Under the pieces are notes generated by a model, which searched no databases, was not told where the DNA came from, and saw only the letters and a list, made by a program, of their open reading frames with translations. A stretch of DNA of 64,000 nt from Streptomyces sp. NBC_01497 (GTDB lineage Bacteria > Actinomycetota > Actinomycetes > Streptomycetales > Streptomycetaceae). The DNA lies in NCBI RefSeq assembly GCF_036250695.1, contig NZ_CP109427.1, positions 1,488,001 to 1,552,000 on the forward strand. Reading direction: 5' to 3'. Positions 1 to 64,000 of the stretch are shown one piece after another. Every line of letters starts with the position of its first letter. Within the stretch, counting starts at the first letter, position 1. Made by a program: the position numbers and the translations under genes.

Positions 1-75
1 CGTGGTGATGCGCAGGGTCACGAAGTTGCGTCCCGGCGAGGTGACGAACACCTCGGCGGCGGTGATGGTGGCCAT
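1..75 (-). CDS. RspA / mannonate-dehydratase family enzyme, N-terminus only
   Basis: Only the first 25 codons are in the window; the gene runs off the left edge. The reading is ATG at 75 followed by ATITAAEVFVTSPGRNFVTL. This matches the conserved start of the RspA/ManD branch of the enolase superfamily, in which the 'SPGRNFV' segment is nearly invariant. Characterised members dehydrate D-mannonate or D-gluconate to 2-keto-3-deoxy acids, but many members have little activity. It diverges from the GntR/FCD gene at 442, a common arrangement for sugar-acid genes and their regulator. Family assignment is good; substrate cannot be judged from 25 residues. Confidence 0.7.
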   Translation of the reverse strand, partial: MATITAAEVFVTSPGRNFVTLRITT

Positions 76-441
76 GGGCCGGTTCCTCTCTCCTCGGTGG
101 TGCGGCCGGCACGGACCGTCCTGCGCCCGGTACCGGCCGTCGGGACACCCTGCCCGGAGCGGGCGGCGGGGCCTCGCGCCGCTGAGGTACGGGACGGCGT
201 CGGGGCCCGGACGTCCTGGGCCCGGTGGGCGCCCCGGTCGTGTGCGGCGGGGCGGTGCCCGGCCGGTGACCCCTTCGTGTCCGCATTCTCGGCTCCCCCG
301 CCACCCCGGGATGTCGGCTACCATACAAGTGCGTCGAGGTGCGGAGATCAAGATCCGTACACCCGGCCCCGGGAGCGGACCAGCGGCAGCGTCCCCCGGG
401 TGGCGGCGGTCCGGCGAAGACGGTCCAGCGAGAGGGAGCCC
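76..441. other. Divergent intergenic region, rspA-like gene / GntR gene
   Basis: This 366-bp stretch has no convincing gene. Long frames through it read as arginine/proline-rich, non-native protein. It should hold the divergent promoters of the RspA-like gene and the GntR regulator and the regulator's operator. A mildly AT-richer patch at about 317-330 is the only candidate core. I could not find a clear inverted repeat. Confidence 0.4.
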
Positions 442-1152
442 GTGGCCAGTACCCGGCAGCAGGTGCACGAACAGTTGCGCGCGCGCATCATCGCGCTCGA
501 CCTGGAGCCGGGGGCCGCCCTCTCGGAGAACGACCTCGCCGCCGAACTCGGCGTCTCCCGCACCCCGGTGCGCGAGAGCCTGATCCTGTTGGGCGACGAG
601 GGGCTGGTGGACGTCTACCCGCAACTCGGCACGTTCGTGGCCCGGATCCGCCTGGGCGACATCGCCTCCGCGCAGTTCGTCCGGGAGGCGCTGGAGTGCG
701 CCGCGCTGCGGGACGCGGTCGGCCGCGCGACCCCGCGCGACGTCACCGATCTGCGGCGCCTGCTGCGCGCGCAGCGGGACGCCGCCGAGGACGGCGACAT
801 GGATGCCTTCTTCCTGGGCGACGAGGACTTCCACGCCCGGCTGATGGCCGTCGGCGGGCACGCCTCGGCGTGGCCCGTCGTCGCGCAGGCGAAGGCGCAA
901 CTCGACCGCGCGCGGCGGCTGTCACTGCCACTCACCCAGCAACTCCCGCTGCTCATCGGCCAGCACACGGCGGTGGTGGACCGGCTGGAGGCGGCGGACG
1001 GCTCGGCGGCGGAGGAGTCGCTGCGGGACCATCTGCGGCTGGTCTTCGGCGACGTGGAGAAGATCCGCGGCACACGTCCCGACCTGTTCACCGAGGACGG
1101 CGAGACGGCGAGGCCCCGCAGGAGGCCCGCGGCGCGACAGGGACAGCGATAG
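442..1152 (+). CDS. GntR family transcriptional regulator, FCD subfamily
   Basis: 236-residue protein with a winged-helix GntR domain at about residues 5-70 (LSENDLAAELGVSRTPVRES is the recognition-helix signature) and an FCD ligand domain after it. FCD proteins usually repress sugar-acid or carboxylate genes and release DNA on binding a metal-coordinated acid. Potential FCD metal-binding residues are seen in 'DEDFHARL' and 'GQHTAVVD'. GTG at 442 was chosen because GAGGGA lies about 5 nt upstream and the protein then starts just before the HTH; the frame is open much further upstream but reads as noise. It likely controls the divergent RspA-like gene. The last 12 codons and the stop lie in copy one of a tandem duplication. 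Confidence 0.85.
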   Translation: MASTRQQVHEQLRARIIALDLEPGAALSENDLAAELGVSRTPVRESLILLGDEGLVDVYPQLGTFVARIRLGDIASAQFVREALECAALRDAVGRATPRDVTDLRRLLRAQRDAAEDGDMDAFFLGDEDFHARLMAVGGHASAWPVVAQAKAQLDRARRLSLPLTQQLPLLIGQHTAVVDRLEAADGSAAEESLRDHLRLVFGDVEKIRGTRPDLFTEDGETARPRRRPAARQGQR

Positions 1153-1336
1153 GGACAGCGCTAGCGACACGGGCCGCGGGCGCACGGGCCCGGCACGGGC
1201 GGCAGGCAGGCCGGCGCCCGCTCCCCCCGCAGGAGGCCCGCGGCGCGACAGGGACAGCGATAGGGACAGCGCTAGCGACACGGGCCGCGGGCGCACGGGC
1301 CCGGCACGGGCGGCAGGCAGGCCGGCGCCCGCTCCC
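1114..1336. repeat. Perfect 111-bp tandem duplication at the 3' end of the GntR gene
   Basis: Positions 1114-1225 and 1225-1336 are identical with a period of 111 bp. The unit includes the last codons and stop of the GntR gene plus non-coding GC-rich sequence. Each copy also contains two near-repeats of GGACAGCG spaced 14 bp. The first in-frame TAG (1150-1152) ends the gene, so the second copy is untranslated. Perfect identity suggests a recent slippage or unequal-crossover event. Confidence 0.97.
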
Positions 1337-1640
1337 TCCGATGCCCCCGCCTGCTCCGGCCGGCACCCCCGGCCCCGCGCGCCGCGTCCGCTCGCACGCC
1401 CCTCGTCCGGTTCGCACGCCCGCAGGCGTCCGCTCGGACGCCCGCCGCGTCCGCACCGGCACACTCTGCCCCCCTTCCGAGACTCCCTGAGGTCGGCCCG
1501 GGCCCGCCGCGCTCCGGGACGCGGGCAGGGACGGCCCGGGGGAATCCGCGTGTGCCGCACCCGCCCGCTTGCTACCGTCCGGCCGGAGGAACAAGCGCGG
1601 CCCCGCCCGGGCCGCCGAGCCCGAGGAGGACCCGATCACC

Positions 1641-2033
1641 GTGCGTGTCAAGGAATTCGACCATCTGGTGCTGAACGTCAGCGACGTGGAGCGCTCCCTC
1701 GCCTTCTACTGCGGGCCGCTCGGACTCGAACCCGTACGGGTGGCGGAGTGGCGGGCCGGCAAGGCGCCGTTCCCGTCCGTGCGGGTCACCGCCTCGACCA
1801 TCATCGATCTGACGGACCGGCCGCGCGGCGAGTCCAACGTGGACCACATCTGCCTGGTGGTCGAGCCGCTGGACTGGCAGGAGGTCATCGACTCCGGCGA
1901 GTTCACCGTCATCGAGGGACCGGTCGGCCGGTACGGCGCGCGCGGCAGCGCCCAGTCGGTGTACGTGAGCGACCCGGACGGCAACACGGTGGAGCTGCGC
2001 TGGTACCCGCAGGATCTCGACGCACCCGCCTGA
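1641..2033 (+). CDS. VOC (glyoxalase/bleomycin-resistance) family protein
   Basis: 130-residue single-unit VOC protein. The opening 'VKEFDHLVLNVSDVERSLAFYCGPLGLEPV' region is the first beta-alpha-beta-beta-beta module, with metal-ligand candidates His in 'FDHLVL', His in 'VDHICLVVE' and Glu in 'NTVELRWY'. VOC proteins are metal-dependent lyases, isomerases, dioxygenases or binding proteins; no substrate can be assigned. GTG 1641 is preferred because GAGGAGG lies 12 nt upstream and the family motif starts immediately. It sits between the GntR gene and the rhamnose promoter and may be independent of both. Confidence 0.75.
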   Translation: MRVKEFDHLVLNVSDVERSLAFYCGPLGLEPVRVAEWRAGKAPFPSVRVTASTIIDLTDRPRGESNVDHICLVVEPLDWQEVIDSGEFTVIEGPVGRYGARGSAQSVYVSDPDGNTVELRWYPQDLDAPA

Positions 2034-2054
2034 CACGTCCCGGGGCGACGGGGA

Positions 2055-2131
2055 TGAAATGTTTCAACTCCCGTTGCGCGTGCCTTGACACGCGTGAGCT
2101 ACGCCACCTACGGTCCATCTGAATCGATTCA
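2055..2131 (+). promoter_or_regulatory. Rhamnose promoter with two LacI-type operators
   Basis: A perfect 12-bp palindrome TGAATCGATTCA lies at 2120-2131. A second dyad TGAAA-TG-TTTCA lies at 2055-2066, 65 bp away. Between them are a -35 TTGACA (2085-2090) and a -10 TACGGT (2109-2114) with 18-bp spacing, so the downstream operator overlaps the expected transcript start. Such TGAA..TTCA dyads are typical LacI-family operators, and spaced pairs permit looping. No LacI gene is in the window, so the regulator acts from elsewhere. Confidence 0.75.
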
Positions 2132-2174
2132 TCACATCATCGCGCATCTCGTCACCGCCCCAGGAGTGGAAGAC

Positions 2175-4217
2175 ATGCCCGACGCCACCGAAGTCAAGGC
2201 CGCGCTCCTCGCGCGCTCCAACCGACTGGGCGCCGATCCGCGCAACACCAACTACGCGGGCGGCAACACCTCGGCCAAGGGCACCGCGCCGGACCCCGTG
2301 ACGGGCGGCGCCGTCGAGCTCATGTGGGTGAAGGGCTCCGGCGGCGACCTCGGCACACTGGCCGAGCCGGGGCTCGCCGTCCTGCGGCTGGACCGCCTGC
2401 GGGCGCTCACCGACGTGTACCCGGGGGTGGAGCGTGAGGACGAGATGGTCGCCGCGTTCGACTACTGCCTGCACGGCAAGGGCGGCGCCGCGCCGTCCAT
2501 CGACACCGCCATGCACGGCCTGGTGGACGCCCCGCACATCGACCACCTGCACCCGGACTCGGGCATTGCGCTCGCCTGCGCCGCCGACGGCGAGGAGCTG
2601 ACCCGCGCCTGCTTCGGCGACCGCGTGGTGTGGGTGGACTGGCGCAGGCCCGGCTTCCAGCTGGGCCTCGACATCGCCGCTGTCAAGGAGGCGAACCCGC
2701 AGGCCATCGGCTGTGTCCTCGGCGGGCACGGCATCACCGCGTGGGGAGAGACGTCCGACGCGTGCGAGGCCAACTCGCTGCGGATCATCCAGGAGGCCGA
2801 GCGCTTCCTCGCGGAGCGCGGCAGGCCCGAGCCGTTCGGCGCGCGGCTCGACGGCTACGGCGCGCTCCCCGCCGCCGAACGGGCCGACCGGGCGGCCGCG
2901 TTGGCACCGCTGATCCGGGGGCTCGCGTCCACCGACCGACCGCAGGTCGGGCACTTCAGCGACGCGGAGCCCGTACTGGACTTCCTGGCGAGTGCCGAGC
3001 ACCCGCGACTCGCCGCGCTCGGCACGTCGTGCCCCGACCACTTCCTGCGCACGAAGGTCCGGCCGCTGGTCCTCGACCTGCCGCCGGCCGCGCCGTTGGA
3101 GGAGGCCGTCGCGCGCCTGAAGACGCTGCACGAGGAGTACCGCACGGAGTACGCCGCCTACTACGCGCGGCACGCCGACGCGGACTCCCCCGCCATGCGC
3201 GGCGCGGACCCGGCGATCGTGCTGGTGCCGGGTGTCGGGATGTTCTCGTACGGCAAGGACAAGCAGACCGCGCGCGTCGCGGGCGAGTTCTACCTCAACG
3301 CGGTCAATGTGATGCGCGGCGCCGAGGCCGTCTCGACGTACCGGCCCATCGAGGAGTCGGAGAAGTTCCGCATCGAGTACTGGTCCCTGGAGGAGGCCAA
3401 GCTGCGCCGGATGCCCGCGCCGAAGCCGCTGGCCACCCGCGTCGCGCTGGTGACGGGCGCGGCCTCGGGCATCGGGAAGGCGGTGGCTCGGCGGCTGGTG
3501 TCGGAGGGCGCCTGCGTCGTCGTCGCCGACCTGGACGCGGAGAGCGCGTCGGCCGTGGCGAAGGAGCTGGGCGGCCCGGACAAGGCGGTCGCCGTCGCGG
3601 TGGACGTGACGGACGAGGAGCAGATCACCGCGGCCTTCCGGGCGGGCGTCCTCGCGTTCGGCGGGATCGACCTCGTCGTCAACAACGCGGGCATCTCCAT
3701 CTCCAAGCCGCTGCTGGAGACGAGCGCCCGCGACTGGGACCTCCAGCACGACATCATGGCGCGTGGCTCCTTCCTCGTCTCGCGGGAGGCCGCGCGGGTG
3801 ATGAGCGAGCAGGCCATGGGCGGTGACATCGTCTACATCGTCTCGAAGAACGGTGTGTTCGCCGGGCCCAACAACATCGCGTACTCGGCGACGAAGGCGG
3901 ACCAGGCGCACCAGGTGCGGCTGCTCGCGGCCGAGCTCGGCGAACTCGGCATCCGGGTCAACGGCGTCAACCCCGACGGCGTGGTGCGGGGTTCGGGCAT
4001 CTTCGCGGGCGGCTGGGGTGCGCAGCGCGCCGCCGTGTACGGGGTGCCGGAGGACAAGCTCGGCGAGTTCTACGCCCAGCGGACGCTGCTGAAGCGCGAG
4101 GTACTGCCGGAGCACGTGGCGAACGCGGTGTTCGCCCTGACCGGCGGGGACCTGACGCACACCACGGGCCTGCACGTCCCGGTGGACGCGGGGGTGGCAG
4201 CCGCCTTCCTGCGCTGA
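2175..4217 (+). CDS. rhaD: Bifunctional rhamnulose-1-phosphate aldolase / short-chain dehydrogenase
   Basis: 680-residue fusion. The N-terminal half is a class II aldolase; histidines in 'HGLVDAPHIDHLHPDS' and 'GGHGI' are the zinc-site candidates. It cleaves L-rhamnulose-1-phosphate to DHAP and L-lactaldehyde. From about residue 415 there is a Rossmann SDR domain: VTGAASGIG nucleotide loop, NNAG, and Ser/Tyr-x3-Lys in 'YIVSKNGV...AYSATK'. The SDR half should oxidise lactaldehyde to lactate, as known for this fusion family. ATG 2175 follows AGGAG by 8 nt. rhaB follows 214 bp downstream on the same strand. Rhamnose isomerase and transporter are not in the window. Confidence 0.9.
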   Translation: MPDATEVKAALLARSNRLGADPRNTNYAGGNTSAKGTAPDPVTGGAVELMWVKGSGGDLGTLAEPGLAVLRLDRLRALTDVYPGVEREDEMVAAFDYCLHGKGGAAPSIDTAMHGLVDAPHIDHLHPDSGIALACAADGEELTRACFGDRVVWVDWRRPGFQLGLDIAAVKEANPQAIGCVLGGHGITAWGETSDACEANSLRIIQEAERFLAERGRPEPFGARLDGYGALPAAERADRAAALAPLIRGLASTDRPQVGHFSDAEPVLDFLASAEHPRLAALGTSCPDHFLRTKVRPLVLDLPPAAPLEEAVARLKTLHEEYRTEYAAYYARHADADSPAMRGADPAIVLVPGVGMFSYGKDKQTARVAGEFYLNAVNVMRGAEAVSTYRPIEESEKFRIEYWSLEEAKLRRMPAPKPLATRVALVTGAASGIGKAVARRLVSEGACVVVADLDAESASAVAKELGGPDKAVAVAVDVTDEEQITAAFRAGVLAFGGIDLVVNNAGISISKPLLETSARDWDLQHDIMARGSFLVSREAARVMSEQAMGGDIVYIVSKNGVFAGPNNIAYSATKADQAHQVRLLAAELGELGIRVNGVNPDGVVRGSGIFAGGWGAQRAAVYGVPEDKLGEFYAQRTLLKREVLPEHVANAVFALTGGDLTHTTGLHVPVDAGVAAAFLR

Positions 4218-4431
4218 CGCCGCCGCGCACCGGCCGCACACCCGACGGGCGGACGGCGGGGCAGCTCTGCCGCTGTCCGCCCGTACCGGCACCCCGCCGG
4301 GCCCCACCGCTCCACCCACTCCTCCCGTAGCATCCCTTCCTTGCCGTACGCCCGCCCGCGCACCGGGTCCGTGGCCCCGCGTCCGTCCGTACCCCTCGTA
4401 CGTCCGGACCCGCTGACCCGAGAGAGCCGCC

Positions 4432-5901
4432 ATGCCGACCGCCCGCCCGTCCTTTGCCGCCGTGGACCTCGGAGCGACGAGCGGACGGGTGATGGTCGGT
4501 CAGGCGGGCGCCGGAAAGCTGCGGCTGACGGAGGTCCACCGGTTCGCGAACCGCCCGGTCGAGCTGCCGGACGGGCTGCGGTGGGACGTGCTCGGGCTGT
4601 ACGGCGACACGCTCGACGGACTGGCACGGGCGGCCCGCGACGCGGACATCGTCTCGGTCGGCATCGACAGCTGGGCCGTGGACTACGGACTGCTCGACCG
4701 GACGGGAGCGCTGCTGGGCTCCCCGTACCACTACCGCGACACGCGGACCGAGGGCGTCGCCCAGCGGCTGGAGAAGGTGCTGCCCGCCAAGGAGCTGTAC
4801 GCGGTCACCGGGCTTCAGCACCTGCCCTTCAACACCGTCTTCCAGCTGGCCGCCGAGGAGAGCGCGCCGCAGCGGGGCCTCGCTCGGACGCTGTTGCTCA
4901 TCCCGGACCTGCTGACGTACTGGCTGACGGGCAGCGTCGGCGCGGAGGCGACGAACGCCTCGACGACCGGGCTGTTCGACGCACGCGAGGCCGGATGGTC
5001 GCACCAGGTGCTCGACCGGCTCGGCATCCCGCGCGGGCTGCTGCCGCCGCTGCGCTTCCCCGGCGACCCGGCGGGCACCCTGCGGCCCTCGGCTGCCGCC
5101 GCGACCGGACTGCCGAAGGCCACGCCCGTGACGGCCGTGGCCTCGCACGACACGGCCTCGGCGGTGGTCGCCGTGCCCGCGACGGACGACGACTTCGCCT
5201 ACATCTCCTGCGGTACCTGGTCGCTCGCCGGGCTCGAACTGCCGGCGCCGGTGATCGACGAGAGCGCCAGGGCGGCGAACTTCACCAACGAGCGCGGCAT
5301 CGACGGCACGATCCGCTTCCTGCGCAACATCATGGGGCTGTGGCTGCTGACGGAGACGCTGCGGACGTGGCGGGCCCGCGGCCTGCCGGCCGAGCTGGGC
5401 CCGCTGCTGGAGCAGGCCGCGGCGGCCGAGCCCTTCGCGGCGCTGGTGGACCCCGACGATCCCTCGTTCCTGGCCCCGGGCGACATGCCGGAACGGATCG
5501 CGGCCTACTGCGCGAGGACAGGGCAGCGGCCGCCCCGGGACCAGGCCGCGGTGGTGCGCTGCATCTGCGAGTCGCTGGCGCTCGCGCACCGGGCGACGCT
5601 GCGGACGGCGGCGGAGCTGGCGGGCCGCGAGGTCCGCGTGGTGCACCTGGTGGGCGGCGGCAGCCGCAACGACCTGCTCTGCCGGCTGACCGCCGACGCC
5701 ACGGGCCTGCCGGTGGTGGCGGGACCGGCCGAGGCGACCGCGCTGGGCAACGTCCTCGTCCAGGCACGGGCCTACGGGCTGGTGGCGGACGTCCGCGCCA
5801 TGCGGGAACTGGTGGCGGAGAGTCAGCCGCTGCGCCGCTACGAGCCGTCGGGCGCCGAGAGCGCGTGGGCGGCGGCGGCCGGGCGCGTCGGGCTGCGCTG
5901 A
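4432..5901 (+). CDS. rhaB: Rhamnulokinase (FGGY carbohydrate kinase)
   Basis: 489 residues, the usual length for RhaB. The N-terminal phosphate-binding motif is 'AVDLGATSGRVMVG'; 'IDSWAVDYGLLD' carries the catalytic-region aspartate, and 'VHLVGGGSRNDLLCRLTADATGLPVVAGPAEATALGN' is the FGGY C-terminal adenosine-binding stretch. It phosphorylates L-rhamnulose with ATP in the cytoplasm, making the substrate of the upstream aldolase fusion. GAGAGAG precedes ATG 4432. It probably shares the operator-controlled promoter at 2085-2114. It ends 34 bp from the convergent exporter gene with no obvious terminator hairpin between them. Confidence 0.92.
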   Translation: MPTARPSFAAVDLGATSGRVMVGQAGAGKLRLTEVHRFANRPVELPDGLRWDVLGLYGDTLDGLARAARDADIVSVGIDSWAVDYGLLDRTGALLGSPYHYRDTRTEGVAQRLEKVLPAKELYAVTGLQHLPFNTVFQLAAEESAPQRGLARTLLLIPDLLTYWLTGSVGAEATNASTTGLFDAREAGWSHQVLDRLGIPRGLLPPLRFPGDPAGTLRPSAAAATGLPKATPVTAVASHDTASAVVAVPATDDDFAYISCGTWSLAGLELPAPVIDESARAANFTNERGIDGTIRFLRNIMGLWLLTETLRTWRARGLPAELGPLLEQAAAAEPFAALVDPDDPSFLAPGDMPERIAAYCARTGQRPPRDQAAVVRCICESLALAHRATLRTAAELAGREVRVVHLVGGGSRNDLLCRLTADATGLPVVAGPAEATALGNVLVQARAYGLVADVRAMRELVAESQPLRRYEPSGAESAWAAAAGRVGLR

Positions 5902-5935
5902 CTCGCTCCGGCTCCCCCGGCGCCCGGCCGGTGGG

Positions 5936-7228
5936 CTACGCCTCCTGCGCGGCCTCCCGCTCCGCGTCGTCCTGGGCGCCGGCCACCGGCGGTGTCCGCA
6001 GCGGCGACCTGTACGCGAGTCCCGCGATGACGAGCCTGAGCAGCGCGCCCACGGCGATGACCACGTAGAAGTCGTGGAAGCTCGTCTCCAGCAGGCCGGC
6101 CACCACGGCGGAGACGGGGATCGAGGCGAACGCGAGCATCCGGGTGGTGGCCACGACCCGGCCGAGCATGGCGTCGGGAACCACCTGCTGGCGCAGGGTG
6201 AACCAGGCGACCGGGTTGATCGACCCCAGTACGTACATCAGTCCCCAGACCACGGCGATGCCGACCGGACTGCGCACCGGGACCAGCAGCAGAGTGACGA
6301 GTCCCGCCACGGACGTGGTGCCGATGAGGACACGGCCCGGGGCGAACCTGCGGATGATCGGCCCGGCCAGGGCCGCGCCGAGGACCGCCCCCACGCCCTG
6401 CGCCGCCAGCACGGCGCCCACGACGTCGGGCGACAGCTTACGGTAACTGGTCAGGTAGAAGACGAAGTTGGCCTGGATGAGCCAGATCGCGAAGTTCGTT
6501 CCCGTGAACATCAGCGAACCCGCCATCATGAGCCGGTTCGTACGGAAGATGTAGCGGAGCGCCTCGGTGATCTCACCCCCGAAGGAGGCGGCCCGGCGTA
6601 CCGCCGCGCGGGCCACCGGGGCGCCGCCACGGATCGTGGTGATGGCGAGCGCGGACACCAGGAAGGACGCGGCGTTCACATAGACCGTGGTCTGGAAGCC
6701 GAAGAGGCCCACCAGGCCACCGGCCACCACGGGGCCGAGCATGCTCATGATGTTGTCGCCCGACTGCATCCAGCCGTTGGCCTGGCCGAGGCGGCTCTCC
6801 GGCACGATCTGCGGCAGGAACCCCTGGAACGCCGGGTGGTAGACGGGTTCCACACAGGCCAGCAGGAAGGCCACCAGATAAATCGGCCACAGGGTGTGCA
6901 CCCCGGCGGTGACCACCAGCGCGAGGCAGAGCGCGATGACACAGGCCGTCATGTCGCCGGTGACGAGCAGCCGCCGCCGGTCCCACCGGTCCGCGAAGAC
7001 CCCGCCGGGCAGGGACAGCAGCAGGAACGGTACGTACTCGATGGCGTAGAGCCCGCTGGTGCTCAGTGCGGAGCCGGTCAGGTGCAGCACCAGCAGGGGC
7101 AGTGCCAGCCGGTAGACCCAGTTCCCGAGCGACGAGGCGAGGAACGCCGTCAGCAGCACGTAGTAACGGGCGCCCAGTCCGGGAAGCCGGGCCTCGACGG
7201 GACGGCCCGTGCCGTCCGGCGCACTCAT
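5936..7228 (-). CDS. MFS exporter of the microcin C-like peptide operon
   Basis: 430-residue major facilitator with about 12 hydrophobic segments. The loop-2/3 motif region 'PGGVFADRWDRRRLLVTGD' is the MFS_3/EntS-like variant of motif A. It faces the same way as, and lies downstream of, the ThiF-like gene and short peptide gene. MccC, the exporter of microcin C, is also an MFS protein, so export of the modified peptide (and self-immunity) is the most economical role; this is inference. ATG 7228 was chosen because the frame upstream is arginine/proline noise and the first membrane helix begins about 25 residues in. A 322-bp gap with a hairpin separates it from the ThiF gene. Confidence 0.8.
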   Translation of the reverse strand: MSAPDGTGRPVEARLPGLGARYYVLLTAFLASSLGNWVYRLALPLLVLHLTGSALSTSGLYAIEYVPFLLLSLPGGVFADRWDRRRLLVTGDMTACVIALCLALVVTAGVHTLWPIYLVAFLLACVEPVYHPAFQGFLPQIVPESRLGQANGWMQSGDNIMSMLGPVVAGGLVGLFGFQTTVYVNAASFLVSALAITTIRGGAPVARAAVRRAASFGGEITEALRYIFRTNRLMMAGSLMFTGTNFAIWLIQANFVFYLTSYRKLSPDVVGAVLAAQGVGAVLGAALAGPIIRRFAPGRVLIGTTSVAGLVTLLLVPVRSPVGIAVVWGLMYVLGSINPVAWFTLRQQVVPDAMLGRVVATTRMLAFASIPVSAVVAGLLETSFHDFYVVIAVGALLRLVIAGLAYRSPLRTPPVAGAQDDAEREAAQEA

Positions 7229-7375
7229 GACCGGTCCTCGGCGGCCGGGTGCGCGGGCCGGAGCACGCGGGCCGCGCGGGTCACGCGGCCCGCGCGGGGA
7301 GTGGGGTACAGGAGCAGGGGCACGATCAGTCGTTTCGTCGGGCGGTCGTCGAAAGGGCGTTCGCGGCAAGGGTGT

Positions 7376-7413
7376 CCGGCGGGCCGCCGTCCAGCAGGTC
7401 GGCGGCCCGCCGG
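7376..7413 (-). terminator. Perfect 14-bp hairpin between ThiF-like and MFS genes
   Basis: Arms 7376-7389 and 7400-7413 are perfectly complementary with a 10-nt loop. It lies in the otherwise empty 322-bp gap (7229-7550). No U-tract follows, as is usual in actinomycete terminators. It may reduce read-through into the exporter gene or protect the upstream mRNA. Confidence 0.6.
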
Positions 7414-7550
7414 AGCTGCCTGCGCCGGGATCGGGGGTCGGGCGCGGGTGTCGCAGGGTCGGCTGTCCGGGTGGCGGGTGACGGGACGGCGGCCGTGCCG
7501 AAGGGGCGCGGCCGGGCCCCGGGGTCCGCCTCGGCGGGCCGCCGACCGCG

Positions 7551-8699
7551 TCAGTGCGCCGCGAGGAGGTCCGTCGCCGACGGCTTTGTATCACGCTCCG
7601 GACCGCAGACCGGACAGTCGTCGAGCCGCTTCCAGCTCTCGCTCTCACCCATCGCGTAGTCCGTGAAGCGCAGCTCCATCAGGCGGCCCGCGGCGACCGG
7701 CGGGGCGATGCCCGTCACCAGCCGGGTCAGTTCGCCGATCAGGAAACCCGTCGTCATGGTGACAAGCGGGCAGAACGCGGCGTTGTCGCCGCCGATGCGC
7801 CGCTCCCGCTTCTCCTCCAACAGCTCCCGCGACACGTCGTCGCTAGCGAAGACCTGGCGCCGCCAGCACTCCACGCAGCCGGTGGTGCCGGGGATCATGG
7901 TGAAGTAGACGGCGCGCTGGGTCTCCAGGCCACCGGTGACCAGCGGCACCCCGCGGGCCACACAGGCTTCGTTGACCCAGTTGGCGATCTCCATCTTGGG
8001 CCGGTCGGCCACCGAGATCACCACATCGGCGCCGTCGATCACCCCGAGGACGTCCTCGGTCGAGGTGATCCTCAGGTTCACGGCCTCGATGTCGATGTGC
8101 GGGTTGAACCGGCGGACGCGTTCGACGGCGAGCCCGAGTTTCTCCTCGCCCACGTCGCCCTCGCGGTAGAGGATCTGCCGGTTGAGGTTGGACAGTTCGA
8201 CCCGGTCGAACTCGACGGCGGTCACATGGCCGATGCCCATCGCCGCCATGTCGAGCAGCACGTGGGAGCCGAGACCGCCGAGGCCGAGCAGGGTGACCCG
8301 GCAGTCGCGCAGTTTGCGCTGCTGCTCGAACTTGTTGTCGGCCAGTCGCGCGAACGAGCCGAAGAAGTTGATGTTCCTTTCCCAGCGCCGGAGTTCGTGT
8401 TCCTCCAGGATGCCGTCCGGCGACGCGTCGGCGTCGAGCAGGAAGCCCGCCTGGTCGAACTGGTCCACCGCGCCCGCGATCTCGTCGAGAGTCACTTCGG
8501 GGAAGGACGTCCCCAGGTCGGCGTGGACCTGCTCCAGGGTCCTGCTGCCGTCGAGCAGTTCGAGGAGGGCACGGATCGCGCCCGTGGGATCGGTGATCTC
8601 GGTGACATCGCCGAAGCCGCCGATGAGGATCTGTTCGCCGCTGCCGAAGACCGGCGCGGTGTGTTTCAGCTGCGGTCGCGTGCGCGCGCTCACGGGCAT
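7551..8699 (-). CDS. MccB/PaaA-like ThiF-family peptide adenylyltransferase
   Basis: 382 residues. Residues 1 to about 90 form a winged-helix-like region resembling RiPP recognition elements ('GGFGDVTEITDPTGAIRALL', then 'VTLDEIAGAVDQFDQAGFLL'). An E1-like domain follows: GLGGLGSH (139-146) nucleotide loop, Asp165 and Arg174 in 'EFDRVELSNLNRQ', Lys187, and two CxxC pairs (Cys275/278 and Cys362/365) for structural zinc. Order and several local motifs match E. coli MccB as I recall it: RWERNI/RYSRNF, NWVNEACV/NWVNKYCV, IPGTTGCVEC/VPGKTGCYEC. MccB adenylates the C-terminus of a peptide. GGAGG precedes ATG 8699. A PaaA-like cyclase reaction is the main alternative. Confidence 0.85.
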   Translation of the reverse strand: MPVSARTRPQLKHTAPVFGSGEQILIGGFGDVTEITDPTGAIRALLELLDGSRTLEQVHADLGTSFPEVTLDEIAGAVDQFDQAGFLLDADASPDGILEEHELRRWERNINFFGSFARLADNKFEQQRKLRDCRVTLLGLGGLGSHVLLDMAAMGIGHVTAVEFDRVELSNLNRQILYREGDVGEEKLGLAVERVRRFNPHIDIEAVNLRITSTEDVLGVIDGADVVISVADRPKMEIANWVNEACVARGVPLVTGGLETQRAVYFTMIPGTTGCVECWRRQVFASDDVSRELLEEKRERRIGGDNAAFCPLVTMTTGFLIGELTRLVTGIAPPVAAGRLMELRFTDYAMGESESWKRLDDCPVCGPERDTKPSATDLLAAH

Positions 8700-8727
8700 G
8701 GGCCATCCTCCGCGATACTGGGTGGTG

Positions 8728-8797
8728 GGCGGTTCGCCTGCGAGGCGAACCGCCTTACGGACCCGCTGGTGGGCGATTGCGGCGCCCACCAGCGGGT
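8728..8797 (-). terminator. Two adjacent perfect hairpins between peptide gene and ThiF-like gene
   Basis: In transcript order: a 15-bp perfect stem (arms 8797-8783 and 8775-8761, 7-nt loop), then 6 nt later an 11-bp perfect stem (arms 8754-8744 and 8738-8728, 5-nt loop). They fill most of the 140-bp gap after the 19-codon peptide stop. Such an element would let the short peptide mRNA accumulate over the enzyme mRNA, as reported for the mccA-mccB terminator in microcin C. The 8766-8779 segment also pairs perfectly with a leader segment at 9303-9316. Confidence 0.75.
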
Positions 8798-8839
8798 TAC
8801 CGCGTCCCGGGTACGGCCTCAGCGGCCCCCGGGCCGGGG

Positions 8840-8899
8840 TCAGCCCTCCTGCGAGCTGCCGGCGATGCTCGTCTTGCGCGTCGTCATGTCGATGTTCAC
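8840..8899 (-). CDS. Candidate 19-residue precursor peptide of the ThiF/MFS operon
   Basis: Reads VNIDMTTRKTSIAGSSQEG then TGA. The GTG at 8899 follows an AAGGGGGGTGA stretch at good spacing; an in-frame GTG at 8908 is too close to that site. It lies just upstream, same strand, of a peptide-adenylating ThiF-like gene, and two strong hairpins follow its stop. The short length, position and hairpins mimic mccA of microcin C. It differs in ending in Gly rather than the Asn found in characterised MccA peptides. A C-terminal glycine is the classical substrate end for E1-like adenylation (ThiS, MoaD, ubiquitin). Translation and modification are inferred. Confidence 0.6.
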   Translation of the reverse strand: MNIDMTTRKTSIAGSSQEG

Positions 8900-9301
8900 T
8901 GCGGTCACCCCCCTTCTATCTGGCAGGAACGGGATACCCGCCACCCGGTGAGGGCGACAGGAGCTGTGGGTTCCCCGGCCGTGGCCGGATCGGCGGCGGG
9001 CGGGACGCCGTGGGCCTTCGACGCCGGTGACTCCCTCGCGTGGGAGCGCCGGTGTGTCCTGGCTGCGTCCCGGCGGGCCCGTGTCCGGCGCACCGCGCCG
9101 AAGGCGGTGTGCGTACCGGGTGGGTTAGGGCCGGACGGGTCCTCGCGAGCCGCTTCGGTCTCGTGCCTTCGCGGGAGCCGGGAAGCGTCCCGGACCGCAA
9201 GAATTCCCCGCATCGCCGTACGCCCCTCCCCCTGGGTCGCGCCGCCTTCCGGGCTGAACTCCGGCCGGATGGGGGGAACTTAACGGGATCCGGTGGGTCG
9301 G

Positions 9302-9331
9302 TCAATCGCCCACCAGGGGAGGAAAGTTCAT
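9302..9331 (-). CDS. Possible 9-codon leader ORF of the peptide operon
   Basis: Minus-strand ATG at 9331 reads MNFPPLVGD then TGA. GAAGG lies 8 nt upstream, and a candidate promoter lies just before that. The codons for LVGD cover 9303-9316, which is exactly complementary in RNA to one hairpin arm 520 nt downstream. It could be an attenuation leader peptide or, less likely, an alternative precursor. No conservation evidence is available. Confidence 0.3.
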   Translation of the reverse strand: MNFPPLVGD

Positions 9332-9346
9332 GGTCAGTGCCTTCAG

Positions 9347-9375
9347 GCCATAGCAGATTTAAGGACTATTGTCCG
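9347..9375 (-). promoter_or_regulatory. Candidate promoter for the peptide operon
   Basis: On the minus strand CGGACA (9375-9370) and TATGGC (9352-9347) are 17 bp apart, with TG one base before the -10 (extended type). It lies in a local AT-rich patch between the peptide operon and hyi. It would give a leader of about 440 nt before the 19-codon ORF. A promoter nearer 8910-8990 cannot be excluded. Confidence 0.4.
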
Positions 9376-9684
9376 GTGGTGCGTGATGTTCGGCACCGGC
9401 CCCCGCGCACACTGCCTGGCCCCCGCGTCGGCCCGCGCTCCCGGGGGCCGTCCGTCCCTCCGGCGCGGTGTTTTCTCGACGGCGTGAAATCGCGTACCCC
9501 GTCCGGGTGGCGACGGGACCCCCCGGCACCCGCCGGGCGGAGCACACCGTCCTCCCGGTGGGGGGCAACGCCGTCGTCCGGGACCGGCCGGCACCGGAGA
9601 AGTGAAACACCACCACGGCACCGTCGGCACCCCGCGCACCGTCCGCACCGTTCGAAACAGCCGCGCGGGCCTCGCACCGAGCCC

Positions 9685-9749
9685 TTGACACACCGGCCAC
9701 CACCCAGGCAATCTTCCAGTAAGCAGAAAATAGATTCCACTATACGGAA
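9685..9749 (+). promoter_or_regulatory. hyi-glxR promoter with two repressor boxes
   Basis: TTGACA (9685-9690) and CAATCT (9709-9714) are 18 bp apart. Immediately downstream are two related 15-bp boxes, TTCCAGTAAGCAGAA (9714-9728) and TTCCACTATACGGAA (9735-9749), starting 21 bp apart. The gcl promoter has the same arrangement and spacing. The position at and after the start site implies repression. AllR (IclR family) is known to control gcl, hyi and glxR in S. coelicolor and is the natural candidate; no such gene is in this window. Confidence 0.75.
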
Positions 9750-9836
9750 GTTCAAGAACGGGCGGGACGCGGAACCGGCTCGGACCACCGAGTCCCGCCA
9801 CGGACAGCCCATGCCACCGGACGGACGCTGGAGACC

Positions 9837-10658
9837 ATGCCCCGCGACACCGAGCGCTACGACGTGAACCTCTCGATCCTCTTCACCGAACTCCCCCTGC
9901 TGGAACGGCCGGCCGCCGCCGCAGCCGCGGGGTTCGACGCCGTCGAACTCTGGTGGCCGTGGACCGACACCGCCACACCCCCGCGGCGCGACCTCGACGA
10001 CCTGCGCGCCGCACTCACCGACGCCGGCACCCGGCTCGTCGGACTCAACTTCTACGCCGGGCGGCTGCCGGGCCCCGACCGCGGCGCGCTCTCGGTCCCC
10101 GGGGCCGAGTCCGACCGCTTCCGCGCGAACGTCGAGGTCGCCACCGCTTTCGCCGGGTCCGTCGGCTGCACCGCGCTCAACGCCCTCTACGGCAACCGGG
10201 TCGACGGCGTCGATCCCGCCGCGCAGGACGCGCTGGCCCTGGAGAACCTGGCGCTCGCGGCCCGCGCCGCGCACGGCATCGGCGCGACCCTCCTCGTGGA
10301 GGCGCTGGGTGCGCCCGAGTCGCCGAGCTATCCGCTGGTCAGCGCGCCCGCCGCGGTGGCCGTCGTGGACCGCGTCAACGAAGCGACGGGCCTCGGCAAC
10401 ACCGCGTTCCTGCTCGACCTTTACCACCTGTCGAGGAACGGCGAGGACCTGCCGGCGGTCATCGACCGCTACGCGGAGGGGACCGGGCACGTCCAGATCG
10501 CCGACGACCCCGGCCGGGGTGCCCCCGGCACCGGCTCGCTCCCGCTCGACGACCTCGTCGGCCGCCTGCGCAAGGCCGGTTACGACGGCTGGATCGGCCT
10601 GGAGTACAAGCCGGGCGACCGGCCGAGCGCGGAGGCCTTCGGCTGGCTCGCCGGCTGA
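9837..10658 (+). CDS. hyi: Hydroxypyruvate isomerase (TIM-barrel, AP-endonuclease-2 fold)
   Basis: 273 residues, normal for Hyi. The start 'YDVNLSILFTELPLLERPAAAAAAGFDAVELWWPW' is the family N-terminus. Later acidic/His metal ligands are visible in 'LLVEALGA', 'FLLDLYHLSRNGED', 'GHVQIADDPGRGAPGTGSL' and 'IGLEYKPG'. It interconverts hydroxypyruvate and tartronate semialdehyde in the glyoxylate-to-glycerate route. Its reductase partner glxR follows 142 bp downstream on the same strand, and gcl lies 15 kb away under matching boxes. TGGAG is upstream of ATG 9837. Confidence 0.9.
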   Translation: MPRDTERYDVNLSILFTELPLLERPAAAAAAGFDAVELWWPWTDTATPPRRDLDDLRAALTDAGTRLVGLNFYAGRLPGPDRGALSVPGAESDRFRANVEVATAFAGSVGCTALNALYGNRVDGVDPAAQDALALENLALAARAAHGIGATLLVEALGAPESPSYPLVSAPAAVAVVDRVNEATGLGNTAFLLDLYHLSRNGEDLPAVIDRYAEGTGHVQIADDPGRGAPGTGSLPLDDLVGRLRKAGYDGWIGLEYKPGDRPSAEAFGWLAG

Positions 10659-10716
10659 CCCCGCGTACCCCCTTCCCCCCGCCTCCCGACTGCCCCGCCC
10701 CCGAAGCCCCCTCCCT

Positions 10717-10758
10717 CCTCGCACCTCGCACCTCGCACCTCGCACCTCGCACCTCGCA
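10717..10758 (+). repeat. CCTCGCA heptamer x6
   Basis: Six perfect consecutive copies of the 7-bp unit fill part of the hyi-glxR spacer, 43 bp before the glxR start. Because 7 is not a multiple of 3 it would be phase-variable if translated, but it is untranslated in the chosen annotation. Copy-number change would only alter spacer length. Confidence 0.97.
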
Positions 10759-10800
10759 GCCAGCGCCAGTGCCGTCCCGAGCATGTCGAAAGGTTCCGTC

Positions 10801-11691
10801 ATGACCGACCTTCCCAAGATCGCGTGGATCGGCCTCGGCATCATGGGCTCACCCATGTCCGAGAACCTGATCAAGGCCGGTTACGCCGTGGCCGGTCACA
10901 CCCTGGAACGGGAGAAGCTGGAGCGTCTCGCCGCCGCGGGCGGCACCCCGGCCGGCTCGATCGCCGAGGCGGTGGCCGACGCCGATGTCGTCGTCACGAT
11001 GGTGCCCGCGTCGCCGCAGGTCGAGGCCGTCGCGTACGGGCCCGACGGGATCCTCGCGCACGCGAGGCCCGGGACGCTGCTGGTCGACATGTCGTCGATC
11101 ACGCCGCGGACGTCCCTCGACCTCGCCGAGGCCGCCGCGGACAAGGGCATACGCGTCCTGGACGCACCCGTGTCCGGCGGTGAGGCCGGCGCCGTCGAGG
11201 CCGTCCTGTCCATCATGGTCGGCGGCGAACGCGCCGACTTCGACGCGGCGAAGCCGTTGTTCGAGGCGCTGGGCAGGACGATCGTCCACTGCGGGCCGCA
11301 CGGCGCGGGCCAGACGGTGAAGGCGGCGAACCAGCTGATCGTCGCCGTCAACATCCAGGCGTGCGCCGAGGCCGTGGTGTTCCTGGAGAAGTCCGGGGTC
11401 GACCTGGGCGCCGCGCTCGACGTACTGAACGGAGGGCTCGCCGGGTCGACCGTGCTGAGCCGCAAGAAGGACAACTTCCTGAAGCGGGACTTCACCCCGG
11501 GCTTCCGGATCGACCTGCACCACAAGGACATGGGCATCGTCACCGAGGCCGCCCGCGCTGTCGGCGCGGCGCTGCCGGTCGGCGCCGTCGTGGCGCAACT
11601 GGTCGCGTCGCTGCGCGCGCAGGGGGACGGGGGACTCGACCACTCGGCGCTGCTGCGCTGCGTGCAAAGGCTCTCCGGCGACCAGGTCTGA
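10801..11691 (+). CDS. glxR: 2-hydroxy-3-oxopropionate (tartronate semialdehyde) reductase
   Basis: 296-residue beta-hydroxyacid dehydrogenase. It shows the Rossmann motif 'IAWIGLGIMGSPMSENLIKAG', the substrate-binding 'DAPVSGGEAGA', the catalytic lysine in 'GQTVKAANQLIV' and the tail signature 'KDMGIVTEAARAVG'. It reduces tartronate semialdehyde to D-glycerate with NAD(P)H. ATG 10801 follows GAAAGG by 8 nt; an in-frame ATG at 10783 has no ribosome site. It is the second gene of the hyi operon and ends ahead of a perfect terminator hairpin. Confidence 0.92.
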   Translation: MTDLPKIAWIGLGIMGSPMSENLIKAGYAVAGHTLEREKLERLAAAGGTPAGSIAEAVADADVVVTMVPASPQVEAVAYGPDGILAHARPGTLLVDMSSITPRTSLDLAEAAADKGIRVLDAPVSGGEAGAVEAVLSIMVGGERADFDAAKPLFEALGRTIVHCGPHGAGQTVKAANQLIVAVNIQACAEAVVFLEKSGVDLGAALDVLNGGLAGSTVLSRKKDNFLKRDFTPGFRIDLHHKDMGIVTEAARAVGAALPVGAVVAQLVASLRAQGDGGLDHSALLRCVQRLSGDQV

Positions 11692-11826
11692 GTCGGCACG
11701 TTCAGGACCAGGACCAGGACCGGGATTCCCCTGCCCGCGCGGTCCGGTCCGCCACAAGACCCCGGGCGGCGGCGGCGCTGACACCTGTCATGTCGCGCCC
11801 AGGCGCCGCCGTCGCCCGGTACCGCC

Positions 11827-11874
11827 GTCCGGGTCCCCGGCGGGGACGAGGGGTCCTTCGCCGGGGACCCGGAC
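11827..11874. terminator. Bidirectional terminator hairpin between glxR and the NHLP operon
   Basis: Perfect 15-bp arms at 11827-11841 and 11860-11874 with an 18-nt loop lie midway in the 312-bp gap between convergent operons. No other feature was found in that gap. Confidence 0.75.
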
Positions 11875-12003
11875 CGCCCGCGGACCGCGGCGCCCGGCAG
11901 GCCGGTGCGGTGGCCGACGGGTCGTGGCGCCCGCCCGACGTGAGAGCGCGGCGCCGCTGTCCCGCGCGCCGTGCGCCGCGGTCCCCACCCGCACGGGGCG
12001 GGG

Positions 12004-14865
12004 TTACGCCACCTGGCGGCGTACGAGTTCGCTCAGCCGACCCGACGGGTCGGCCAACAGCGCTGCCGGTGTGCCCTGTTCGACCACCCGGCCGCCGTCC
12101 ATCACGATCACGCGGTCGGCGTCCAGGACGGTGCTCAGCCGGTGCGCGATCACCAGTCTGCTGGCCCTCAGCCGCCGGGTGCTCTCCATGACGACGCGCT
12201 GCGTCTCGTTGTCGAGGGCGCTGGTCGCCTCGTCGAAGAACAGGATGCGCGGGCGCCGTACGAGCGCCTGGGCGATCATCAGCCGCTGGCGCTGGCCGCC
12301 GGAGACCGCGCCGCCGCCCGCGATCATCGTGTGCAGGCCCATGGGCATGCGCCGGATGTCCTCGGCGAGTCCGGCGAGTTCCGCGGCCTCCCAGACCTCC
12401 TCCTGGGTGAACGCCTCGGCGCCCCGGATGCAGTCCAGGATCGAGCCGGTCAGCGGCTGCGCGTTCTGCAGCACGACACCGCACTGACGGCGTACGGCGC
12501 TGAGGTCGAGGGCCGAGAGGTCCTGGCCGTCGTAGAGCACACTGCCGGAGACGGGCCGCTCGAAGCCGATCAGCAGCCGCAGCAGCGTGGACTTGCCGCA
12601 GCCGCTCGGCCCGACGACCGCGACGAACTCGCCCTCGGCGACCTCGACCGTCACGTCGTCGAGGACCAGCGGACCCTCGTCGCCGTACCGGAAGGTCACC
12701 CCCCGCGCGGCGAACGCCCCCGTCAGGGCCCCCGGAGCGGCGCTGCCGCCCCGTACCTCCGGCTCGCCGCGCAGCACCGGCCGTACCTGTTCGTACATCG
12801 GCAGCGCGGAGACCGCCGACACCAGGGCGCCGGTGAGCTGGGTGACCGAGGTCAGCAGCATCGTCAGGGACGTGTTGAAGGTGAGGAAGGACGCGGACGA
12901 CAGGGTGCCGCGCGCGGGCCCCGCGAGGGCCATGAACATCAACAGGGTGCACAGCGGCAGGTACACCGCGTCGACCACGGTGTTGACGTTCTTGATGTGC
13001 CCGGCCCGCTGCTGCATCTTCCGGGACTTCGCGAACTGACGGGCCCAGGCGGCGTATGCGAACGGCTCGGCCGCCGCGACGCGCAGCTTGGGCAGGCCCC
13101 GCAGGGTCTGGAAGGCCTGGTTGTTGAGCTTGTTGCCGAGCTTGACCAGCCGCCGCTGCCAGCGCACCTGCCAGAGCCCGATCGCGAGGAACACGGCGGT
13201 GACGACGGCGAGCATGCCGAGACCGGCGAGCGCGAGGGGCACGCTGTAGAAGAGGAGCAGCCCGAGGTTCATCACGCCGACGGTGGTGGACTGGAGCACG
13301 ACCGGGGCGATACCCGACAGCACCCGCCGTACGGAGCTGACCCCCATGGCGGCACTGGCGAGTTCACCGGTGGAGCGTTCACCGAAGAAGGCGGTGGGAA
13401 GCCGCAGCAGCCTGTCCCACACGGCCGGCTGGAGGGTGGCCTCCATGCGTCCCTCGATGCGCAGCATGGTGAGGTTCTGGAGCAACCCGAAGGCGGCCGA
13501 CACCGCGCCCGCCACCATCACGGCGATCGCGACCTGAACGATGAGGCCGGTCCGGGCCTCGGGGACGTACTCCCCGAGGACCTTGCCGGTGGCGATGGGC
13601 ACGAGCGCGCCGAGCGCGACGGTGACCAGTCCCGCGATGACGAGGGAGCGCAGGTCGGCGCGGGCGCCGCGCAGGCTGAAGCGCAGTAGCCGCAGCGGGT
13701 TCAACGGGCGTTCGGGCAGCGGCCGGTAGAACATCGCCGCGCTCGGCTCGAAGTCCTCGGAGTTCTCGGCGCTGACGCGGGCGCGCGATCCGCTGAGCGG
13801 GTTGACCGCCTCGTACCGTCCGCGCCGCCACATCAGCGCGACGGGTGCCCCCGACCGGGCCCTGCTGCCCACGAGCGGCCCCACGTCGGTGCGCCACCAC
13901 TCGCCGGCGAGGCGGACCGGCCGGGTGCGGACCCGGGCGTGTGCCGCGATCCGTTCGACGGGGCCGAGCCTGGTGCCCGCGCTCCCGGTGTCGCGGGGCG
14001 GGTCGCCGAGGGCGATGCCGCTGCCGGCCGCGACATGGCGGCACACCGCGAAGAACGCGTCGTCGCCGCTCCCGTGCGCGCCGCGTTCCCGGTCCCGGCG
14101 GCCCCGGCGGTCGATGGAGGCGACGAGGGCCCGCTCGGCGCTCTCCTGTTCCCGCTCGCCCGCTCTGATGCCGGCGGCGGTGCGGTCCTCGTGGGCCTGT
14201 TCACGGCCGGCGATCCACCGGTCGACGGCGGCGAGCAGCCGGTACTGCTGGGCGATCATGCCCTGCCACATCGTGGCGTCGACGAGCAGGTCCCCCGCGA
14301 AGTCCGCGCTGTAGGCGGCGCCGGGCTCGACGCTGCCCGCGGGGACGGGCATCCACAGGATGTCGTCGTCGGCGACGGCGTCGGCCGTCGGGTCGTCCCC
14401 GGCGAGCCGGCCGTCCAGCGGCGCCTCGAACAGCGCGCCGAGCCCGCGGCCGATGCCGAGGGCGAAGGCGTTCTCCAGCGGCGAGGGTTCCTGAGGCGGC
14501 TGGTGCGGGTAGGGGCGGGTGAGTTCGCGCAGCGGGACGCGGCGCAGCACGCAGCCCGGCCCCGGCCTGCCGAGCAAGGTGTGGCGGGGGCCCTCGACGG
14601 GCCCGAGCAGCAACGTGCCGGCCTCCAGGCGGCCGAGGAAGTGCCAAGGGCCGCCGCCCGTCGTGTCGACCGCGAACAGGTCGAGGACGCCCGCGGCCAC
14701 CAGCCACAGGACGAGTGGCCCTTCGAGGCCGACGGCCGTCCCGCCGGCCTCGGCACCGGTGGCGCCCCCGGCGGCGGTGTCCACCGGGGCCCCGATGCCC
14801 TCGAAGGCCGTGGTCACGGTGTCGTGTTCGCTCTGCCCCGGGCCCGTCCCGGTCGCCGTCGCCAC
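12004..14865 (-). CDS. NHLP bacteriocin-export ABC transporter, permease/ATPase subunit
   Basis: 953 residues. An N-terminal soluble region of about 380 residues precedes the membrane domain (about 390-690) and an ABC ATPase. Walker A is 'VGPSGCGKSTLLRLL', signature 'VSGGQRQRL', Walker B 'ILFFDEATSALD'. The architecture matches the second ABC component of NHLP/NHLM-type peptide export systems, which lacks the C39 peptidase. GTG 14865 starts 1 bp after the stop of the C39-ABC gene, so translation is coupled. It should pair with that gene product and the HlyD protein to secrete the peptide encoded at 18050-18259. It is last in the operon. Confidence 0.9.
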   Translation of the reverse strand: MATATGTGPGQSEHDTVTTAFEGIGAPVDTAAGGATGAEAGGTAVGLEGPLVLWLVAAGVLDLFAVDTTGGGPWHFLGRLEAGTLLLGPVEGPRHTLLGRPGPGCVLRRVPLRELTRPYPHQPPQEPSPLENAFALGIGRGLGALFEAPLDGRLAGDDPTADAVADDDILWMPVPAGSVEPGAAYSADFAGDLLVDATMWQGMIAQQYRLLAAVDRWIAGREQAHEDRTAAGIRAGEREQESAERALVASIDRRGRRDRERGAHGSGDDAFFAVCRHVAAGSGIALGDPPRDTGSAGTRLGPVERIAAHARVRTRPVRLAGEWWRTDVGPLVGSRARSGAPVALMWRRGRYEAVNPLSGSRARVSAENSEDFEPSAAMFYRPLPERPLNPLRLLRFSLRGARADLRSLVIAGLVTVALGALVPIATGKVLGEYVPEARTGLIVQVAIAVMVAGAVSAAFGLLQNLTMLRIEGRMEATLQPAVWDRLLRLPTAFFGERSTGELASAAMGVSSVRRVLSGIAPVVLQSTTVGVMNLGLLLFYSVPLALAGLGMLAVVTAVFLAIGLWQVRWQRRLVKLGNKLNNQAFQTLRGLPKLRVAAAEPFAYAAWARQFAKSRKMQQRAGHIKNVNTVVDAVYLPLCTLLMFMALAGPARGTLSSASFLTFNTSLTMLLTSVTQLTGALVSAVSALPMYEQVRPVLRGEPEVRGGSAAPGALTGAFAARGVTFRYGDEGPLVLDDVTVEVAEGEFVAVVGPSGCGKSTLLRLLIGFERPVSGSVLYDGQDLSALDLSAVRRQCGVVLQNAQPLTGSILDCIRGAEAFTQEEVWEAAELAGLAEDIRRMPMGLHTMIAGGGAVSGGQRQRLMIAQALVRRPRILFFDEATSALDNETQRVVMESTRRLRASRLVIAHRLSTVLDADRVIVMDGGRVVEQGTPAALLADPSGRLSELVRRQVA

Positions 14866-14866
14866 G

Positions 14867-17134
14867 TCAGTGCTCCTTGACCAGGGCCGCGTACGCGCCG
14901 CCGGCCGCCACCAGTTCGCCGTGCCGGCCGCGTTCGACGACGGTGCCGTGATCGAGGACGACGATCTCGTCGCTGTCCCGTACGGTGCTGAGCCGGTGCG
15001 CGATCACCACACAGGCGCAGCCGCGCCGCCGCAGGTTGTCCATGATGACGCGTTCGGTCTCGGCGTCCAGCGCGCTCGTGACCTCGTCGAGTACGAGGAC
15101 ACTGGGCCCCCGCACGAGTGCCCGCGCGATCTCCAGGCGCTGCCGCTGGCCGCCTGAGAAGTTGCGGCCGTCCTGCTCCACCCGGGAGTGGATGCCGTCG
15201 GGGCGGCGCGCGATCACGTCGTCGTACAGGGCAGCGTCGCGCAGGGCCGCCACCACCGCCTCGTCGGGGATCGAGGGGTCCCACAGGGCGACGTTGTCCC
15301 GTACGGTCCCCTCGAAGAGGAAGACGTCCTGGTCCACGAAGGACACGGAGGCGGCGAGCGCACCGCGCGGGATGTCCTCGATGCGGCGGCCGTCGATCGA
15401 GATGGTGCCTTCCCAGGGCCGGTACAGCCCCGAGATCAGCCGGGAGACGGTGGACTTGCCGCTGCCCGATCCGCCGACAAGGGCGACCTGCCGGCCCGGC
15501 CCGACGGTCAACGAGAACCCGCCGAGCAGCGGCGCGTCGAGCGGGCTGTATCCGAACGTCACGTCCCGCAACGCGACATGGCCGGTGAGTCGGCGGGTGC
15601 TCGGGCCCGACCCGTCCTGCGCGTAGAGCGTGTCCGCGGGGAAGTTCTCGACGTCCTTGAGGCGTGCGACGTCGGCTGCGAAGTCCTGGATGCGGCCCGC
15701 GACGCCGTTGAGCCGGGTGATGGGCGCGGTGAAGCTCGTGACGAGCGTCTGGAAGGCGACCAGCAGGCCGATGGAGATGTGTCCGTCCACGGCGCGCAGC
15801 CCGCCGATCCACAGGATCAGCGCGCTGTTGAGGGTGGCGAGGAGCGGGGCGACGACGGCGAGCACCGCGCTCGGCACACCGAGGCGCTGCTGTTCCTCCA
15901 GGGTCGCGGCGTGCTGCCCGGCCCAGCGGCGGAAGAAGCCGTCCTCGCCGCCGGTCGCCTTCAGCGTCTCGATCAGCTGGAGACCGGTGTACGAGGTGGT
16001 GGTCAGGCGGGCGCTGTCGGCGCGGAGCTTTTGGGTGTGGGTGGCGCGCAGCCGGATCACGACGCGCATGGCGACGACGTTCAGCAGGGCCACCAGCACA
16101 CCGATGACAGTGAGTTGCGGATCGTAGGTCCACAGCAGCACGGCGTACAGCAGGACCACGAGGCCGTCGACGCCCGCAGCCGAGAGGTCGCGCGCCAGGG
16201 TCTCGGCGACGGAGTCGTTGGACTGCAGGCGCTGGACGAGGTCGGCGGGGCTGCGCTGGGCGAAGAACGTGACGGGCAGCCGCATCAGGTGGCGCATGAA
16301 ACGGGCGCTGCTGAGCGTGGAGGAGATGATGCGCCCGCGCAGCAGGTTGGCCTGCTGGAGCCCGGTGAGGACGGCGGTGAGCGCGATCATCGCGGCCATC
16401 GCGGCGAACAGTGGTCCGAGCAGCGAGGTCTGCCCGCCCACCAGGAACATGTCGATGTACGTGCGGCTGAGCGCGGGCACGGCGGCGCCGGTGGCGACGA
16501 GGAGGAGCCCCGCGAGCAGCGCCGCGAACAGGGTGCCCGCGGTGCCGCGCATCCGGGTGGGCAGCGCGCGCAGCACACCGGGGCGGCGGCCGCCCGTGCT
16601 GAAGGAGCCGGTGCGTTCGAAGACGAGGGCGACGCCGGTGAAGCTGGTGTCGAAGTCCTCGGCGGGCACGAACCTGCGGCCCTTTCCCGGGTCGTTGATG
16701 TGCACGCCCCGGGTGCCGAGTCTGCGGCCCGTCCCCTCGTACACGACGTAGTGGTTGAACTCCCAGAAGAGGATCGCCGGTCCCCGCACGTCGGCGAGGG
16801 CGGCGGACTCCATTTGCATGCCCTTGGCCCCGAGGCCGTAACTGCGGGCCGCTTTGAGCAGGTTGCTGGCGCGGGAGCCGTCGCGGGAGACGCCGCAGGC
16901 GATGCGGAGCTCCTCCAGCGGGACATGGCGGCCGTGGTGGGCGAGGACCATGGCGAGGCAGGCGGCGCCGCACTCGACGGCCTCCATCTGCAGGACGGTG
17001 GGGGTACGGACCCTCCGGATCCGGCCGCCGGACGGCGCGGACGGCCGGGCCTCGGTGCGGGCAGGACCGGTGCGGTGACGGCCGTGGCCGCCGGGTGGGA
17101 GCTGCCGCTGCGGCGGTACGCGGGTGCCGCTCAT
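14867..17134 (-). CDS. NHLP bacteriocin-export ABC transporter with C39 leader peptidase
   Basis: 755 residues in order: C39 cysteine protease, six-helix membrane domain, ABC ATPase. The catalytic triad is visible: Cys55 in 'AVECGAACLAM', His128 in 'EFNHYVVY' and Asp148 in 'INDPGKG'. Walker A is 'VGGSGSGKSTVSRLI', signature 'FSGGQRQRL', Walker B 'VLVLDEVTSALD'. Such proteins cleave after a double-glycine in the leader and export the core. The substrate is very likely the peptide at 18050-18259, which carries VSGG. ATG 17134 overlaps the HlyD stop by four bases (ATGA). Confidence 0.93.
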   Translation of the reverse strand: MSGTRVPPQRQLPPGGHGRHRTGPARTEARPSAPSGGRIRRVRTPTVLQMEAVECGAACLAMVLAHHGRHVPLEELRIACGVSRDGSRASNLLKAARSYGLGAKGMQMESAALADVRGPAILFWEFNHYVVYEGTGRRLGTRGVHINDPGKGRRFVPAEDFDTSFTGVALVFERTGSFSTGGRRPGVLRALPTRMRGTAGTLFAALLAGLLLVATGAAVPALSRTYIDMFLVGGQTSLLGPLFAAMAAMIALTAVLTGLQQANLLRGRIISSTLSSARFMRHLMRLPVTFFAQRSPADLVQRLQSNDSVAETLARDLSAAGVDGLVVLLYAVLLWTYDPQLTVIGVLVALLNVVAMRVVIRLRATHTQKLRADSARLTTTSYTGLQLIETLKATGGEDGFFRRWAGQHAATLEEQQRLGVPSAVLAVVAPLLATLNSALILWIGGLRAVDGHISIGLLVAFQTLVTSFTAPITRLNGVAGRIQDFAADVARLKDVENFPADTLYAQDGSGPSTRRLTGHVALRDVTFGYSPLDAPLLGGFSLTVGPGRQVALVGGSGSGKSTVSRLISGLYRPWEGTISIDGRRIEDIPRGALAASVSFVDQDVFLFEGTVRDNVALWDPSIPDEAVVAALRDAALYDDVIARRPDGIHSRVEQDGRNFSGGQRQRLEIARALVRGPSVLVLDEVTSALDAETERVIMDNLRRRGCACVVIAHRLSTVRDSDEIVVLDHGTVVERGRHGELVAAGGAYAALVKEH

Positions 17135-17940
17135 GGCAGCAGCCACTGCGCCGGGTGCTGCCGTGCGACGCGCACGGAGCCGTCGGCCGGTGTCATCGAG
17201 GTGAGCCCGAACGGCGGTCCCGCGGGTGAGGACCAGGCATAGCCGGACCGGGTGCGGCGCGTGGTGTCCAGGGCGACGAGGACGGCGACGGGCTGCCCGT
17301 CGCGGCTGAACTGGTCGGCGAGTTGGGGGTCGCCCAGGAAGGCGGCGATCTGCCGCCGGGTCTGGGTGCTCCTGCCGACGGCCTTGACGGTGCCGTGCAG
17401 CACGCCGTAGCGCTGCTCGGGCGCGGACGCCGGGCTGAGGTCGACCGGCTGTCCCGGAACGACGGACCCGCCGCCGGAGGCCGGCATGTACAGCATCGCG
17501 AGGAGCGGGTCGTGTGCGTGGGCCGCGCGTTCGACGGTCGCGATGTCGGCGCCCGTGGTGACGACGGCGCCGATGCTCGCGGTCAGGGAGGTGACCCGGC
17601 CGGCGGCGATCGCGCGGACCGTGTCCGTGGCGCCGTGCGCGACGCGTACCCGCACGAGTGGCGCGTCCGCCTCGACGCGCTGTCCCTCCTGCGCGAGCAC
17701 GGCGGTGACTTGCCCGGCGACGGGGCTCTGGAGCACGTAACTCCCCTGTCCGTAGGTGAGGATGCCCGGGGCCGCGACAGTCGAGGTCACATAACCGGTG
17801 ACCGCCCACAGCGCGCCCGCCGCCATGGCGAGGAGGGTCACCGCGAGCGTGAGCAGGCCGCGTGGGCGGGCGAGCCGCACGGGGAGGTCGAGCTCCTCCG
17901 GCGACTGGAGTTTGGTGAGCGCCTGTTGGCGGAATTGCAC
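17131..17940 (-). CDS. NHLP system HlyD-like membrane-fusion protein
   Basis: 269 residues from GTG 17940: short cytoplasmic N-terminus 'QFRQQALTKLQSPEELDLPVRL', one membrane helix (LLTLAVTLLAMAAGALWAVTGY), then a biotinyl-lipoyl/HlyD periplasmic-type domain ('GQVTAVLAQEGQRVEADAPLVRVR'). It links the two ABC subunits across the cell envelope. An in-frame GTG at 17967 would add nine residues, but it has no ribosome site and the family usually begins at the 'QFRQQ' position. First of three overlapping export genes, 110 bp after the precursor stop. Confidence 0.88.
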   Translation of the reverse strand: MQFRQQALTKLQSPEELDLPVRLARPRGLLTLAVTLLAMAAGALWAVTGYVTSTVAAPGILTYGQGSYVLQSPVAGQVTAVLAQEGQRVEADAPLVRVRVAHGATDTVRAIAAGRVTSLTASIGAVVTTGADIATVERAAHAHDPLLAMLYMPASGGGSVVPGQPVDLSPASAPEQRYGVLHGTVKAVGRSTQTRRQIAAFLGDPQLADQFSRDGQPVAVLVALDTTRRTRSGYAWSSPAGPPFGLTSMTPADGSVRVARQHPAQWLLP

Positions 17941-18049
17941 GGCGGTCTTCCCGGTCTTCCGGCACACGGAAACGTGCCCCGGAGTCCGTAGGGGATACGG
18001 ACCCGGGACACGTGTCAGTCAGTCACAACTGGTCGATGCGACCGGTTGC

Positions 18050-18259
18050 TCAGAGGCCGCCGACGAGGCCCGTCACGCCGGAGGTGTTCACCATCGGGTC
18101 GACGGTGGCGTCGACGGTGTTCAGGACACCGTTGACGTTCACGACACCGCTGACCGTGTTGACGACGCCGGTGACGGTGTCACCGACGAGACCACCGGAC
18201 ACGTTGTCCAGGTCGGCGTCGGAGATTTCCTGGGTCTCGACCTGGGGGGTGGAGTTCAT
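18050..18259 (-). CDS. Double-glycine precursor peptide exported by the NHLP system
   Basis: 69 residues. The leader MNSTPQVETQEISDADLDNV ends in SGG at residues 21-23, a typical C39 cleavage site. The 46-residue core begins LVGDTVTG and ends GLVGGL. It is rich in Val, Gly, Thr and Asn, has no Cys, Trp or Tyr, and contains degenerate repeats of the form GVVNTVS / GVVNVN / GVLNTVD. Without cysteine, lanthionine rings are impossible even though similar Streptomyces peptides are often labelled 'type A2 lantipeptide'. No modifying enzyme is adjacent. AAGGGAAG lies about 10 nt before ATG 18259. The mature activity is unknown. Confidence 0.85.
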   Translation of the reverse strand: MNSTPQVETQEISDADLDNVSGGLVGDTVTGVVNTVSGVVNVNGVLNTVDATVDPMVNTSGVTGLVGGL

Positions 18260-18670
18260 CAGTGAAGCTTCCCTTCGCATGGCTCTGATTGACACGCCTC
18301 CGTCCAGTGCCTTCCCGTCAGGGACGAAATCACCGGTGGTGTTGGTGGCGTGCGATGGGATGTAAGCACGGACCTCCCACGGGCAGCCACCCGCGAAACG
18401 GGCTCCTGGTTCATATGTGCCGTGCGTCTGTGGTGTGTTGTGCCCGGGCCCCCATCGTGGCGGCGCGCTTTCTTCACACCATGGTCCGAACCTCGGTCAG
18501 CCGCGGGGCCGCCGGGCCTCCGGAACCTCGCATTCCGTCCGTACCGTCCGGTCGGGCACCGGCCCGGCGGCAAAGGCCCTGTGCAGTGATGGCCCCCGGA
18601 CGCTTGCAATGTGCGGGTTGTCCGCAGAACGAAATCGCACTGGTTTCCGCGACCAAACGCGTTCGAGCGA
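18260..18670 (-). promoter_or_regulatory. Upstream region of the NHLP precursor operon
   Basis: This 411-bp gap must contain the promoter of the precursor operon and the 3' end of the FAD gene transcript. I saw no convincing -35/-10 pair, operator dyad or small gene. A minus-strand frame beginning MNQEPVS near 18415 lacks coding character. Confidence 0.35.
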
Positions 18671-19966
18671 TCACGCCGTGTGTGTACGGCCCGGTTCCAC
18701 GGGCCGTCCGCCGAGCCCGAGCCCCGCCGCGACCGCTCGCGCCACCCGCCGTCCCGAGTACAGCGCGCCCTGGATCGAGCTGGTGTCGCGGTGATCGCCG
18801 CACACGTACACCTCCCCGGCGAGCGGCGGGCGCACGAACGGGTGCGGCGCGGTCATGGCCGGCAGGGCGTACGGGATGTCGTACGTGGCGACGAGGTCCC
18901 AGTCGCGGGTGGACACACGGTGCAGGTCGGCGAGCCTGCGCCGCACCGCCGGCTCGGCGGCCTCCCCGTGCGGGGCGCCCTCGCGGTGGGCGGCCGAGGT
19001 CGCGACGAGCGCGCGGCCCGCCGGCGCGTACCCGGGCGCGGCGGCGCTGATCACGACGCTGTTGTCGACGGGCGAGTCGTCCCCGTCCACGAGGAGCCGC
19101 GCCCCCGTCTCCGCCAGGGCCCCGGCGTCGGTGGCGTGGTACCAGGTGGTCACGCCGTGCCAGGCGGGCTCCCGCAGGCCGGGCAGCAGCGCCGCGGCCG
19201 CGCGGGCATCCGTGGCGACGACGACGGCGCGCGCCAGAAGGGTCCCCTCGTCCGTCTCGACGCGGTCGGCGGCCACCCGCCGGGCGGCTGTCCCCAGGCG
19301 CACCGTCCCCTGCGGCAGCCGGGCCGCGAGATCGCGCGGCAGGACGTACATACCGGCCGCGGGTACCGCGGCCTCGCCGCGCACGAACATCCGCACCATG
19401 AGATCGACGAACCGGCCGGACGTGGTGGCGTCCGGGTCGAGCGTCAGCCCGGCGAAGAAGGGCCGCAGCAGGCGCTCGACCGTCCGGTCGGAGAGGCCCC
19501 TGGCCCGCCAGTGCCGGGCGGCGGGAACGTCGTGGCGGTGCAGCAGCCCCTCGGCCGACGAGAAGGACACCTCCAGCGCGTAGCGCGCGAGCGCGACCTT
19601 CGCACTCGGCGACCCGATCGGCGCGCGGAGCAGGCGCGGCAGGGCCAGGGGGTCGCGCCGCGGGTCCGCGAGGACGCTGTGGCGCCCGTCCGCGTACAGG
19701 CCGAGGGCGCGGGCGAACGGCCGCAGGTCCGGTGCGGCGAGGTCGAGCACACCCGTCGCCTCCGGATAGGCGGTGTTCAGCACCTGGAAACCCCGGTCGA
19801 GCAGGTAGCCCTCGCGACGGTCGGTGGCGACCCGGCCGCCGACCCGCTCCCCCGCCTCCAGGACGCTCACGTCGGCGCCCCGGGCCGCCAGTTCCAGTGC
19901 CGCGGCGAGACCGGCGAGACCGGCCCCGACGACGATCACGTCATGACGTGCGGGCAGCGTGACCAT
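18671..19966 (-). CDS. FAD-dependent oxidoreductase, phytoene-desaturase/amine-oxidase type
   Basis: 431 residues. The N-terminal dinucleotide fold 'HDVIVVGAGLAGLAAALELAARGADVSVLEAGERVGGRV' is textbook for the flavin monoamine oxidase/phytoene dehydrogenase superfamily. The C-terminal 'GEVYVCGDHRDTSSIQGALYSGRRVA' closes the FAD site. Substrate is unknown; carotenoid, amine or polyprenyl roles are all possible, but no carotenoid genes are adjacent. GGAGGTAA lies 6 nt before ATG 19966. It diverges from the DUF6158 gene at 20137. Confidence 0.85.
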   Translation of the reverse strand: MVTLPARHDVIVVGAGLAGLAAALELAARGADVSVLEAGERVGGRVATDRREGYLLDRGFQVLNTAYPEATGVLDLAAPDLRPFARALGLYADGRHSVLADPRRDPLALPRLLRAPIGSPSAKVALARYALEVSFSSAEGLLHRHDVPAARHWRARGLSDRTVERLLRPFFAGLTLDPDATTSGRFVDLMVRMFVRGEAAVPAAGMYVLPRDLAARLPQGTVRLGTAARRVAADRVETDEGTLLARAVVVATDARAAAALLPGLREPAWHGVTTWYHATDAGALAETGARLLVDGDDSPVDNSVVISAAAPGYAPAGRALVATSAAHREGAPHGEAAEPAVRRRLADLHRVSTRDWDLVATYDIPYALPAMTAPHPFVRPPLAGEVYVCGDHRDTSSIQGALYSGRRVARAVAAGLGLGGRPVEPGRTHTA

Positions 19967-20136
19967 GTGCGTTACCTCCGGCGGTGCCGCTGTCCCCGCG
20001 GCCGCGGGGACAGGCTCACGAGGTAGCCTCTCAGCCGCCCGCTCCCCCGGCGCGGCAGCCGGGCGGTCCACGGAGGAGACGTTTCCTCCCCAGCGGGTAC
20101 CTATGTGGTGGCGGACTGGACGGAAGGAGTCTTCCC

Positions 20137-20391
20137 ATGACCGGTACGGGCCACGAGGACTACAGGATGCGAGGTCGCGACCCGGCCCTCCTGGAGGACC
20201 AGCAGCTGCTGCGCGAGCTGGAGACACTGCACCGCACCCGGCACGACACGCTCCTGCACGGGTCGAAGGACGCGCTCGACACGCACAACACGCGCACCGC
20301 GCAGCTGGAGGGCGAGTACCTGCGGCGCCACCCGAAACGGCACGTCCTCGCCGGACGCACCCGTGAGGGAGCACGGGGGCGCGGGGTCTGA
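20137..20391 (+). CDS. DUF6158-like small hydrophilic protein
   Basis: 84 residues, highly charged, predicted helical: 'RDPALLEDQQLLRELETLHRTRHDTLLHGSKDALDTHNTRTAQLEGEYLRRHP'. This resembles a small conserved actinomycete family annotated only as DUF6158. AAGGAG sits 8 nt before ATG 20137. It diverges from the FAD gene and is followed by a perfect hairpin. No function can be assigned. Confidence 0.75.
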   Translation: MTGTGHEDYRMRGRDPALLEDQQLLRELETLHRTRHDTLLHGSKDALDTHNTRTAQLEGEYLRRHPKRHVLAGRTREGARGRGV

Positions 20392-20411
20392 CCACCGGGG
20401 TGCCAGGACGG

Positions 20412-20443
20412 CCCGGACCGCAACGGGCGGGGCGCGGTCCGGG
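20412..20443. terminator. Hairpin after the DUF6158 gene
   Basis: 10-bp perfect arms (20412-20421 and 20434-20443) with a 12-nt loop lie 20 bp after the stop. It also sits beyond the end of the convergent GH105 gene, so it can serve both. Confidence 0.65.
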
Positions 20444-20556
20444 GGCACACGCCGGTGCCCGTCCGCGCCGCCCCACCCGCGTGGAGGGACGGCGTGGACG
20501 GACGTGGACGGACGGCGGTTGCTCCTGGCCCCCGGCTGCGGCTGCGCGGCCCGGGG

Positions 20557-21750
20557 CTACGAGGCCAGGGCGGCGAGTTCCACCCCCGCCAGGAGGAAGC
20601 CGCCGACGCCGAAGTCGGCGGTGCTGTCGTAGGTGACCGGCTGGCTGGAGTCGGGACGGTCACCCACCTTCTGCACGTAGCCGAGCGCGCCGTCGGGGTG
20701 CACGGCCGTAGCCACGAGGCCGTTCCAGGCGCGCGCCGCGACGGGCAGGTACGTGGCCCGGTCCACGAGTCCGCTCGCGACGGCGTAGGCCGTGCCGTAC
20801 GCGAAGAAGACGGTGCCGCTGGTCTCCGGACCCGGGAAGTGCCGCGGATCGGCGAGATTGACGTTCCAGAACCCGTCGGCGCGCTGCACCCGGGCGACCG
20901 CCGTCACCAGCCGCTTCAGCGTGTCGGCGTACTCGGCGGTGTCGGACCGCCCGGCGGGCAGTGCCTTCAGCGTCTTGACGTGCCCGGCGGCGACCCAGCC
21001 GTTGCCGCGTGACCACACCACCGGCTTACCCGACGGGGAGAGGATGCCGCCCGGCAGGAAGTTCTTGTCCCGGTACCAGAGCCCCGTGGCGGGCACGAAG
21101 AGGCCCGGGCCGCCCTCGGCACTCTTGGTGTGCGTGTACAGACTGTGCAGCTTGGTCCAGTAGCCGGTGTCGCCGCGCAGTGCGCCCAGCCTGGCGAACG
21201 ACGGCATGCCCATGTGCAGCGCGTCGTCCCACCACCAGTCGTCGTTCTTGGTCACCTGGTCCGTGTATGTCATGCGGTGCAGGCAGGCCTCGATGGCGGT
21301 CAGCTTCGCGCTGCCCCCTTCCGCCTCGTAGAGGTCGAGGTACACCTGCCCCGCGCACTGGTCGTCGGCGTTGCGGGTGGTGGTGCCGCCGTTCAGCGCG
21401 TAGGCGTGGCTCTCGGCCCAGGAGCGTGAGCGGTCCAGGTAGCGGGCGTCCCCAGTGAGCGTGTGGAGTGCCATGAGACCGCTGTAGAAGGTGGCGTTGG
21501 CCCACTGGTTGTCGCCGGGGCCGGGGTTCGCGTCGATCCACTGGTCGGCGACCTCGCGCAGGACGGCGGTGATCTCGGCCCGGGAGGGCAGCGCATCGCC
21601 GGCGGCGCGCGGCACCTCGGGGCGGGCTGTCGCCGGACGGGGTGTCGCGGAGCGGGAGGCAGCCGGCGCCGCGTGTGCGACGCCGTCGAGCGGGGGCAGG
21701 CCGGCGGCCGCGAGCGCGGCGCCGGTGCCCAGGAGATGCCGTCGATCCAT
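20557..21750 (-). CDS. GH88/GH105 unsaturated rhamnogalacturonyl hydrolase, secreted
   Basis: 397 residues. It begins MDRRHLLGTGAALAAAGLPP, a Tat-like signal with twin arginines. The (alpha/alpha)6 catalytic domain follows: 'DDQCAGQVYLDLYEAEG' carries the likely catalytic Asp, with 'WWWDDALHMGMPSFARLG', 'WSRGNGWVAAG' and 'ETSGTVFFAYG'. Family members remove unsaturated galacturonic acid from rhamnogalacturonan oligomers, releasing rhamnose-containing products. That fits the rhamnose genes at 2-6 kb. ATG 21750 follows GGAAGG. An 18-bp dyad lies 77 bp upstream. Confidence 0.88.
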   Translation of the reverse strand: MDRRHLLGTGAALAAAGLPPLDGVAHAAPAASRSATPRPATARPEVPRAAGDALPSRAEITAVLREVADQWIDANPGPGDNQWANATFYSGLMALHTLTGDARYLDRSRSWAESHAYALNGGTTTRNADDQCAGQVYLDLYEAEGGSAKLTAIEACLHRMTYTDQVTKNDDWWWDDALHMGMPSFARLGALRGDTGYWTKLHSLYTHTKSAEGGPGLFVPATGLWYRDKNFLPGGILSPSGKPVVWSRGNGWVAAGHVKTLKALPAGRSDTAEYADTLKRLVTAVARVQRADGFWNVNLADPRHFPGPETSGTVFFAYGTAYAVASGLVDRATYLPVAARAWNGLVATAVHPDGALGYVQKVGDRPDSSQPVTYDSTADFGVGGFLLAGVELAALAS

Positions 21751-21826
21751 GGCAGGGCCTTCCGTGTGGGGTCCGGGCGGTACAGGACATGACAGGGATG
21801 CGAGGTGAGGTGCGTCGCACGTAGGG

Positions 21827-21844
21827 CGTTCATGTGAGTGAACG
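21827..21844 (-). promoter_or_regulatory. Candidate operator upstream of GH105
   Basis: CGTTCA at 21827-21832 and TGAACG at 21839-21844 form a perfect 6+6 dyad with a 6-bp spacer, 77-94 bp before the GH105 start. The arms resemble the TGAA/TTCA half-sites of the rhamnose promoter but the spacing differs, so a common regulator is uncertain. Confidence 0.5.
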
Positions 21845-22499
21845 TGGGGTACCTCCATGAACTTGCGGCGCAGCCTAAAGGACTGGACCATCCCCCCGCC
21901 AGACCCCGGACAGCCCCCAACGTCCGCCTGCGCGAGGCGAGATGACGGAGCACGCCGTCGAAAAGAGCGGCCACGGCGTGCGTCGCGGGGCCGGGAGCCA
22001 CCCACGGCCCGTGACTCCGGGAAGGCACGCCGCTTCTTCGTCACTCGCCCGCCGGCCGTCGGTCGCCGTCGCCGATCGCCGTCGCCGATCGCCGTGTCCG
22101 CCGTTACCGGTCATCGGTCATCGGTCGCCGATCGTCGTGGTCCGCCGTCGGGCGTTCGGCGTCGGGCGTCGCCGGGTGGCCGGGCAACCAGATGTGACGG
22201 CGTCAACGCTGCGTTCCCGGTCAGGGCGGGCCGATGCGAGCACCGGGCCGCCCTGAGGGGGCCTTGGAGCCCCGCGTCCGACCTGCTACGGCTGCCGGGA
22301 AGCCCGCACGGACACACCGGCCGTGGGCGCGTGCGCCCACAGTGGGACGCGCGTCTGCTCCGCACACGGCCAGGTCGCGGGGGCCCGTCGTCCGCCGGTT
22401 CAGCGGGATCGCGGCCATCCGATGCGGCAGGGACACGCGCCGGATCGTCCGCCCCGCCTGCCGCGCGGCGGACCACGACGTCGCCACGTCCGCATAGAA
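21845..22499. other. Non-coding stretch with short tandem repeats
   Basis: No gene is convincing here; codon-position bias is lost in all frames. A 13-bp unit CGCCGTCGCCGAT is tandemly repeated at 22064-22097, and CGGTCAT is repeated at about 22107-22125. The region separates the GH105 promoter from the Fur-family gene. Confidence 0.55.
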
Positions 22500-22512
22500 T
22501 TGATCCGGTCAA
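22500..22512 (+). promoter_or_regulatory. Candidate Fur-family operator
   Basis: TTGATCCGGTCAA is a near-palindrome (TTGA..TCAA) in a local AT-richer patch 47 bp before the Fur-family start. Fur-family repressors such as CatR and FurA of Streptomyces are autoregulated, so this is a reasonable autoregulatory site. Confidence 0.4.
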
Positions 22513-22558
22513 CTGTGTCGCCTACTGTGGCCGTGGCCGAAGGAGGGTGACCGCCACC

Positions 22559-23008
22559 ATGGAGACAGCGGCGAGCAAGCCGAAGACCGCGACCGATCTG
22601 CTGCGGCACAAGGGGCTGCGCAGCACGGCCCAGCGGCGTGCGGTGCTGGGCGCCCTGGGATACGGCTCGCACGCCACCGCGGCGGAGGTCGAGCAGCGGA
22701 TCAAGGCCGCGGAGCCGGCGAGGGGCCTGTCCCGGCAGGGCCTGTACAACGTGCTGGACGATCTGACGCAGGCCGGTCTGGTCCGGTGCATCGAACCCGC
22801 GGGCTCGCCCACGCGCTACGAACTGCGCGTCGGCGACAACCACCACCACCTGGTGTGCAGGACGTGCGGGCACATCGAGGACGTCGACTGCGGCGTGGGC
22901 GTGGCGCCCTGCCTCGACCCGCTGGACGCCAAGGGCTTCGCCCTGGACGAGGCCGAGATCACCTGGTGGGGTCTGTGCCAGGACTGCCGGGCCGCGACCA
23001 CACCCTGA
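22559..23008 (+). CDS. Fur family metalloregulator (FurA/CatR/PerR-like)
   Basis: 149 residues. Winged helix at about 10-90 ('RSTAQRRAVLGALGYGSHATAAEVEQ', 'LSRQGLYNVLDDLTQAGLV'), then the His-rich regulatory metal loop 'GDNHHHLVCRTCGHIEDVDC' and a C-terminal 'CQDC' that completes the structural zinc site. This is the peroxide/iron-sensing arrangement common in Streptomyces repressors of catalase genes, but no catalase gene is nearby. ATG 22559 lies 12 nt after AAGGAGG; an in-frame GTG at 22547 is too close to that site. Confidence 0.88.
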   Translation: METAASKPKTATDLLRHKGLRSTAQRRAVLGALGYGSHATAAEVEQRIKAAEPARGLSRQGLYNVLDDLTQAGLVRCIEPAGSPTRYELRVGDNHHHLVCRTCGHIEDVDCGVGVAPCLDPLDAKGFALDEAEITWWGLCQDCRAATTP

Positions 23009-23197
23009 CCGCGTCGCCGCGCGCCACCTCCGACCGCACCCCGGCACGGCCGCGCCGGGCCCGGTACCGACGCCGCCGTCGGCCCGCAGCGCCGGCCGCC
23101 GGGGACGACACGTGCGGCGGCTGGCGCGCTCGTCAGGGCGACGCGTCCGGCGGTGTCGTGCGCGCCGGCCGGCGGACCGTCCGGCAGGATGGCCCGG

Positions 23198-23593
23198 GTG
23201 AGCAATGGCGAACCATCGGATGCCGTGACCGCGGCGATCGAGGGTGAGCTGCGCTTCCTCGACCCCGCCGTCTTCACCTCCCCGACCCTGCTCGGCAGGC
23301 TGCTGCATCCCGAGTTCCGCTCGTTCGGCTCCTCGGGGACCTCGTACACCCGTGCGTCGTACATCGACGAACTGCGCGAGTGGGGTCCCTCCGCCAGGAC
23401 CCCCGGCACGGTGACCCTGCTGGCGGCGCGGGAGCTCGCCCCGGATCTGGTGCTCCTCACGTTCGACATCAACGTCAGCGAGCGCCGCGCGCACCGCAGT
23501 TCGCTGTGGCGCAAAACGCGCGAGGCGGGGTGGCAGCTGTACTTCACCCAGGGGACGGGCTTCAGCCCGGGCGACATGGTGACGCCGACCTGA
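23198..23593 (+). CDS. NTF2-like / DUF4440 family protein
   Basis: 131 residues with the cone-shaped NTF2-like pattern: 'IEGELRFLDPAVFTSPTLLGRLLHPEFRSFGSSGTSYTRASYIDEL', a central 'LAPDLVLLTFDI' and terminal 'SLWRKTREAGWQLYFTQGTGFSP'. Members include small-molecule-binding and polar enzyme folds; no catalytic residue can be named. GTG 23198 is preferred because GCAGGA lies about 8 nt upstream; ATG 23189 overlaps that site. Downstream of the Fur gene by 190 bp, probably independent. Confidence 0.7.
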   Translation: MSNGEPSDAVTAAIEGELRFLDPAVFTSPTLLGRLLHPEFRSFGSSGTSYTRASYIDELREWGPSARTPGTVTLLAARELAPDLVLLTFDINVSERRAHRSSLWRKTREAGWQLYFTQGTGFSPGDMVTPT

Positions 23594-23673
23594 CGGCGCC
23601 TCCCACCTACGTGACTGCCCCCGCCGCCCGCCGGCCCCGCGGCCCCCGGCCGCCCACCGTCGTCGGGACGGCC

Positions 23674-24180
23674 TCACACCTCCCCGGCGGGCTCCCTGCG
23701 CATGCAGATCCGCGGCCACGCGTCGAGGCCCATGTCCGCCTCCGCCCGCCTGATCTCCCGCAGCCCCCCGGTCACCTCGTCGGCGGTCAGCGTCCGGAAG
23801 CCGAGACGCGCGTAGTAGGGCGCGTTCCACGGCACGTCCGCGAACGTCGTGAGGGTCAGCGCCGTGCCGGCCCGCCGGGCCAGATCCTCGATCAGGGCGC
23901 GCCCGACGCCCTGGCGCGCCGCGTCGGGATGGACCGACACCTGTTCGATGTGCGCGGCGCCGTCGACGTCCTCGTGCAGCAGGAACGCCACGGGCCGCCC
24001 CGTCCCGTTGTCGGCCACCCACGCGTTCCCGTGTTCGCGGTAGCCCTCCAGTACCTCGGGGGACGGTGGTTCGTGCGCGGCCACCTCCGCCATCGCGATG
24101 CGGCGGAAGAGCTCCCCGGCGGCGAGTTCGATACGGGGGATCTCAGCCAGGTCCGCCACGGTGGCGAGTCGTATGAACAT
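23674..24180 (-). CDS. GNAT family N-acetyltransferase
   Basis: 168 residues with a full GNAT core. It shows N-terminal 'MFIRLATVADLAEIPRIE', beta4 'AHIEQVSVHPDAARQGVGRALIEDLARRAG' carrying the acetyl-CoA pyrophosphate loop (RQGVGRAL), and 'WNAPYYARLGFRTL' at the C-terminus. The acceptor is unknown. ATG 24180 gives the canonical N-terminus. It is convergent with the NTF2-like gene and divergent from the membrane-protein gene at 24265. MccE-like microcin immunity proteins are also GNATs, but this gene is 15 kb from the peptide operon, so no link is claimed. Confidence 0.85.
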   Translation of the reverse strand: MFIRLATVADLAEIPRIELAAGELFRRIAMAEVAAHEPPSPEVLEGYREHGNAWVADNGTGRPVAFLLHEDVDGAAHIEQVSVHPDAARQGVGRALIEDLARRAGTALTLTTFADVPWNAPYYARLGFRTLTADEVTGGLREIRRAEADMGLDAWPRICMRREPAGEV

Positions 24181-24264
24181 GCCGGGGAGCCTACGCGACC
24201 ACGTGCGTCCGGTGCTGTTACATCGGCGGAGTCCCCGGCATGGTGCGTTCCGAGAGGCGGCGGT

Positions 24265-24846
24265 GTGTCCGACAGCCCCCACGACGGAGAGTCCCCGGCC
24301 CCGCGGCCGCACGGCGCCACGGCCAAGAAGGCGGTCGGCCGGACGTCCCGGCACCGGCCGGCACGGCGCGGGGACCCGCTCCAGCGGCTGCTGTTCGGCG
24401 GCGTGTACGGCACGGTGCTGGCCAGCGCGCTCGCCGCCGCACTGGGTGACGAGAGCGGTCCGCCCGATCCCGGCTACGACGCGGCCTGGGTGTTCGCGGC
24501 GGCGGTGGCCGGGTCGGCGGCGCACGGGTACGCCCACGCCATCGCCCACCGCACCGTCACGAACGGGAAGGTCTCGCCCGGCACCATCCGCTCGGTGCTC
24601 AACGAGTGGGCGCTGCTCGTCGCGGCGCTGCCTACGGTGGCCGCGCTGCTCGGGTCGTACGCCGGCTTCTGGAGCGAGAACGGCGCCATCAACATCGCCC
24701 TGATCATCAACACCGCCGCGCTGTTCGGCTGGGGGCTGTGGGCGGCCCGGGTGGCGGGGCAGGGGTGGTTCGCCGGCTGCCGGGCGGGGGCCGTCGACGT
24801 GCTGCTCGGCCTGTTCATCATCGTGGTCAACGTCCTGACGAAGTGA
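24265..24846 (+). CDS. Uncharacterised four-helix membrane protein
   Basis: 193 residues. A charged N-terminus of about 40 residues is followed by four hydrophobic segments (LFGGVYGTVLASALAAAL, AAWVFAAAVAGSAAHGYAHA, LLVAALPTVAALLGSYA plus IALIINTAALFGWGLW, and AVDVLLGLFIIVVNVLTK). Histidines and 'HGYAHAIAHR' lie in the second. GTG 24265 follows GAGAGG by 8 nt. No family recognised; common in Streptomyces as a hypothetical integral membrane protein. Confidence 0.7.
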   Translation: MSDSPHDGESPAPRPHGATAKKAVGRTSRHRPARRGDPLQRLLFGGVYGTVLASALAAALGDESGPPDPGYDAAWVFAAAVAGSAAHGYAHAIAHRTVTNGKVSPGTIRSVLNEWALLVAALPTVAALLGSYAGFWSENGAINIALIINTAALFGWGLWAARVAGQGWFAGCRAGAVDVLLGLFIIVVNVLTK

Positions 24847-24946
24847 CACCGGGCGGCGGCGGGCCGCCGGTACCGGCTCCGGGACCCCTGCGGCGCCCGG
24901 CGCCCCCGGCCCACAGCTCAGGTCTCAGGACCCAGGATTCAGGACT

Positions 24947-24982
24947 CACCGACTCAACGACTCAACGACTCAACGACTCACC
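24947..24982 (+). repeat. CGACTCAA octamer repeat
   Basis: About four consecutive copies of an 8-bp unit CGACTCAA in the gap between convergent genes at 24846 and 25019. Slightly degenerate copies (AGGACTCACC, CAGGATTC) flank it, suggesting slippage growth. Confidence 0.85.
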
Positions 24983-25018
24983 AGCCGACTCGCACCCCTG
25001 AGGCTCACGGCCCCGAAC

Positions 25019-25804
25019 TCACAGCTCCGACGAGACGAGTTCGTCCGCGGCGCTGTTGACCGGCTGCGGGGTACCGGTGAGGTCCATGACGAAGATCGGC
25101 ACGCCCAGCTCGTCGGCGCGGGCCCGCGCGTCGTCCGCGTACCCGGCGAGGGAGAACAGCACACCGGTGACCGCCTCGTGGAGCCCGTACAGCCAGACGA
25201 GTTCCACCGCGCGCAGCGGGGTGCGGCTGGTGGTGGGATCGACCTGCGCGACGACGTCGGGGCCCCTGAGATCGATGCACGAGTCCTGGCGCTGCTCGGC
25301 CGCGGCCACCCCGTGGAAGCCGAGCCAGCGCAGGTAGAGACCGGCGGCGGTGACGGCGTCGCGTGCCGTACGGATCGTCAGCGGGCGAAAGGAGGGTCTG
25401 GGGGCCGCGGCCGTGCGCGGCAGTGGGATGTGCGAGGGACGCGGCGACCAGTCACGCGGGGGCCAGTCGCGCGGTAAGACGGCGCCGGCGTCGGAGGCGC
25501 CGAGCGGGGGCGCCACAGGACTCGGCCCGGCGGGCGGGGCCGGTTCGACGGGGATGCGCAGCATCGTGCCGCAGGGGCAGTCGAGTTCGGGCTGCGGCCA
25601 ATGCCCGTCGCGGCCGCACGCCGGGCACCGTACGACGACCCACTCGTCCGTCCAGGACCGGCGCACCACCGGCTCGGGCCGCGCGCCGCCGCGCAGGGGC
25701 GGCGCCACCGGCGCGCCGCACGCGCACGCGTACGTCGGTGCCGTGTAGCGATGTCCGCGCCCGCAGGCCGGGCAGTCCACGCTGACTCCGCGCTCCGCAT
25801 CCAT
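25019..25804 (-). CDS. Double zinc-ribbon protein with restriction-endonuclease-like C-terminus
   Basis: 261 residues. Two CxxC...CxC zinc ribbons at the N-terminus ('CPACGRGHRYTAPTYACACG' and 'CPACGRDGHWPQPELDCPCG'), a proline-rich linker, then a domain beginning about residue 145 with 'TARDAVTAAGLYLRWLGF', 'DLRGPDVVAQVDPTTSRTPLRAVELVWLYG' and 'ELGVPIFVMDLTGTPQPVN'. The D...E/Q-x-E-type strands and the ending suggest a restriction-endonuclease-like (Mrr/VSR-type) fold, but catalytic residues are not certain. ATG 25804 is used; an in-frame GTG at 25807 is adjacent. Confidence 0.65.
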   Translation of the reverse strand: MDAERGVSVDCPACGRGHRYTAPTYACACGAPVAPPLRGGARPEPVVRRSWTDEWVVVRCPACGRDGHWPQPELDCPCGTMLRIPVEPAPPAGPSPVAPPLGASDAGAVLPRDWPPRDWSPRPSHIPLPRTAAAPRPSFRPLTIRTARDAVTAAGLYLRWLGFHGVAAAEQRQDSCIDLRGPDVVAQVDPTTSRTPLRAVELVWLYGLHEAVTGVLFSLAGYADDARARADELGVPIFVMDLTGTPQPVNSAADELVSSEL

Positions 25805-25908
25805 CACGTGCCCCCCACAGGCCTCTCATGGTCACTCCGGCCGATCGCGTTGCGTGGTCCATCGTCCACCAAGAGCGAGGTATTGGGGAGAGGACACCGG
25901 ATTCCCCC

Positions 25909-25976
25909 TTGACTGACCTGCCCACCCCCTTTACTTTAATTTCCGTATAGCAAAACAGTTTTTCCACATTACGGAA
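25909..25976 (+). promoter_or_regulatory. gcl promoter with two repressor boxes
   Basis: TTGACT (25909-25914) and TACTTT (25932-25937) are 17 bp apart. Directly downstream are TTCCGTATAGCAAAA (25941-25955) and TTCCACATTACGGAA (25962-25976), starting 21 bp apart. The second box differs from the hyi box at 9735-9749 mainly in its centre, and the first, read in reverse, shares CTATACGGAA with it. Boxes after the start site imply repression. Confidence 0.8.
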
Positions 25977-26034
25977 TTTGTGCTCTCAGGTGGCGCGACA
26001 GAGCCCGAATCCGCCAGCCGAATGAGGAGCACTC

Positions 26035-27813
<1,779 letters not shown>

Positions 27814-27853
27814 GGCCGGCGCGGGCCCCGGGGGGACGGCCCCGGGGGGACCG

Positions 27854-27893
27854 GCGGGCCCCGTACCGGGCAACACCCCGGCGCGGGGCCCGC
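27854..27893 (+). terminator. gcl terminator hairpin
   Basis: A 10-bp outer stem (27854-27863 with 27884-27893) and a 5-bp inner stem around loop CAACAC, separated by a 2-nt mismatch. It lies 41 bp after the gcl stop and before the convergent acyl-CoA synthetase gene. Confidence 0.7.
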
Positions 27894-27997
27894 GTTCACG
27901 CGGTCGAGGCCGGTCCGCGCTCCCCGCGAGGGCATGGTACGGGCCGGCCCCGCCGTTCGCGAGGTGGACGGGGAAGTGCCGGTGCGGACTCAGCGCC

Positions 27998-29656
27998 CTA
28001 CGGTCGCGTGAAGCGCTCCCGCAGCTCGATCTTGCGCACCTTGCCGCTCACCGTCATCGGGAACGCGTCCACGATCTCCACCCGGCGCGGCACCTTGTAG
28101 CGCGCGAGCCGCTCGGCGCAGTACGCGGCGATCTCCTCCTGCCCCGGCGGGTCGGCCGGGTCACGGGGGATGACGCACGCCACCACCTCTTCCCCGTAGC
28201 GCTCGTCGGGGACCCCCACCACCTGGACGTCGGCGATCTTCGGATGCGCGTGGAGGAACTCCTCGATCTCCCGGGGATAGACGTTCTCCCCGCCCCGGAT
28301 GATCATGTCCTTGATCCGGCCGACGACCTGGACGTAGTCGTCGTCCCTGATCACCGCGAGGTCCCCGGTGTGCATCCACCGGCCCGCGTCGACGACGTCC
28401 GAGGTGCGCGCGGGGTCGTCCCAGTAGCCGAGCATCACGCTGTAGCCGCGTGTACACAGCTCGCCCGCCTCCCCGCGCGGCAGGGTCACGCCGCTCGCGG
28501 GGTCGATCACCTTGACCTCGATGTGCGGCAGCGCCCGCCCCACCGTTCCGGTGCGGCGCTCCAGGTCGTCGTCCCGCCGGGTCTGGGTGGAGACGGGCGA
28601 GGTCTCCGTCATGCCGTAGCAGATGGACACCTCGCTCATGTGCATCTCCGCGACGACGCGCTTCATGACCTCGGCCGGGCACGGAGAGCCCGCCATAATG
28701 CCGGTCCGCAGCGACGAGAGGTCGTACGAGCCGAAGTCCGGCAGGTCGAGTTCCGCGATGAACATCGTGGGCACGCCGTAGAGCGAGGTGACCCGCTCCC
28801 GCTGCACGGTGCGCAGGGTGGCCGCCGCGTCGAAGGAGGCGGCCGGGATGACCACGCAGGAACCGTGGGACGTGGCGGCGAGGTTGCCCATCACCATGCC
28901 GAAGCAGTGGTAGAAGGGCACGGGCAGGCAGATCCGGTCGGCCGGTGTGTATCCGACCGTCTCCCCGACGAAGTATCCGTTGTTGAGGATGTTGTGGTGG
29001 GAGAGCGTCGCGCCCTTGGGAAAGCCGGTCGTCCCGGAGGTGTACTGGATATTGATCGGGTCGTCGCAGGACAACTCCGCCTCGCGCGCCACCAGTTCCT
29101 GGGCAGTCGCGCCACTGGCGGCCGCCACCAGATCGTCCCAGCTCGGGTCGCCGATGTAGTGGACGGCCCGCAGGCCCGGGCACTGCGGCCGGACTTCGTC
29201 GATCATCGCCCGGTAGTCGCTCGTCCGGTGCGCCGACGACGCGACCAGCAGTCGGACGCCCGACTGCCGCAGCACGAAGCCCACTTCGTGGCTGCGGTAC
29301 GCCGGGTTGATGGTCACCATGACCGCGCCCACCCGGGCCGTCGCGTACTGGACGAGCACCCATTCGGGGCAGTTGACGGCCCAGATGCCGACACGGTCGC
29401 CCTTCGCGATGCCCAGGGCGAGCAGGGCACGCGCCAGCCGCTCGACGTCCGCACCGAACTCCGCGTACGTCCAGCGCCGCCCGGACGCGGTGTCGACCAG
29501 CGCCTCGCGCTGCCCGTACGCGGCGACAGCGGCGGCCAGGTTCGCGCCGATGGTGTCGCCGAGCAGCGGTGTGGTGCCGGTGCCGTGCGTGTACGAGGGC
29601 GCGCCCGGGGCGGGCACTGCCGCCGATGCGGCCGCCGCAGCTGTTCGCGTCGTCAT
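27998..29656 (-). CDS. Fatty-acyl-CoA synthetase (AMP-binding)
   Basis: 552 residues of the ANL superfamily. P-loop '[20 protein letters not shown]', A5 '[17 protein letters not shown]', hinge '[23 protein letters not shown]', and the catalytic lysine in '[14 protein letters not shown]'. The sequence resembles medium/long-chain FadD-like enzymes. It activates a carboxylic acid via acyl-AMP to acyl-CoA; chain length is not determinable. ATG 29656 overlaps the upstream synthetase stop (ATGA), so the two are translated together. Confidence 0.88.
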
Positions 29657-31404
29657 GTCAGATCGCCCTCCGCGTACTCCTCGGCCGAGCCGGCGGCGGT
29701 GCGCTCACGCAGCTCGATACGGCGGATCTTGCCGGACACGGTCTTCGGGAGTTCCGCGAACTCCAGGCGCCGCAGCCGCTTGTAGGGCGCGAGCACCGCC
29801 CGCGAGTGCTCGAAGATCACCTTCGCGGTCTCGGGGCCCGGCTCCCAGCCCTCGGCGAGCACCACGTACGCCTTGGGCACGGCGAGGCGCACCGGGTCGG
29901 GGGCCGGCACGACGGCCGCCTCGGCCACGGCCTCGTGTTCGAGGAGCGCGCTCTCCAGCTCGAAGGGGCTGATCTTGTAGTCGCTGGCCTTGAAGACGTC
30001 GTCGCTGCGGCCCACGTAGGTGATGTAGCCGTCGGCGTCCCGGGCGCCGATGTCACCCGTGCGGTAGAAGCCACCGGACATGGCCGCCGCCGTACGCTCC
30101 GGATCGCCGTTGTACCCCGTCATCAGGCCGACGGGGCGCCCGGCGAGCACGAGGCTGATCTCGCCCTCGGCCACACCCGGCTCGCCGGACACCGGATCCA
30201 GGAGCTCGACGCTGAAACCGGGCAGCGGGCGGCCCATCGAGCCCGCCTTCACCAGCTGCCCGGGCGAGTTGGCGACCTGCACCGCCGTCTCGGTCTGGCC
30301 GAAACCGTCGCGGATGGTGACGCCCCACTCGCGCCGCACCCTCTCGATGACCTCGGGGTTCAGCGGCTCCCCGGCGGCGACGACCTCCCGCGGCGGGGTG
30401 CGCAGCTGGCTCAGGTCGGCCTGGATCAGCATCCGCCAGACGGTGGGCGGGGCGCAGAAGCTGGTGACACCGGAGGCGTCCATCTCCGCCATCAGACGGG
30501 CCGCGTCGAAGCGCGTGTAGTTGTGGATGAAGACCGTGGCCTCCGCGTTCCACGGCCCGAACAGGTTGGACCAGGCGTGCTTGGCCCAGCCGGGCGAGGC
30601 GATGTTCAGGTGTACGTCACCGGGGATCAGCCCGATCCAGTACATCGTCGCGAGGTGCCCGATCGGGTACGAGACGTGCGTGTGCTCCACGAGCTTGGGG
30701 CGCGCGGTGGTGCCGGAGGTGAAGTACAGCATCAACGGGTCGTCGGCGGCGGTCGGCCCGTCCGGCTCGAAGGCCACCGGCGCCGCGTAGGCGTCCTCGT
30801 AGGCCCGCCAGCCGGCGGGCACCGATCGCGCTGCGCCGGGCTCCGCGGCGGCGGAGCCCGCGCCGACGACGATCCGGGTGTACTCCCCCGGGACGCCGTC
30901 GAACTTGGCCGCGTCGGCGGCGCGCGCGATCACGTGCCGGGCCCCGCCGCGCCCCACCCGGTCGCGCAGGTCGAGGGTGCCGAGCAGTGGCGTCGCGGGG
31001 ATGACGACGGCCCGCAGCTTCATCGCGGCGAGTGCGGTCTCCCACAGCTCCACCTGGTTGCCGAGCATGACGACGATCCGGTCGCCGGCCCGCACGCCCT
31101 GCTCGCGCAGCCAGTTGGCCGCCTGGTTCGAGCGGGCTGCCATCTCGGGGAAGGTGCGGCGGGTGCGGGAGCCGTCCTCCTCGACGATGTGCAGCGCGAG
31201 CCGGTCCGCGTTCCGCGCGTCCTCGGCGATCCGGTCGAACCAGTCGAGCGCCCAGTTGAAGTGCGCGGGCCGGGGCCACACGAACCCCTCGTACGCACCC
31301 CGGTAGTCGTCGCGATGCGCCAGCAGGAAGTCGCGGGCCGTCCTGAACTGCGCGGTGGGGTCGCTTGGATCCGCGCCCCGGCCGGTGGTGCCGCCTGCCG
31401 TCAT
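29653..31404 (-). CDS. Acyl-CoA synthetase, medium-chain/aryl type (AMP-binding)
   Basis: 583 residues. The P-loop is '[18 protein letters not shown]' (Ala-Arg replaces the usual Gly-x). '[12 protein letters not shown]' and '[27 protein letters not shown]' are typical of the AcsM/benzoate-CoA-ligase branch, and the C-terminal catalytic Lys is in '[16 protein letters not shown]'. GAGGAGG lies 8 nt before ATG 31404. It is first in a two-gene operon with the FadD-like gene and diverges from a GAF/LuxR regulator across a region containing a 16-bp palindrome. Co-translation of two synthetases suggests related substrates or overlapping chain ranges; that is inference. Confidence 0.88.
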
Positions 31405-31479
31405 GTGGTGCCTCCTCGTCGCCGGCCTCATCGCCGGACCCTTGCCCCGCATCGTGTAGACAGTGATACAGGCCTCACC

Positions 31480-31495
31480 ACCCCCGTACGGGGGT
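31480..31495. promoter_or_regulatory. Perfect 16-bp palindrome in the divergent promoter region
   Basis: ACCCCCGTACGGGGGT is self-complementary and sits 30 bp before the LuxR-type gene and 75 bp before the acyl-CoA synthetase operon. It is a good candidate operator for the divergently encoded regulator. Confidence 0.6.
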
Positions 31496-31525
31496 GACGG
31501 GCAAACGCGGTGGAGGTGCGGACAC

Positions 31526-32401
31526 GTGACGGGTACGGGCGAGTCGCAGGAGATCCGGTCGGCGCTGGTCTCCCTGCGCAGATCGGCGCGGCTGCCCATC
31601 GCGTTCGGCGGACTGCTCCACGACCCGGCGAGCCTGCGGCTCACCGAGCTGTCCGGCGCGGCCACGCCCGCGCTGCGCGGCCTGCTGATCTCGTCGGGCC
31701 ATGGCGTCGGCGGCAAGGCGGTGGCGCTCGCCAGGCCCTGCGGGGTGGCGGACTACGCCCTCGCGCGGCACATCAGCCACGAGTACGACACGGCCGTGGC
31801 GGCCGAGGGGCTGCGCTCGGTCGTCGCGGTGCCGGTGATCGTGGGCCGCCGGGTGCGGGGTGTGCTGTACGGCGCGCTGCGGACGCCGCTGCCGATCGGT
31901 GACCGGGTCTTCGACGCGGCGGTCACCGCCGCGCGGGACGTCGAACAGGCCCTCGTCGCACGGGACGAGGCGCGGCGGCTACTGGCGCGGACGGCGGCCC
32001 CGGGCGGCGGGCCCGGTACGGAGCCGCCGGTTCAGCCGGCCCCGGCCGCGGGGACCGGCGCCTGGGAGGAGGTGCGGGCCGCACACGGCGAACTGCGGGC
32101 GCTGGCCCCGCGCATCGCGGACCCGGTGCTGCGCGAGCAGCTGCTCGCGGCCTGCGCCCGACTGTCCGGGGCCGCCGCGGCCCCGCCGGCCGCCCCGGCG
32201 CGCCGGGTGGTGCTGGCGCCGCGGGAGGTCGACGTGCTGGCGTGCGTGGCGGCCGGTGCGACGAACGCGGCGGCCTCGGCCGCGCTCGGCATACGGCCGG
32301 AGACGGTGAAGGGGTACCTGTGTTCCGCGATGCGCAAACTCGGGGCCCACACCCGGCTGGAGGCGGTGGTGGCGGCGCGGCGCGCGGGGGCGCTGCCGTG
32401 A
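31526..32401 (+). CDS. GAF-domain LuxR-type transcriptional regulator
   Basis: 291 residues. The N-terminal ~150 residues form a GAF-like sensor ('GVADYALARHISHEYDTAVAAEGLRSVVAVPVIVGRRVRGVLYGAL'). After a Pro/Ala linker there is a C-terminal LuxR helix-turn-helix ('LAPREVDVLACVAAGATNAAASAALGIRPETVKGYLCSAMRKLGAHTRLEAV'). GTG 31526 follows GGAGG by 9 nt. Orientation and the palindrome between them point to control of the divergent acyl-CoA synthetase pair, perhaps responding to an acyl or aromatic compound bound by GAF. Confidence 0.85.
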   Translation: MTGTGESQEIRSALVSLRRSARLPIAFGGLLHDPASLRLTELSGAATPALRGLLISSGHGVGGKAVALARPCGVADYALARHISHEYDTAVAAEGLRSVVAVPVIVGRRVRGVLYGALRTPLPIGDRVFDAAVTAARDVEQALVARDEARRLLARTAAPGGGPGTEPPVQPAPAAGTGAWEEVRAAHGELRALAPRIADPVLREQLLAACARLSGAAAAPPAAPARRVVLAPREVDVLACVAAGATNAAASAALGIRPETVKGYLCSAMRKLGAHTRLEAVVAARRAGALP

Positions 32402-32806
32402 CCTGGGCGCTGTGGACGCCCCTCCTCACCGGCGCACGGCGCGACGCGCCCACCGACCGGGGAGCGCCGTGCCGCGGCCGGCGTTCAGGCCGCCGCGGCG
32501 CCCCGTGCACCGTGTGAGCGGTGGTGCGTCCACCGGCGGCTCCGTCCCCGCGTCCATGCGCCCGGAGGCCATGAGCCGGGTGTTTCGCCGGGCGTCGCCG
32601 GCGCGTGACGCGGGCGTTACACCCGGTGCGCGCGTACGTTCACCGGCGGCGACGCGGGTCGAACAGGACGCCAGGAACGCGTCAATTTCCGGGCCGTGGA
32701 GGTCAACGGGCCGTCATGGGTGACAAGGGCCGGCAAAACCGGGCATAGCTTCCCCTTATCGGCCGGACACCGGTCCGGCCGGCACGATCTCCTGATGGAG
32801 GACACC
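32402..32806 (+). other. Spacer with hairpin before the SAV_915-like gene
   Basis: No gene is seen in 32402-32750. At 32760-32781 a 9-bp perfect stem with tetraloop ACCG lies 25 bp before the start codon, downstream of an AT-richer patch (about 32738-32758) that could be the promoter. The hairpin would fall in the 5' untranslated leader. Confidence 0.5.
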
Positions 32807-33289
32807 ATGGAGCTCCTCACCTCCGAGGGCTCGGACGAAGCCGGGGACCCCGACCCTGCCGCCACCGCCGCGCCCGTCGCCCTCGCACCCGTACCCGCCG
32901 CGGACCCGCGTTCCTGCCGGCCGCTGTACGTGCCGGTGCGGATCGGCTCGGCCGGCGGTACACAGCTGCGATTCGCGCGCACCCCCGCCGGCACGCGCAC
33001 CGCCGTCGCGTTCACCAGCAGATCACTGCTGGCGGCGGCTTTCGGCGAACAGCAGCCCTGGGTGCTGCTCGCGGAGTCGGCGCTGCGCTCACTGGCCGAG
33101 CCGCTCGGCGCCCCGCTCGTGACGGTGGACCCGCGAAGGACAGTCGCACCGTGTGCCACCGGCGCCAGGGTGGCCCCGCAGGGAGGCAGGAACGGGTGCG
33201 TCCGGCGGGCGTCCGCAGCGGAGCTCCTCCCCCAGCGGGAGGAAGGGGCCGGGGGCCCTGCGAAGCTGTCCGGGGTGATACCCGTATGA
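32807..33289 (+). CDS. SAV_915-like (SseB-type) protein
   Basis: 160 residues. The central part 'RPLYVPVRIGSAGGTQLRFARTPAGTRTAVAFTSRSLLAAAFGEQQPWVLLAESALRSLAEPLGAPLVTVDP' matches a small actinomycete family annotated as SAV_915/SseB-like. The last 40 residues look unstructured. ATG 32807 lies 5 nt after GGAGG; an in-frame ATG at 32795 has no ribosome site. Its stop overlaps the start of the decarboxylase gene (ATGA), so the two are coupled, but the role is unknown. Confidence 0.7.
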   Translation: MELLTSEGSDEAGDPDPAATAAPVALAPVPAADPRSCRPLYVPVRIGSAGGTQLRFARTPAGTRTAVAFTSRSLLAAAFGEQQPWVLLAESALRSLAEPLGAPLVTVDPRRTVAPCATGARVAPQGGRNGCVRRASAAELLPQREEGAGGPAKLSGVIPV

Positions 33290-34626
33290 CAACACGCCAC
33301 GCTCCCGGGACCGGTGAACTCGCACCCGGGCTCAGCGCGCCCTCGGTGTGGCCGCGCTCCGCGGTGGTGGCCCCCGGCGGCGATCTCGCCGTCGCCGGGG
33401 TGGCCCTGTCGGAGATCGCCGAACGGTGGGGCACCCCGACGTACGTCCTTGACGAGGACGAGGTGCGCGCCCGCGCCCGCGCGTGGCGCCGGGCGCTGCC
33501 GGAGGCCGACGTGGTCTACGCGGCCAAGGCGTTCCTGTGCCGGGCCGTGGTGGACTGGGTGGAACAGGAAGGGCTGGGCCTCGCTGTCCGGACCACCGGT
33601 GAGATGGAGCTGGCCGCGACACGCGGCTTCCCCGCCTCGCGGATGATCCTGCACGGAAGCGCCAAGTCGCCCGAGGACCTGCGCACCGCCCTGCGGTTCG
33701 GTGTGGGCCGGATCGTGATCGACTCGGACTGCGAGATCGCCCGGATCGCCGCGCAGGTGCCGGGGCCCGAGGCGCAGCGGGTGATGGTGCGGGTGCTTCC
33801 CGGCGCCGGGACCGGCGCGGGCCGCGGGGTCGGCGCCGCACGGGGGCAGGAGTTCGGCCTCTCCATCGCCGAGGGCGGCGCCGATGACGCGATCGCCCGC
33901 ATCCTCGGCCAGCCCAGGCTCGAACTGGTCGGCCTGCACTGCCAACTGGGCCCTGGGACGGCCGACCCGGCCGTGTACGCGGGGGCCGTACGGCGGCTGG
34001 TGGCGTTCATGGCCCACGTCAGGGAGCGGTACGGGATCACGCCGGGAGAGCTCGACCTGGGGGGCGGCTTCGCGGTCGCGTACCGGCCGGGCGATCCGGC
34101 ACCCGGGCCGGCACAGTACGCGACGGCCGTCCTCGGCGCGCTGGACGACGCCTGCGCACAGTACGGCCTGCCGCATCCGCGGCTGACGATCGAGCCGGGC
34201 AGGTCGGTCGTCGCCCCGGCCGGTATCGCGCTGTACCGGGTGCTGTCGGTCAAACGGACCGGGGGGCGGGTCTTCGTCGCGATCGACGGAGGCATGAGCG
34301 ACAACCCGCGGCCCGCGCTGTACGGCGCCCGCTACACGGCCCGCAGGGTCGGGCGCCCCTCGGACGCCCCGATGCGCGCGGCGACCGTCGTCGGCCGCCA
34401 CAGCGAGGCGGGCGACGTCCTCGCCGAGTCGGTGGAACTGCCGGACGACATCCGGCCCGGTGACCTGCTCGCGGTGCCGGCGTCCGGCGCGTACCAGCTC
34501 TCGATGGCCGGCTCCTCGGACATGACGGGCCGTCCGCCGGTGGTCGCGCTTGCCGACGGCAGGTCGCGCCTGCTGGTCCGGCGGGAGAGCTTCGAGGACC
34601 AGCGCCGTCGGGACGTCGGGCTCTGA
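33286..34626 (+). CDS. lysA: Diaminopimelate decarboxylase paralogue
   Basis: 446-residue fold-III PLP decarboxylase. The PLP lysine is in 'DVVYAAKAFLCRAV', the phosphate glycine loop in 'LDLGGGFAVAY', 'EPGRSVVAPAG' follows, and 'MSDNPRPALYGARY' and 'GAYQLSMAG' are LysA signatures. LysA makes lysine and CO2 from meso-diaminopimelate. The usual 'HCESGD' active-site motif reads HSEAGD here, so the conserved cysteine is Ser. Streptomyces usually keep a separate housekeeping LysA, so this copy may act on another D-centre substrate. It is translationally coupled to the SAV_915-like gene. Confidence 0.8.
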   Translation: MTTRHAPGTGELAPGLSAPSVWPRSAVVAPGGDLAVAGVALSEIAERWGTPTYVLDEDEVRARARAWRRALPEADVVYAAKAFLCRAVVDWVEQEGLGLAVRTTGEMELAATRGFPASRMILHGSAKSPEDLRTALRFGVGRIVIDSDCEIARIAAQVPGPEAQRVMVRVLPGAGTGAGRGVGAARGQEFGLSIAEGGADDAIARILGQPRLELVGLHCQLGPGTADPAVYAGAVRRLVAFMAHVRERYGITPGELDLGGGFAVAYRPGDPAPGPAQYATAVLGALDDACAQYGLPHPRLTIEPGRSVVAPAGIALYRVLSVKRTGGRVFVAIDGGMSDNPRPALYGARYTARRVGRPSDAPMRAATVVGRHSEAGDVLAESVELPDDIRPGDLLAVPASGAYQLSMAGSSDMTGRPPVVALADGRSRLLVRRESFEDQRRRDVGL

Positions 34627-34718
34627 CGCCGGCCCTGACCGGGTCCCGGGCCGCTTCGCTCCGGTTCCGAGTGCCACGGAGCCCGTCGGGCGCCGGGCAG
34701 GCAGACCCCTCCCCCGTC

Positions 34719-34750
34719 CCGCCGCCCGGCGCCCACGTGCCGGGCGGCGG
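34719..34750. terminator. Terminator between convergent lysA paralogue and secreted-protein gene
   Basis: Perfect 12-bp arms (34719-34730 and 34739-34750) with an 8-nt loop. An alternative 11-bp pairing uses 34688-34698 with 34724-34734, so two mutually exclusive hairpins are possible. Confidence 0.7.
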
Positions 34751-34763
34751 CCCCCGCGTGCCG

Positions 34764-35636
34764 TCAGTAGCCCGGCGGCGGGGTCATCCTCCGGCGCGGC
34801 CGGGTCACGTGGTAACCGCCGACCCCGGCGAGCGCGGCACCCACCGCGCCGCCGCCCGTCCACAGCCACCTGTCGGTCCACCAGCCGGACGACCAGCCGC
34901 CGTCCGGCTCGTCCGACGCCTGTGTCACGGTCTCGGAGGACGGCGTGGGTGAGGCGCCCGACGTGTCGTCGGACGAGTCGTCGGAAGCCGCGTCCGAGCT
35001 GTCGTCCGAGAGGGCCGCGCCCGGGACCAGGGGGGCGGCGAGCTTGCCGCCCACCGCGAACGCGCCGCCCTCGGAGGGCGCGTCGACGGACACGTCCGCC
35101 GTCATCGGCAGCCCCAGGTCGCCCTGTCCGGCCTGGACCGCCGTGAGGCGTACGTAGTAGTCGCCCGGCAGCGGATCGTTCGACCACGGCTCCGCCCAGG
35201 CCCGTACGGTGCGCAGCGTGCAGCGCAGTTCGACCGAGTCCTGGTCCGGCGCGAGCGTCTTCGTCTGCGCCCCGTACATGCACGACTGCCGCCGCCGCAG
35301 TCCGTCGTAGACGTCGACCTGCCACGTCGTCGCCGCCTTGCGGGCCGATGTGTCGGGGAAGGTCACCTTCGCCGTCACCGTCGGCCTCTGTCCGGCGTCG
35401 ACCGGGACCCGCCAGTAGAGGTAGTCACCCGACGACGCGTCCGCGGTGGCGTGCTGTCCGCTCTGGAACAACTGCGCCGTGCGGAAGGACGTACCGGCCT
35501 CCGTCGGGCCCTGTCCTTCCTGGTCCGAAGCACTCGGCGACGGCGACGCGTCGTCCGCCGCGGCCACTCCCGCCGCGCCCAGCAGCGCCGCCGACGCCGC
35601 GAGGAGCAGCGTCGCGCCCATCCGTACAGCCCGCAT
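34764..35636 (-). CDS. Secreted/membrane-anchored protein, partner of a VWA protein
   Basis: 290 residues. A signal peptide (ends near AAGVAAADD) is followed by a beta-rich domain ('GDYLYWRVPVDAGQRPTVTAKVTFPD', 'GDYYVRLTAVQAGQGDLGLPMTADV'), a Ser/Asp-rich linker with DDSSD repeats, one C-terminal helix (WTGGGAVGAALAGVGGYHV) and a basic RPRRR tail. Its ATG overlaps the stop of the upstream VWA gene, so the products probably act together at the cell surface. No family function is recognised. Confidence 0.75.
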   Translation of the reverse strand: MRAVRMGATLLLAASAALLGAAGVAAADDASPSPSASDQEGQGPTEAGTSFRTAQLFQSGQHATADASSGDYLYWRVPVDAGQRPTVTAKVTFPDTSARKAATTWQVDVYDGLRRRQSCMYGAQTKTLAPDQDSVELRCTLRTVRAWAEPWSNDPLPGDYYVRLTAVQAGQGDLGLPMTADVSVDAPSEGGAFAVGGKLAAPLVPGAALSDDSSDAASDDSSDDTSGASPTPSSETVTQASDEPDGGWSSGWWTDRWLWTGGGAVGAALAGVGGYHVTRPRRRMTPPPGY

Positions 35637-36940
35637 CAGTTCGACCTCCAGATCGCCACACGCCACCGCGACACCCAGCCCCACAGGATCCCGGCCACGA
35701 AGCCGATGACGATCAGCGCGCCGATCAGCCACCAGCCGCGCCCGAGGCCGAACGACGCCGCGTCCGAGGCGTTGTGCGGTGCGTCGACCAGGTTCACGGC
35801 CAGTTCGACCGGCAGTCCCGGCGCGGTCTTGACCGATGCCGGGGCCGAGTAGGAGTTGCTGACCTCCAGGCAGACCGTCTCGGGGGGTGCGGTGCCGTCG
35901 TCGTCGGAGGACGAGGCCGACGAGTCCGCGTCGGGCTTCGGGTAGCGAAGCCCCGTCGAGATCGCGTCCGTGCGCCCGTCGCCGTCCTCCTGGCCGCGTA
36001 CGATCTCACGGCCGTGGGTGGTGACCGCGCGCAGCAGCACCCCGTAGTCGGGGTTGACGGGCCGGTCGTCGGCGACGCTCACCGAGGCGCGGAGTTCCTG
36101 GCCCGGTGCGACGGCCACGCGGTACCAGCGGTGCTGCGCGAACTCCTCGCGGTCGCTGTACAGGCCCGGCTTCAGCTCCGGTGCGCTGGAGCAGGCGTCC
36201 GTGCCGCTGGTGGCGACCGGGGTGGCCACCGGGTCCGCTGCCCGGTGCACCAACTGGCCCACACGACCGGAGAGTTCGGCGCGGTGCTTGACGGCGGTGT
36301 AGGTGCCGCCGGTGGCCTCGGCGATGCAGGACAGCTGTGCCTGCGTCTTGGCGTCCGGCACGAGACCCAGGGTGTCGATGGTCAGGTGGATGCCCTTGGC
36401 GGCGATCTCGCGCGCGACGTCGCACGGGTCGGGCGGCGAGCAGGTGTCCTCGCCGTCGCTGATGAGGACGATACGGCGGCTGCCGTCACCGCCCGAGAGG
36501 TCGTTGGCAGCGGCGAGCAGCGCGGGGCCGATGGGTGTCCATCCGGTGGGCTCCAGTGTCCCGACCGCGGTCTTGGCCTCGTCGCGGTCGAGCGGACCCA
36601 CGGGGTAGAGCTGCTTGGTGTCCTTGCAGCCGAGCGTGAGGCTCTTGCCGGGGTAGGTGGCGCCGAGTGTGCGGATGCCGAGGTCGACGCCCTGCGGCAC
36701 CCCGTCGAGCACCTGGTCGAACGCCTGCTTCGCGGCCGTCATCCGGGACTGCCCGTCGATGTCACGGGTGCTCATCGAGCCGCTGACGTCGAGTACGAGG
36801 TCGACCTTCGCTGCGGGCGCGTCGGCCGCCGTGGCGTCGGTCCCGCCGTCGGCGAAAGCGGTGGTGGGGGTGAGGAGCCCGAAGGACAGGGTGGCCAGCA
36901 GCGCGCACGCGGCGACCGCCGGCCGTTTACTTATGATCAT
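35636..36940 (-). CDS. Exported von Willebrand factor A domain protein
   Basis: 434 residues: signal peptide (about 1-31), VWA domain from about 45 to 225, a beta-rich middle domain, and a C-terminal helix (WWLIGALIVIGFVAGILWGW) followed by a short tail. The MIDAS residues are present: DVSGS at 51-55, Thr in 'TGWTPIG' and Asp in 'LISDGED'. VWA domains bind metal and mediate protein contacts. It is co-translated with the downstream exported protein, which shares the DYYVRLT/RWYRVAV style of domain. ATG 36940 gives a good signal peptide but has no clear ribosome site. Confidence 0.82.
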   Translation of the reverse strand: MIISKRPAVAACALLATLSFGLLTPTTAFADGGTDATAADAPAAKVDLVLDVSGSMSTRDIDGQSRMTAAKQAFDQVLDGVPQGVDLGIRTLGATYPGKSLTLGCKDTKQLYPVGPLDRDEAKTAVGTLEPTGWTPIGPALLAAANDLSGGDGSRRIVLISDGEDTCSPPDPCDVAREIAAKGIHLTIDTLGLVPDAKTQAQLSCIAEATGGTYTAVKHRAELSGRVGQLVHRAADPVATPVATSGTDACSSAPELKPGLYSDREEFAQHRWYRVAVAPGQELRASVSVADDRPVNPDYGVLLRAVTTHGREIVRGQEDGDGRTDAISTGLRYPKPDADSSASSSDDDGTAPPETVCLEVSNSYSAPASVKTAPGLPVELAVNLVDAPHNASDAASFGLGRGWWLIGALIVIGFVAGILWGWVSRWRVAIWRSN

Positions 36941-37320
36941 CGCCGGATGATATTGAAATCGGGCACGGGGGCCAAACGGGAGTTGACGGCCCGTCAGATG
37001 CGCGCCCCGGCGGCAGCGCCGGCCTCCGGGGCCTTACCGCTGCTCCGGGGCCCGACGGCCGCCGTCGGCAAAGCCGTCTTGTGGATTCCGCGGCATCCCT
37101 TGCCCTCGAAGACCGTGCGCGGGACACTCCCCGGGAGCGCTCCCACGACGGGGTGCCCGTCTCCGTTCCGCGCCGTGCCCGTGGGGGGTCACGGCGCGGA
37201 ACGGCCCCTTCAGCGAAGCCCCGTTCACGCCCTGCCGCCCGGCCCGCCGGACGGGGGCCGACGTACCGCGAACGCGCGGCGGACACCCGGCACGGGCCGG
37301 AACGGCAGGCGGACAGCACG
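36941..37320. other. Intergenic region without a recognised gene
   Basis: Holds the promoter side of the VWA operon (AT-rich patch 36935-36965) and otherwise GC-rich sequence with no coding bias, dyad or repeat that I could support. Confidence 0.5.
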
Positions 37321-37353
37321 ACGCGCCGCCGCCCTACCCGGGCGGCGGCGCGT
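37321..37353 (-). terminator. Terminator of the lamin-tail-domain gene
   Basis: Perfect 14-bp GC-rich arms (37321-37334 and 37340-37353) with loop TACCC, 58 bp beyond the stop at 37411. Confidence 0.8.
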
Positions 37354-37410
37354 CGGTGACACGGGGCCGGTCAGCTCACGGCCGGCCGCCGGGAACCGCT
37401 CAGCAGGGGC

Positions 37411-37878
37411 TCAGCTCTCGCGCCGGCCCGACCAGCGCTTGACGTCGATGACACGCTTGTGGCTGTCACGCAGCGTCGCCGTGTCCTTGTTGTCCCAGAC
37501 GTAGTGACGGCTGTCCTGGTAGACGTCGCGGGTGGTGTCGCGGCCCACACCCGTGTGCACGCGGACCGACGACTTCCCCGCCAGGCGCAGGTTCTTGAAG
37601 CGGTAGACGTGCCGGCTGTCCTTGGCGAGCGTCCAGTTCTTGAGGTTGACCGACGTACGGCCGGTGTTGGAGATGGTCACCCACTCGCCGTTCAGGCTCT
37701 TGTTGGTCCGGTTGTCGCGGCCGGGGCTGTCGTACTGGACAGCGCCGACGACGACGGGCGAGTGCGGCGCGCGGTGTGCGGGCGCGTGTCCGGCGGCGGC
37801 GGCCGGGAGGACCGCGGACGCCGTCACGACGGCGGCGCCGAGGAGGACCGCGGCGTTGCGAGATGCGGAGTTGAACAT
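37411..37878 (-). CDS. Secreted lamin-tail-domain (LTD) protein
   Basis: 155 residues. A signal peptide (MFNSASRNAAVLLGAAVVTASAVLPAA) is followed by an LTD immunoglobulin-like fold: 'LNGEWVTISNTGRTSVNLKNWTLAKDSRHVYRFKNLRLAGKSSVRVHTGVG', 'HYVWDNKDTATLRDSHKRVIDVKRW'. Bacterial LTD proteins are extracellular and often accompany nucleases or hydrolases; alone, the role is unknown. GGAGG lies 6 nt before ATG 37878. Single-gene unit with its own terminator. Confidence 0.85.
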   Translation of the reverse strand: MFNSASRNAAVLLGAAVVTASAVLPAAAAGHAPAHRAPHSPVVVGAVQYDSPGRDNRTNKSLNGEWVTISNTGRTSVNLKNWTLAKDSRHVYRFKNLRLAGKSSVRVHTGVGRDTTRDVYQDSRHYVWDNKDTATLRDSHKRVIDVKRWSGRRES

Positions 37879-38151
37879 GGAGACCTCCTGCATACGGCAC
37901 CCTCCAGGGGTGCCGACGGTGCTGGTGCCCGGGCGATCGCCGGGCGCGCTCACACTGTGCTCGACGGGGCACCGCAGTGGTGAAAAGTCCCGGAACGGGT
38001 TACGGAATCCAGACATTTACGCACCCGTGACAATCCCGGCGCACACGCCCCCGCGCGCGGTACCCCGTACGCAACACCCCTTACACGCATCCTTGCGCGC
38101 CAAGGGACGGGGCAGGCCGAGGGCCGGAGCCCCGGCCGAACGCCGGTCCGA

Positions 38152-39300
38152 TCATCGGGCCACGGAGCCCACCCGGAGGGGCCCGGGCCCCTCGTGGTGG
38201 ATCGGTGTGCGGGCCCCGGCGAGAGGCGCCCCGGTACCGCCGTGGCGCACGGCGACGATCTCGGCCGCGATCGACAGCGCGGTCTCCTCCGGGGTCCGCG
38301 CGCCGAGATCCAGGCCGATCGGCGAGCGCAGTGCCGCGATCTCCAGGTCGCCGAGCCCGGCCTCCCGGAGCCGGCCGATACGGTCCTCGTGAGTACGGCG
38401 GGACCCCATGGCGCCGATGTACGCGACGGGCAGCCGCAGCGCGACCTCCAGCAGCGGCACGTCGAACTTGGCGTCGTGGGTCAGCACGCACAGCACGCTT
38501 CTGTGATCCGTCTCCGTGCCCCGCAGATAGCGGTGCGGCCATTCGACGACGACCTCGTCGGCCTCCGGGAAGCGGGCGGGGGTGGCGAAGACGGGCCGCG
38601 CGTCGCACACGGTGACGTGGTACCCGAGGAACTTGCCGGCCCGCACCAGCGCCGCCGCGAAGTCGATGGCACCGAAGACGATCATCCGGGGCGGCGGCAC
38701 ACTCGACTCGACGAAGAGGGTGACGGGCCGTCCGCAGCGTGAGCCGTCAGCCCCGATCTCGACGGTGCCGGTACGGCCCGCGGCGAGCAGGGCGAGAGTC
38801 TCCCCCACTGCCGTGCGGTCGAGTCCCGGATGACCGCCGAACCCGCCCTCGTAGGTGCCGTCCTGGCGTACGAACAGCACGCGGCCGAGCAGGGCCGCCG
38901 GGCCCCGGACGATCCGGGCGAGCGCCGCCGCCTCCCCCGCCGCCGCGGCGGCGAGCGCGGCGGCGACGACGGGGCGGACCTGCGACACCGCACGCACCGG
39001 GGTGACCAGGATGTCGATGACGCCCCCACAGGTCAGCCCGACGGCGAAGGCGTCCTCGTCGCTGTAACCGAACCGCTTGAGCACGGTGGCGCCGGTCCGC
39101 AGCGACTCGGCCGCCAACTCGTAGACGGCGCCCTCCACACAGCCGCCGGACACCGACCCGACGGCGGTTCCCCCGCTGTCGACGGCGAGGGCCGCGCCCG
39201 GCATCCGGGGCGCGCTGCCGCCGACGGCCACCACGGTGGCCACGGCGAAGTCGCGCCCCTGCCGGGCCCACCGGTGCAGTGCTTCGGCGATGTCCAGCAT
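38152..39300 (-). CDS. xdhC: XdhC family molybdenum-cofactor insertion/maturation protein
   Basis: 382 residues. N-terminal XdhC domain ('ATVVAVGGSAPRMPGAALAV', 'GSVSGGCVEGAVYELA', 'FGLTCGG'-type segment 'AVGLTCGGVIDILV') and a C-terminal Rossmann domain ('MIVFGAIDFAAALVRAGKFLGYHVTVCDARPVFATPARFPEADEV', 'YIGAMGSRRTHEDRI'). XdhC binds and sulfurates molybdenum cofactor and passes it to xanthine dehydrogenase. ATG 39300 follows AAGGAG by 6 nt. It is last in the purine operon, 43 bp after the permease. Confidence 0.92.
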   Translation of the reverse strand: MLDIAEALHRWARQGRDFAVATVVAVGGSAPRMPGAALAVDSGGTAVGSVSGGCVEGAVYELAAESLRTGATVLKRFGYSDEDAFAVGLTCGGVIDILVTPVRAVSQVRPVVAAALAAAAAGEAAALARIVRGPAALLGRVLFVRQDGTYEGGFGGHPGLDRTAVGETLALLAAGRTGTVEIGADGSRCGRPVTLFVESSVPPPRMIVFGAIDFAAALVRAGKFLGYHVTVCDARPVFATPARFPEADEVVVEWPHRYLRGTETDHRSVLCVLTHDAKFDVPLLEVALRLPVAYIGAMGSRRTHEDRIGRLREAGLGDLEIAALRSPIGLDLGARTPEETALSIAAEIVAVRHGGTGAPLAGARTPIHHEGPGPLRVGSVAR

Positions 39301-39343
39301 GGCGGTCTCCTTCGGCTGTGCGGGCACGGAAAAGGCGGCGGCG

Positions 39344-40801
39344 TCAGGAGACGCCGAGCCACGATTCGAGAGGATGGAGCGCGTAGAAGACGACGAAGAT
39401 CACGGTCAGCCCCCACATGAAGGGCCCGATCTCCCTGGCCTTCCCCTGGGCCACCCGGATGGCGACGTACGAGACGGTGCCGGCGGCCACACCTGCCGTG
39501 ATGGAGTACGTGAACGGCATCAGCACGACGGTGAGGAAGGTCGGAAGGGCCACGGCGCGGTCGCTGAAGTCCACGAACCGGGCGTTCTGCATCATCATCG
39601 CGCCGATGACGACGAGGGCCGCCGCCGCGACCTCGCCCGGCACGATCCGGGTCAGCGGGGTGAAGAACAGGCAAGCCGCGAACAGCAGTCCCGTGACGAC
39701 CGAGGCGAACCCGGTGCGGGCGCCCTCGCCGACACCCGTCGCCGACTCGACGAAGACGGTCTGTCCCGAGCCGCCCACCACACCGCCGACCGCGCCGCCG
39801 GTGCCGTCGATGAACAGGGCCTTGGACAGGCCCGGCATGCGGCCCCCGGCGTCCACGAGCCCGGCCTCGTTGCCGACCCCGATGATGGTGGCGATGGCGT
39901 CGAAGAACCCGGCCAGCACCAGGGTGAACACGATCATCCCGACGGTCAGCCCGCCGACCTGGTCCCAGCCGCCGAAGCGCAGGTCCCCGAAGAGGGAGAA
40001 GTCCGGCATCGACACGGCACTGCCGTGCAGGGCAGGCGCCCCGCTCCCCCACTGCCGGGGATCGACCACTCCGGTGCCGCTCAGGACCACGGCGACGACC
40101 GTGCCCGCGACGATGCCGATCAGGATGGCGCCCGGGACCTTGCGCGCCTGGAGCATGAAGATCGCCAGCAGGGTGACGCAGAAGATCAGCACGGGCCAGC
40201 CCACCAGCTGGCCGCCGGGCCCGAGCGAGAGCGGGTTGCCGCCGTGCGCGGGGTGCACGAAGCCGGCCTTGACCAGGCCGATCAGCGCGACGAACATCCC
40301 GATGCCCATGGTGATGGCGTGTTTCAGCGGCAGCGGGATGGCGTTCATGACCTTCTCCCGCAGGCCCGTGACGACGAGGAGCATGATCACAACGCCGTAC
40401 ATGACACACATGCCGAACGCCTGGGGCCAGGTCATCACCGGGACGACCTGCGTCGCGACCACGCTGGAGACCGAGAGCCCGGCCGCGAGCGCGAGCGGTG
40501 CCTTGCCGACGAAGCCCATCAGCAGGGTGGTGAACGCGGCGCCGGTGGCGGTCGCGGTGATCAGTGCCTTCTGTCCGAGTGTGTGGCCGGCGGCGTCGGG
40601 GCCCGACAGGATCAGCGGGTTGAGCAGCAGGATGTACGCCATGGCCATGAAGGTCGTTATGCCACCGCGCAGTTCGCGCGCGAGCGTGGAGTGCCTGGCG
40701 GAGATGTGGAAGTAACGGTCGAGCCGGGACCGGCCGGCCGGGGGACGTGAGCCTTCGCCCGCGTCCTCGTCCGGGGTCGTGGCGAACTGGGTCGGGGTCA
40801 T
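39344..40801 (-). CDS. AzgA-type purine permease (NCS2 superfamily)
   Basis: 485 residues and about 12-14 membrane segments. It starts with the family block 'YFHISARHSTLARELRGGITTFMAMAYILLLNPLIL', and transport-core motifs are visible in 'HAITMGIGMFVALIGLVKAGFV' and 'FFDAIATIIGVGNEAGLVDAGGRMPGLSKAL'. AzgA-like proteins import guanine, hypoxanthine or adenine by proton symport. Position between xanthine dehydrogenase subunits and XdhC supports a purine substrate. ATG 40801 gives the normal N-terminus, with GGGAG about 9 nt upstream; an in-frame TTG at 40816 is less likely. Confidence 0.9.
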   Translation of the reverse strand: MTPTQFATTPDEDAGEGSRPPAGRSRLDRYFHISARHSTLARELRGGITTFMAMAYILLLNPLILSGPDAAGHTLGQKALITATATGAAFTTLLMGFVGKAPLALAAGLSVSSVVATQVVPVMTWPQAFGMCVMYGVVIMLLVVTGLREKVMNAIPLPLKHAITMGIGMFVALIGLVKAGFVHPAHGGNPLSLGPGGQLVGWPVLIFCVTLLAIFMLQARKVPGAILIGIVAGTVVAVVLSGTGVVDPRQWGSGAPALHGSAVSMPDFSLFGDLRFGGWDQVGGLTVGMIVFTLVLAGFFDAIATIIGVGNEAGLVDAGGRMPGLSKALFIDGTGGAVGGVVGGSGQTVFVESATGVGEGARTGFASVVTGLLFAACLFFTPLTRIVPGEVAAAALVVIGAMMMQNARFVDFSDRAVALPTFLTVVLMPFTYSITAGVAAGTVSYVAIRVAQGKAREIGPFMWGLTVIFVVFYALHPLESWLGVS

Positions 40802-40991
40802 GATGCCTGCTCCCAAGGTTCAAAGGGGCACCCGCGACGGCCGCGGTGATCCGCGTACGGCGAGAGGGATTTGGGATGGTGCCTGGCTGCACGACCCGGG
40901 GGACGGCCCGAGACGAACGAGAGTCCGGTGGTGGTGGCACGGAGCGGTGTGCCGGGGTGTGACGCCGCCGCGGTGTGACGGGGTGGCGTCC

Positions 40992-41175
40992 GGGGTGGCG
41001 CCGTCCCGGCGACTGGTGGCCGCCGTGCTGACGCCCGAACGGTGGGTGTTTGGGGTGGCGACGTCCCGGCGACTGGTGGCCGCCGTGCTGACGTCAGGCC
41101 GGTCGTGGTCCGGTTCCTTGTGGTCCGGCGTGTTGTGGTCCGGCCCGTTGTGGGACAACCCGTTGTGGTCCGGCG
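40992..41175. repeat. Composite tandem repeats in the xdh-permease spacer
   Basis: A 42-bp segment is repeated with a 60-bp period (40992-41033 and 41052-41093, one mismatch). It is followed by four degenerate 15-bp units of the type GTTGTGGTCCGGCCC (about 41116-41175). All lie in a 520-bp gap inside an otherwise tight operon. The 15-bp period keeps a minus-strand frame with PDHN-like pentads, but that frame has no ribosome site or family. Confidence 0.85.
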
Positions 41176-41321
41176 TGTATCCGTGGGCCCCGTGGAGGGG
41201 GCGATGGTGCGGGTCACCGCGTCCGTGGTGTCGTACGCGGTGCTCCGGGCAGTGCGGGGGACGCCGCTTGAGGGGCGACGTTCCCAGCACGCGCGCCGCC
41301 CGGAGGCTGAGCTGCGCCCCG

Positions 41322-43718
41322 TCAGGCGCCGGTGCCGGTCAGGTGCTCCGGCCGTACCGGCGTCCGCTCCAGTGGGAGTCCCGTCGCGTCCCTGATCGCG
41401 GCCAGCACCGCGGGGGTGGACGACAGGGTGGGCGCCTCGCCGACGCCGCGCAGGCCGTACGGCGCCTGGTCATCCGCCAGTTCGAGCACGTCGACGGGGA
41501 TCGTCGGGGTGTCGAGGATGGTGGGGATCAGGTAGTCGGTGAACGACGGGTTGCGCACCCGCGCCGTCTTCGGGTCGACGATGATCTCCTCCATGACGGC
41601 GACACCGAGGCCCTGCGTGGTGCCGCCCTGGATCTGGCCCACCACCGACAGCGGATTGAGGGCCTTGCCGACGTCCTGCGCGCACGCCAGCTCGACCACC
41701 TTGACGAGGCCGAGTTCGGTGTCGACCTCGACCACCGCGCGGTGGGCGGCGAAGGAGTACTGGACGTGGCCGTTGCCCTGCCCGGTGCGCAGGTCGAACG
41801 CCTCGGTCGGGCGGTGCCGGAACTCCAGCTCCAGGTCGATCGCCTCGTCCTCCAGCACGTCGGCCAGGCCGGCCAGCACCTCACCGCCGTCGGTGACGAC
41901 CTTGCCGCCTTCGAGCAGGAGCTCGGCCGTGGCCCAGGCCGGGTGGTACGTGCCGAACTTGCGGCGCCCCCGCTCCAGCACCTGCTCGCGTACGTGCTCG
42001 CAGGTGTTCTTGACCGCGCCACCCGTCATGTACGTCTGCCGGGATGCGGAGGTGGAGCCCGCGGAACCGACCTGTGTGTCGGCGGGGTTGATGGTCACCT
42101 GGGAGACACCGAGCTCGCTGCGGGCGATCTGGGCGTGCACGGTGATGCCGCCCTGCCCGACCTCGGCCATCGCGGTGTGCACGACGGCGACGGCTTCTCC
42201 GCCCACGACTTCGAGCCGCACCCGGGCGGTGGAGTAGTCGTCGAAGCCCTCGGAGAAGCCGACGTTCTTGATGCCGACCGCATAGCCGACGCCCCGCACG
42301 ACACCCTCGCCGTGCGTGGTGTTGGACAGGCCGCCGGGCAGGGCGCGCACGTCGGCCGCCTCACCCGCCGTGGCCCACTGCTGCTCGGGCGGCAGCGGCC
42401 GTGCCTTGACCCGGCGCAGGAGTTCGGCGACCGGCGCGGGCGATTCGACGCGCTGGCCGGTGGGCATGACCGCGCCCTGGCTCATCGCGTTGCGCTGCCG
42501 GAACTCCACCGGATCCAGGTCGAGTTCCGCTGCCAGCTTGTCCATCTGCGCCTCGTAGGCGAAGCACGCCTGGACCGCGCCGAAGCCGCGCATCGCACCG
42601 CAAGGCGGATTGTTGGTGTAGAGGGCGAGTGCCTCGATGGCGACGTCGTCGACGACGTAGGGACCGATCGAGAGCGACGCGGCGTTGCCGACGACGGCGG
42701 GCGACGCGGACGCGTAGGCCCCGCCGTCCAGCACGATGCGGCAGCGCACGTGCGTCAGTTTGCCGTCGCGGGTGGCGCCGTGCTCGTACCACAGGCGCGC
42801 CGGATGGCGGTGCACGTGGCCGAAGAACGACTCGAACCGGTTGTAGACGATCTTGACGGGCTTGCCGGTCACCAGTGCCAGGAGGCAGCCGTGGATCTGC
42901 ATCGACAGGTCTTCCCGGCCGCCGAAGGCGCCGCCGACACCGGACAGCGTCATCCGGACCTTCTCCGGCGGCAGCCCCAGCACCGGCGCGATCTGGCGCA
43001 GGTCGGAGTGGAGCCACTGCGTCGCCACGTAGAGGTCGACGCCCCCGTCCTCGGACGGTACGGCGAGCCCCGACTCGGGCCCGAGGAACGCCTGGTCCTG
43101 CATGCCGAAGGTGTACTCGCCGGAGACGATCACGTCGGCGCGGGCGGCCGCCGCGCCGGCGTCGCCGCGCGTGATGGGCTGCCGGTGCACGACGTTGGGG
43201 TGCGGGACGTGGCCGGCATGGTGATCGTCGCGGTTTTCGTGCAGGATCGGCGCGCCCTCGCGGGTGGCGGACACCTCGTCGGTCACGACGGGGAGTTCCG
43301 CGTAGTCGACCTTGATCTTCGCGGCGGCGCGGCGCGCGGTCTCCGGATGGTCCGCCGCGATCAGCGCGACGGGTTCGCCGTGGTGGCGCACCTTGCCGTG
43401 GGCGAGCACCGGGGTGTCCTGGATCTCCAGGCCGTAGTGGGTGACCTCGGTCGGCAAGTCGTCGTAGGTCAGGACCGCGTACACGCCGGGGGTCGCGAGC
43501 GCCTCGGCCGTGTCGATGGAGCGGATCTCAGCGTGCGCCACGGGCGCGCGCAGGGTGTGGCCCCAGAGCATGTCCTCGTGCCACATGTCGGAGGAGTAGG
43601 CGAACTCGCCGGTGACCTTGAGGGTGCCGTCGGGACGCAGCGTGGACTCGCCGACGCCGCCCTTCGCGCCGGCCCCCTGGGTGAGCCGGCCCGGGATGAC
43701 GCGTGGCTGCTGAGGCAT
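41322..43718 (-). CDS. Xanthine dehydrogenase, molybdopterin-binding subunit
   Basis: 798 residues, the length of separate Mo subunits. Motifs: 'QDQAFLGPESG' (moco region), 'GVGGAFGGRED', 'MRGFGAVQACFAYEAQMD' with the substrate-positioning Arg, and 'GLRGVGEAPTL' near the end with the catalytic Glu. It oxidises hypoxanthine/xanthine to urate at the Mo centre. Its start lies 2 bp after the stop of the Fe-S subunit gene. Together the three genes make the (alpha-beta-gamma) enzyme. Confidence 0.93.
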   Translation of the reverse strand: MPQQPRVIPGRLTQGAGAKGGVGESTLRPDGTLKVTGEFAYSSDMWHEDMLWGHTLRAPVAHAEIRSIDTAEALATPGVYAVLTYDDLPTEVTHYGLEIQDTPVLAHGKVRHHGEPVALIAADHPETARRAAAKIKVDYAELPVVTDEVSATREGAPILHENRDDHHAGHVPHPNVVHRQPITRGDAGAAAARADVIVSGEYTFGMQDQAFLGPESGLAVPSEDGGVDLYVATQWLHSDLRQIAPVLGLPPEKVRMTLSGVGGAFGGREDLSMQIHGCLLALVTGKPVKIVYNRFESFFGHVHRHPARLWYEHGATRDGKLTHVRCRIVLDGGAYASASPAVVGNAASLSIGPYVVDDVAIEALALYTNNPPCGAMRGFGAVQACFAYEAQMDKLAAELDLDPVEFRQRNAMSQGAVMPTGQRVESPAPVAELLRRVKARPLPPEQQWATAGEAADVRALPGGLSNTTHGEGVVRGVGYAVGIKNVGFSEGFDDYSTARVRLEVVGGEAVAVVHTAMAEVGQGGITVHAQIARSELGVSQVTINPADTQVGSAGSTSASRQTYMTGGAVKNTCEHVREQVLERGRRKFGTYHPAWATAELLLEGGKVVTDGGEVLAGLADVLEDEAIDLELEFRHRPTEAFDLRTGQGNGHVQYSFAAHRAVVEVDTELGLVKVVELACAQDVGKALNPLSVVGQIQGGTTQGLGVAVMEEIIVDPKTARVRNPSFTDYLIPTILDTPTIPVDVLELADDQAPYGLRGVGEAPTLSSTPAVLAAIRDATGLPLERTPVRPEHLTGTGA

Positions 43719-43720
43719 CG

Positions 43721-44332
43721 TCAGTCCCCTTCCGTCTGCCGGGCCGCCGCGAGCCGTACCGCGTCGAGGATCTTCTCGTAGCCGGTGCAGCGGCAGAGAT
43801 TGCCGGACAGCGCCTCGCGGATGTCCGCGTCGCTGGGCGACGGGTTGCGCTCCAGCATCTCGTCGGCGGCGACGAGCAGGCCCGGCGTGCAGAAGCCGCA
43901 CTGGACGGCACCCGCGTCGATGAAGGCCTGCTGGACGGGCGAGAGAGGCAGGCCCGGTACTGTCCGGGAGCCGGCCGCCGGGCCCGGGCGCGCCTGCCAT
44001 CGCTTGGCCGCGTCGAGCGGCGTCCCGGCGGGCCCGGGGGCCCCGGCGGCCCCTCCGGCCCGCGCCGAGGTCAGCTCGCGCTCGATGGCGTAGTCGGCGA
44101 GTCCCTCCACGGTGATGACCTCGCGGCCCTCGACCTGGCCGGCCGCGACCAGGCAGGAGCAGACCGGCACGCCGTCGAGGCGGACCGTGCAGGAACCGCA
44201 TTCGCCCTGTTCGCAGGCGTTCTTGGAGCCGGGCAGGCCCATCCGCTCGCGCAGCACGTACAGGAGGCTCTCGCCCTCCCACACGTCGTCGGCCTCCTGC
44301 GGCCGACCGTTCACGGTGAAATTCACACGCAT
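43721..44332 (-). CDS. Xanthine dehydrogenase, [2Fe-2S] subunit
   Basis: 203 residues. The plant-ferredoxin cluster motif is 'NACEQGECGSCTV...CSC', and the second cluster is 'GFCTPG...NLCRCTGY'. It shuttles electrons from the Mo centre to FAD. An Ala/Gly/Pro insert of about 40 residues (roughly 92-130) separates the two cluster domains, longer than usual. It is 3 bp from the FAD-subunit stop and 2 bp from the Mo-subunit start. Confidence 0.93.
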   Translation of the reverse strand: MRVNFTVNGRPQEADDVWEGESLLYVLRERMGLPGSKNACEQGECGSCTVRLDGVPVCSCLVAAGQVEGREVITVEGLADYAIERELTSARAGGAAGAPGPAGTPLDAAKRWQARPGPAAGSRTVPGLPLSPVQQAFIDAGAVQCGFCTPGLLVAADEMLERNPSPSDADIREALSGNLCRCTGYEKILDAVRLAAARQTEGD

Positions 44333-44335
44333 GGG

Positions 44336-45223
44336 TTACGCAGCTCCTTCGAGGGTGCGGGTGCCGCGGTACTGGTCCCAGGTCCAGCCGAGCTGCCTGC
44401 GGGCGAGGACCCCGATCGCGTGCCGGCGGTACCTCGCGGTGCCGCGCACGTCGTCGATGGGGTTGCAGGCGCCGGCGACGAGCTCCGCGAAGCGCGCCGC
44501 CACCGACGGGGCGGGCGGCGCGCCGCTGTCCCAGCAGCCGCCCTCGTCGAGGGCCGCGTTCAGGAACTCCTCCGCCGCCTTCGCCCGTACGGGGGTCGGC
44601 GCGGCCGAGCCGATGCCGGTCCGCACGGTCCTGGTGTCGGGGTGCAGGGCCAGCCCGAAGGCGCAGACGGCGATGACCATCGCGTTGCGCGTGCCGACCT
44701 TTGAGTACTGCTGGGGCCCGGTGGCCTTCTTGATGTGGACGGCCCTGATCAGTTCGTCGGGCTCCAGCGCGTTGCGTTTGACGCCCGTGTAGAAGTCGTC
44801 GATGGGGATGCGCCGGCTGCCGCGCACGGACTCGGCCTCGACCTCGGCGCCCGCGGCGAGCAGCGCGGGGTGCGCGTCCCCCGCGGGCGAGGCCGTGCCG
44901 AGGTTGCCGCCGACGCCGCCCCGGTTGCGGATCTGCGGGGAGGCCACGGTGTGCGAGGCGAGCGCGAGGCCGGGCAGCTCCGTGCGCAGGTGTTCCATGA
45001 TCAGGGCGTACGGCACGGACGCGCCGAGGCGTACGGCCCCCTCCGATGCCTCCCAGGCGGACAGCTCGGCGACGCGGTTCAGATCCAGCAGGTACGCGGG
45101 CCGGCGGTGATCGAAATTGATCTCGACCATGACGTCCGTGCCACCGGCGATGGGCACCGCGGTGGGATGCGCGGCCTTGGCGGCGAGCGCTTCCTCCCAG
45201 CTTGCGGGGCGCAGGAAGTCCAT
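44336..45223 (-). CDS. Xanthine dehydrogenase, FAD-binding subunit
   Basis: 295 residues. FAD motifs 'PIAGGTDVMVEINF', 'RNRGGVGGNLGTASPAGDAHPALLA' and 'FYTGVKRNAL', then a CO-dehydrogenase flavoprotein C-terminal domain ('YSKVGTRNAMVIAVCAFGLAL'). First gene of the xdh-permease-xdhC operon and divergent from pucR. GAAGAGAG precedes ATG 45223. Confidence 0.93.
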   Translation of the reverse strand: MDFLRPASWEEALAAKAAHPTAVPIAGGTDVMVEINFDHRRPAYLLDLNRVAELSAWEASEGAVRLGASVPYALIMEHLRTELPGLALASHTVASPQIRNRGGVGGNLGTASPAGDAHPALLAAGAEVEAESVRGSRRIPIDDFYTGVKRNALEPDELIRAVHIKKATGPQQYSKVGTRNAMVIAVCAFGLALHPDTRTVRTGIGSAAPTPVRAKAAEEFLNAALDEGGCWDSGAPPAPSVAARFAELVAGACNPIDDVRGTARYRRHAIGVLARRQLGWTWDQYRGTRTLEGAA

Positions 45224-45426
45224 GCGTGGCTCTCTTCATCCTCGTGGTCGGTCGTGGGCATCCGGGGACGGCCGGCCCGGCGGGCGGTGGACCCGGCCGG
45301 GGCACTCGATCGGGCGGTGTTCATGAGCTGTTCACGCTGCGTGGCCCCAGTACACAAGGCGTGCTCCGTCCGGGGCAGTCACGGAAACCATGAAGCGGTT
45401 GGCAGGTCCGCCGTCCGGTCTTGTAG

Positions 45427-45438
45427 ATTCGAACGAAT
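45427..45438. promoter_or_regulatory. Candidate PucR operator in the xdh/pucR divergent region
   Basis: ATTCG-AA-CGAAT is a perfect 5+5 dyad in the AT-richest patch of the 354-bp xdh/pucR intergenic region (45224-45577). It is a reasonable site for PucR. I could not place -35/-10 elements with confidence. Confidence 0.5.
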
Positions 45439-45577
45439 GCCGGACCACGGGAGCCCCGGCAACCTCACGGTCCCGCCCCGTCCCGGCGGCGTGCGGGTCC
45501 CTCCTCTCCCGGCTTCCCGCGGCTGCCGGCCAGGTGCCCGGCGGGAGACGCACGCGACGAGAAACGGCGACGAGACG

Positions 45578-47395
45578 ATGCGGCTGCGCGCACTGCTGGA
45601 GACCGAAGGCCTGGGCCTGAGACTGCTGGGCGGCGAGCAGGAACTCGACCGCCCGGTGCGCGGGGTGATGACGACGGACCTGCGCAACCCGAGCCGTTAT
45701 CTCTCCCCCGGTGAACTGGTGCTGACGGGACTGGTGTGGCGCCGGGACGCCACCGACTCCGAACCCTTCGTACAGCTCCTCGCGACGGCGGGCGTCGCCG
45801 CGCTCGCCGTCGGCGAGGCCGACCTGAACGGCATCCCCGAGGACCTGATGGCGGCGTGCGTACGGCACCGGCTGCCGCTGCTCGCGGTCAACACGGCGGT
45901 GTCCTTCGCGGCCATCACGGAACACGTGGTCCGGCAGGTGTCGGGCGAACGGGCGGGCGATCTGGCCGCCGTCGTGGACCGGCACCGCAGGCTGATGACG
46001 TCCGGCCCGGCGGGCGGTGGCCCGGACGCGGTGCTCGACCTGCTCGGCTCCGACCTCGACCTGCGGGCCTGGGTGCTCTCGCCCACGGGCCGGCGGATCG
46101 CCTCCTCCGGCGCGCCGCTGGCGGACGGCAGGGCGGCCGAACTCGCGGCGGCGCACCTGGCGGCGGCCCGCACCGGACGCCGGGGTCCCTATCGCACGGT
46201 GCTGGGCTCGACGGTGTACTCGCTGTTCGCGGTCCGCACCCTCGGCAGGGGCGGCGACCCGGTCGGGCACATGACGCGCGAACCCCGCGAGAGCGCGCTG
46301 TCGGAGTGGCTGCTCGCGGTGGAGGCGGACGCGAGCGACTGGCCCGCGGAACGGCTCGATCTGCTCCAGGGTGTCACCCAGCTCATCGCGGTGGAGCGGG
46401 ACCGGCGCGACGCCGCGCGGGCGGTACGGCGCAGGCTCGCGCAGGAGATCCTGGAGCTGGTCCAGGCGGCCGCGGCACCGGCGGAGATCGCGGCGCGGCT
46501 GCGCGTGGCCGCGCCGGTGCTGCTGCCGTCCGGCGGCGCCGCCCCGAACTGGCAGATCGTCGTGGCGAGTCTGGAGTGGTCCGGGCCGAGCGCGGCGACG
46601 GGCAGCGCCCCTGTGCTGCAGTCCGTACTGGAGGAGATCCTCGCGACGCCGGGCTCCCGGGGCGGCCGGGTGGCCGACCGGATCGCGGTGGCGTACGCGG
46701 GCGAGGAGGCGGTGGCGCTCGTACCGCTGCCGCCGGACGGGGAGCGGGCCGCGCCGTCCGGGTCCGAGCCGGGGTCCACCACCGCCGGCGCGTCCGCGTC
46801 CGCCACCGGGTCCGGGACCCGGCCCGCGTCCGGCGAAGGGGCTCCGGCGGAACTCTCCCCCGCCGGTGCGGGTGCCGGTGAGGGCGCGGTGCGCGGCGCC
46901 GGGCTGTTCGCCGACGAGGTGGTCGCCGCCGTGCGCGCACCACTCGCCGCCGGGCTCGACGGCGACGGCCGGATCACGCTCGGCGTGTCGGCGGTGGTGC
47001 ACTCGGCGGAGGGGCTGCGCGGAGCGCTGGAGGAGGCGCGGCACGCACGGCGGGTCGCGGCGGCGCGGCAGGGGCGGGTCTGCGCGGCGGGCCACCACGA
47101 ACTCGCGTCTCACGTCCTGCTGCTGCCGTTCGTACCGGACGACGTGCGCCGGGCGTTCACCGCGCGGCTGCTGGACCCCCTGCGCGACTACGACGCACGG
47201 CACCGGGCCGAACTCGTCCCCACGCTGGAGGCGTTCCTCGACTGCGACGGCTCCTGGACGCGCTGCGCGTCCCGGCTGCATCTGCACGTGAACACGCTGC
47301 GGTACCGGATCGGCAGGATCGAGCAGCTGACGGGCCGTGACCTGGCCCGCCTGGAGGACAAGCTCGACTTCTACCTCGCGCTGCGGATGAGCTGA
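45578..47395 (+). CDS. pucR: PucR family purine-catabolism regulator
   Basis: 605 residues. N-terminal PucR sensor (about 1-125, 'DLRNPSRYLSPGELVLTGLVW'), a GGDEF-like middle, and a C-terminal PucR-type HTH ('LDCDGSWTRCASRLHLHVNTLRYRIGRIEQLTGRDL'). An unstructured Pro/Ser/Gly insert lies at about 388-450. PucR proteins activate purine/ureide genes under nitrogen limitation or in response to purines. It diverges from the xdh operon, its obvious target. ATG 45578 has only a weak ribosome site. Confidence 0.9.
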   Translation: MRLRALLETEGLGLRLLGGEQELDRPVRGVMTTDLRNPSRYLSPGELVLTGLVWRRDATDSEPFVQLLATAGVAALAVGEADLNGIPEDLMAACVRHRLPLLAVNTAVSFAAITEHVVRQVSGERAGDLAAVVDRHRRLMTSGPAGGGPDAVLDLLGSDLDLRAWVLSPTGRRIASSGAPLADGRAAELAAAHLAAARTGRRGPYRTVLGSTVYSLFAVRTLGRGGDPVGHMTREPRESALSEWLLAVEADASDWPAERLDLLQGVTQLIAVERDRRDAARAVRRRLAQEILELVQAAAAPAEIAARLRVAAPVLLPSGGAAPNWQIVVASLEWSGPSAATGSAPVLQSVLEEILATPGSRGGRVADRIAVAYAGEEAVALVPLPPDGERAAPSGSEPGSTTAGASASATGSGTRPASGEGAPAELSPAGAGAGEGAVRGAGLFADEVVAAVRAPLAAGLDGDGRITLGVSAVVHSAEGLRGALEEARHARRVAAARQGRVCAAGHHELASHVLLLPFVPDDVRRAFTARLLDPLRDYDARHRAELVPTLEAFLDCDGSWTRCASRLHLHVNTLRYRIGRIEQLTGRDLARLEDKLDFYLALRMS

Positions 47396-47451
47396 CGCGG
47401 GCGCCCGGCGCGGGACGCTCCGGCGGCCGGAGACCGGGGGACGACGAGTTT

Positions 47452-47465
47452 GTGAAAAATTTCAC
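47452..47465 (+). promoter_or_regulatory. Candidate operator upstream of the TPR-like gene
   Basis: GTGAAA-AA-TTTCAC is a perfect 6+6 dyad, 80 bp before the start at 47545, in an AT-rich stretch that stands out from the surroundings. Confidence 0.5.
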
Positions 47466-47544
47466 CAGAAGTATTGGCCCGGAGCCCCATCCGTGCTGAG
47501 ATGCATCTCACACTCGGCACAATGGCGCGCAAGGGGAGGGCTCC

Positions 47545-48366
47545 GTGGCGTATACCGCGATGTCTGGTTCCGGAAGCACTGCCGGTGATGATCCGCTCCA
47601 GACAGCGGTGTGGCGGTTGCGCTCGCGCGGCTGCTGGCTGGACGCGGCGGCCCTGCTCGCTCCGCACGCGGGAACCGCGGGACCCGCGCTCCAGCGGGCC
47701 TCACTCCTCGTCGAGCGCTGCCTCTACACGGGCCGGGGCTGGGCGGAGGCCGAGGACGCGCTCCGTACGGCAGAGGCCACCGCCCGCACCGACGACGAAC
47801 GCGGGGCCGCGGCGTGCGAGCGCGGCCATCTCGCCTACGTCTCCTCGCTGCTGCGGGTGCACGACCGCTCCGACGAGGCCCACGCGGCGCTCGGCCGGGC
47901 GGCTGCCCTGCTGGAGCCGCACGCTCCGGGCCGGGCCCTGCTGGACTTCCGCCGGGGCCTCGTGGCGGAGAACCTCTCGGAATCGCCGCAGTCCGCGCGG
48001 GGCGCGTACGTACGGGCGCACGCGGCGGCCACCGACCACGGAGACACCCTGCTGATGTCGTTCACCTGGCGCCATCTCGCGGGCCTCGCCTTGCGGCAGG
48101 GCGAACTCGCGGAGGCGCGGCACGGCTTCGCCGAATCGCTGCGTATCCGCGAGGAGATGGGCTACCTCGTCGGCACGGCGCCCGCGCTGGTGTCGCTGGC
48201 CGAGACCGAGCAGGAGCCGGAGGCGGGGCGGCTGAGAGCCGAGGCGGGCCGGCTCGTCCGGCTGCTGGGCGGTGTGCCGACATGGCTCGCGGACAAGCTC
48301 ACGCCGCCGTTCCCGCTCACCCCGCCGGCCCCGGCGTTCCCCCTCACCCCGCCGGCCCCGGCGTGA
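47545..48366 (+). CDS. TPR-like helical repeat protein
   Basis: 273 residues, Ala/Arg/Leu-rich helical repeats of about 35-40 residues with TPR character ('AEDALRTAEATARTDDERGAAACERGHLAYVSSLL', 'ARHGFAESLRIREEMGYLVGTAPALVSLAETEQEPE'). No enzymatic motif. The C-terminus has a twofold PPxPAFPLT-type proline repeat. AAGGGGAGGG lies 6 nt before GTG 47545. Its last 23 bp overlap the convergent ABC gene. Likely a protein-interaction scaffold; specific role unknown. Confidence 0.75.
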   Translation: MAYTAMSGSGSTAGDDPLQTAVWRLRSRGCWLDAAALLAPHAGTAGPALQRASLLVERCLYTGRGWAEAEDALRTAEATARTDDERGAAACERGHLAYVSSLLRVHDRSDEAHAALGRAAALLEPHAPGRALLDFRRGLVAENLSESPQSARGAYVRAHAAATDHGDTLLMSFTWRHLAGLALRQGELAEARHGFAESLRIREEMGYLVGTAPALVSLAETEQEPEAGRLRAEAGRLVRLLGGVPTWLADKLTPPFPLTPPAPAFPLTPPAPA

Positions 48367-50299
48367 CCTCGCCGGGCCCATCCTGAGCGAGGTCCGCGAG
48401 GCCGTCCTGAGCGGGGCCCGGTGGTCCGTCCGCGGCGCCGCCCAGCGGTTGGTGGGAAGCGGGCGGTCCGTCCGCCGGGCGGCCCAGCGGTTCGCGGGAA
48501 GCGGGCGGTCCGTCCACCGGGCGGCGTGCGGCGGGCGGGGCCGGGGCCTCCCGCGGAGTCCCGTGCCAGGTGCGCCAGAGTGCGGCATACGGGCCGTCCG
48601 CCGCCACCAGCGTCTCGTGAGCGCCGAGTTCGGTGATCCGGCCGCCGTCGAGCACCGCCACCCGATCCGCGTCGTGCGCCGTGTGCAGCCGGTGGGCGAT
48701 CGCGACGACCGTACGGCCGCGCAGCACGGCGGCGAGCGCCCGCTCCGTGTGCCGGGCGGCGGCCGGGTCGAGCAGGGCCGTCGCCTCGTCCAGGATCACG
48801 GTGCCCGGGTCGGCGAGCACGACCCGGGCCAGCGCGAGCTGCTGGGCCTGCGCACCATCCAGTTCAAGCCGCCCCGAGCCCAGTTCGGTGTCCAGCCCGT
48901 CCGGCAGGTCCGCCACCCAGGTGGCGCCGACCGCTTCCAGGGCGGCGAGCAGGTGTCCGTCGGCGGCGTCCGCGGCGGCGAGCAGCAGGTTCTCCCGCAC
49001 GCTCGCCCGGAAGACGTGGTGCTCCTGGCTGACCAGGACCACATGCCGGCGCAGCAGCTCCGGGTCGAGGTCGGCCACCGGCACCCCACCGACGGTCACA
49101 CTGCCCTCGCGCGGCCGGTCGACCCCGACGAGCAGCCGCCCGAGAGTCGACTTGCCGGCGCCCGAGGGACCGACGAGCGCGAGCCGTTCCCCCGGGCGTA
49201 CCGAGAGCTGGACGCCGTGCAGGACGTCGTCGTCCGCGCCGTCGTAGGCGTAGCGCACGCCGCTCACCTCGATGTGGCCGCCGTCCGGCACCGGACCCCC
49301 GGCAGGGGGCGCGGGGGGCGCGGCGGCGAGCCCCTCGACCCGCGCGAACGAGGCCTGGGCGCTCTGGATGTTCTCCATCCGCTGGAGGATCGCGTCGAGC
49401 GGCGCGGACAGTTGGCGCAGGTACAGCGCGCACGAGACGACGGCGCCGAGCGGGGCCGCGCCCCGCGCCACGAGCACGCCCCCCGTCAGCAGCACGGCGA
49501 CGACGGGCAGCACGTAGGAGACGTCGACAGCGGGGAAGAGGACGCTGCGCAGGCGGAGCGTGTCCTCGCGGCTGCGCCACCACTCGGCGGCGACGGCCGC
49601 GGTGAGCGCCGTCCGGCGCCGCCCGAGGCCGAACGCCTCGACCGTACGGGCACCCGCCGCGGTCTCGGCGAGCGTCCCGGCGAGCGCCGAATGGGTCTCG
49701 CCCTGCGCCAGGTAGGCGGCCGGCGCGCGGCGCAGGTACCAGCGGGCGACGACGGGGATGCCGGCCAGGAACACGATGCCGATCGCTCCCGCGAGCGGTG
49801 ACAGCACCAGGACAGCGGCCACCAGGAACACCGTCTGGATCGCCGCGATCAGCACCTCGGGCGCGACGTCCCGCAGCGCCACTCCGACGACCGGCACATC
49901 ACTGGTGCCGCGGGCCATGAGGTCCCCCGTCCCGGCCCGTTCGACCACGGACGCGGGCAGCGCGAGCGCCCGGGACACGAACCGCTCCCGGATACGGGCC
50001 GATGTGCGCTCACCGAAACGGTGCCCGAGGAGCCTGCCGTACCGGGTCAGCAGCAGTTGGACGAGGGCGCAGCCGACGAGGGCGAGCGCGAGCCGGTCGA
50101 CCCCGGCGGCGGTGCCGCCACCGACCACGGTGTCGACCATGCGGCCGAGCAGCCACGGTGCGGCCAGTCCCGCGGCGGCCGCGGCCGTGTTGAGGACGAT
50201 CATCCAGGCGAAGGCGCGGGCGTCGGCCCGTACGAGGCGCAGGGCGGCCACGCGTACCGCGCGGGTATCCGCGACGGGCAGGCGGACCGGCGCGGTCAT
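48344..50299 (-). CDS. ABC exporter half-transporter A (consensus Walker motifs, degenerate signature)
   Basis: 651 residues: six-helix permease (about 20-310), ATPase, and a 65-residue repetitive Pro/Gly tail (DGPPASREPLG / DGPPASHQPLG). Walker A 'LVGPSGAGKSTLGRLL' and Walker B 'TVILDEATALLD' are intact, but the signature reads LDGAQ instead of LSGGQ. Upstream half-transporter B has the opposite pattern, so the two form a heterodimer with one full ATP site. It starts 3 bp inside the stop of B (ATGA). Substrate unknown. Confidence 0.9.
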   Translation of the reverse strand: MTAPVRLPVADTRAVRVAALRLVRADARAFAWMIVLNTAAAAAGLAAPWLLGRMVDTVVGGGTAAGVDRLALALVGCALVQLLLTRYGRLLGHRFGERTSARIRERFVSRALALPASVVERAGTGDLMARGTSDVPVVGVALRDVAPEVLIAAIQTVFLVAAVLVLSPLAGAIGIVFLAGIPVVARWYLRRAPAAYLAQGETHSALAGTLAETAAGARTVEAFGLGRRRTALTAAVAAEWWRSREDTLRLRSVLFPAVDVSYVLPVVAVLLTGGVLVARGAAPLGAVVSCALYLRQLSAPLDAILQRMENIQSAQASFARVEGLAAAPPAPPAGGPVPDGGHIEVSGVRYAYDGADDDVLHGVQLSVRPGERLALVGPSGAGKSTLGRLLVGVDRPREGSVTVGGVPVADLDPELLRRHVVLVSQEHHVFRASVRENLLLAAADAADGHLLAALEAVGATWVADLPDGLDTELGSGRLELDGAQAQQLALARVVLADPGTVILDEATALLDPAAARHTERALAAVLRGRTVVAIAHRLHTAHDADRVAVLDGGRITELGAHETLVAADGPYAALWRTWHGTPREAPAPPAARRPVDGPPASREPLGRPADGPPASHQPLGGAADGPPGPAQDGLADLAQDGPGEVTPGPAG

Positions 50300-52062
50300 C
50301 GGGCCTCCTCGGTGTCACGGGCGACGAGGTCGCGGTAGCGGGGGCTCGACGCCAGCAGCTCCTGGTGGGTGCCGACCGCGGCCACCCGGCCGTCGACCAG
50401 GTGGCAGACGGTGTCGGCCTGGGCGAGGACGAGCGGCGAGAGCGTCGTGACGACGGTGGTGTGCCCGGCCCGGTCGGCCCGCAGCCGGGCGGCGAGCACG
50501 GCCTCGGTGTGCGCGTCGAGGGCCGACGTGGGTCCCACCGCGAGCAGCACTTCCGGGCGGGCGAGCAACGCCCTTGCCATGCGCAGGCGTTGGCGCTGCC
50601 CCCCGGAGACGTCGCGGCCCTGTCCTGCGAGGTGGGTGTCCAGGCCGGACGGCAGCGCCTGGACGATGTCCTGCGCGACCGCCGTGTGCAGGGCCCGTGC
50701 CAGAGCCGCCGGGTCACGCGGCTCCCGGCCCTCGACGCTCTCGCGCAGGGCACCGGAGAAGAGGTGTGCCTCGTTGTCGGCCAGGAGCACCCGCTCCCGC
50801 ACGGCCGCGAGGGGGACGGCGTCCAGCCGGACGCCGCCCCACGTGGCGTCCGACGGGGTGAAGCGGCCGAGCCGGTCGAGCACGGCCGCGCTGTCGGCCC
50901 CCCGGTCGGCCGCGAGGGCGGTGAGCAGACCGGGTTCGATCACCACACCGGACGCCGGGTCGTGCAGCGCGGCCGGTGCCTCCGGCGCTCGCAGCGTGGT
51001 CGGCGGACCGTCGGCGATCTCCGGTTCGAGCGCGAGGAAGTCCACCACGCGGCGGGCGCCGACCAGCCCCGCGCCCAGGTCGTGGCTGCCCTCGACGAAG
51101 TACGTCACGGGCACGGCGAGCACGGCGACATAGCCGTAGACAGCGACCAGTTGGCCCACGCTGATGTCGCCCTCCACCGCCATCCGCGCGCCCAGCCAGG
51201 TCACCGCGGCGAGGAACAGCGCGGGCAGGCCGACGGCGATCGCGTCGATCCAGCTCGCCACGGACGCCACGCGGTAGCCCTCGGCCAGCAGGGCCCGGGA
51301 CCCGCGCCGGTAACGCCGTTCGTACGCCTCCTTGCCGCCGAGCCCGCTGAGCACGCGCAGCCCGCCGGCGACGTCGGCCACGCTCATGGTGAGTTCGCCC
51401 TGCCTCTCCCGGTACGCGGACAGGGCGCCCCGCAACCCGCTGATCAGCGGACCGAGGACCAGCGCGAGCAGCGGGACGCCGAACAGCACGACGGCGGCCA
51501 GCAGCGGTGACACCGACAGCAGCACGGCGGCGACCGCCAGCGCGCACACGACCGCGCCCACACCGGGGCCCGCCAGCGTCATGGTGGTGGCGATCGCGGC
51601 GACATCGCCGATGCCGATGGCCAGCACCTCGCCCGCGGTGAGCCGGTGCGGCAGGGTGGCGCCGAGCCGGACCGCCTGGTCGGTCACCGCTCGTACGGTG
51701 CGCAGGGCCGCGTCGTTGCGGGCGCGGGTCATGGTGCGGTGGCGCGTGATCGACAGCCAGGCGCTGCCGAGCCCCACGCCGAGAAGGGCGGCGGACCACC
51801 CGGCGACGGCCGCGTCGTCGCCCGCGCGCAGCCCGTCGTCGACGGCACGGGAGAGCAGATAGGGCGGCAGCGCGAGGGAGACCATCCACACACTGCCGAT
51901 CAGGGCGCCCAGCACGGTACGGCGGCGCTGGCTCACGACGAGCCACCACAGGAACCGCAAGGGGCTGCGACAGTCCGGGAGTTCGGGCGGCCCACCGGTC
52001 CCGGGGGCGGCCGGGCCGTGCGGCGGTGCGTCCGCCGCGGTGTCCCTCGGTGTGACGCTCAT
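50296..52062 (-). CDS. ABC exporter half-transporter B (no Walker A, no catalytic Glu)
   Basis: 588 residues: six-helix permease ('LWWLVVSQRRRTVLGALIGSVWMVSLALPPYLL' first) and an ABC-like domain. The P-loop position reads LTALAADRGADSAAVLD, with no GxxGxGKS/T, and the Walker B region reads LLAVGPTSALD, lacking Asp and Glu. The signature VSGGQRQRL is consensus. It can therefore contribute the signature, but not Walker motifs, to a composite ATP site with half-transporter A. GGGAG abuts ATG 52062, so an in-frame GTG at 52071 is possible. A GntR gene lies just upstream. Confidence 0.88.
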   Translation of the reverse strand: MSVTPRDTAADAPPHGPAAPGTGGPPELPDCRSPLRFLWWLVVSQRRRTVLGALIGSVWMVSLALPPYLLSRAVDDGLRAGDDAAVAGWSAALLGVGLGSAWLSITRHRTMTRARNDAALRTVRAVTDQAVRLGATLPHRLTAGEVLAIGIGDVAAIATTMTLAGPGVGAVVCALAVAAVLLSVSPLLAAVVLFGVPLLALVLGPLISGLRGALSAYRERQGELTMSVADVAGGLRVLSGLGGKEAYERRYRRGSRALLAEGYRVASVASWIDAIAVGLPALFLAAVTWLGARMAVEGDISVGQLVAVYGYVAVLAVPVTYFVEGSHDLGAGLVGARRVVDFLALEPEIADGPPTTLRAPEAPAALHDPASGVVIEPGLLTALAADRGADSAAVLDRLGRFTPSDATWGGVRLDAVPLAAVRERVLLADNEAHLFSGALRESVEGREPRDPAALARALHTAVAQDIVQALPSGLDTHLAGQGRDVSGGQRQRLRMARALLARPEVLLAVGPTSALDAHTEAVLAARLRADRAGHTTVVTTLSPLVLAQADTVCHLVDGRVAAVGTHQELLASSPRYRDLVARDTEEAR

Positions 52063-52105
52063 CTCCCGCACGCTAGCAAGACCGCGCGGCCGCCGGCCCC
52101 GCGGG

Positions 52106-52960
52106 TCAGCAGTCCGCGCCCGTGAAGTGTTCCCGTACCAGCGCGGCGACGCCCGGCAGATTGCGGGCCACGAGTGCGTCGAGGAGCGCGGTGTGTTCCG
52201 CGGCGTCCGCGATGAGGTCGGCGCGGCGTACCGCCCCGCTCCCGGTGGACGGCCACTGGGAGCGCCGGTGCAGGTCCTCGGCGACCAGGACGAGCTGCCG
52301 GTTGCCGCCCAGCGAGAGCAGGGCACGGTGGAACGCCCGGTCGTGCTCGACGTACGTGCCCCGGTCGCCCAGCGCGGCCGCGGCGGTGCACCGCTCGGCG
52401 GCCGGCCGCAGTTCCTCCCACGCGGGCGCCGGGTCGGCGCGCGCGAGCCGCAGCAGGACGGGTACCTCGATCAGGGCCCGTACCTCGGCGAGCTCGGCGA
52501 GTTCGGCGGGTTCGCGTTCGGCGACCCGGAAGCCGCGGTTGGGCACGACCTCGACGCTCCCCTCGGCGGCCAGCCGTTGCATGGCTTCCCGTACGGGTGT
52601 CGCGGAGACGCCGAACCGGCGGCCGAGTGCGGGAGCCGAGTAGACCTCACCGGGAGCCAGCTCGCCGGCGGCGAGGGCACTCCGCAGCGCGTCCAGGATC
52701 TGACCGCGTACGGAGTGCCGCCTCACCTGTACGGGCAGCGGCAGGGCGCCGGACGCGGATGCGGGAGCCGGCACGGACGGGCCGCCCCTCGCGGGCGCGG
52801 AAGGCGGCACGGACGCGAAGGCCGGATGGTGGCCGCCCGCGGGTACGGGGCCGTCCCCACGCGTCCCCGGGATCCCGCCCGCCTCGGCCGCTCCGCCTCG
52901 CGCGGCGGTGTACGGAGGCCGCGTGGCGGACGGGTCCGCCCGGCGCTGCTCCACTCGCAC
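52106..52960 (-). CDS. GntR family transcriptional regulator, FCD subfamily
   Basis: 284 residues. An unusually long, Pro/Ala/Gly-rich N-terminus (about 75 residues) precedes the winged helix ('GEVYSAPALGRRFGVSATPVREAMQRLAAEGSVEVVPNRGFRVA') and an FCD domain with metal-site residues in 'EHDRAFHRALL' and 'AAEHTALLDAL'. GGAGG lies 5 nt before GTG 52960. It reads into the ABC exporter pair 43 bp downstream and probably regulates it. Confidence 0.82.
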   Translation of the reverse strand: MRVEQRRADPSATRPPYTAARGGAAEAGGIPGTRGDGPVPAGGHHPAFASVPPSAPARGGPSVPAPASASGALPLPVQVRRHSVRGQILDALRSALAAGELAPGEVYSAPALGRRFGVSATPVREAMQRLAAEGSVEVVPNRGFRVAEREPAELAELAEVRALIEVPVLLRLARADPAPAWEELRPAAERCTAAAALGDRGTYVEHDRAFHRALLSLGGNRQLVLVAEDLHRRSQWPSTGSGAVRRADLIADAAEHTALLDALVARNLPGVAALVREHFTGADC

Positions 52961-53056
52961 TGCACCTCCGCTCGCCGCCCACCCGGATGGCGGTACGGGG
53001 TCGTGCTCTGCACGATAGGCGGCGGGGGCTCCTTGTACACACCTCGCGAACTTCGG

Positions 53057-53075
53057 ATAAGGTAAGGCTTACCTG
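53057..53075 (+). promoter_or_regulatory. IdeR/DmdR1 iron box
   Basis: AGGTAAG-G-CTTACCT (53060-53074) is a perfect 7+1+7 dyad matching the DtxR/IdeR/DmdR consensus (about 13 of 17 bases of TAGGTTAGGCTAACCTA). It lies 30 bp before the FhuF-like start and between two divergent genes. Fe2+-bound DmdR1 would repress the FhuF-like gene when iron is plentiful. Confidence 0.88.
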
Positions 53076-53104
53076 CAAACGATCGCGATTCGGTGGTTGC
53101 CTGC

Positions 53105-53965
53105 ATGCCCCTGTCCCCCGCGCCGGCCGGCCCGCTCGCCCCGCCGTCGTCCTCGCCGTTCGCGGACGCCTACCTGCGGCTGACGGAGGTGTTCCCCTCC
53201 CTGCACGTCGAGGTGCGGGGCGCCGGCGAACCGCCCCGCACCGGCGAGGGCTGGGTGACGGCGGCGGCGCTCGCGTCCGACTCCGCCGCACTCGACGCGT
53301 TCCTGGCCTGGGACGAAGGGCAGATCCGCCGCGACTGGGGCCAGGAGGCCCGGCCCGACGTGCTCGCGAGCATGGCGCTGCACCGTTACGCGTGGCCCGC
53401 CTGCCTGCTCGTCACCGTGCCGTGGTTCCTGCAGCGCAGGGTGCCCCGCCTGCCGCCGTCGGCGCTGTCCTTCCAGCGCACACTGGGCCGGATGTCCGTG
53501 AGCCTCGGCGAGTTCGCCTGTCTGCCGGACGACCCGGCAGTGGGCACACCCGGCGCCCGGGTCGTACGGGGTGAGGAGGCGCTGCGCGCCGAGGTGCGCT
53601 CCGCGGTGGCGGACCATCTGACGCCGCTGCTCGGGGCGTTCGGTCCCCGGATGCGGCGCCGTGGGCGCGCGCTGTGGGGTATGGCGACGGACGAGATCGT
53701 CGAGGGCCTCTGGTACGTCGGCCATCTGCTGGGCGAGGAGGAGCGCGCCGTCCGTGAGCTGGGGCTTCTCATGCCAGGGACGTCCGCACCGTATGCCGGG
53801 GCCGCCGGCTTCCGCGAACTCGGCGCCGAGGACGGGCGCGTAGTGCCGACCCGCGATCGCGTCTCCTGCTGTCTGTTCTACACTCTGCGTCCTGACGACA
53901 CGTGCGTCACATGCCCCCGCACATGTGACAGCGAGCGGGCGCGGAAGCTGAGCGCCTCCGCCTGA
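53105..53965 (+). CDS. FhuF-like (2Fe-2S) ferric-siderophore reductase
   Basis: 286 residues. The C-terminus has the FhuF cluster motif C-C-x10-C-x2-C ('SCCLFYTLRPDDTCVTCP'). The central part 'LASMALHRYAWPACLLVTVPWFLQRRVPRL' is typical of actinomycete FhuF-like proteins. FhuF proteins reduce ferric hydroxamate siderophores in the cytoplasm to release iron. ATG 53105 lies 9 nt after GGTGG; an in-frame GTG at 53093 would add four residues. The iron box just upstream fits iron-starvation expression. Confidence 0.88.
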   Translation: MPLSPAPAGPLAPPSSSPFADAYLRLTEVFPSLHVEVRGAGEPPRTGEGWVTAAALASDSAALDAFLAWDEGQIRRDWGQEARPDVLASMALHRYAWPACLLVTVPWFLQRRVPRLPPSALSFQRTLGRMSVSLGEFACLPDDPAVGTPGARVVRGEEALRAEVRSAVADHLTPLLGAFGPRMRRRGRALWGMATDEIVEGLWYVGHLLGEEERAVRELGLLMPGTSAPYAGAAGFRELGAEDGRVVPTRDRVSCCLFYTLRPDDTCVTCPRTCDSERARKLSASA

Positions 53966-53978
53966 CGGCTGCCTGATT

Positions 53979-53995
53979 GCTGACGGCGCGTCAGC
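53979..53995 (+). terminator. Small hairpin after the FhuF-like gene
   Basis: 7-bp perfect arms GCTGACG/CGTCAGC with a 3-nt loop, 13 bp after the stop. GCGTCA motifs recur just downstream, and the following 200 bp are AT-richer and hold the promoter of the DUF2637 gene. Confidence 0.5.
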
Positions 53996-54213
53996 AAACC
54001 TGACAGCGCGTCACCTCGCGCCCAGAACCACCCCGAAGGGTGATATTAATCGAATATGACAGCCGGTCATCGAACGGCAGTTCTTACTGAACACGCCTTT
54101 ATGCGTATCTTGCCGCCTCGTTGGCGTGCACTTGTCCCAAAAACACCTGAGGGACACCGCATTTACGCCACTATGGCGCCCGTTACTTCCTCCTGCGATG
54201 CAAGGAACACCGC

Positions 54214-55287
54214 ATGCGACTGACCGACATATCGCTGAACTGGCTGCTCCCCGGCGGCGTGCTGCTCGTCGGAATCCTGGTGGCGGTGGCCCTGATGTCG
54301 CGCAAGCGCTCCGTCAAGCCCACCAGCTCCGAGGACTCCTGGGAGCGCAGTGAGGAGCGCCGCCGGCGCAAGGAGACGGTGTACGGCATCGCCTCCTACG
54401 CACTCCTCTTCTGCTGTGCCGCGGTGGCGGCCGCGCTCTCCTTCCACGGCCTGGTGGGCTTCGGCCAGGAGAACCTGAACCTGTCGGGCGGCTGGGAGTA
54501 CCTGGTGCCGTTCGGGCTCGACGGGGCGGCGATGTTCTGCTCCGTGCTCGCCGTGCGCGAGGCCAGCCACGGTGACGCGGCTCTCGGATCCCGGTTGCTC
54601 GTCTGGCTGTTCGCCGGTGCGGCTGCCTGGTTCAACTGGGTGCACGCGCCGCGCGGCATCAGCCACGCGGGTGCGCCGCAGTTCTTCTCCGGGATGTCGC
54701 TGTCCGCGGCCATCCTCTTCGACCGCGCGCTGAAGCAGACGCGCCGCGCGGCTCTGCGCGAGCAGGGCCTCGTGCCGCGTCCGCTCCCGCAGATCCGCAT
54801 CGTGCGGTGGCTGCGCGCCCCTCGCGAGACGTACGGCGCCTGGTCGCTGATGCTGCTCGAAGGGGTCCGCACCCTGGACGAGGCCGTCGAGGAGGTCCGG
54901 GACGACAAGCGCCAGAAGGAGCAGACCAAGTACCGCAGGCGCGAGCAGGGCAAGCTGGACCGGGCGCAGATCAAGGCGCTCAACCGGCAGCACCGCTCGT
55001 GGCCGCGCGGCGGGGGCGGCGGACGCCAGGTCCCCGCGCTCGACGCACCGGGCGGCCCGCAGCAGGCCGTCGCCACCACTGCGGAGCCTGCTCCAGCCGA
55101 TCTTCCCGAACACGGATCGGTACTGGGCCGGCCCCCGCTGGAGCCCGTGAAGAAGAGTTCCGGGACGACCGCCCCCGCGGCGGCCTCCCGGACCGTGGAC
55201 CTCACGGCGGAGGACGACACCCAGGCGCTGCCGCGCCTGGACTCGCTGGAGCGGAAGCTGGCCGATCTGGAGCAGCAGTTCGGCTGA
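54214..55287 (+). CDS. DUF2637 membrane protein
   Basis: 357 residues. One N-terminal helix (WLLPGGVLLVGILVAVALM), a charged stretch, then a three-to-four-helix DUF2637 block ('GIASYALLFCCAAVAAALSFHGLVGFGQENLNL', 'VPFGLDGAAMFCSVLAVREASHGDAALGSRLLVWLFAGAAAWFNWVHA'). A long soluble tail is rich in Lys/Arg/Gln and ends in a coiled-coil-like 'LPRLDSLERKLADLEQQFG'. DUF2637 proteins occur on actinomycete chromosomes and plasmids and are suspected to act in DNA transfer or septum functions; no mechanism is known. AAGGA lies before ATG 54214. The upstream 150 bp is AT-rich. Confidence 0.85.
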   Translation: MRLTDISLNWLLPGGVLLVGILVAVALMSRKRSVKPTSSEDSWERSEERRRRKETVYGIASYALLFCCAAVAAALSFHGLVGFGQENLNLSGGWEYLVPFGLDGAAMFCSVLAVREASHGDAALGSRLLVWLFAGAAAWFNWVHAPRGISHAGAPQFFSGMSLSAAILFDRALKQTRRAALREQGLVPRPLPQIRIVRWLRAPRETYGAWSLMLLEGVRTLDEAVEEVRDDKRQKEQTKYRRREQGKLDRAQIKALNRQHRSWPRGGGGGRQVPALDAPGGPQQAVATTAEPAPADLPEHGSVLGRPPLEPVKKSSGTTAPAAASRTVDLTAEDDTQALPRLDSLERKLADLEQQFG

Positions 55288-55321
55288 GCCACCGGGTGGG
55301 CACCGTTGGTGACCCACCGCA

Positions 55322-55390
55322 GGTGAGCGATCCGCTCACCCGGCAACGACGGACCGGTGTGACACCACGTGTCACACCGGTCCGTCGTTG
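55322..55390 (+). terminator. Tandem terminators with a 22-bp perfect stem
   Basis: A first hairpin GGTGAGCG-ATC-CGCTCACC (55322-55340) is followed by a 22-bp perfect stem (55344-55365 with 55369-55390, 3-nt loop) and then TTT. It is 34 bp after the DUF2637 stop and is the strongest intrinsic terminator in the window. Confidence 0.93.
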
Positions 55391-55465
55391 TTTCCGCACA
55401 CCGCACCGCACATCGGGGCCCCACCAGGGGTTTCCCTCCGGGCGTCCGACCGCTAACGTCACCGC

Positions 55466-55543
55466 ATGGACACCACTTGGTTGATCGCCATGGCCGTTGT
55501 GATCGTCGCTGCCGTGGCCACGGGATTCGTCCGCGGCAGCTGA
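55466..55543 (+). CDS. Possible 25-residue single-helix membrane peptide
   Basis: Reads MDTTWLIAMAVVIVAAVATG then FVRGS and TGA. It is a single hydrophobic helix with a short polar tail, third-position GC is high, and it stands alone between a strong terminator and the convergent pyruvate oxidase. There is no clear ribosome site, and conservation could not be tested. Confidence 0.4.
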   Translation: MDTTWLIAMAVVIVAAVATGFVRGS

Positions 55544-55574
55544 GCCGCGGGCCGGCGCGCCCGGCCGGCGGCAC

Positions 55575-57317
55575 TCAGGGGCGGGGGACGTTGCGCAGGT
55601 TGGTGCGCGCCATCTGCACCATCCGCCCCACTCCCCCGTCGAGCACGATCTTGCTCGCGGACAGGGCGAAGCCCGTCACCATCTCGGCGCTGATCTTGGG
55701 CGGGATGGAGAGCGCGTTCGGGTCGGTGACGATGTCGACCAGGGCGGGTCCCTTGTGCTTGAAGGCGTCCTTGAGCGCCTTCGTCAGGTCCTTGGGCTTC
55801 TCGACGCGGACCCCGTACGCCCCGGCCGCCGTGGCGATGGCCGCGAAGTCCGGGTTGTGGTTGGTCGTGCCGTACGAGGGCAGACCCGCCACCAGCATCT
55901 CCAGCTCCACCATGCCGAGCGCCGAGTTGTTGAACAGCACGACCTTCACCGGCAGGTCGTGCTGGACGAGGGTGAGGAAGTCACCCATCAGCATGGAGAA
56001 CCCGCCGTCGCCGGACATCGACACGATCTGCCGGTTCCGGTCGGTGAACTGGGCGCCGATGGCCTGCGGCATGGCGTTCGCCATCGAACCGTGGCTGAAC
56101 GAACCGATGACACGGCGGCGGCCGTTGGGAGTCAGGTAGCGCGCGGCCCACACGTTGCACATGCCGGTGTCGACCGTGAACACGGCGTCGTCGTCGGCCA
56201 CCTCGTCCAGGACGGACGCGACGTACTCCGGGTGGATCGGGAGGTGCTTCTCCACCTTGCGGGTGTACGCCTTGACGACGCCCTCCAGCGCGTCCGCGTG
56301 CTTCTTCAGCATCTTGTCCAGGAAGCGGCGGTTCTTCTTCTCCGCGACCCGCGGCGTCAGCGCGGTCAGCGTCTCGCGCGCGTCACCCCAGATCGCGAGG
56401 TCCAGCTTGGAGCGCCGGCCCAGGTGTTCGGGCCGAATGTCGACCTGCACGATCTTCACGTCGGTGGGCAGGAAGGCGTTGTACGGGAAGTCGGTGCCGA
56501 GCAGGATCAGCAGGTCGCACTCGTGGGTGGCCTCGTACGCGGCGCCGTACCCGAGGAGCCCGCTCATCCCCACGTCGAAGGGATTGTCGTACTGGATCCA
56601 CTCCTTGCCCCTCAGTGCGTGCCCCACGGGTGACTTGACCTTCTCCGCGAACTCCATCACCTCGGCGTGCGCCCCGGCGGTGCCGCTGCCGCAGAACAGG
56701 GTGACGCGGTCCGCCTCGTCCACCATCCGGGCCAGCTGCTCGATCTCGTCGTCGCCCGGCCGCACCGTGGGCCTGCCGGTGACGAGCGCGTGCTCAAGCG
56801 CGTGGTCGGGCGCGGGCGCCGCGGCGATGTCACCGGGGAGCGTCACCACACTGACGCCCTGCTGGCCGATCGCGTGCTGGATGGCGGTCTGGAGGACCCG
56901 GGGCATCTGCTTCGGGTTGGAGATCATCTCGTTGTAGTGGCTGCACTCCTCGAAGAGCGCGCTCGGATGCGTCTCCTGGAAGTACGCCGTGCCGATCTCC
57001 GCGGACGGGATGTGCGACGCGAGGGCCAGGACCGGCGCCATCGAGCGGTGGGCATCGTAGAGGCCGTTGATGAGGTGGAGGTTGCCGGGGCCGCAGGAGC
57101 CGGCGCATGCCGCCAGCTTCCCGGTGATCTGCGCCTCGGCGCCCGCGGCGAAGGCGGCGGCCTCCTCGTGGCGCACATGCACCCAGTCCAGCCCCGGGGT
57201 GCGGCGGATCGCGTCGACGACGGGGTTCAGGCTGTCGCCGACGACCCCGTACATCCTCTCGACACCTGCCTTGACAAGGATCTGGACGAACTGTTCGGCG
57301 ACGTTCTGCTTGGCCAT
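55575..57317 (-). CDS. poxB: Pyruvate oxidase/dehydrogenase, ThDP-dependent (PoxB-like)
   Basis: 580 residues. N-terminal 'AGVERMYGVVGDSLNPVVDAIRRTPGLDWVHVRHEEAAAFAAGAEA' holds the ThDP glutamate. The centre binds FAD, and the C-terminal ThDP site is 'SMSGDGGFSMLMGDFLTLVQHDLPVKVVLFNN'. PoxB decarboxylates pyruvate to acetate with transfer of electrons to quinone, peripheral at the membrane. The usual C-terminal membrane-binding region is present but short ('LRNVPRP'). Single gene. Acetyl-phosphate-forming or pyruvate-decarboxylase variants are less likely. Confidence 0.9.
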   Translation of the reverse strand: MAKQNVAEQFVQILVKAGVERMYGVVGDSLNPVVDAIRRTPGLDWVHVRHEEAAAFAAGAEAQITGKLAACAGSCGPGNLHLINGLYDAHRSMAPVLALASHIPSAEIGTAYFQETHPSALFEECSHYNEMISNPKQMPRVLQTAIQHAIGQQGVSVVTLPGDIAAAPAPDHALEHALVTGRPTVRPGDDEIEQLARMVDEADRVTLFCGSGTAGAHAEVMEFAEKVKSPVGHALRGKEWIQYDNPFDVGMSGLLGYGAAYEATHECDLLILLGTDFPYNAFLPTDVKIVQVDIRPEHLGRRSKLDLAIWGDARETLTALTPRVAEKKNRRFLDKMLKKHADALEGVVKAYTRKVEKHLPIHPEYVASVLDEVADDDAVFTVDTGMCNVWAARYLTPNGRRRVIGSFSHGSMANAMPQAIGAQFTDRNRQIVSMSGDGGFSMLMGDFLTLVQHDLPVKVVLFNNSALGMVELEMLVAGLPSYGTTNHNPDFAAIATAAGAYGVRVEKPKDLTKALKDAFKHKGPALVDIVTDPNALSIPPKISAEMVTGFALSASKIVLDGGVGRMVQMARTNLRNVPRP

Positions 57318-57371
57318 GCCTGAGCGCCTTTCCCTGCGGGTGGAAGTCCATCAAAACCACGGCCGGTGACG

Positions 57372-59681
57372 TTACGCCTCCCAGACGCCGACAGCCGTGC
57401 GGTCGTCCGCGTACCCCTTCGCCCGTAGTTGTACATCGGCGAGGTACTCCACCAGGCTCGGCGCCCCGGGCCCTGACCAGCGCGCGCTGAGCGCCCCGGC
57501 GAGGCCCGGCTCCCCGCGCAGCGGCTCGGCGAGGCCGTCACCGCACAGCAGCAGGGTGTCGCCGGCCCGGGCCGTGGAGGCATGGAACCGGAACGGCTGG
57601 TCGGGTGCCGGTACGGGGTCCTCCACCAGCGGCGGACGCACCTGCGGGATGCCGAAGTCGATGGTGAGGCGGTCGCCGTCGGGGCTCTCGGGCGGCAGGC
57701 CGAGCGGCCCTGCGCCCTCCGGCTGCCCGGACCCTTCCCCGAACCCGTCCCCGGCCCCCTGGCTGCCCGCCCAAGGCCCGGAGGAGACCGGCAGGCCGGG
57801 TTCGAGGTCCTCCCACTCATGGTCCCTGAGCCGGAACAGGCCCCCAGTGCCCACTCCGAAGAACACCCGGAGGCGCACCCGGGGGTCGGCGGACAGGAGC
57901 AGGCAGCGCAGGCTCGTCCCGTACTCGTCGGCGCCGAGGCCGAGCGCGGCAGCGCGGGCGCGCAGCTTGCCGTACGTACGGTCGGTGAGGCGGTGCAGCC
58001 CCGATGTGAGGGCCTCGGCGCGGGCATCCTTTATGTCCTCGGCGAGCCGGGCATGGCTGCGGCAGACGGCCTCGCCGATCCACCGGCACGCGTCCGCGGC
58101 CGCCCGGTGCCCACTCCCGGCCGCGCGGGCGCCGGTCGCGACGGCGACCAGTACGAGCGCGTCGGCGCCGCTCCCGAAGCGCGCGGTGAGCAGCGCGTCG
58201 CGCCGGTGCTCGCCGCGGTAGCGCGCCGAGTCCCCGCGGACCGAAGCCGCACGCAGGGTGTATGTGCCGTACCGGGCCCCGTCCAGCACGGTGTCCGGCA
58301 CGACATGGTCCAGCGCACCGGTGGTGGTGAGCGGCAGGGCGGTCGGCTCGGAGTCGTAGGTGGGCGGCCGGAATCCCACGAACCCGACCCGTGGCCGCTC
58401 GGGCCCTTCGACCGGGGCGGCCGCTTCCGGCGGTGCGGTGGGCGCTTCGAGCGGCAGCCGAGGCCGCCCCGACACGGGCGCGCCCTCGGGCGGCGCGGTG
58501 GCCCCGGGCCCGGCGGGAACCGTTTCGGCCCGGGCCGGGGCCGGGCTCGCCGGTGGCGCGGCGGGAGGCGCGGGTGTCCGCGAGGGAGTGGGCCGCACGT
58601 CCCTCGGGGCGGTGGGCGGGGTCCAGGGACGGGAGGGTGGCTGGGGTGGTACGGGAGGGGGCGGTGACGCGTGCGCCGGTGGCACGGCGGGGCCGGGCCG
58701 GGGGGCACCGCCCGCGCGCGGATCCGCCGGCGCGTCCCACGGCCGCGCGGACGCCGGGCTGTTGCCGTGCCCGGGGGCGGGCGGCGCGGACGAGACGGAC
58801 GGGGAGGAGCGACGCGGAAGGGGCGGCGGGACCGCCGGAGGCTCGGCGGGCCCGGAGGACTCGGGGGACTCTGGTGACTCGCCGGGCTCGGGGAGCTCGG
58901 CGGGCCCGGAGGACTCGGGTGACTCGCCGCGCTCGGGGGGCTCGGGCCGCTCCGCGCCCTCCCGGTTGTCCGGGCTCTCCGGGGCGGCCTCTGGCGACCG
59001 AACGGCGGTCGTCCGGGCGGGGCCGGTGGCCAGGGCGGGCGGGTCCGCCCGGTCGGCCGGGACGGGAGCGGGTCCCGCCGTTCCATCCGGTTCCACGGTC
59101 GGGGCGGATCCCGTGGCCGGCCGCGCCGGGTCGCCCGGTGTCCCCCCGGCCGCCCCGAAGGCGGACGGGCGTGTCGCCGGCTCCCCGCTCGGGGAGGGCA
59201 GGGGCCGGGCGTCCGAAGGGGTGTACGGGGGAGGTTCCCAGGGCGCCCGCGGCGCGTTTTCCCACCAGGCGGGCGGCCTGCGGTGCGACTCCCGGGCCCC
59301 CTCGGTGACGCCGGACTCCCCGGCAGCGGGAGCGGCCGCGGGCCGCTCCGCCGCTCGGGGTCCTCCGGCCTCCTCGGCGGTCCGGTGGGCCGACGACCCC
59401 TGGAACGACTCGGGCTCCCGGGTCTCCTCGGTCTCCTGAGCCGGCTCGGTCTCCCGGGTTTCCCCGGGTTCCCGGGCCGGCCGGCCGTGCCCGGGCCCCG
59501 TGGACTCCCCCGGTTGCCGGGACTCCGGCACGGACACCGCGTGCGTCGCCGACGCGAACCTGTCGTCCAGTGTGTCGCCCGGCGCCGGGCCGCCCGTACC
59601 GGTGTCCGGCGACGTCTCGTCGTACAGCCGGTTCCACCAGTCGTCGTCGGCCGGAGCGGACCGCTCCCCCTGCTTGCTCAT
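57372..59681 (-). CDS. PP2C-like protein with long disordered N-terminus, probable pseudophosphatase
   Basis: 769 residues. About 480 residues of Pro/Glu/Ser/Gly-rich low-complexity sequence with repeated ESPESSGPAE-type blocks precede a C-terminal PP2C-like domain of about 290 residues. Retained late motifs: 'GVGTGGLFRLRDHEW', 'DTLLLCGDGLAEPL', 'YADDRTAVGVW'. The canonical 'VDGMGGH' metal motif is replaced by VAVATGARAAGSGH and the 'GDSR' Asp by Thr, so two-metal catalysis looks lost. ATG 59681 follows AGGATAAGGGG. It may act as a binding or regulatory module in Ser/Thr signalling. Confidence 0.75.
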   Translation of the reverse strand: MSKQGERSAPADDDWWNRLYDETSPDTGTGGPAPGDTLDDRFASATHAVSVPESRQPGESTGPGHGRPAREPGETRETEPAQETEETREPESFQGSSAHRTAEEAGGPRAAERPAAAPAAGESGVTEGARESHRRPPAWWENAPRAPWEPPPYTPSDARPLPSPSGEPATRPSAFGAAGGTPGDPARPATGSAPTVEPDGTAGPAPVPADRADPPALATGPARTTAVRSPEAAPESPDNREGAERPEPPERGESPESSGPAELPEPGESPESPESSGPAEPPAVPPPLPRRSSPSVSSAPPAPGHGNSPASARPWDAPADPRAGGAPRPGPAVPPAHASPPPPVPPQPPSRPWTPPTAPRDVRPTPSRTPAPPAAPPASPAPARAETVPAGPGATAPPEGAPVSGRPRLPLEAPTAPPEAAAPVEGPERPRVGFVGFRPPTYDSEPTALPLTTTGALDHVVPDTVLDGARYGTYTLRAASVRGDSARYRGEHRRDALLTARFGSGADALVLVAVATGARAAGSGHRAAADACRWIGEAVCRSHARLAEDIKDARAEALTSGLHRLTDRTYGKLRARAAALGLGADEYGTSLRCLLLSADPRVRLRVFFGVGTGGLFRLRDHEWEDLEPGLPVSSGPWAGSQGAGDGFGEGSGQPEGAGPLGLPPESPDGDRLTIDFGIPQVRPPLVEDPVPAPDQPFRFHASTARAGDTLLLCGDGLAEPLRGEPGLAGALSARWSGPGAPSLVEYLADVQLRAKGYADDRTAVGVWEA

Positions 59682-59884
59682 GCCCCTTATCCTCGACCGC
59701 TCGGGTCGTGCGAAAACGGGCATTGCCAAAAATGAGGACCGGCCGGGACGCGGGGGCGCGTACGTGGGAATGGCGAGGGCCGTCGCCAAGCCCGGCGCCC
59801 TCCTGCGGCCGGCCGGTCGAAGTCCACCGTCACACCCCCACCCCCCACGGGAAGGACGCGCGGCAGACGACCTCGGAGAGGCAT

Positions 59885-59956
59885 ATGACCGTGGTCTGTT
59901 GCAGCTCCGACGTGCCTACCTTGGCAGAATTACCCGCGGTACAGGGCACGATGTAA
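59885..59956 (+). CDS. Possible 23-residue peptide upstream of a TrmB/LuxR regulator
   Basis: ATG 59885 reads MTVVCCSSDVPTLAELPAVQ then GTM and TAA. GGAGAGG lies 4-10 nt upstream. The codon for Leu16 is TTA, the bldA-dependent codon that is rare in this genome type, and codon use is less GC-biased than neighbours. A 6-bp hairpin with T-rich 3' flank follows the stop directly. It stands 96 bp before a TrmB/LuxR regulator, so it may be a leader or signalling peptide. Confidence 0.4.
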   Translation: MTVVCCSSDVPTLAELPAVQGTM

Positions 59957-59974
59957 GCGGCGGTTTTACGCCGC
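59957..59974 (+). terminator. Hairpin directly after the 23-codon ORF
   Basis: GCGGCG-GTTTTA-CGCCGC followed by GGCCGTTTT, immediately after the TAA stop. The arrangement is that of a leader ORF with attenuator before the regulator gene at 60053. Confidence 0.55.
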
Positions 59975-60052
59975 GGCCGTTTTCCGCCACGGGTAAGGGG
60001 CTTGAGCCGCCACCGGTGAAGCACGGGGGCAGGACATGGGGAGGGGAATCGG

Positions 60053-61048
60053 GTGCTGGGTGCCATTGGACTCGACGAAAGACAGGAGTCCGCGTACCGC
60101 GCGCTGGTGGCGATAGGGGCCGCGGACCTCGCGGAACTCGCCCACCGGCTCGCGCTGCCGGAGCACGACATCGAGATCGCGTTGCGCCGCCTGGAGCGGC
60201 ACGGCCTGGCGGCCCAGTCGCCCGCCCGCGCGGGACGCTGGGTGGCCGCCCCGCCCACGCTGGCACTGGGGGCGCTGCTGACACAGCACCGCCACGAACT
60301 GGAGCAGGCGGAGCTGGCCGCGGTGCTGCTGGCGCAGGAGTACCGCGCCGAGAGCAGCGAGGCCGCCGTACACGACCTGGTCGAGGTCGTGACCGGCGCG
60401 AGCGCCGTCTCGCACCGCTTCCGGCAGCTCCAGCTCGGTGCGGTGGAGGAGGTGTGCGCCCTGGTCACCGGCACGCCCATCGCGGTGACGGGATCGGAGA
60501 ACACGGCCGAGGAAGAGGCGGCGAGGCGCGGGGTGCGCTACCGCGTCGTCCTCGCACAGGAGGTGCTGTCGGCGCCGGGCGGGATCGACGAGCTGAGTAC
60601 GGCGCTCAGCCGCGACGAGCAGGTCCGGGTGATCGACACGGTGCCGACCAAGCTGGTGATCGCGGACCGGGGACTCGCGATGGTCCCGCTGACCGGGCCC
60701 GCCTCCGAGCCCACCGCGCTGGTCGTCCACGCGAGTGGACTGCTGGACTCGCTGTACGGGCTGTTCGAGGCGGTCTGGCGCGACTCGATGCCGCTGGCGC
60801 TGGACACGGTCGGTGCGGTGCGGGCCGATGGGACGCCCGAGCCGGACGTCACGGATCTGCGCGTCCTCTCGCTCCTGCTGGCAGGCCTGACGGACGCGAG
60901 TGTCGCCAAGCAACTCGATCTGGGGCTGCGGACCGTGCAGCGTCGGGTGAAGGGGCTGATGGAGATGAGCGGCGTGACCACACGACTGCAGCTGGGGTGG
61001 CACGCCTACGAGCGCGGCTGGGTGGCGCGGGAGGCGAACCGGGGCTGA
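60053..61048 (+). CDS. TrmB/LuxR-type transcriptional regulator
   Basis: 331 residues. N-terminal winged helix of TrmB type ('LDERQESAYRALVAIGAADLAELAHRLALPEHDIEIALRRLERHGL'), a central sensor-like region, and a C-terminal LuxR HTH ('LRVLSLLLAGLTDASVAKQLDLGLRTVQRRVKGLMEMSGVTTRLQLGWHAYERGW'). This architecture is common in Streptomyces specialised-metabolite regulators. GGGGAGGGG lies 7 nt before GTG 60053. A 23-codon ORF and hairpin precede it. Targets unknown. Confidence 0.85.
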   Translation: MLGAIGLDERQESAYRALVAIGAADLAELAHRLALPEHDIEIALRRLERHGLAAQSPARAGRWVAAPPTLALGALLTQHRHELEQAELAAVLLAQEYRAESSEAAVHDLVEVVTGASAVSHRFRQLQLGAVEEVCALVTGTPIAVTGSENTAEEEAARRGVRYRVVLAQEVLSAPGGIDELSTALSRDEQVRVIDTVPTKLVIADRGLAMVPLTGPASEPTALVVHASGLLDSLYGLFEAVWRDSMPLALDTVGAVRADGTPEPDVTDLRVLSLLLAGLTDASVAKQLDLGLRTVQRRVKGLMEMSGVTTRLQLGWHAYERGWVAREANRG

Positions 61049-61185
61049 GCCCCCGCCGGCGGCCGGAGCCGTCCGCGTCCTCGCCCGTCCCCCGTCCTGT
61101 CTTCCCCTGTCCCCGGGCCCGAGACCTGCCGGCCCACCCTGGCCGCTGGTCTGCGGGAATGACCCGCGTCCGGCAGGCTTGACGC

Positions 61186-61668
61186 ATGGACGTGTGGCAG
61201 CTGGTGCTGGTCGGCCTGGTCATGCTGCTCGGTCTTCTGGGGGTGCTGATTCCCGGCGTGCCGGGCCAGGCGATCGTCTGGGCCGCGGTGGTGTGGTGGG
61301 CACTGTCCGACACCTCCGGCGCCGCCTGGGTGGTGCTGATGGTGGCGACCGCCCTGCTGCTGGTGAACCAGGCCCTGAGACCCCTGCTGCCCTCGCGCCG
61401 CACCGGCCGCACGGGGGCGCCGCGGCGGACACTCGCCGTGGGGGGCGTCTGGGCGGTCGTGGGTTTCTTCGTGCTGCCCGTGGTGGGCGGAGTCGTCGGT
61501 TTCGTGGGGGGCGTGTACGGCGCCGAACACCACCGGCTCGGCAGCCACCGGGACGGCTGGGCGTCCACCCGGACGCTGATGCGTGGCGCGGGCGTGCCGC
61601 TCCTCGTGGAGCTCTACGCGTGCCTGCTCGCCGTGGCGGCGTGGATCGCGGCACTCATCTGGGCATGA
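61186..61668 (+). CDS. DUF456 membrane protein
   Basis: 160 residues with four to five hydrophobic segments: 'LVLVGLVMLLGLLGVLIPGVPGQAIVWAAVVWWAL', 'AAWVVLMVATALLLVNQAL', 'VGGVWAVVGFFVLPVVGGVVGFVGGVYGAE', 'GVPLLVELYACLLAVAAWIAALIWA'. The GxxxPGxPG segment and Gly-rich third helix match DUF456, whose function is unknown. ATG 61186. Downstream of the LuxR-type gene but 137 bp away, likely independent. Confidence 0.82.
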   Translation: MDVWQLVLVGLVMLLGLLGVLIPGVPGQAIVWAAVVWWALSDTSGAAWVVLMVATALLLVNQALRPLLPSRRTGRTGAPRRTLAVGGVWAVVGFFVLPVVGGVVGFVGGVYGAEHHRLGSHRDGWASTRTLMRGAGVPLLVELYACLLAVAAWIAALIWA

Positions 61669-62170
61669 GGGTCCCGGTGTGCCGTCGCCGCACGAGGCCC
61701 CGCGTCGTGCGGCGACGAGGCCCCGCCCCCCGCGTCTTCGCCGTACGAGGCCCCGCCCCGGCGTCTTCGCCGTACGAAGCCCCCTCGTCCTCGCTCGTCC
61801 TCCCTCGCGGGAAGCATCGCGCGGGGGAGGTGCGGCGCCCCCGCGACGCACCGACGTCGGGGACGCGCGGCCCATCGCGCCCGTTCGTCCACACGGGTGA
61901 CGCGCCGGGGGCGCGAAGGTCACACCGAGCGGCGGTGAGGAGGAGCCCACCTCACAACACGCGCCCCGCCGGACCCTGCCATACCCTCACTAGAAGGGAG
62001 CACAGTGCCACGGGCGGCCCGAGAGTCCGCGTGGCCTGCGCGGCCCGTCCGGCCCGGGCACCGACGTGAACGGCCCCGGGCGACAACAGGACAACCACGG
62101 CACACCGGCATCCGTGCCGCCTTCGCGCGGGACCAGCCGTGCCGCCTTCGCGCAGAACCGAGGGATCGCC
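61669..62170 (+). other. Gap with direct repeats before the amidohydrolase
   Basis: No gene is supported. A 19-bp unit GCGTCTTCGCCGTACGAGG recurs with a 29-bp period at 61732-61779, with degenerate copies upstream. A 17-bp unit CCGTGCCGCCTTCGCGC recurs exactly at 62112-62128 and 62137-62153 (25-bp period), just before the amidohydrolase ribosome site. The sequence at 61979-62000 could be its promoter. Confidence 0.6.
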
Positions 62171-63868
62171 ATGGCCGAAGCCCCCGCCGCCCCGCCCCAT
62201 GACGGAGAGCACCGCGTCGACCTGGTCGTACGCGGGGCGGATGTGTACACCCTGGATCCCGACCGCCCCCGGGCGTCGGCGCTGGCCGCGCGGGACGGCC
62301 GGGTGGTGGCGTTGGGGACCGACTGGGACATCGAAAGGCTCGTCGGTCCGAACACCCGTGTCGTGGACGCGGGCGGCCGTATGCTCATGCCGGGGCTGGT
62401 GGACGTGCACACCCACCTCGGGTTCGGCGGGCGGGCCGCCGCGTGGGAGCTGGTCCTGCCGCCCATGTCCGGCGTGACCGAGATCCTCGGTTGCGTACGG
62501 GACCAGGCGCGGGCCCTCGGCCCCGACGAGTGGGTGGTGGGCGGCACGCTCATCGGGCCGGTGTTCCAGGCGGTCGGCAACCCGGCCATGCTGGCGGCCC
62601 TGGACGAGGTGAGCGAGGGCCGTCCGGTGATGCTGCGGGACGACTCACTGCACCACAGGTGGGTCAACTCGCGGGCCCTGGAGATCCTCGGCGTCGGGGA
62701 CGCGACACCGGACCCGCCCTCGGGCCGGTATGTACGGGACAGCGCAGGGCACGCGGTCGGACTGCTGCTGGGCGCGCCCTCCACGGACGCCGAACTGGCC
62801 GCGCGGCAGGCGGTGGCGGACACCCACGAGCAGGACCTGCGTTCGGCCCGCACGGCGGTGTCGATCCTCAACTCGGTCGGTGTGACCGCGACGCAGGACG
62901 CGGCGACGATGGGCGCGTGGCTGGAGGTGTTCACGGAGCTGGACCGGGCGGACGGGCTGAACGCCTGGGTCGTCGGGTCCCTGCCCGCACGGGAGTTCAT
63001 CGAGCCGGGTCCGGTGGGACCGGAGCTGTTCGACTCCGCGCCTCGGCTCAGGTCGCCGCACGTGCGGCCGGACTTCGTGAAGGCCGTCCTGGACGGTGTG
63101 CCCACGACGCGCACGTCGAAGTTCCTCGAACCGTACCGGGCGGTGGCCGGGGCCGGCGGCCCGGACGAGGGCGGCGAGGACTACGCGGGCGAGAACCTCT
63201 TCACCGACGGGGAGTTGCTGCTGCTGCTGGAGGAGGCGGTGGCCCGCGGCCTGCACGCGAAGCTGCACGCGACGGGCGACGGCACGGTACGGCAGGTGCT
63301 GGACGCGGTGCAGCGGCTGCGCGAACGCCACGGAGACGGACCCGTCTTCCATCTCGCGCACCCCGAGTTCGTGCACCCGGACGACGTGGCCCGCTTTCGT
63401 GAACTCGACGTCGTGGCCGACGTGTCGCCGGCCCTGTGGTTCCCCCAGCCGATGAACGGCATCATCGCCCAGCAGGTGCGGGACCACTACATGGAGCGCA
63501 TCTGGCCGTTGCGGGAGCTGCACGAGGCCGGTTCGCACATCGCGGCGGGCTCCGACTGGCCGGTCGCGGCGGCGCTGCCGAACCCGTGGCTGAGCATCGA
63601 GGCCATGGTGACACGCCGCAACCCCGACCCGACCTTTCCCGGCGAACTGGCACCCGGTCAGGCCCTGGACCTCACCACCGCGGTCGGCGCGCACACGGTG
63701 AGGGCGGCGGAGGCCATCGGCCTCTCCCATGAGACAGGCCGACTGAAGCCGGGCATGTCGGCGGACTTCATCATCCTCGACCGCCCGCTCTTCGGTATCC
63801 CCGTGACGGAGATCCACGCGACGCAGGTCGTCCAGACCTGGTTCGCCGGACGCCAGGTCCACTGCTGA
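62171..63868 (+). CDS. YtcJ-like amidohydrolase family protein
   Basis: 565 residues. The amidohydrolase barrel begins after the small beta domain 'DLVVRGADVYTLDPDRPRASALAARDGRVVALG'. Metal ligands are seen in 'MPGLVDVHTHLGF', a lysine/His region 'GLHAKLHATGDGTVRQVLDAV', 'FHLAHPEFVHPDD' and the final Asp in 'AAGSDWPVAA'. YtcJ-like enzymes hydrolyse diverse amides or esters; substrate unknown. GAGGGA lies 6 nt before ATG 62171; an in-frame GTG at 62066 has no ribosome site. Confidence 0.88.
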   Translation: MAEAPAAPPHDGEHRVDLVVRGADVYTLDPDRPRASALAARDGRVVALGTDWDIERLVGPNTRVVDAGGRMLMPGLVDVHTHLGFGGRAAAWELVLPPMSGVTEILGCVRDQARALGPDEWVVGGTLIGPVFQAVGNPAMLAALDEVSEGRPVMLRDDSLHHRWVNSRALEILGVGDATPDPPSGRYVRDSAGHAVGLLLGAPSTDAELAARQAVADTHEQDLRSARTAVSILNSVGVTATQDAATMGAWLEVFTELDRADGLNAWVVGSLPAREFIEPGPVGPELFDSAPRLRSPHVRPDFVKAVLDGVPTTRTSKFLEPYRAVAGAGGPDEGGEDYAGENLFTDGELLLLLEEAVARGLHAKLHATGDGTVRQVLDAVQRLRERHGDGPVFHLAHPEFVHPDDVARFRELDVVADVSPALWFPQPMNGIIAQQVRDHYMERIWPLRELHEAGSHIAAGSDWPVAAALPNPWLSIEAMVTRRNPDPTFPGELAPGQALDLTTAVGAHTVRAAEAIGLSHETGRLKPGMSADFIILDRPLFGIPVTEIHATQVVQTWFAGRQVHC

Positions 63869-64000
63869 CGGCGAGGCGGCCTGCGGCTGCGGCCCGGGGA
63901 CACCGCCCGGTCCGGGGGCCCGCGTCAGTTTGCGCGGGCGTGCGCCCGGCGCCACGTGTGGAGGGGCCGCGGGGCTGCCGCCCCGCCCCACCGGACGGCG

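Follow-up and report, generated by a model that had tools for sequence, protein, structure and literature searches.

RiPP enzymes of the ThiF-like adenylyltransferase kind share a common activation step and differ in how the acyl-AMP is then captured; the accessible portions of PMC12250964 and PMC12150305 name five outcomes, namely a phosphoramidate, the pantocin bicycle, a thiolactone, the enterofaecin imide and an indolylamide. For microcin C, the former source adds that minimal mcc clusters may hold only A, B and C, and a published survey, as far as its accessible text goes, demanded a C-terminal Asn to predict MccA peptides (PMC6495379).

Within a 64,000-nucleotide stretch of the Streptomyces sp. 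NBC_01497 genome (the window), we analysed a reverse-strand locus that a preliminary description had filed as a microcin C-type operon. Like the microcin C7 operon of E. coli (MccA-MccB-MccC), it has a gene for a very short precursor ahead of the enzyme gene, an RRE-E1 enzyme with equal ATP-site residues and fold, a hairpin between the peptide and enzyme genes, and an exporter, MccC being an MFS protein. However, the precursor has 7 residues and an Asn end in MccA as against 19 residues and a Gly end in the window, and no MccD/E/F gene is present among the three scanned window neighbours. The M3 or S9 peptidase found in relatives of the window locus is a weak difference, because microcin C clusters can include peptidases too (MccF, AspN-like; PMC12250964, accessible portion). 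Microcin C in the strict sense was rejected since the precursor lacks a C-terminal Asn to carry the N-P bond. The enzyme also falls in a clade separate from that of MccB, which joins a Pantoea protein at 93/79 on a branch of 3.75, long enough to leave MccB's own place unsure. Thus, the cassette of peptide, RRE-E1 enzyme and MFS exporter stands as first described, whereas its filing as microcin C is not supported.

The RRE-ThiF fusion, conserved short precursor and transporter place the locus among the wider ThiF-like adenylyltransferase RiPP systems. The enterofaecin (EnfA/EnfB) and ind (IndA/IndF) systems likewise pair an RRE-ThiF fusion with a short precursor (21 residues in EnfA) whose C-terminal carboxylate is activated, as we propose for the window peptide; ind also has a peptidase and a transporter, and the EnfB leader motif (V/I)RKA resembles the TRK(A/T) of the window group. 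In contrast, their cores end in WWIVI or NWYFI with a required Trp, whereas the window group has S-x-A-x5-G and no Trp, and the ind peptidase is of the M16 type rather than M3 or S9 as in relatives of the window locus. Pantocin A (PaaP/PaaA) also depends on an RRE-ThiF enzyme, PaaA being the second-best solved relative of the window enzyme with a match that spans the RRE part; however, its core consists of two Glu within a 30-residue peptide and it uses the PaaB oxygenase, whereas the window has a C-terminal Gly, no Glu-Glu and no oxygenase among the three flanking genes scanned. In the engineered MccB/TeCH-tag bioconjugation, MccB similarly converts a Gly-ended peptide to one with an activated C-terminus, but with a designed substrate and an added thiol, whereas the Gly of the window group is natural and conserved. 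The ocin-ThiF docking proteins of TOMM/thiopeptide pathways share the PF00899 fold and, towards the C-terminus, a weak resemblance to TIGR03882, but have a YcaO partner, which is absent from the same three flanking genes. MoeB and ThiF of the sulfur-carrier pathways share the PF00899 fold, but they have no RRE, and the substrates they activate are small carrier proteins.

The enzyme gene (7551..8699, reverse strand) encodes P0001, an RRE-ThiF fusion of 382 residues recognized by profile match (PF00899 at 9.6e-48) and fold model. It comprises an RRE-like part (about residues 7-90) and an adenylyltransferase part (about 98-367), with the motifs GLGGLG, R174, K187, D232 and the CxxC pairs C275/C278 and C362/C365. 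Residues aligned with the MccB ATP-site residues R157, K170 and D214 are all present; their EnfB counterparts are given in the accessible part of the review PMC12250964. In the model, the N-terminus has three strands and three helices, as in an RRE-like domain, and aligns with the N-terminus of MccB, so that residues, model and alignment agree with the MccB-like motif order and RRE-like N-terminus originally claimed. By sequence, the closest solved relatives are MccB (1.9e-29) and PaaA (4.6e-24), with MoeB (3.4e-23) and ThiF (3.9e-23) slightly weaker; in the fold comparison, MccB aligned from residue 7 and PaaA from residue 11, whereas MoeB and ThiF aligned only from about 96-98. As the enzyme is nearer to MccB/PaaA than to MoeB/ThiF by both measures, and the short ORF is conserved beside its orthologues (see below), neither of the two objections anticipated in the preliminary description applies. 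A sulfur-carrier enzyme was rejected on account of the RRE part and of scores far under the equivalog cut-offs (ThiF 122.9 versus 275.25 bits; MoeB 102.1 versus 376.55), and a TOMM docking protein on account of the sub-threshold TIGR03882 score (23.8 bits, cut-off 36.9) and the presence of the ATP-site residues. P0001 probably activates the last Gly of the precursor.

The precursor gene VNIDMTTRKTSIAGSSQEG (8840..8899, reverse strand) has 19 codons plus a stop, a GTG start and the motif S(-9)-x-A(-7)-x5-G(-1); its C-terminal half is SIAGSSQEG, without Trp or Glu-Glu. The ribosome site that had been called good is present as the probable site AAGGGGGGTGA (8905..8915, reverse strand), but is only of fair strength: the window and S. 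fuscigenes have 5 contiguous anti-SD matches, as against 7-10 in 5 other genomes. Among 960 shuffled versions of upstream regions from 16 loci, 38 yielded an ORF of 15-25 residues with an equally good site, 4 of them Gly-ended; since such ORFs arise by chance, the window sequence by itself is little proof of a peptide gene. The short ORF is real, rather, because it is conserved at orthologous loci: the precursor lies at the same place beside ThiF in all seven genomes with a readable close orthologous locus, which bears out the claimed 19-codon Gly-ended ORF. The window and S. fuscigenes precursors differ by 5 nonsynonymous and 3 synonymous codon changes out of 19, and read TRKT and TRRT, respectively, in the N-terminal motif as against TRKA. 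Lys as a conserved nucleophile was rejected in light of the Arg at the equivalent place in S. fuscigenes, and Glu(-2) as the activated residue in light of the Lys or Val there in other groups; a Glu reaction confined to the EG group is possible.

Between the precursor and ThiF genes, the two perfect hairpins of the preliminary description are joined by a third, imperfect one. From the precursor stop onward on the reverse strand, these are the imperfect hairpin (8806..8833, from the centroid fold), one with a 15-bp stem and 7-nt loop (8761..8797; core GGTGGGCG-N4-AAT-CGCCCACC), and one with a 12-bp stem and 3-nt loop (8728..8754) immediately 5' of the ThiF gene. The cluster folds at -88.3 kcal/mol (z -5.1). 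Across the seven aligned genomes, the core of the 15-bp hairpin is unchanged and three outer stem positions show pair-preserving double changes; as most of the stem is invariant, the alignment fold of these seven sequences has a covariation term of +0.36, i.e., no net covariation support. No T-run terminator was scored after this strong hairpin, the Rfam search returned nothing above the gathering score, and the promoter scan found no promoter. By analogy with the mcc operon, the hairpins probably make short transcripts of the peptide gene more numerous than transcripts of the enzyme gene.

The claimed exporter is confirmed as a 430-residue MFS protein (5936..7228, reverse strand; PF07690 at 1.2e-35), with TIGR00900 (H+ antiporter) as the best NCBIfam match at 202.9 bits, under the cut-off of 319.6. 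Downstream of ThiF, all 13 EG and KG loci examined carry an MFS gene, as do those of Salmonella, Macrococcus and Pantoea. The three flanking genes scanned code for a kinase, an aldolase/SDR and a TIM barrel; none is an acetyltransferase, carboxypeptidase or MccD/E/F-type gene, in line with the reported absence of an adjacent immunity gene, and self-protection through export is possible.

Including the window, the group has 11 distinct precursors of 17-20 residues, all ending in Gly and none in Asn; besides the invariant C-terminal Gly, only Ser(-9) and Ala(-7) are fixed. Thus, the Gly end is real and common to relatives, and the claim of a new substrate class stands. The hosts are Streptomyces, Nonomuraea, Salmonella and Pantoea; a Macrococcus enzyme lies just outside the clade, with a Gly-ended precursor in which position -9 is Ala. 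The enzyme clade comprises 22 tree rows, of which 10 (protein-only P rows) fall outside the motif comparison of precursors, and the commonest KG peptide comes from four genomes, three of them outside the tree. For Pantoea, the peptide was identified by eye and is without a good ribosome site. As a positive control, the precursor scan recovered MRTGNAN beside MccB. The recurrence of such gene sets in bacteria this far apart suggests a broader type of small modified peptide, chemically still uncharacterised. Our literature search found no description of such a Gly-ended group; an earlier listing is possible in the PMC12150305 supplement (Figure S1, further candidate clusters) or in subscription papers.

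The conserved 19-residue Gly-ended precursor, the hairpin cluster, the RRE-E1 enzyme with MccB ATP-site residues and the MFS exporter make it likely that this is a ThiF-like adenylyltransferase RiPP operon whose precursor ends in Gly; that a RiPP is formed with Gly activation is highly probable. The RRE would bind the precursor near its N-terminus (T-R-K-x-S) and thread the C-terminus into the adenylation site, where the Gly19 alpha-carboxylate would be O-adenylated, a reaction that MccB carries out on C-terminal Asn and, in laboratory work, on Gly-ended MccA. With no side-chain amide on Gly, the microcin C succinimide and N-P route would be closed, and another nucleophile, likeliest within the peptide, would capture the acyl-AMP; we give such internal capture about an even chance. 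Candidates are the invariant Ser(-9), which would yield a 9-residue macrolactone, and a backbone amide, which would yield an imide of the type that the review describes in enterofaecin; the Ser(-9) ester specifically is a tentative and rather doubtful choice. Ser(-9)-x-Ala(-7) may also be a docking motif only, because a fixed distance between RRE and active site would also fix the distance of the motif to the C-terminus. An oligopeptidase would trim the leader (M3 or S9, encoded beside the peptide in relatives, not in the window locus), and the MFS pump would export the product.

Alternatively, the activated Gly might be handed to an external nucleophile, whether by amidation with an amine, by formation of a thioester or thiocarboxylate with a thiol or sulfide, or by transfer to a small metabolite. 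There are precedents in the accessible portions of the literature: the E1-type substrate ThiS undergoes adenylation on the C-terminal Gly (PMC12250964), added thiols intercept MccB with a Gly-ended peptide (PMC13255007), and EnfB amidates when amines are added (PMC12250964). However, the loci with listed neighbours, a partial set, have no common acceptor or sulfur-source gene, residue comparison reveals no evident E1 catalytic cysteine in P0001, and the conserved exporter and peptidase suggest a finished secreted peptide, making this transfer unlikely on balance. Its broader form, wherein the 17-20-residue peptides constitute a Gly-tailed class of very small E1-type substrates, adenylated at Gly and passed on without cyclisation or nucleotide conjugation, is rather unlikely. 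A true peptide-nucleotide, retaining AMP or another nucleotide and exported by the MFS pump as a Trojan-horse inhibitor, would accord with MccB being the closest solved enzyme, also in full-length fold, and with a gene order of peptide, hairpin, enzyme and exporter as in mcc (PMC6495379, accessible text). Yet MccB is described, in the part of PMC12250964 available, as forming its N-P bond on the Asn side chain via a succinimide, and none of the 11 distinct precursors has a C-terminal Asn; the missing MccD/E/F-type genes among the three flanking genes scanned and, more weakly given MccB's long branch, the separate place of the enzyme in the tree further make it very unlikely.

The strong conserved hairpins 3' of the ORF, with a core conserved as sequence beyond pairing alone, could also mark a regulatory leader peptide or attenuator, with the ThiF enzyme acting on another substrate. 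However, it is the C-terminal half of the peptide that is conserved, and relatives with a different hairpin sequence have it too; ISL-66 has two copies; the modelled N-terminal domain of the enzyme is of a peptide-binding type; and mccA likewise has a terminator hairpin 3' of the gene (PMC6495379, accessible text). This makes a leader or attenuator most improbable. A different concern is that the operon was functional in an ancestor, and that the window copy, having lost the peptidase, is a decaying remnant no longer used. An M3 peptidase gene is adjacent in 5 of the 7 EG genomes, and in S. fuscigenes it lies at the edge of another contig, whereas a search of the strain's whole genome at 1e-10 detected no M3 homologue; faint tblastn similarity to M3 upstream of the peptide (best E 0.015, word size 2) was judged chance, one piece deriving from a query ORF that overlaps its own locus's peptide gene. 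This absence, with the GTG start, the weaker ribosome site and the codon changes relative to S. fuscigenes, means that the window copy could be losing function. Nevertheless, neither the ThiF nor the MFS frame is broken, ThiF shares 89-90% identity with its S. fuscigenes counterpart, the hairpins, peptide end and motif are all preserved, and another housekeeping oligopeptidase may substitute; decay is thus quite unlikely.

If the RiPP reading with Gly activation holds, an invariant activated Gly without a side chain, in a precursor whose sole other fixed positions are Ser(-9) and Ala(-7), points to an outcome not yet described, for whose testing the window supplies one peptide and one enzyme. 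A survey demanding a terminal Asn, as PMC6495379 did per its accessible text, would have missed the group. Should these enzymes work with Gly-ended tags and with nucleophiles from outside the peptide, they might serve as orthogonal tools for C-terminal protein labelling; the Gly-tailed substrate class, if true, would be a natural counterpart of the engineered MccB/Gly thioester system.

Searches at 1e-60 across the class (394 genomes) and the phylum (396 genomes) each found the window's own gene alone. In another genus belonging to that class, 128 genomes held 2 distant matches, for which no precursor was found; in a second sample of 294 Streptomyces genomes, the only two matches were already known, and the viral_contigs search gave three distant partial matches. 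We fetched 20 Streptomyces loci, 3 close orthologues and 17 distant ones; among the latter, the scan found a convincing peptide in G253 and G120 only, a doubtful one in G357 and none in the others, nor did it find a convincing one at single loci of Macrococcus armenti, Exiguobacterium, Pantoea ananatis and a Streptomyces plasmid. The Salmonella cassette had no DNA match in E. coli genomes. KG loci carry an S9 peptidase, and the Salmonella locus has two further genes after the MFS gene, one hypothetical and one of monooxygenase type.

The operon lies on the reverse strand of the window and comprises, in transcription order, a 19-codon precursor ORF (8840-8899), a 140-nt hairpin region, a gene for a 382-aa ThiF-family enzyme with a peptide-binding-type N-terminal part, the RRE (7551-8699), and a gene for a 430-aa MFS protein (5936-7228). 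The three flanking genes scanned encode an FGGY kinase, an aldolase/short-chain dehydrogenase and a xylose-isomerase-type TIM barrel; they look like genes of sugar metabolism rather than members of the peptide operon. Its gene content assigns the operon to the ThiF-like RiPPs in the wider sense. The preliminary description had filed it as microcin C-like; however, the precursor was tested for the C-terminal Asn that defines that family and proved to be without one, and we therefore reject membership and place the operon outside the microcin C family. In the literature searched, we found no description of a Gly-ended group of this kind.

Taken alone, the window sequence is weak evidence for the precursor ORF. 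The ORF has a GTG start with five contiguous anti-SD matches, and one with an equally good site turned up in 38 of 960 shuffled upstream regions, ending in Gly in four of these 38. At least seven anti-SD matches were seen in one of the 960 shuffles versus 11 of 16 real upstream regions, the five below this number being those of the window, S. fuscigenes, Salmonella, Pantoea and Macrococcus. The ribosome site previously called good is fair rather than strong, and it is the conservation of the ORF beside orthologous ThiF genes that establishes it as real: in all seven close loci read (ThiF about 72% identical or more), namely the window, the named close relatives S. fuscigenes and Streptomyces sp. 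ISL-66, NBC_01306 and 130, and the relative genomes G007 and G023, a 19-aa peptide with a Glu-Gly end (EG) starts 187-201 nt before ThiF. ISL-66 has a second precursor copy further upstream, the copies differing at three synonymous and no nonsynonymous codons. By contrast, the window and S. fuscigenes precursors differ at five nonsynonymous and three synonymous codons, which indicates that conservation is not tight in the N-terminal part.

The Streptomyces draw gave an enzyme match at 1e-30 in 35 of 392 genomes, five of them, the window included, at least 76% identical. A protein search that scored 8000 candidates added further proteins at least 70% identical among the best 120 of 2156 matches, including those of Micromonospora humida and S. 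avidinii, known as proteins. A second Streptomycetaceae genus has a relative in 5 of 70 genomes (~42% identity), and its peptides end in Lys-Gly (KG) in all five (MIKKSTKRYSSAASTAKG in four genomes, MIKKSTKRYSGAAAAVKG in one); the Nonomuraea gerenzanensis precursor, also KG, is MIKKSTKRYSVAGGTQKG. The order peptide, ThiF, MFS recurs on plasmids of Salmonella enterica (MKFTKHATSNAKLALVG) and Pantoea piersonii (MKFTKFNASNATLAAVG, read by eye without a good ribosome site and identified by its likeness to the Salmonella peptide), and in Macrococcus bovicus (MSLKMETIKNKAALLGGVPG).

A tree of 38 rows unites the enzymes of the EG, KG and Salmonella/Pantoea groups in one clade of 22 rows (support 98/97), 10 of which are known as proteins without readable loci; three of the five KG genomes are absent from the tree. 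The Macrococcus enzyme is placed just outside this clade. MccB falls beside a Pantoea protein on a branch of 3.75, a placement flagged as unsure, and MoeB and ThiF cluster with four further RRE-ThiF-like rows from Streptomyces (90/86), likewise flagged as a long-branch join. The C-terminal Gly pointed out earlier in the window precursor is common to all 16 precursor copies read in the groups of this 22-row clade (11 distinct), each of which also carries Ser(-9) and Ala(-7), numbered back from the C-terminus. This spacing is constant though the precursors are 17, 18 or 19 aa long; position -2 varies between Glu, Lys and Val.

Remoter relatives have other C-terminal ends: -EPR in Sporosarcina, -PGT in Priestia and -WWIII in Niallia, the last being the enterofaecin type described from Enterococcus and Streptococcus (PMC12250964). 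The Sporosarcina plasmid locus (L059, 1987-6601) encodes an M3 peptidase, the 19-aa peptide, ThiF and an ABC transporter; a ThiF gene follows three tandem copies of MKKIVVRKLATVTVPQLRPGT on a Priestia koreensis plasmid (L060, 3609-3885) and the WWIII-ending precursor on a Niallia taxi plasmid (L061, 3805-3870). Streptomyces genome G253 has a -QPR-ending peptide upstream of ThiF.

An M3 oligopeptidase gene lies directly 5' of the peptide in 5 of the 7 EG genomes, identified in sp. 130 by Pfam (PF01432 at 2.7e-24) and in the other four by tblastn (50-58% identity). In S. fuscigenes, the contig that carries the peptide breaks off 147 nt 5' of its gene, and a different contig has an M3 gene at its edge, an arrangement that would fit the two genes being adjoining. 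In the window genome (9.08 Mb), no M3 homologue was found at 1e-10. The KG loci have a prolyl oligopeptidase (S9) in the position of M3; Pfam identifies it in two of the six, and the remaining four show ORFs with similar ends. Since two unrelated oligopeptidases occupy one position, gene order suggests that trimming, or clearing, of the short peptide belongs to the system; the window copy, with its GTG start and no M3 homologue found, may be impaired.

The main stem of the hairpin region is a perfect 15 bp, with a core sequence identical in seven genomes. Pair-keeping double changes affect 6 of the 24 predicted pairs of the aligned region, and the main stem accounts for three of these. With an overall term of +0.36, covariation as such lends no net support. 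A search of five EG genomes for the pattern GGTGGGCG-N4-AAT-CGCCCACC gave one 0-mismatch match per genome. At up to two mismatches, the 9.08-Mb window genome has only two matches to it, the second of which, a partly degenerate copy (GGTGGGTCGGTCAATCGCCCACC), lies in opposite orientation at 9292-9314 (+). The hairpins of relatives are in the same place with unlike sequence, and z was -2.7 or lower in 12 of 14 loci folded, the exceptions being Pantoea (-1.8) and the single KG locus folded from the second Streptomycetaceae genus (-1.1). The mcc operon is described as having a terminator at this position, where ribosomes on mccA induce termination and so an excess of peptide message (PMC6495379); no T-run terminator was scored at the window locus, so the likeness to mcc is one that we infer.

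MccB is reported to adenylate the C-terminal carboxylate of its substrate, whose Asn side chain captures as a succinimide leading to the N-P bond (PMC12250964, PMC13255007); upon replacement of this Asn by Gly, the O-AMP intermediate still forms and is intercepted by added thiols (PMC13255007). Whereas that Gly is engineered, the present family carries it naturally, and by analogy its enzyme should act like MccB as far as the acyl-AMP. Capture is reported to be by a backbone amide in EnfB (PMC12250964) and by a Trp indole in IndF (PMC12250964, PMC12150305). Because Ser(-9) is the sole invariant side-chain nucleophile in the 11 distinct precursors, a Ser-to-Gly macrolactone through it would be our first guess for the capture here, followed by a backbone imide and then an external nucleophile. 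Alternatively, Ser-x-Ala may serve for docking, consistent with a basic residue, then Ser/Thr two places on, also in relatives with other C-terminal ends.

Elsewhere in the window, NHLP-type bacteriocin export genes at 12004-17967 (-), with an ABC permease/ATPase (TIGR03797, 851.8 bits against a cut-off of 709.4) and an HlyD-like protein (TIGR03794, 156.7 against 156.2), probably constitute a separate peptide export locus; an ORF at 14867-17965 overlaps it. In genome G1285, the enzyme alignment matched three times at 1e-60, on contigs C1, C3 and C4. Two ThiF-family genes with equal scores, 27303-27920 (-) and 8525058-8525675 (+), sit near opposite ends of the larger contig of genome G000 (C1, 8,552,978 bases) and probably lie in terminal inverted repeats.
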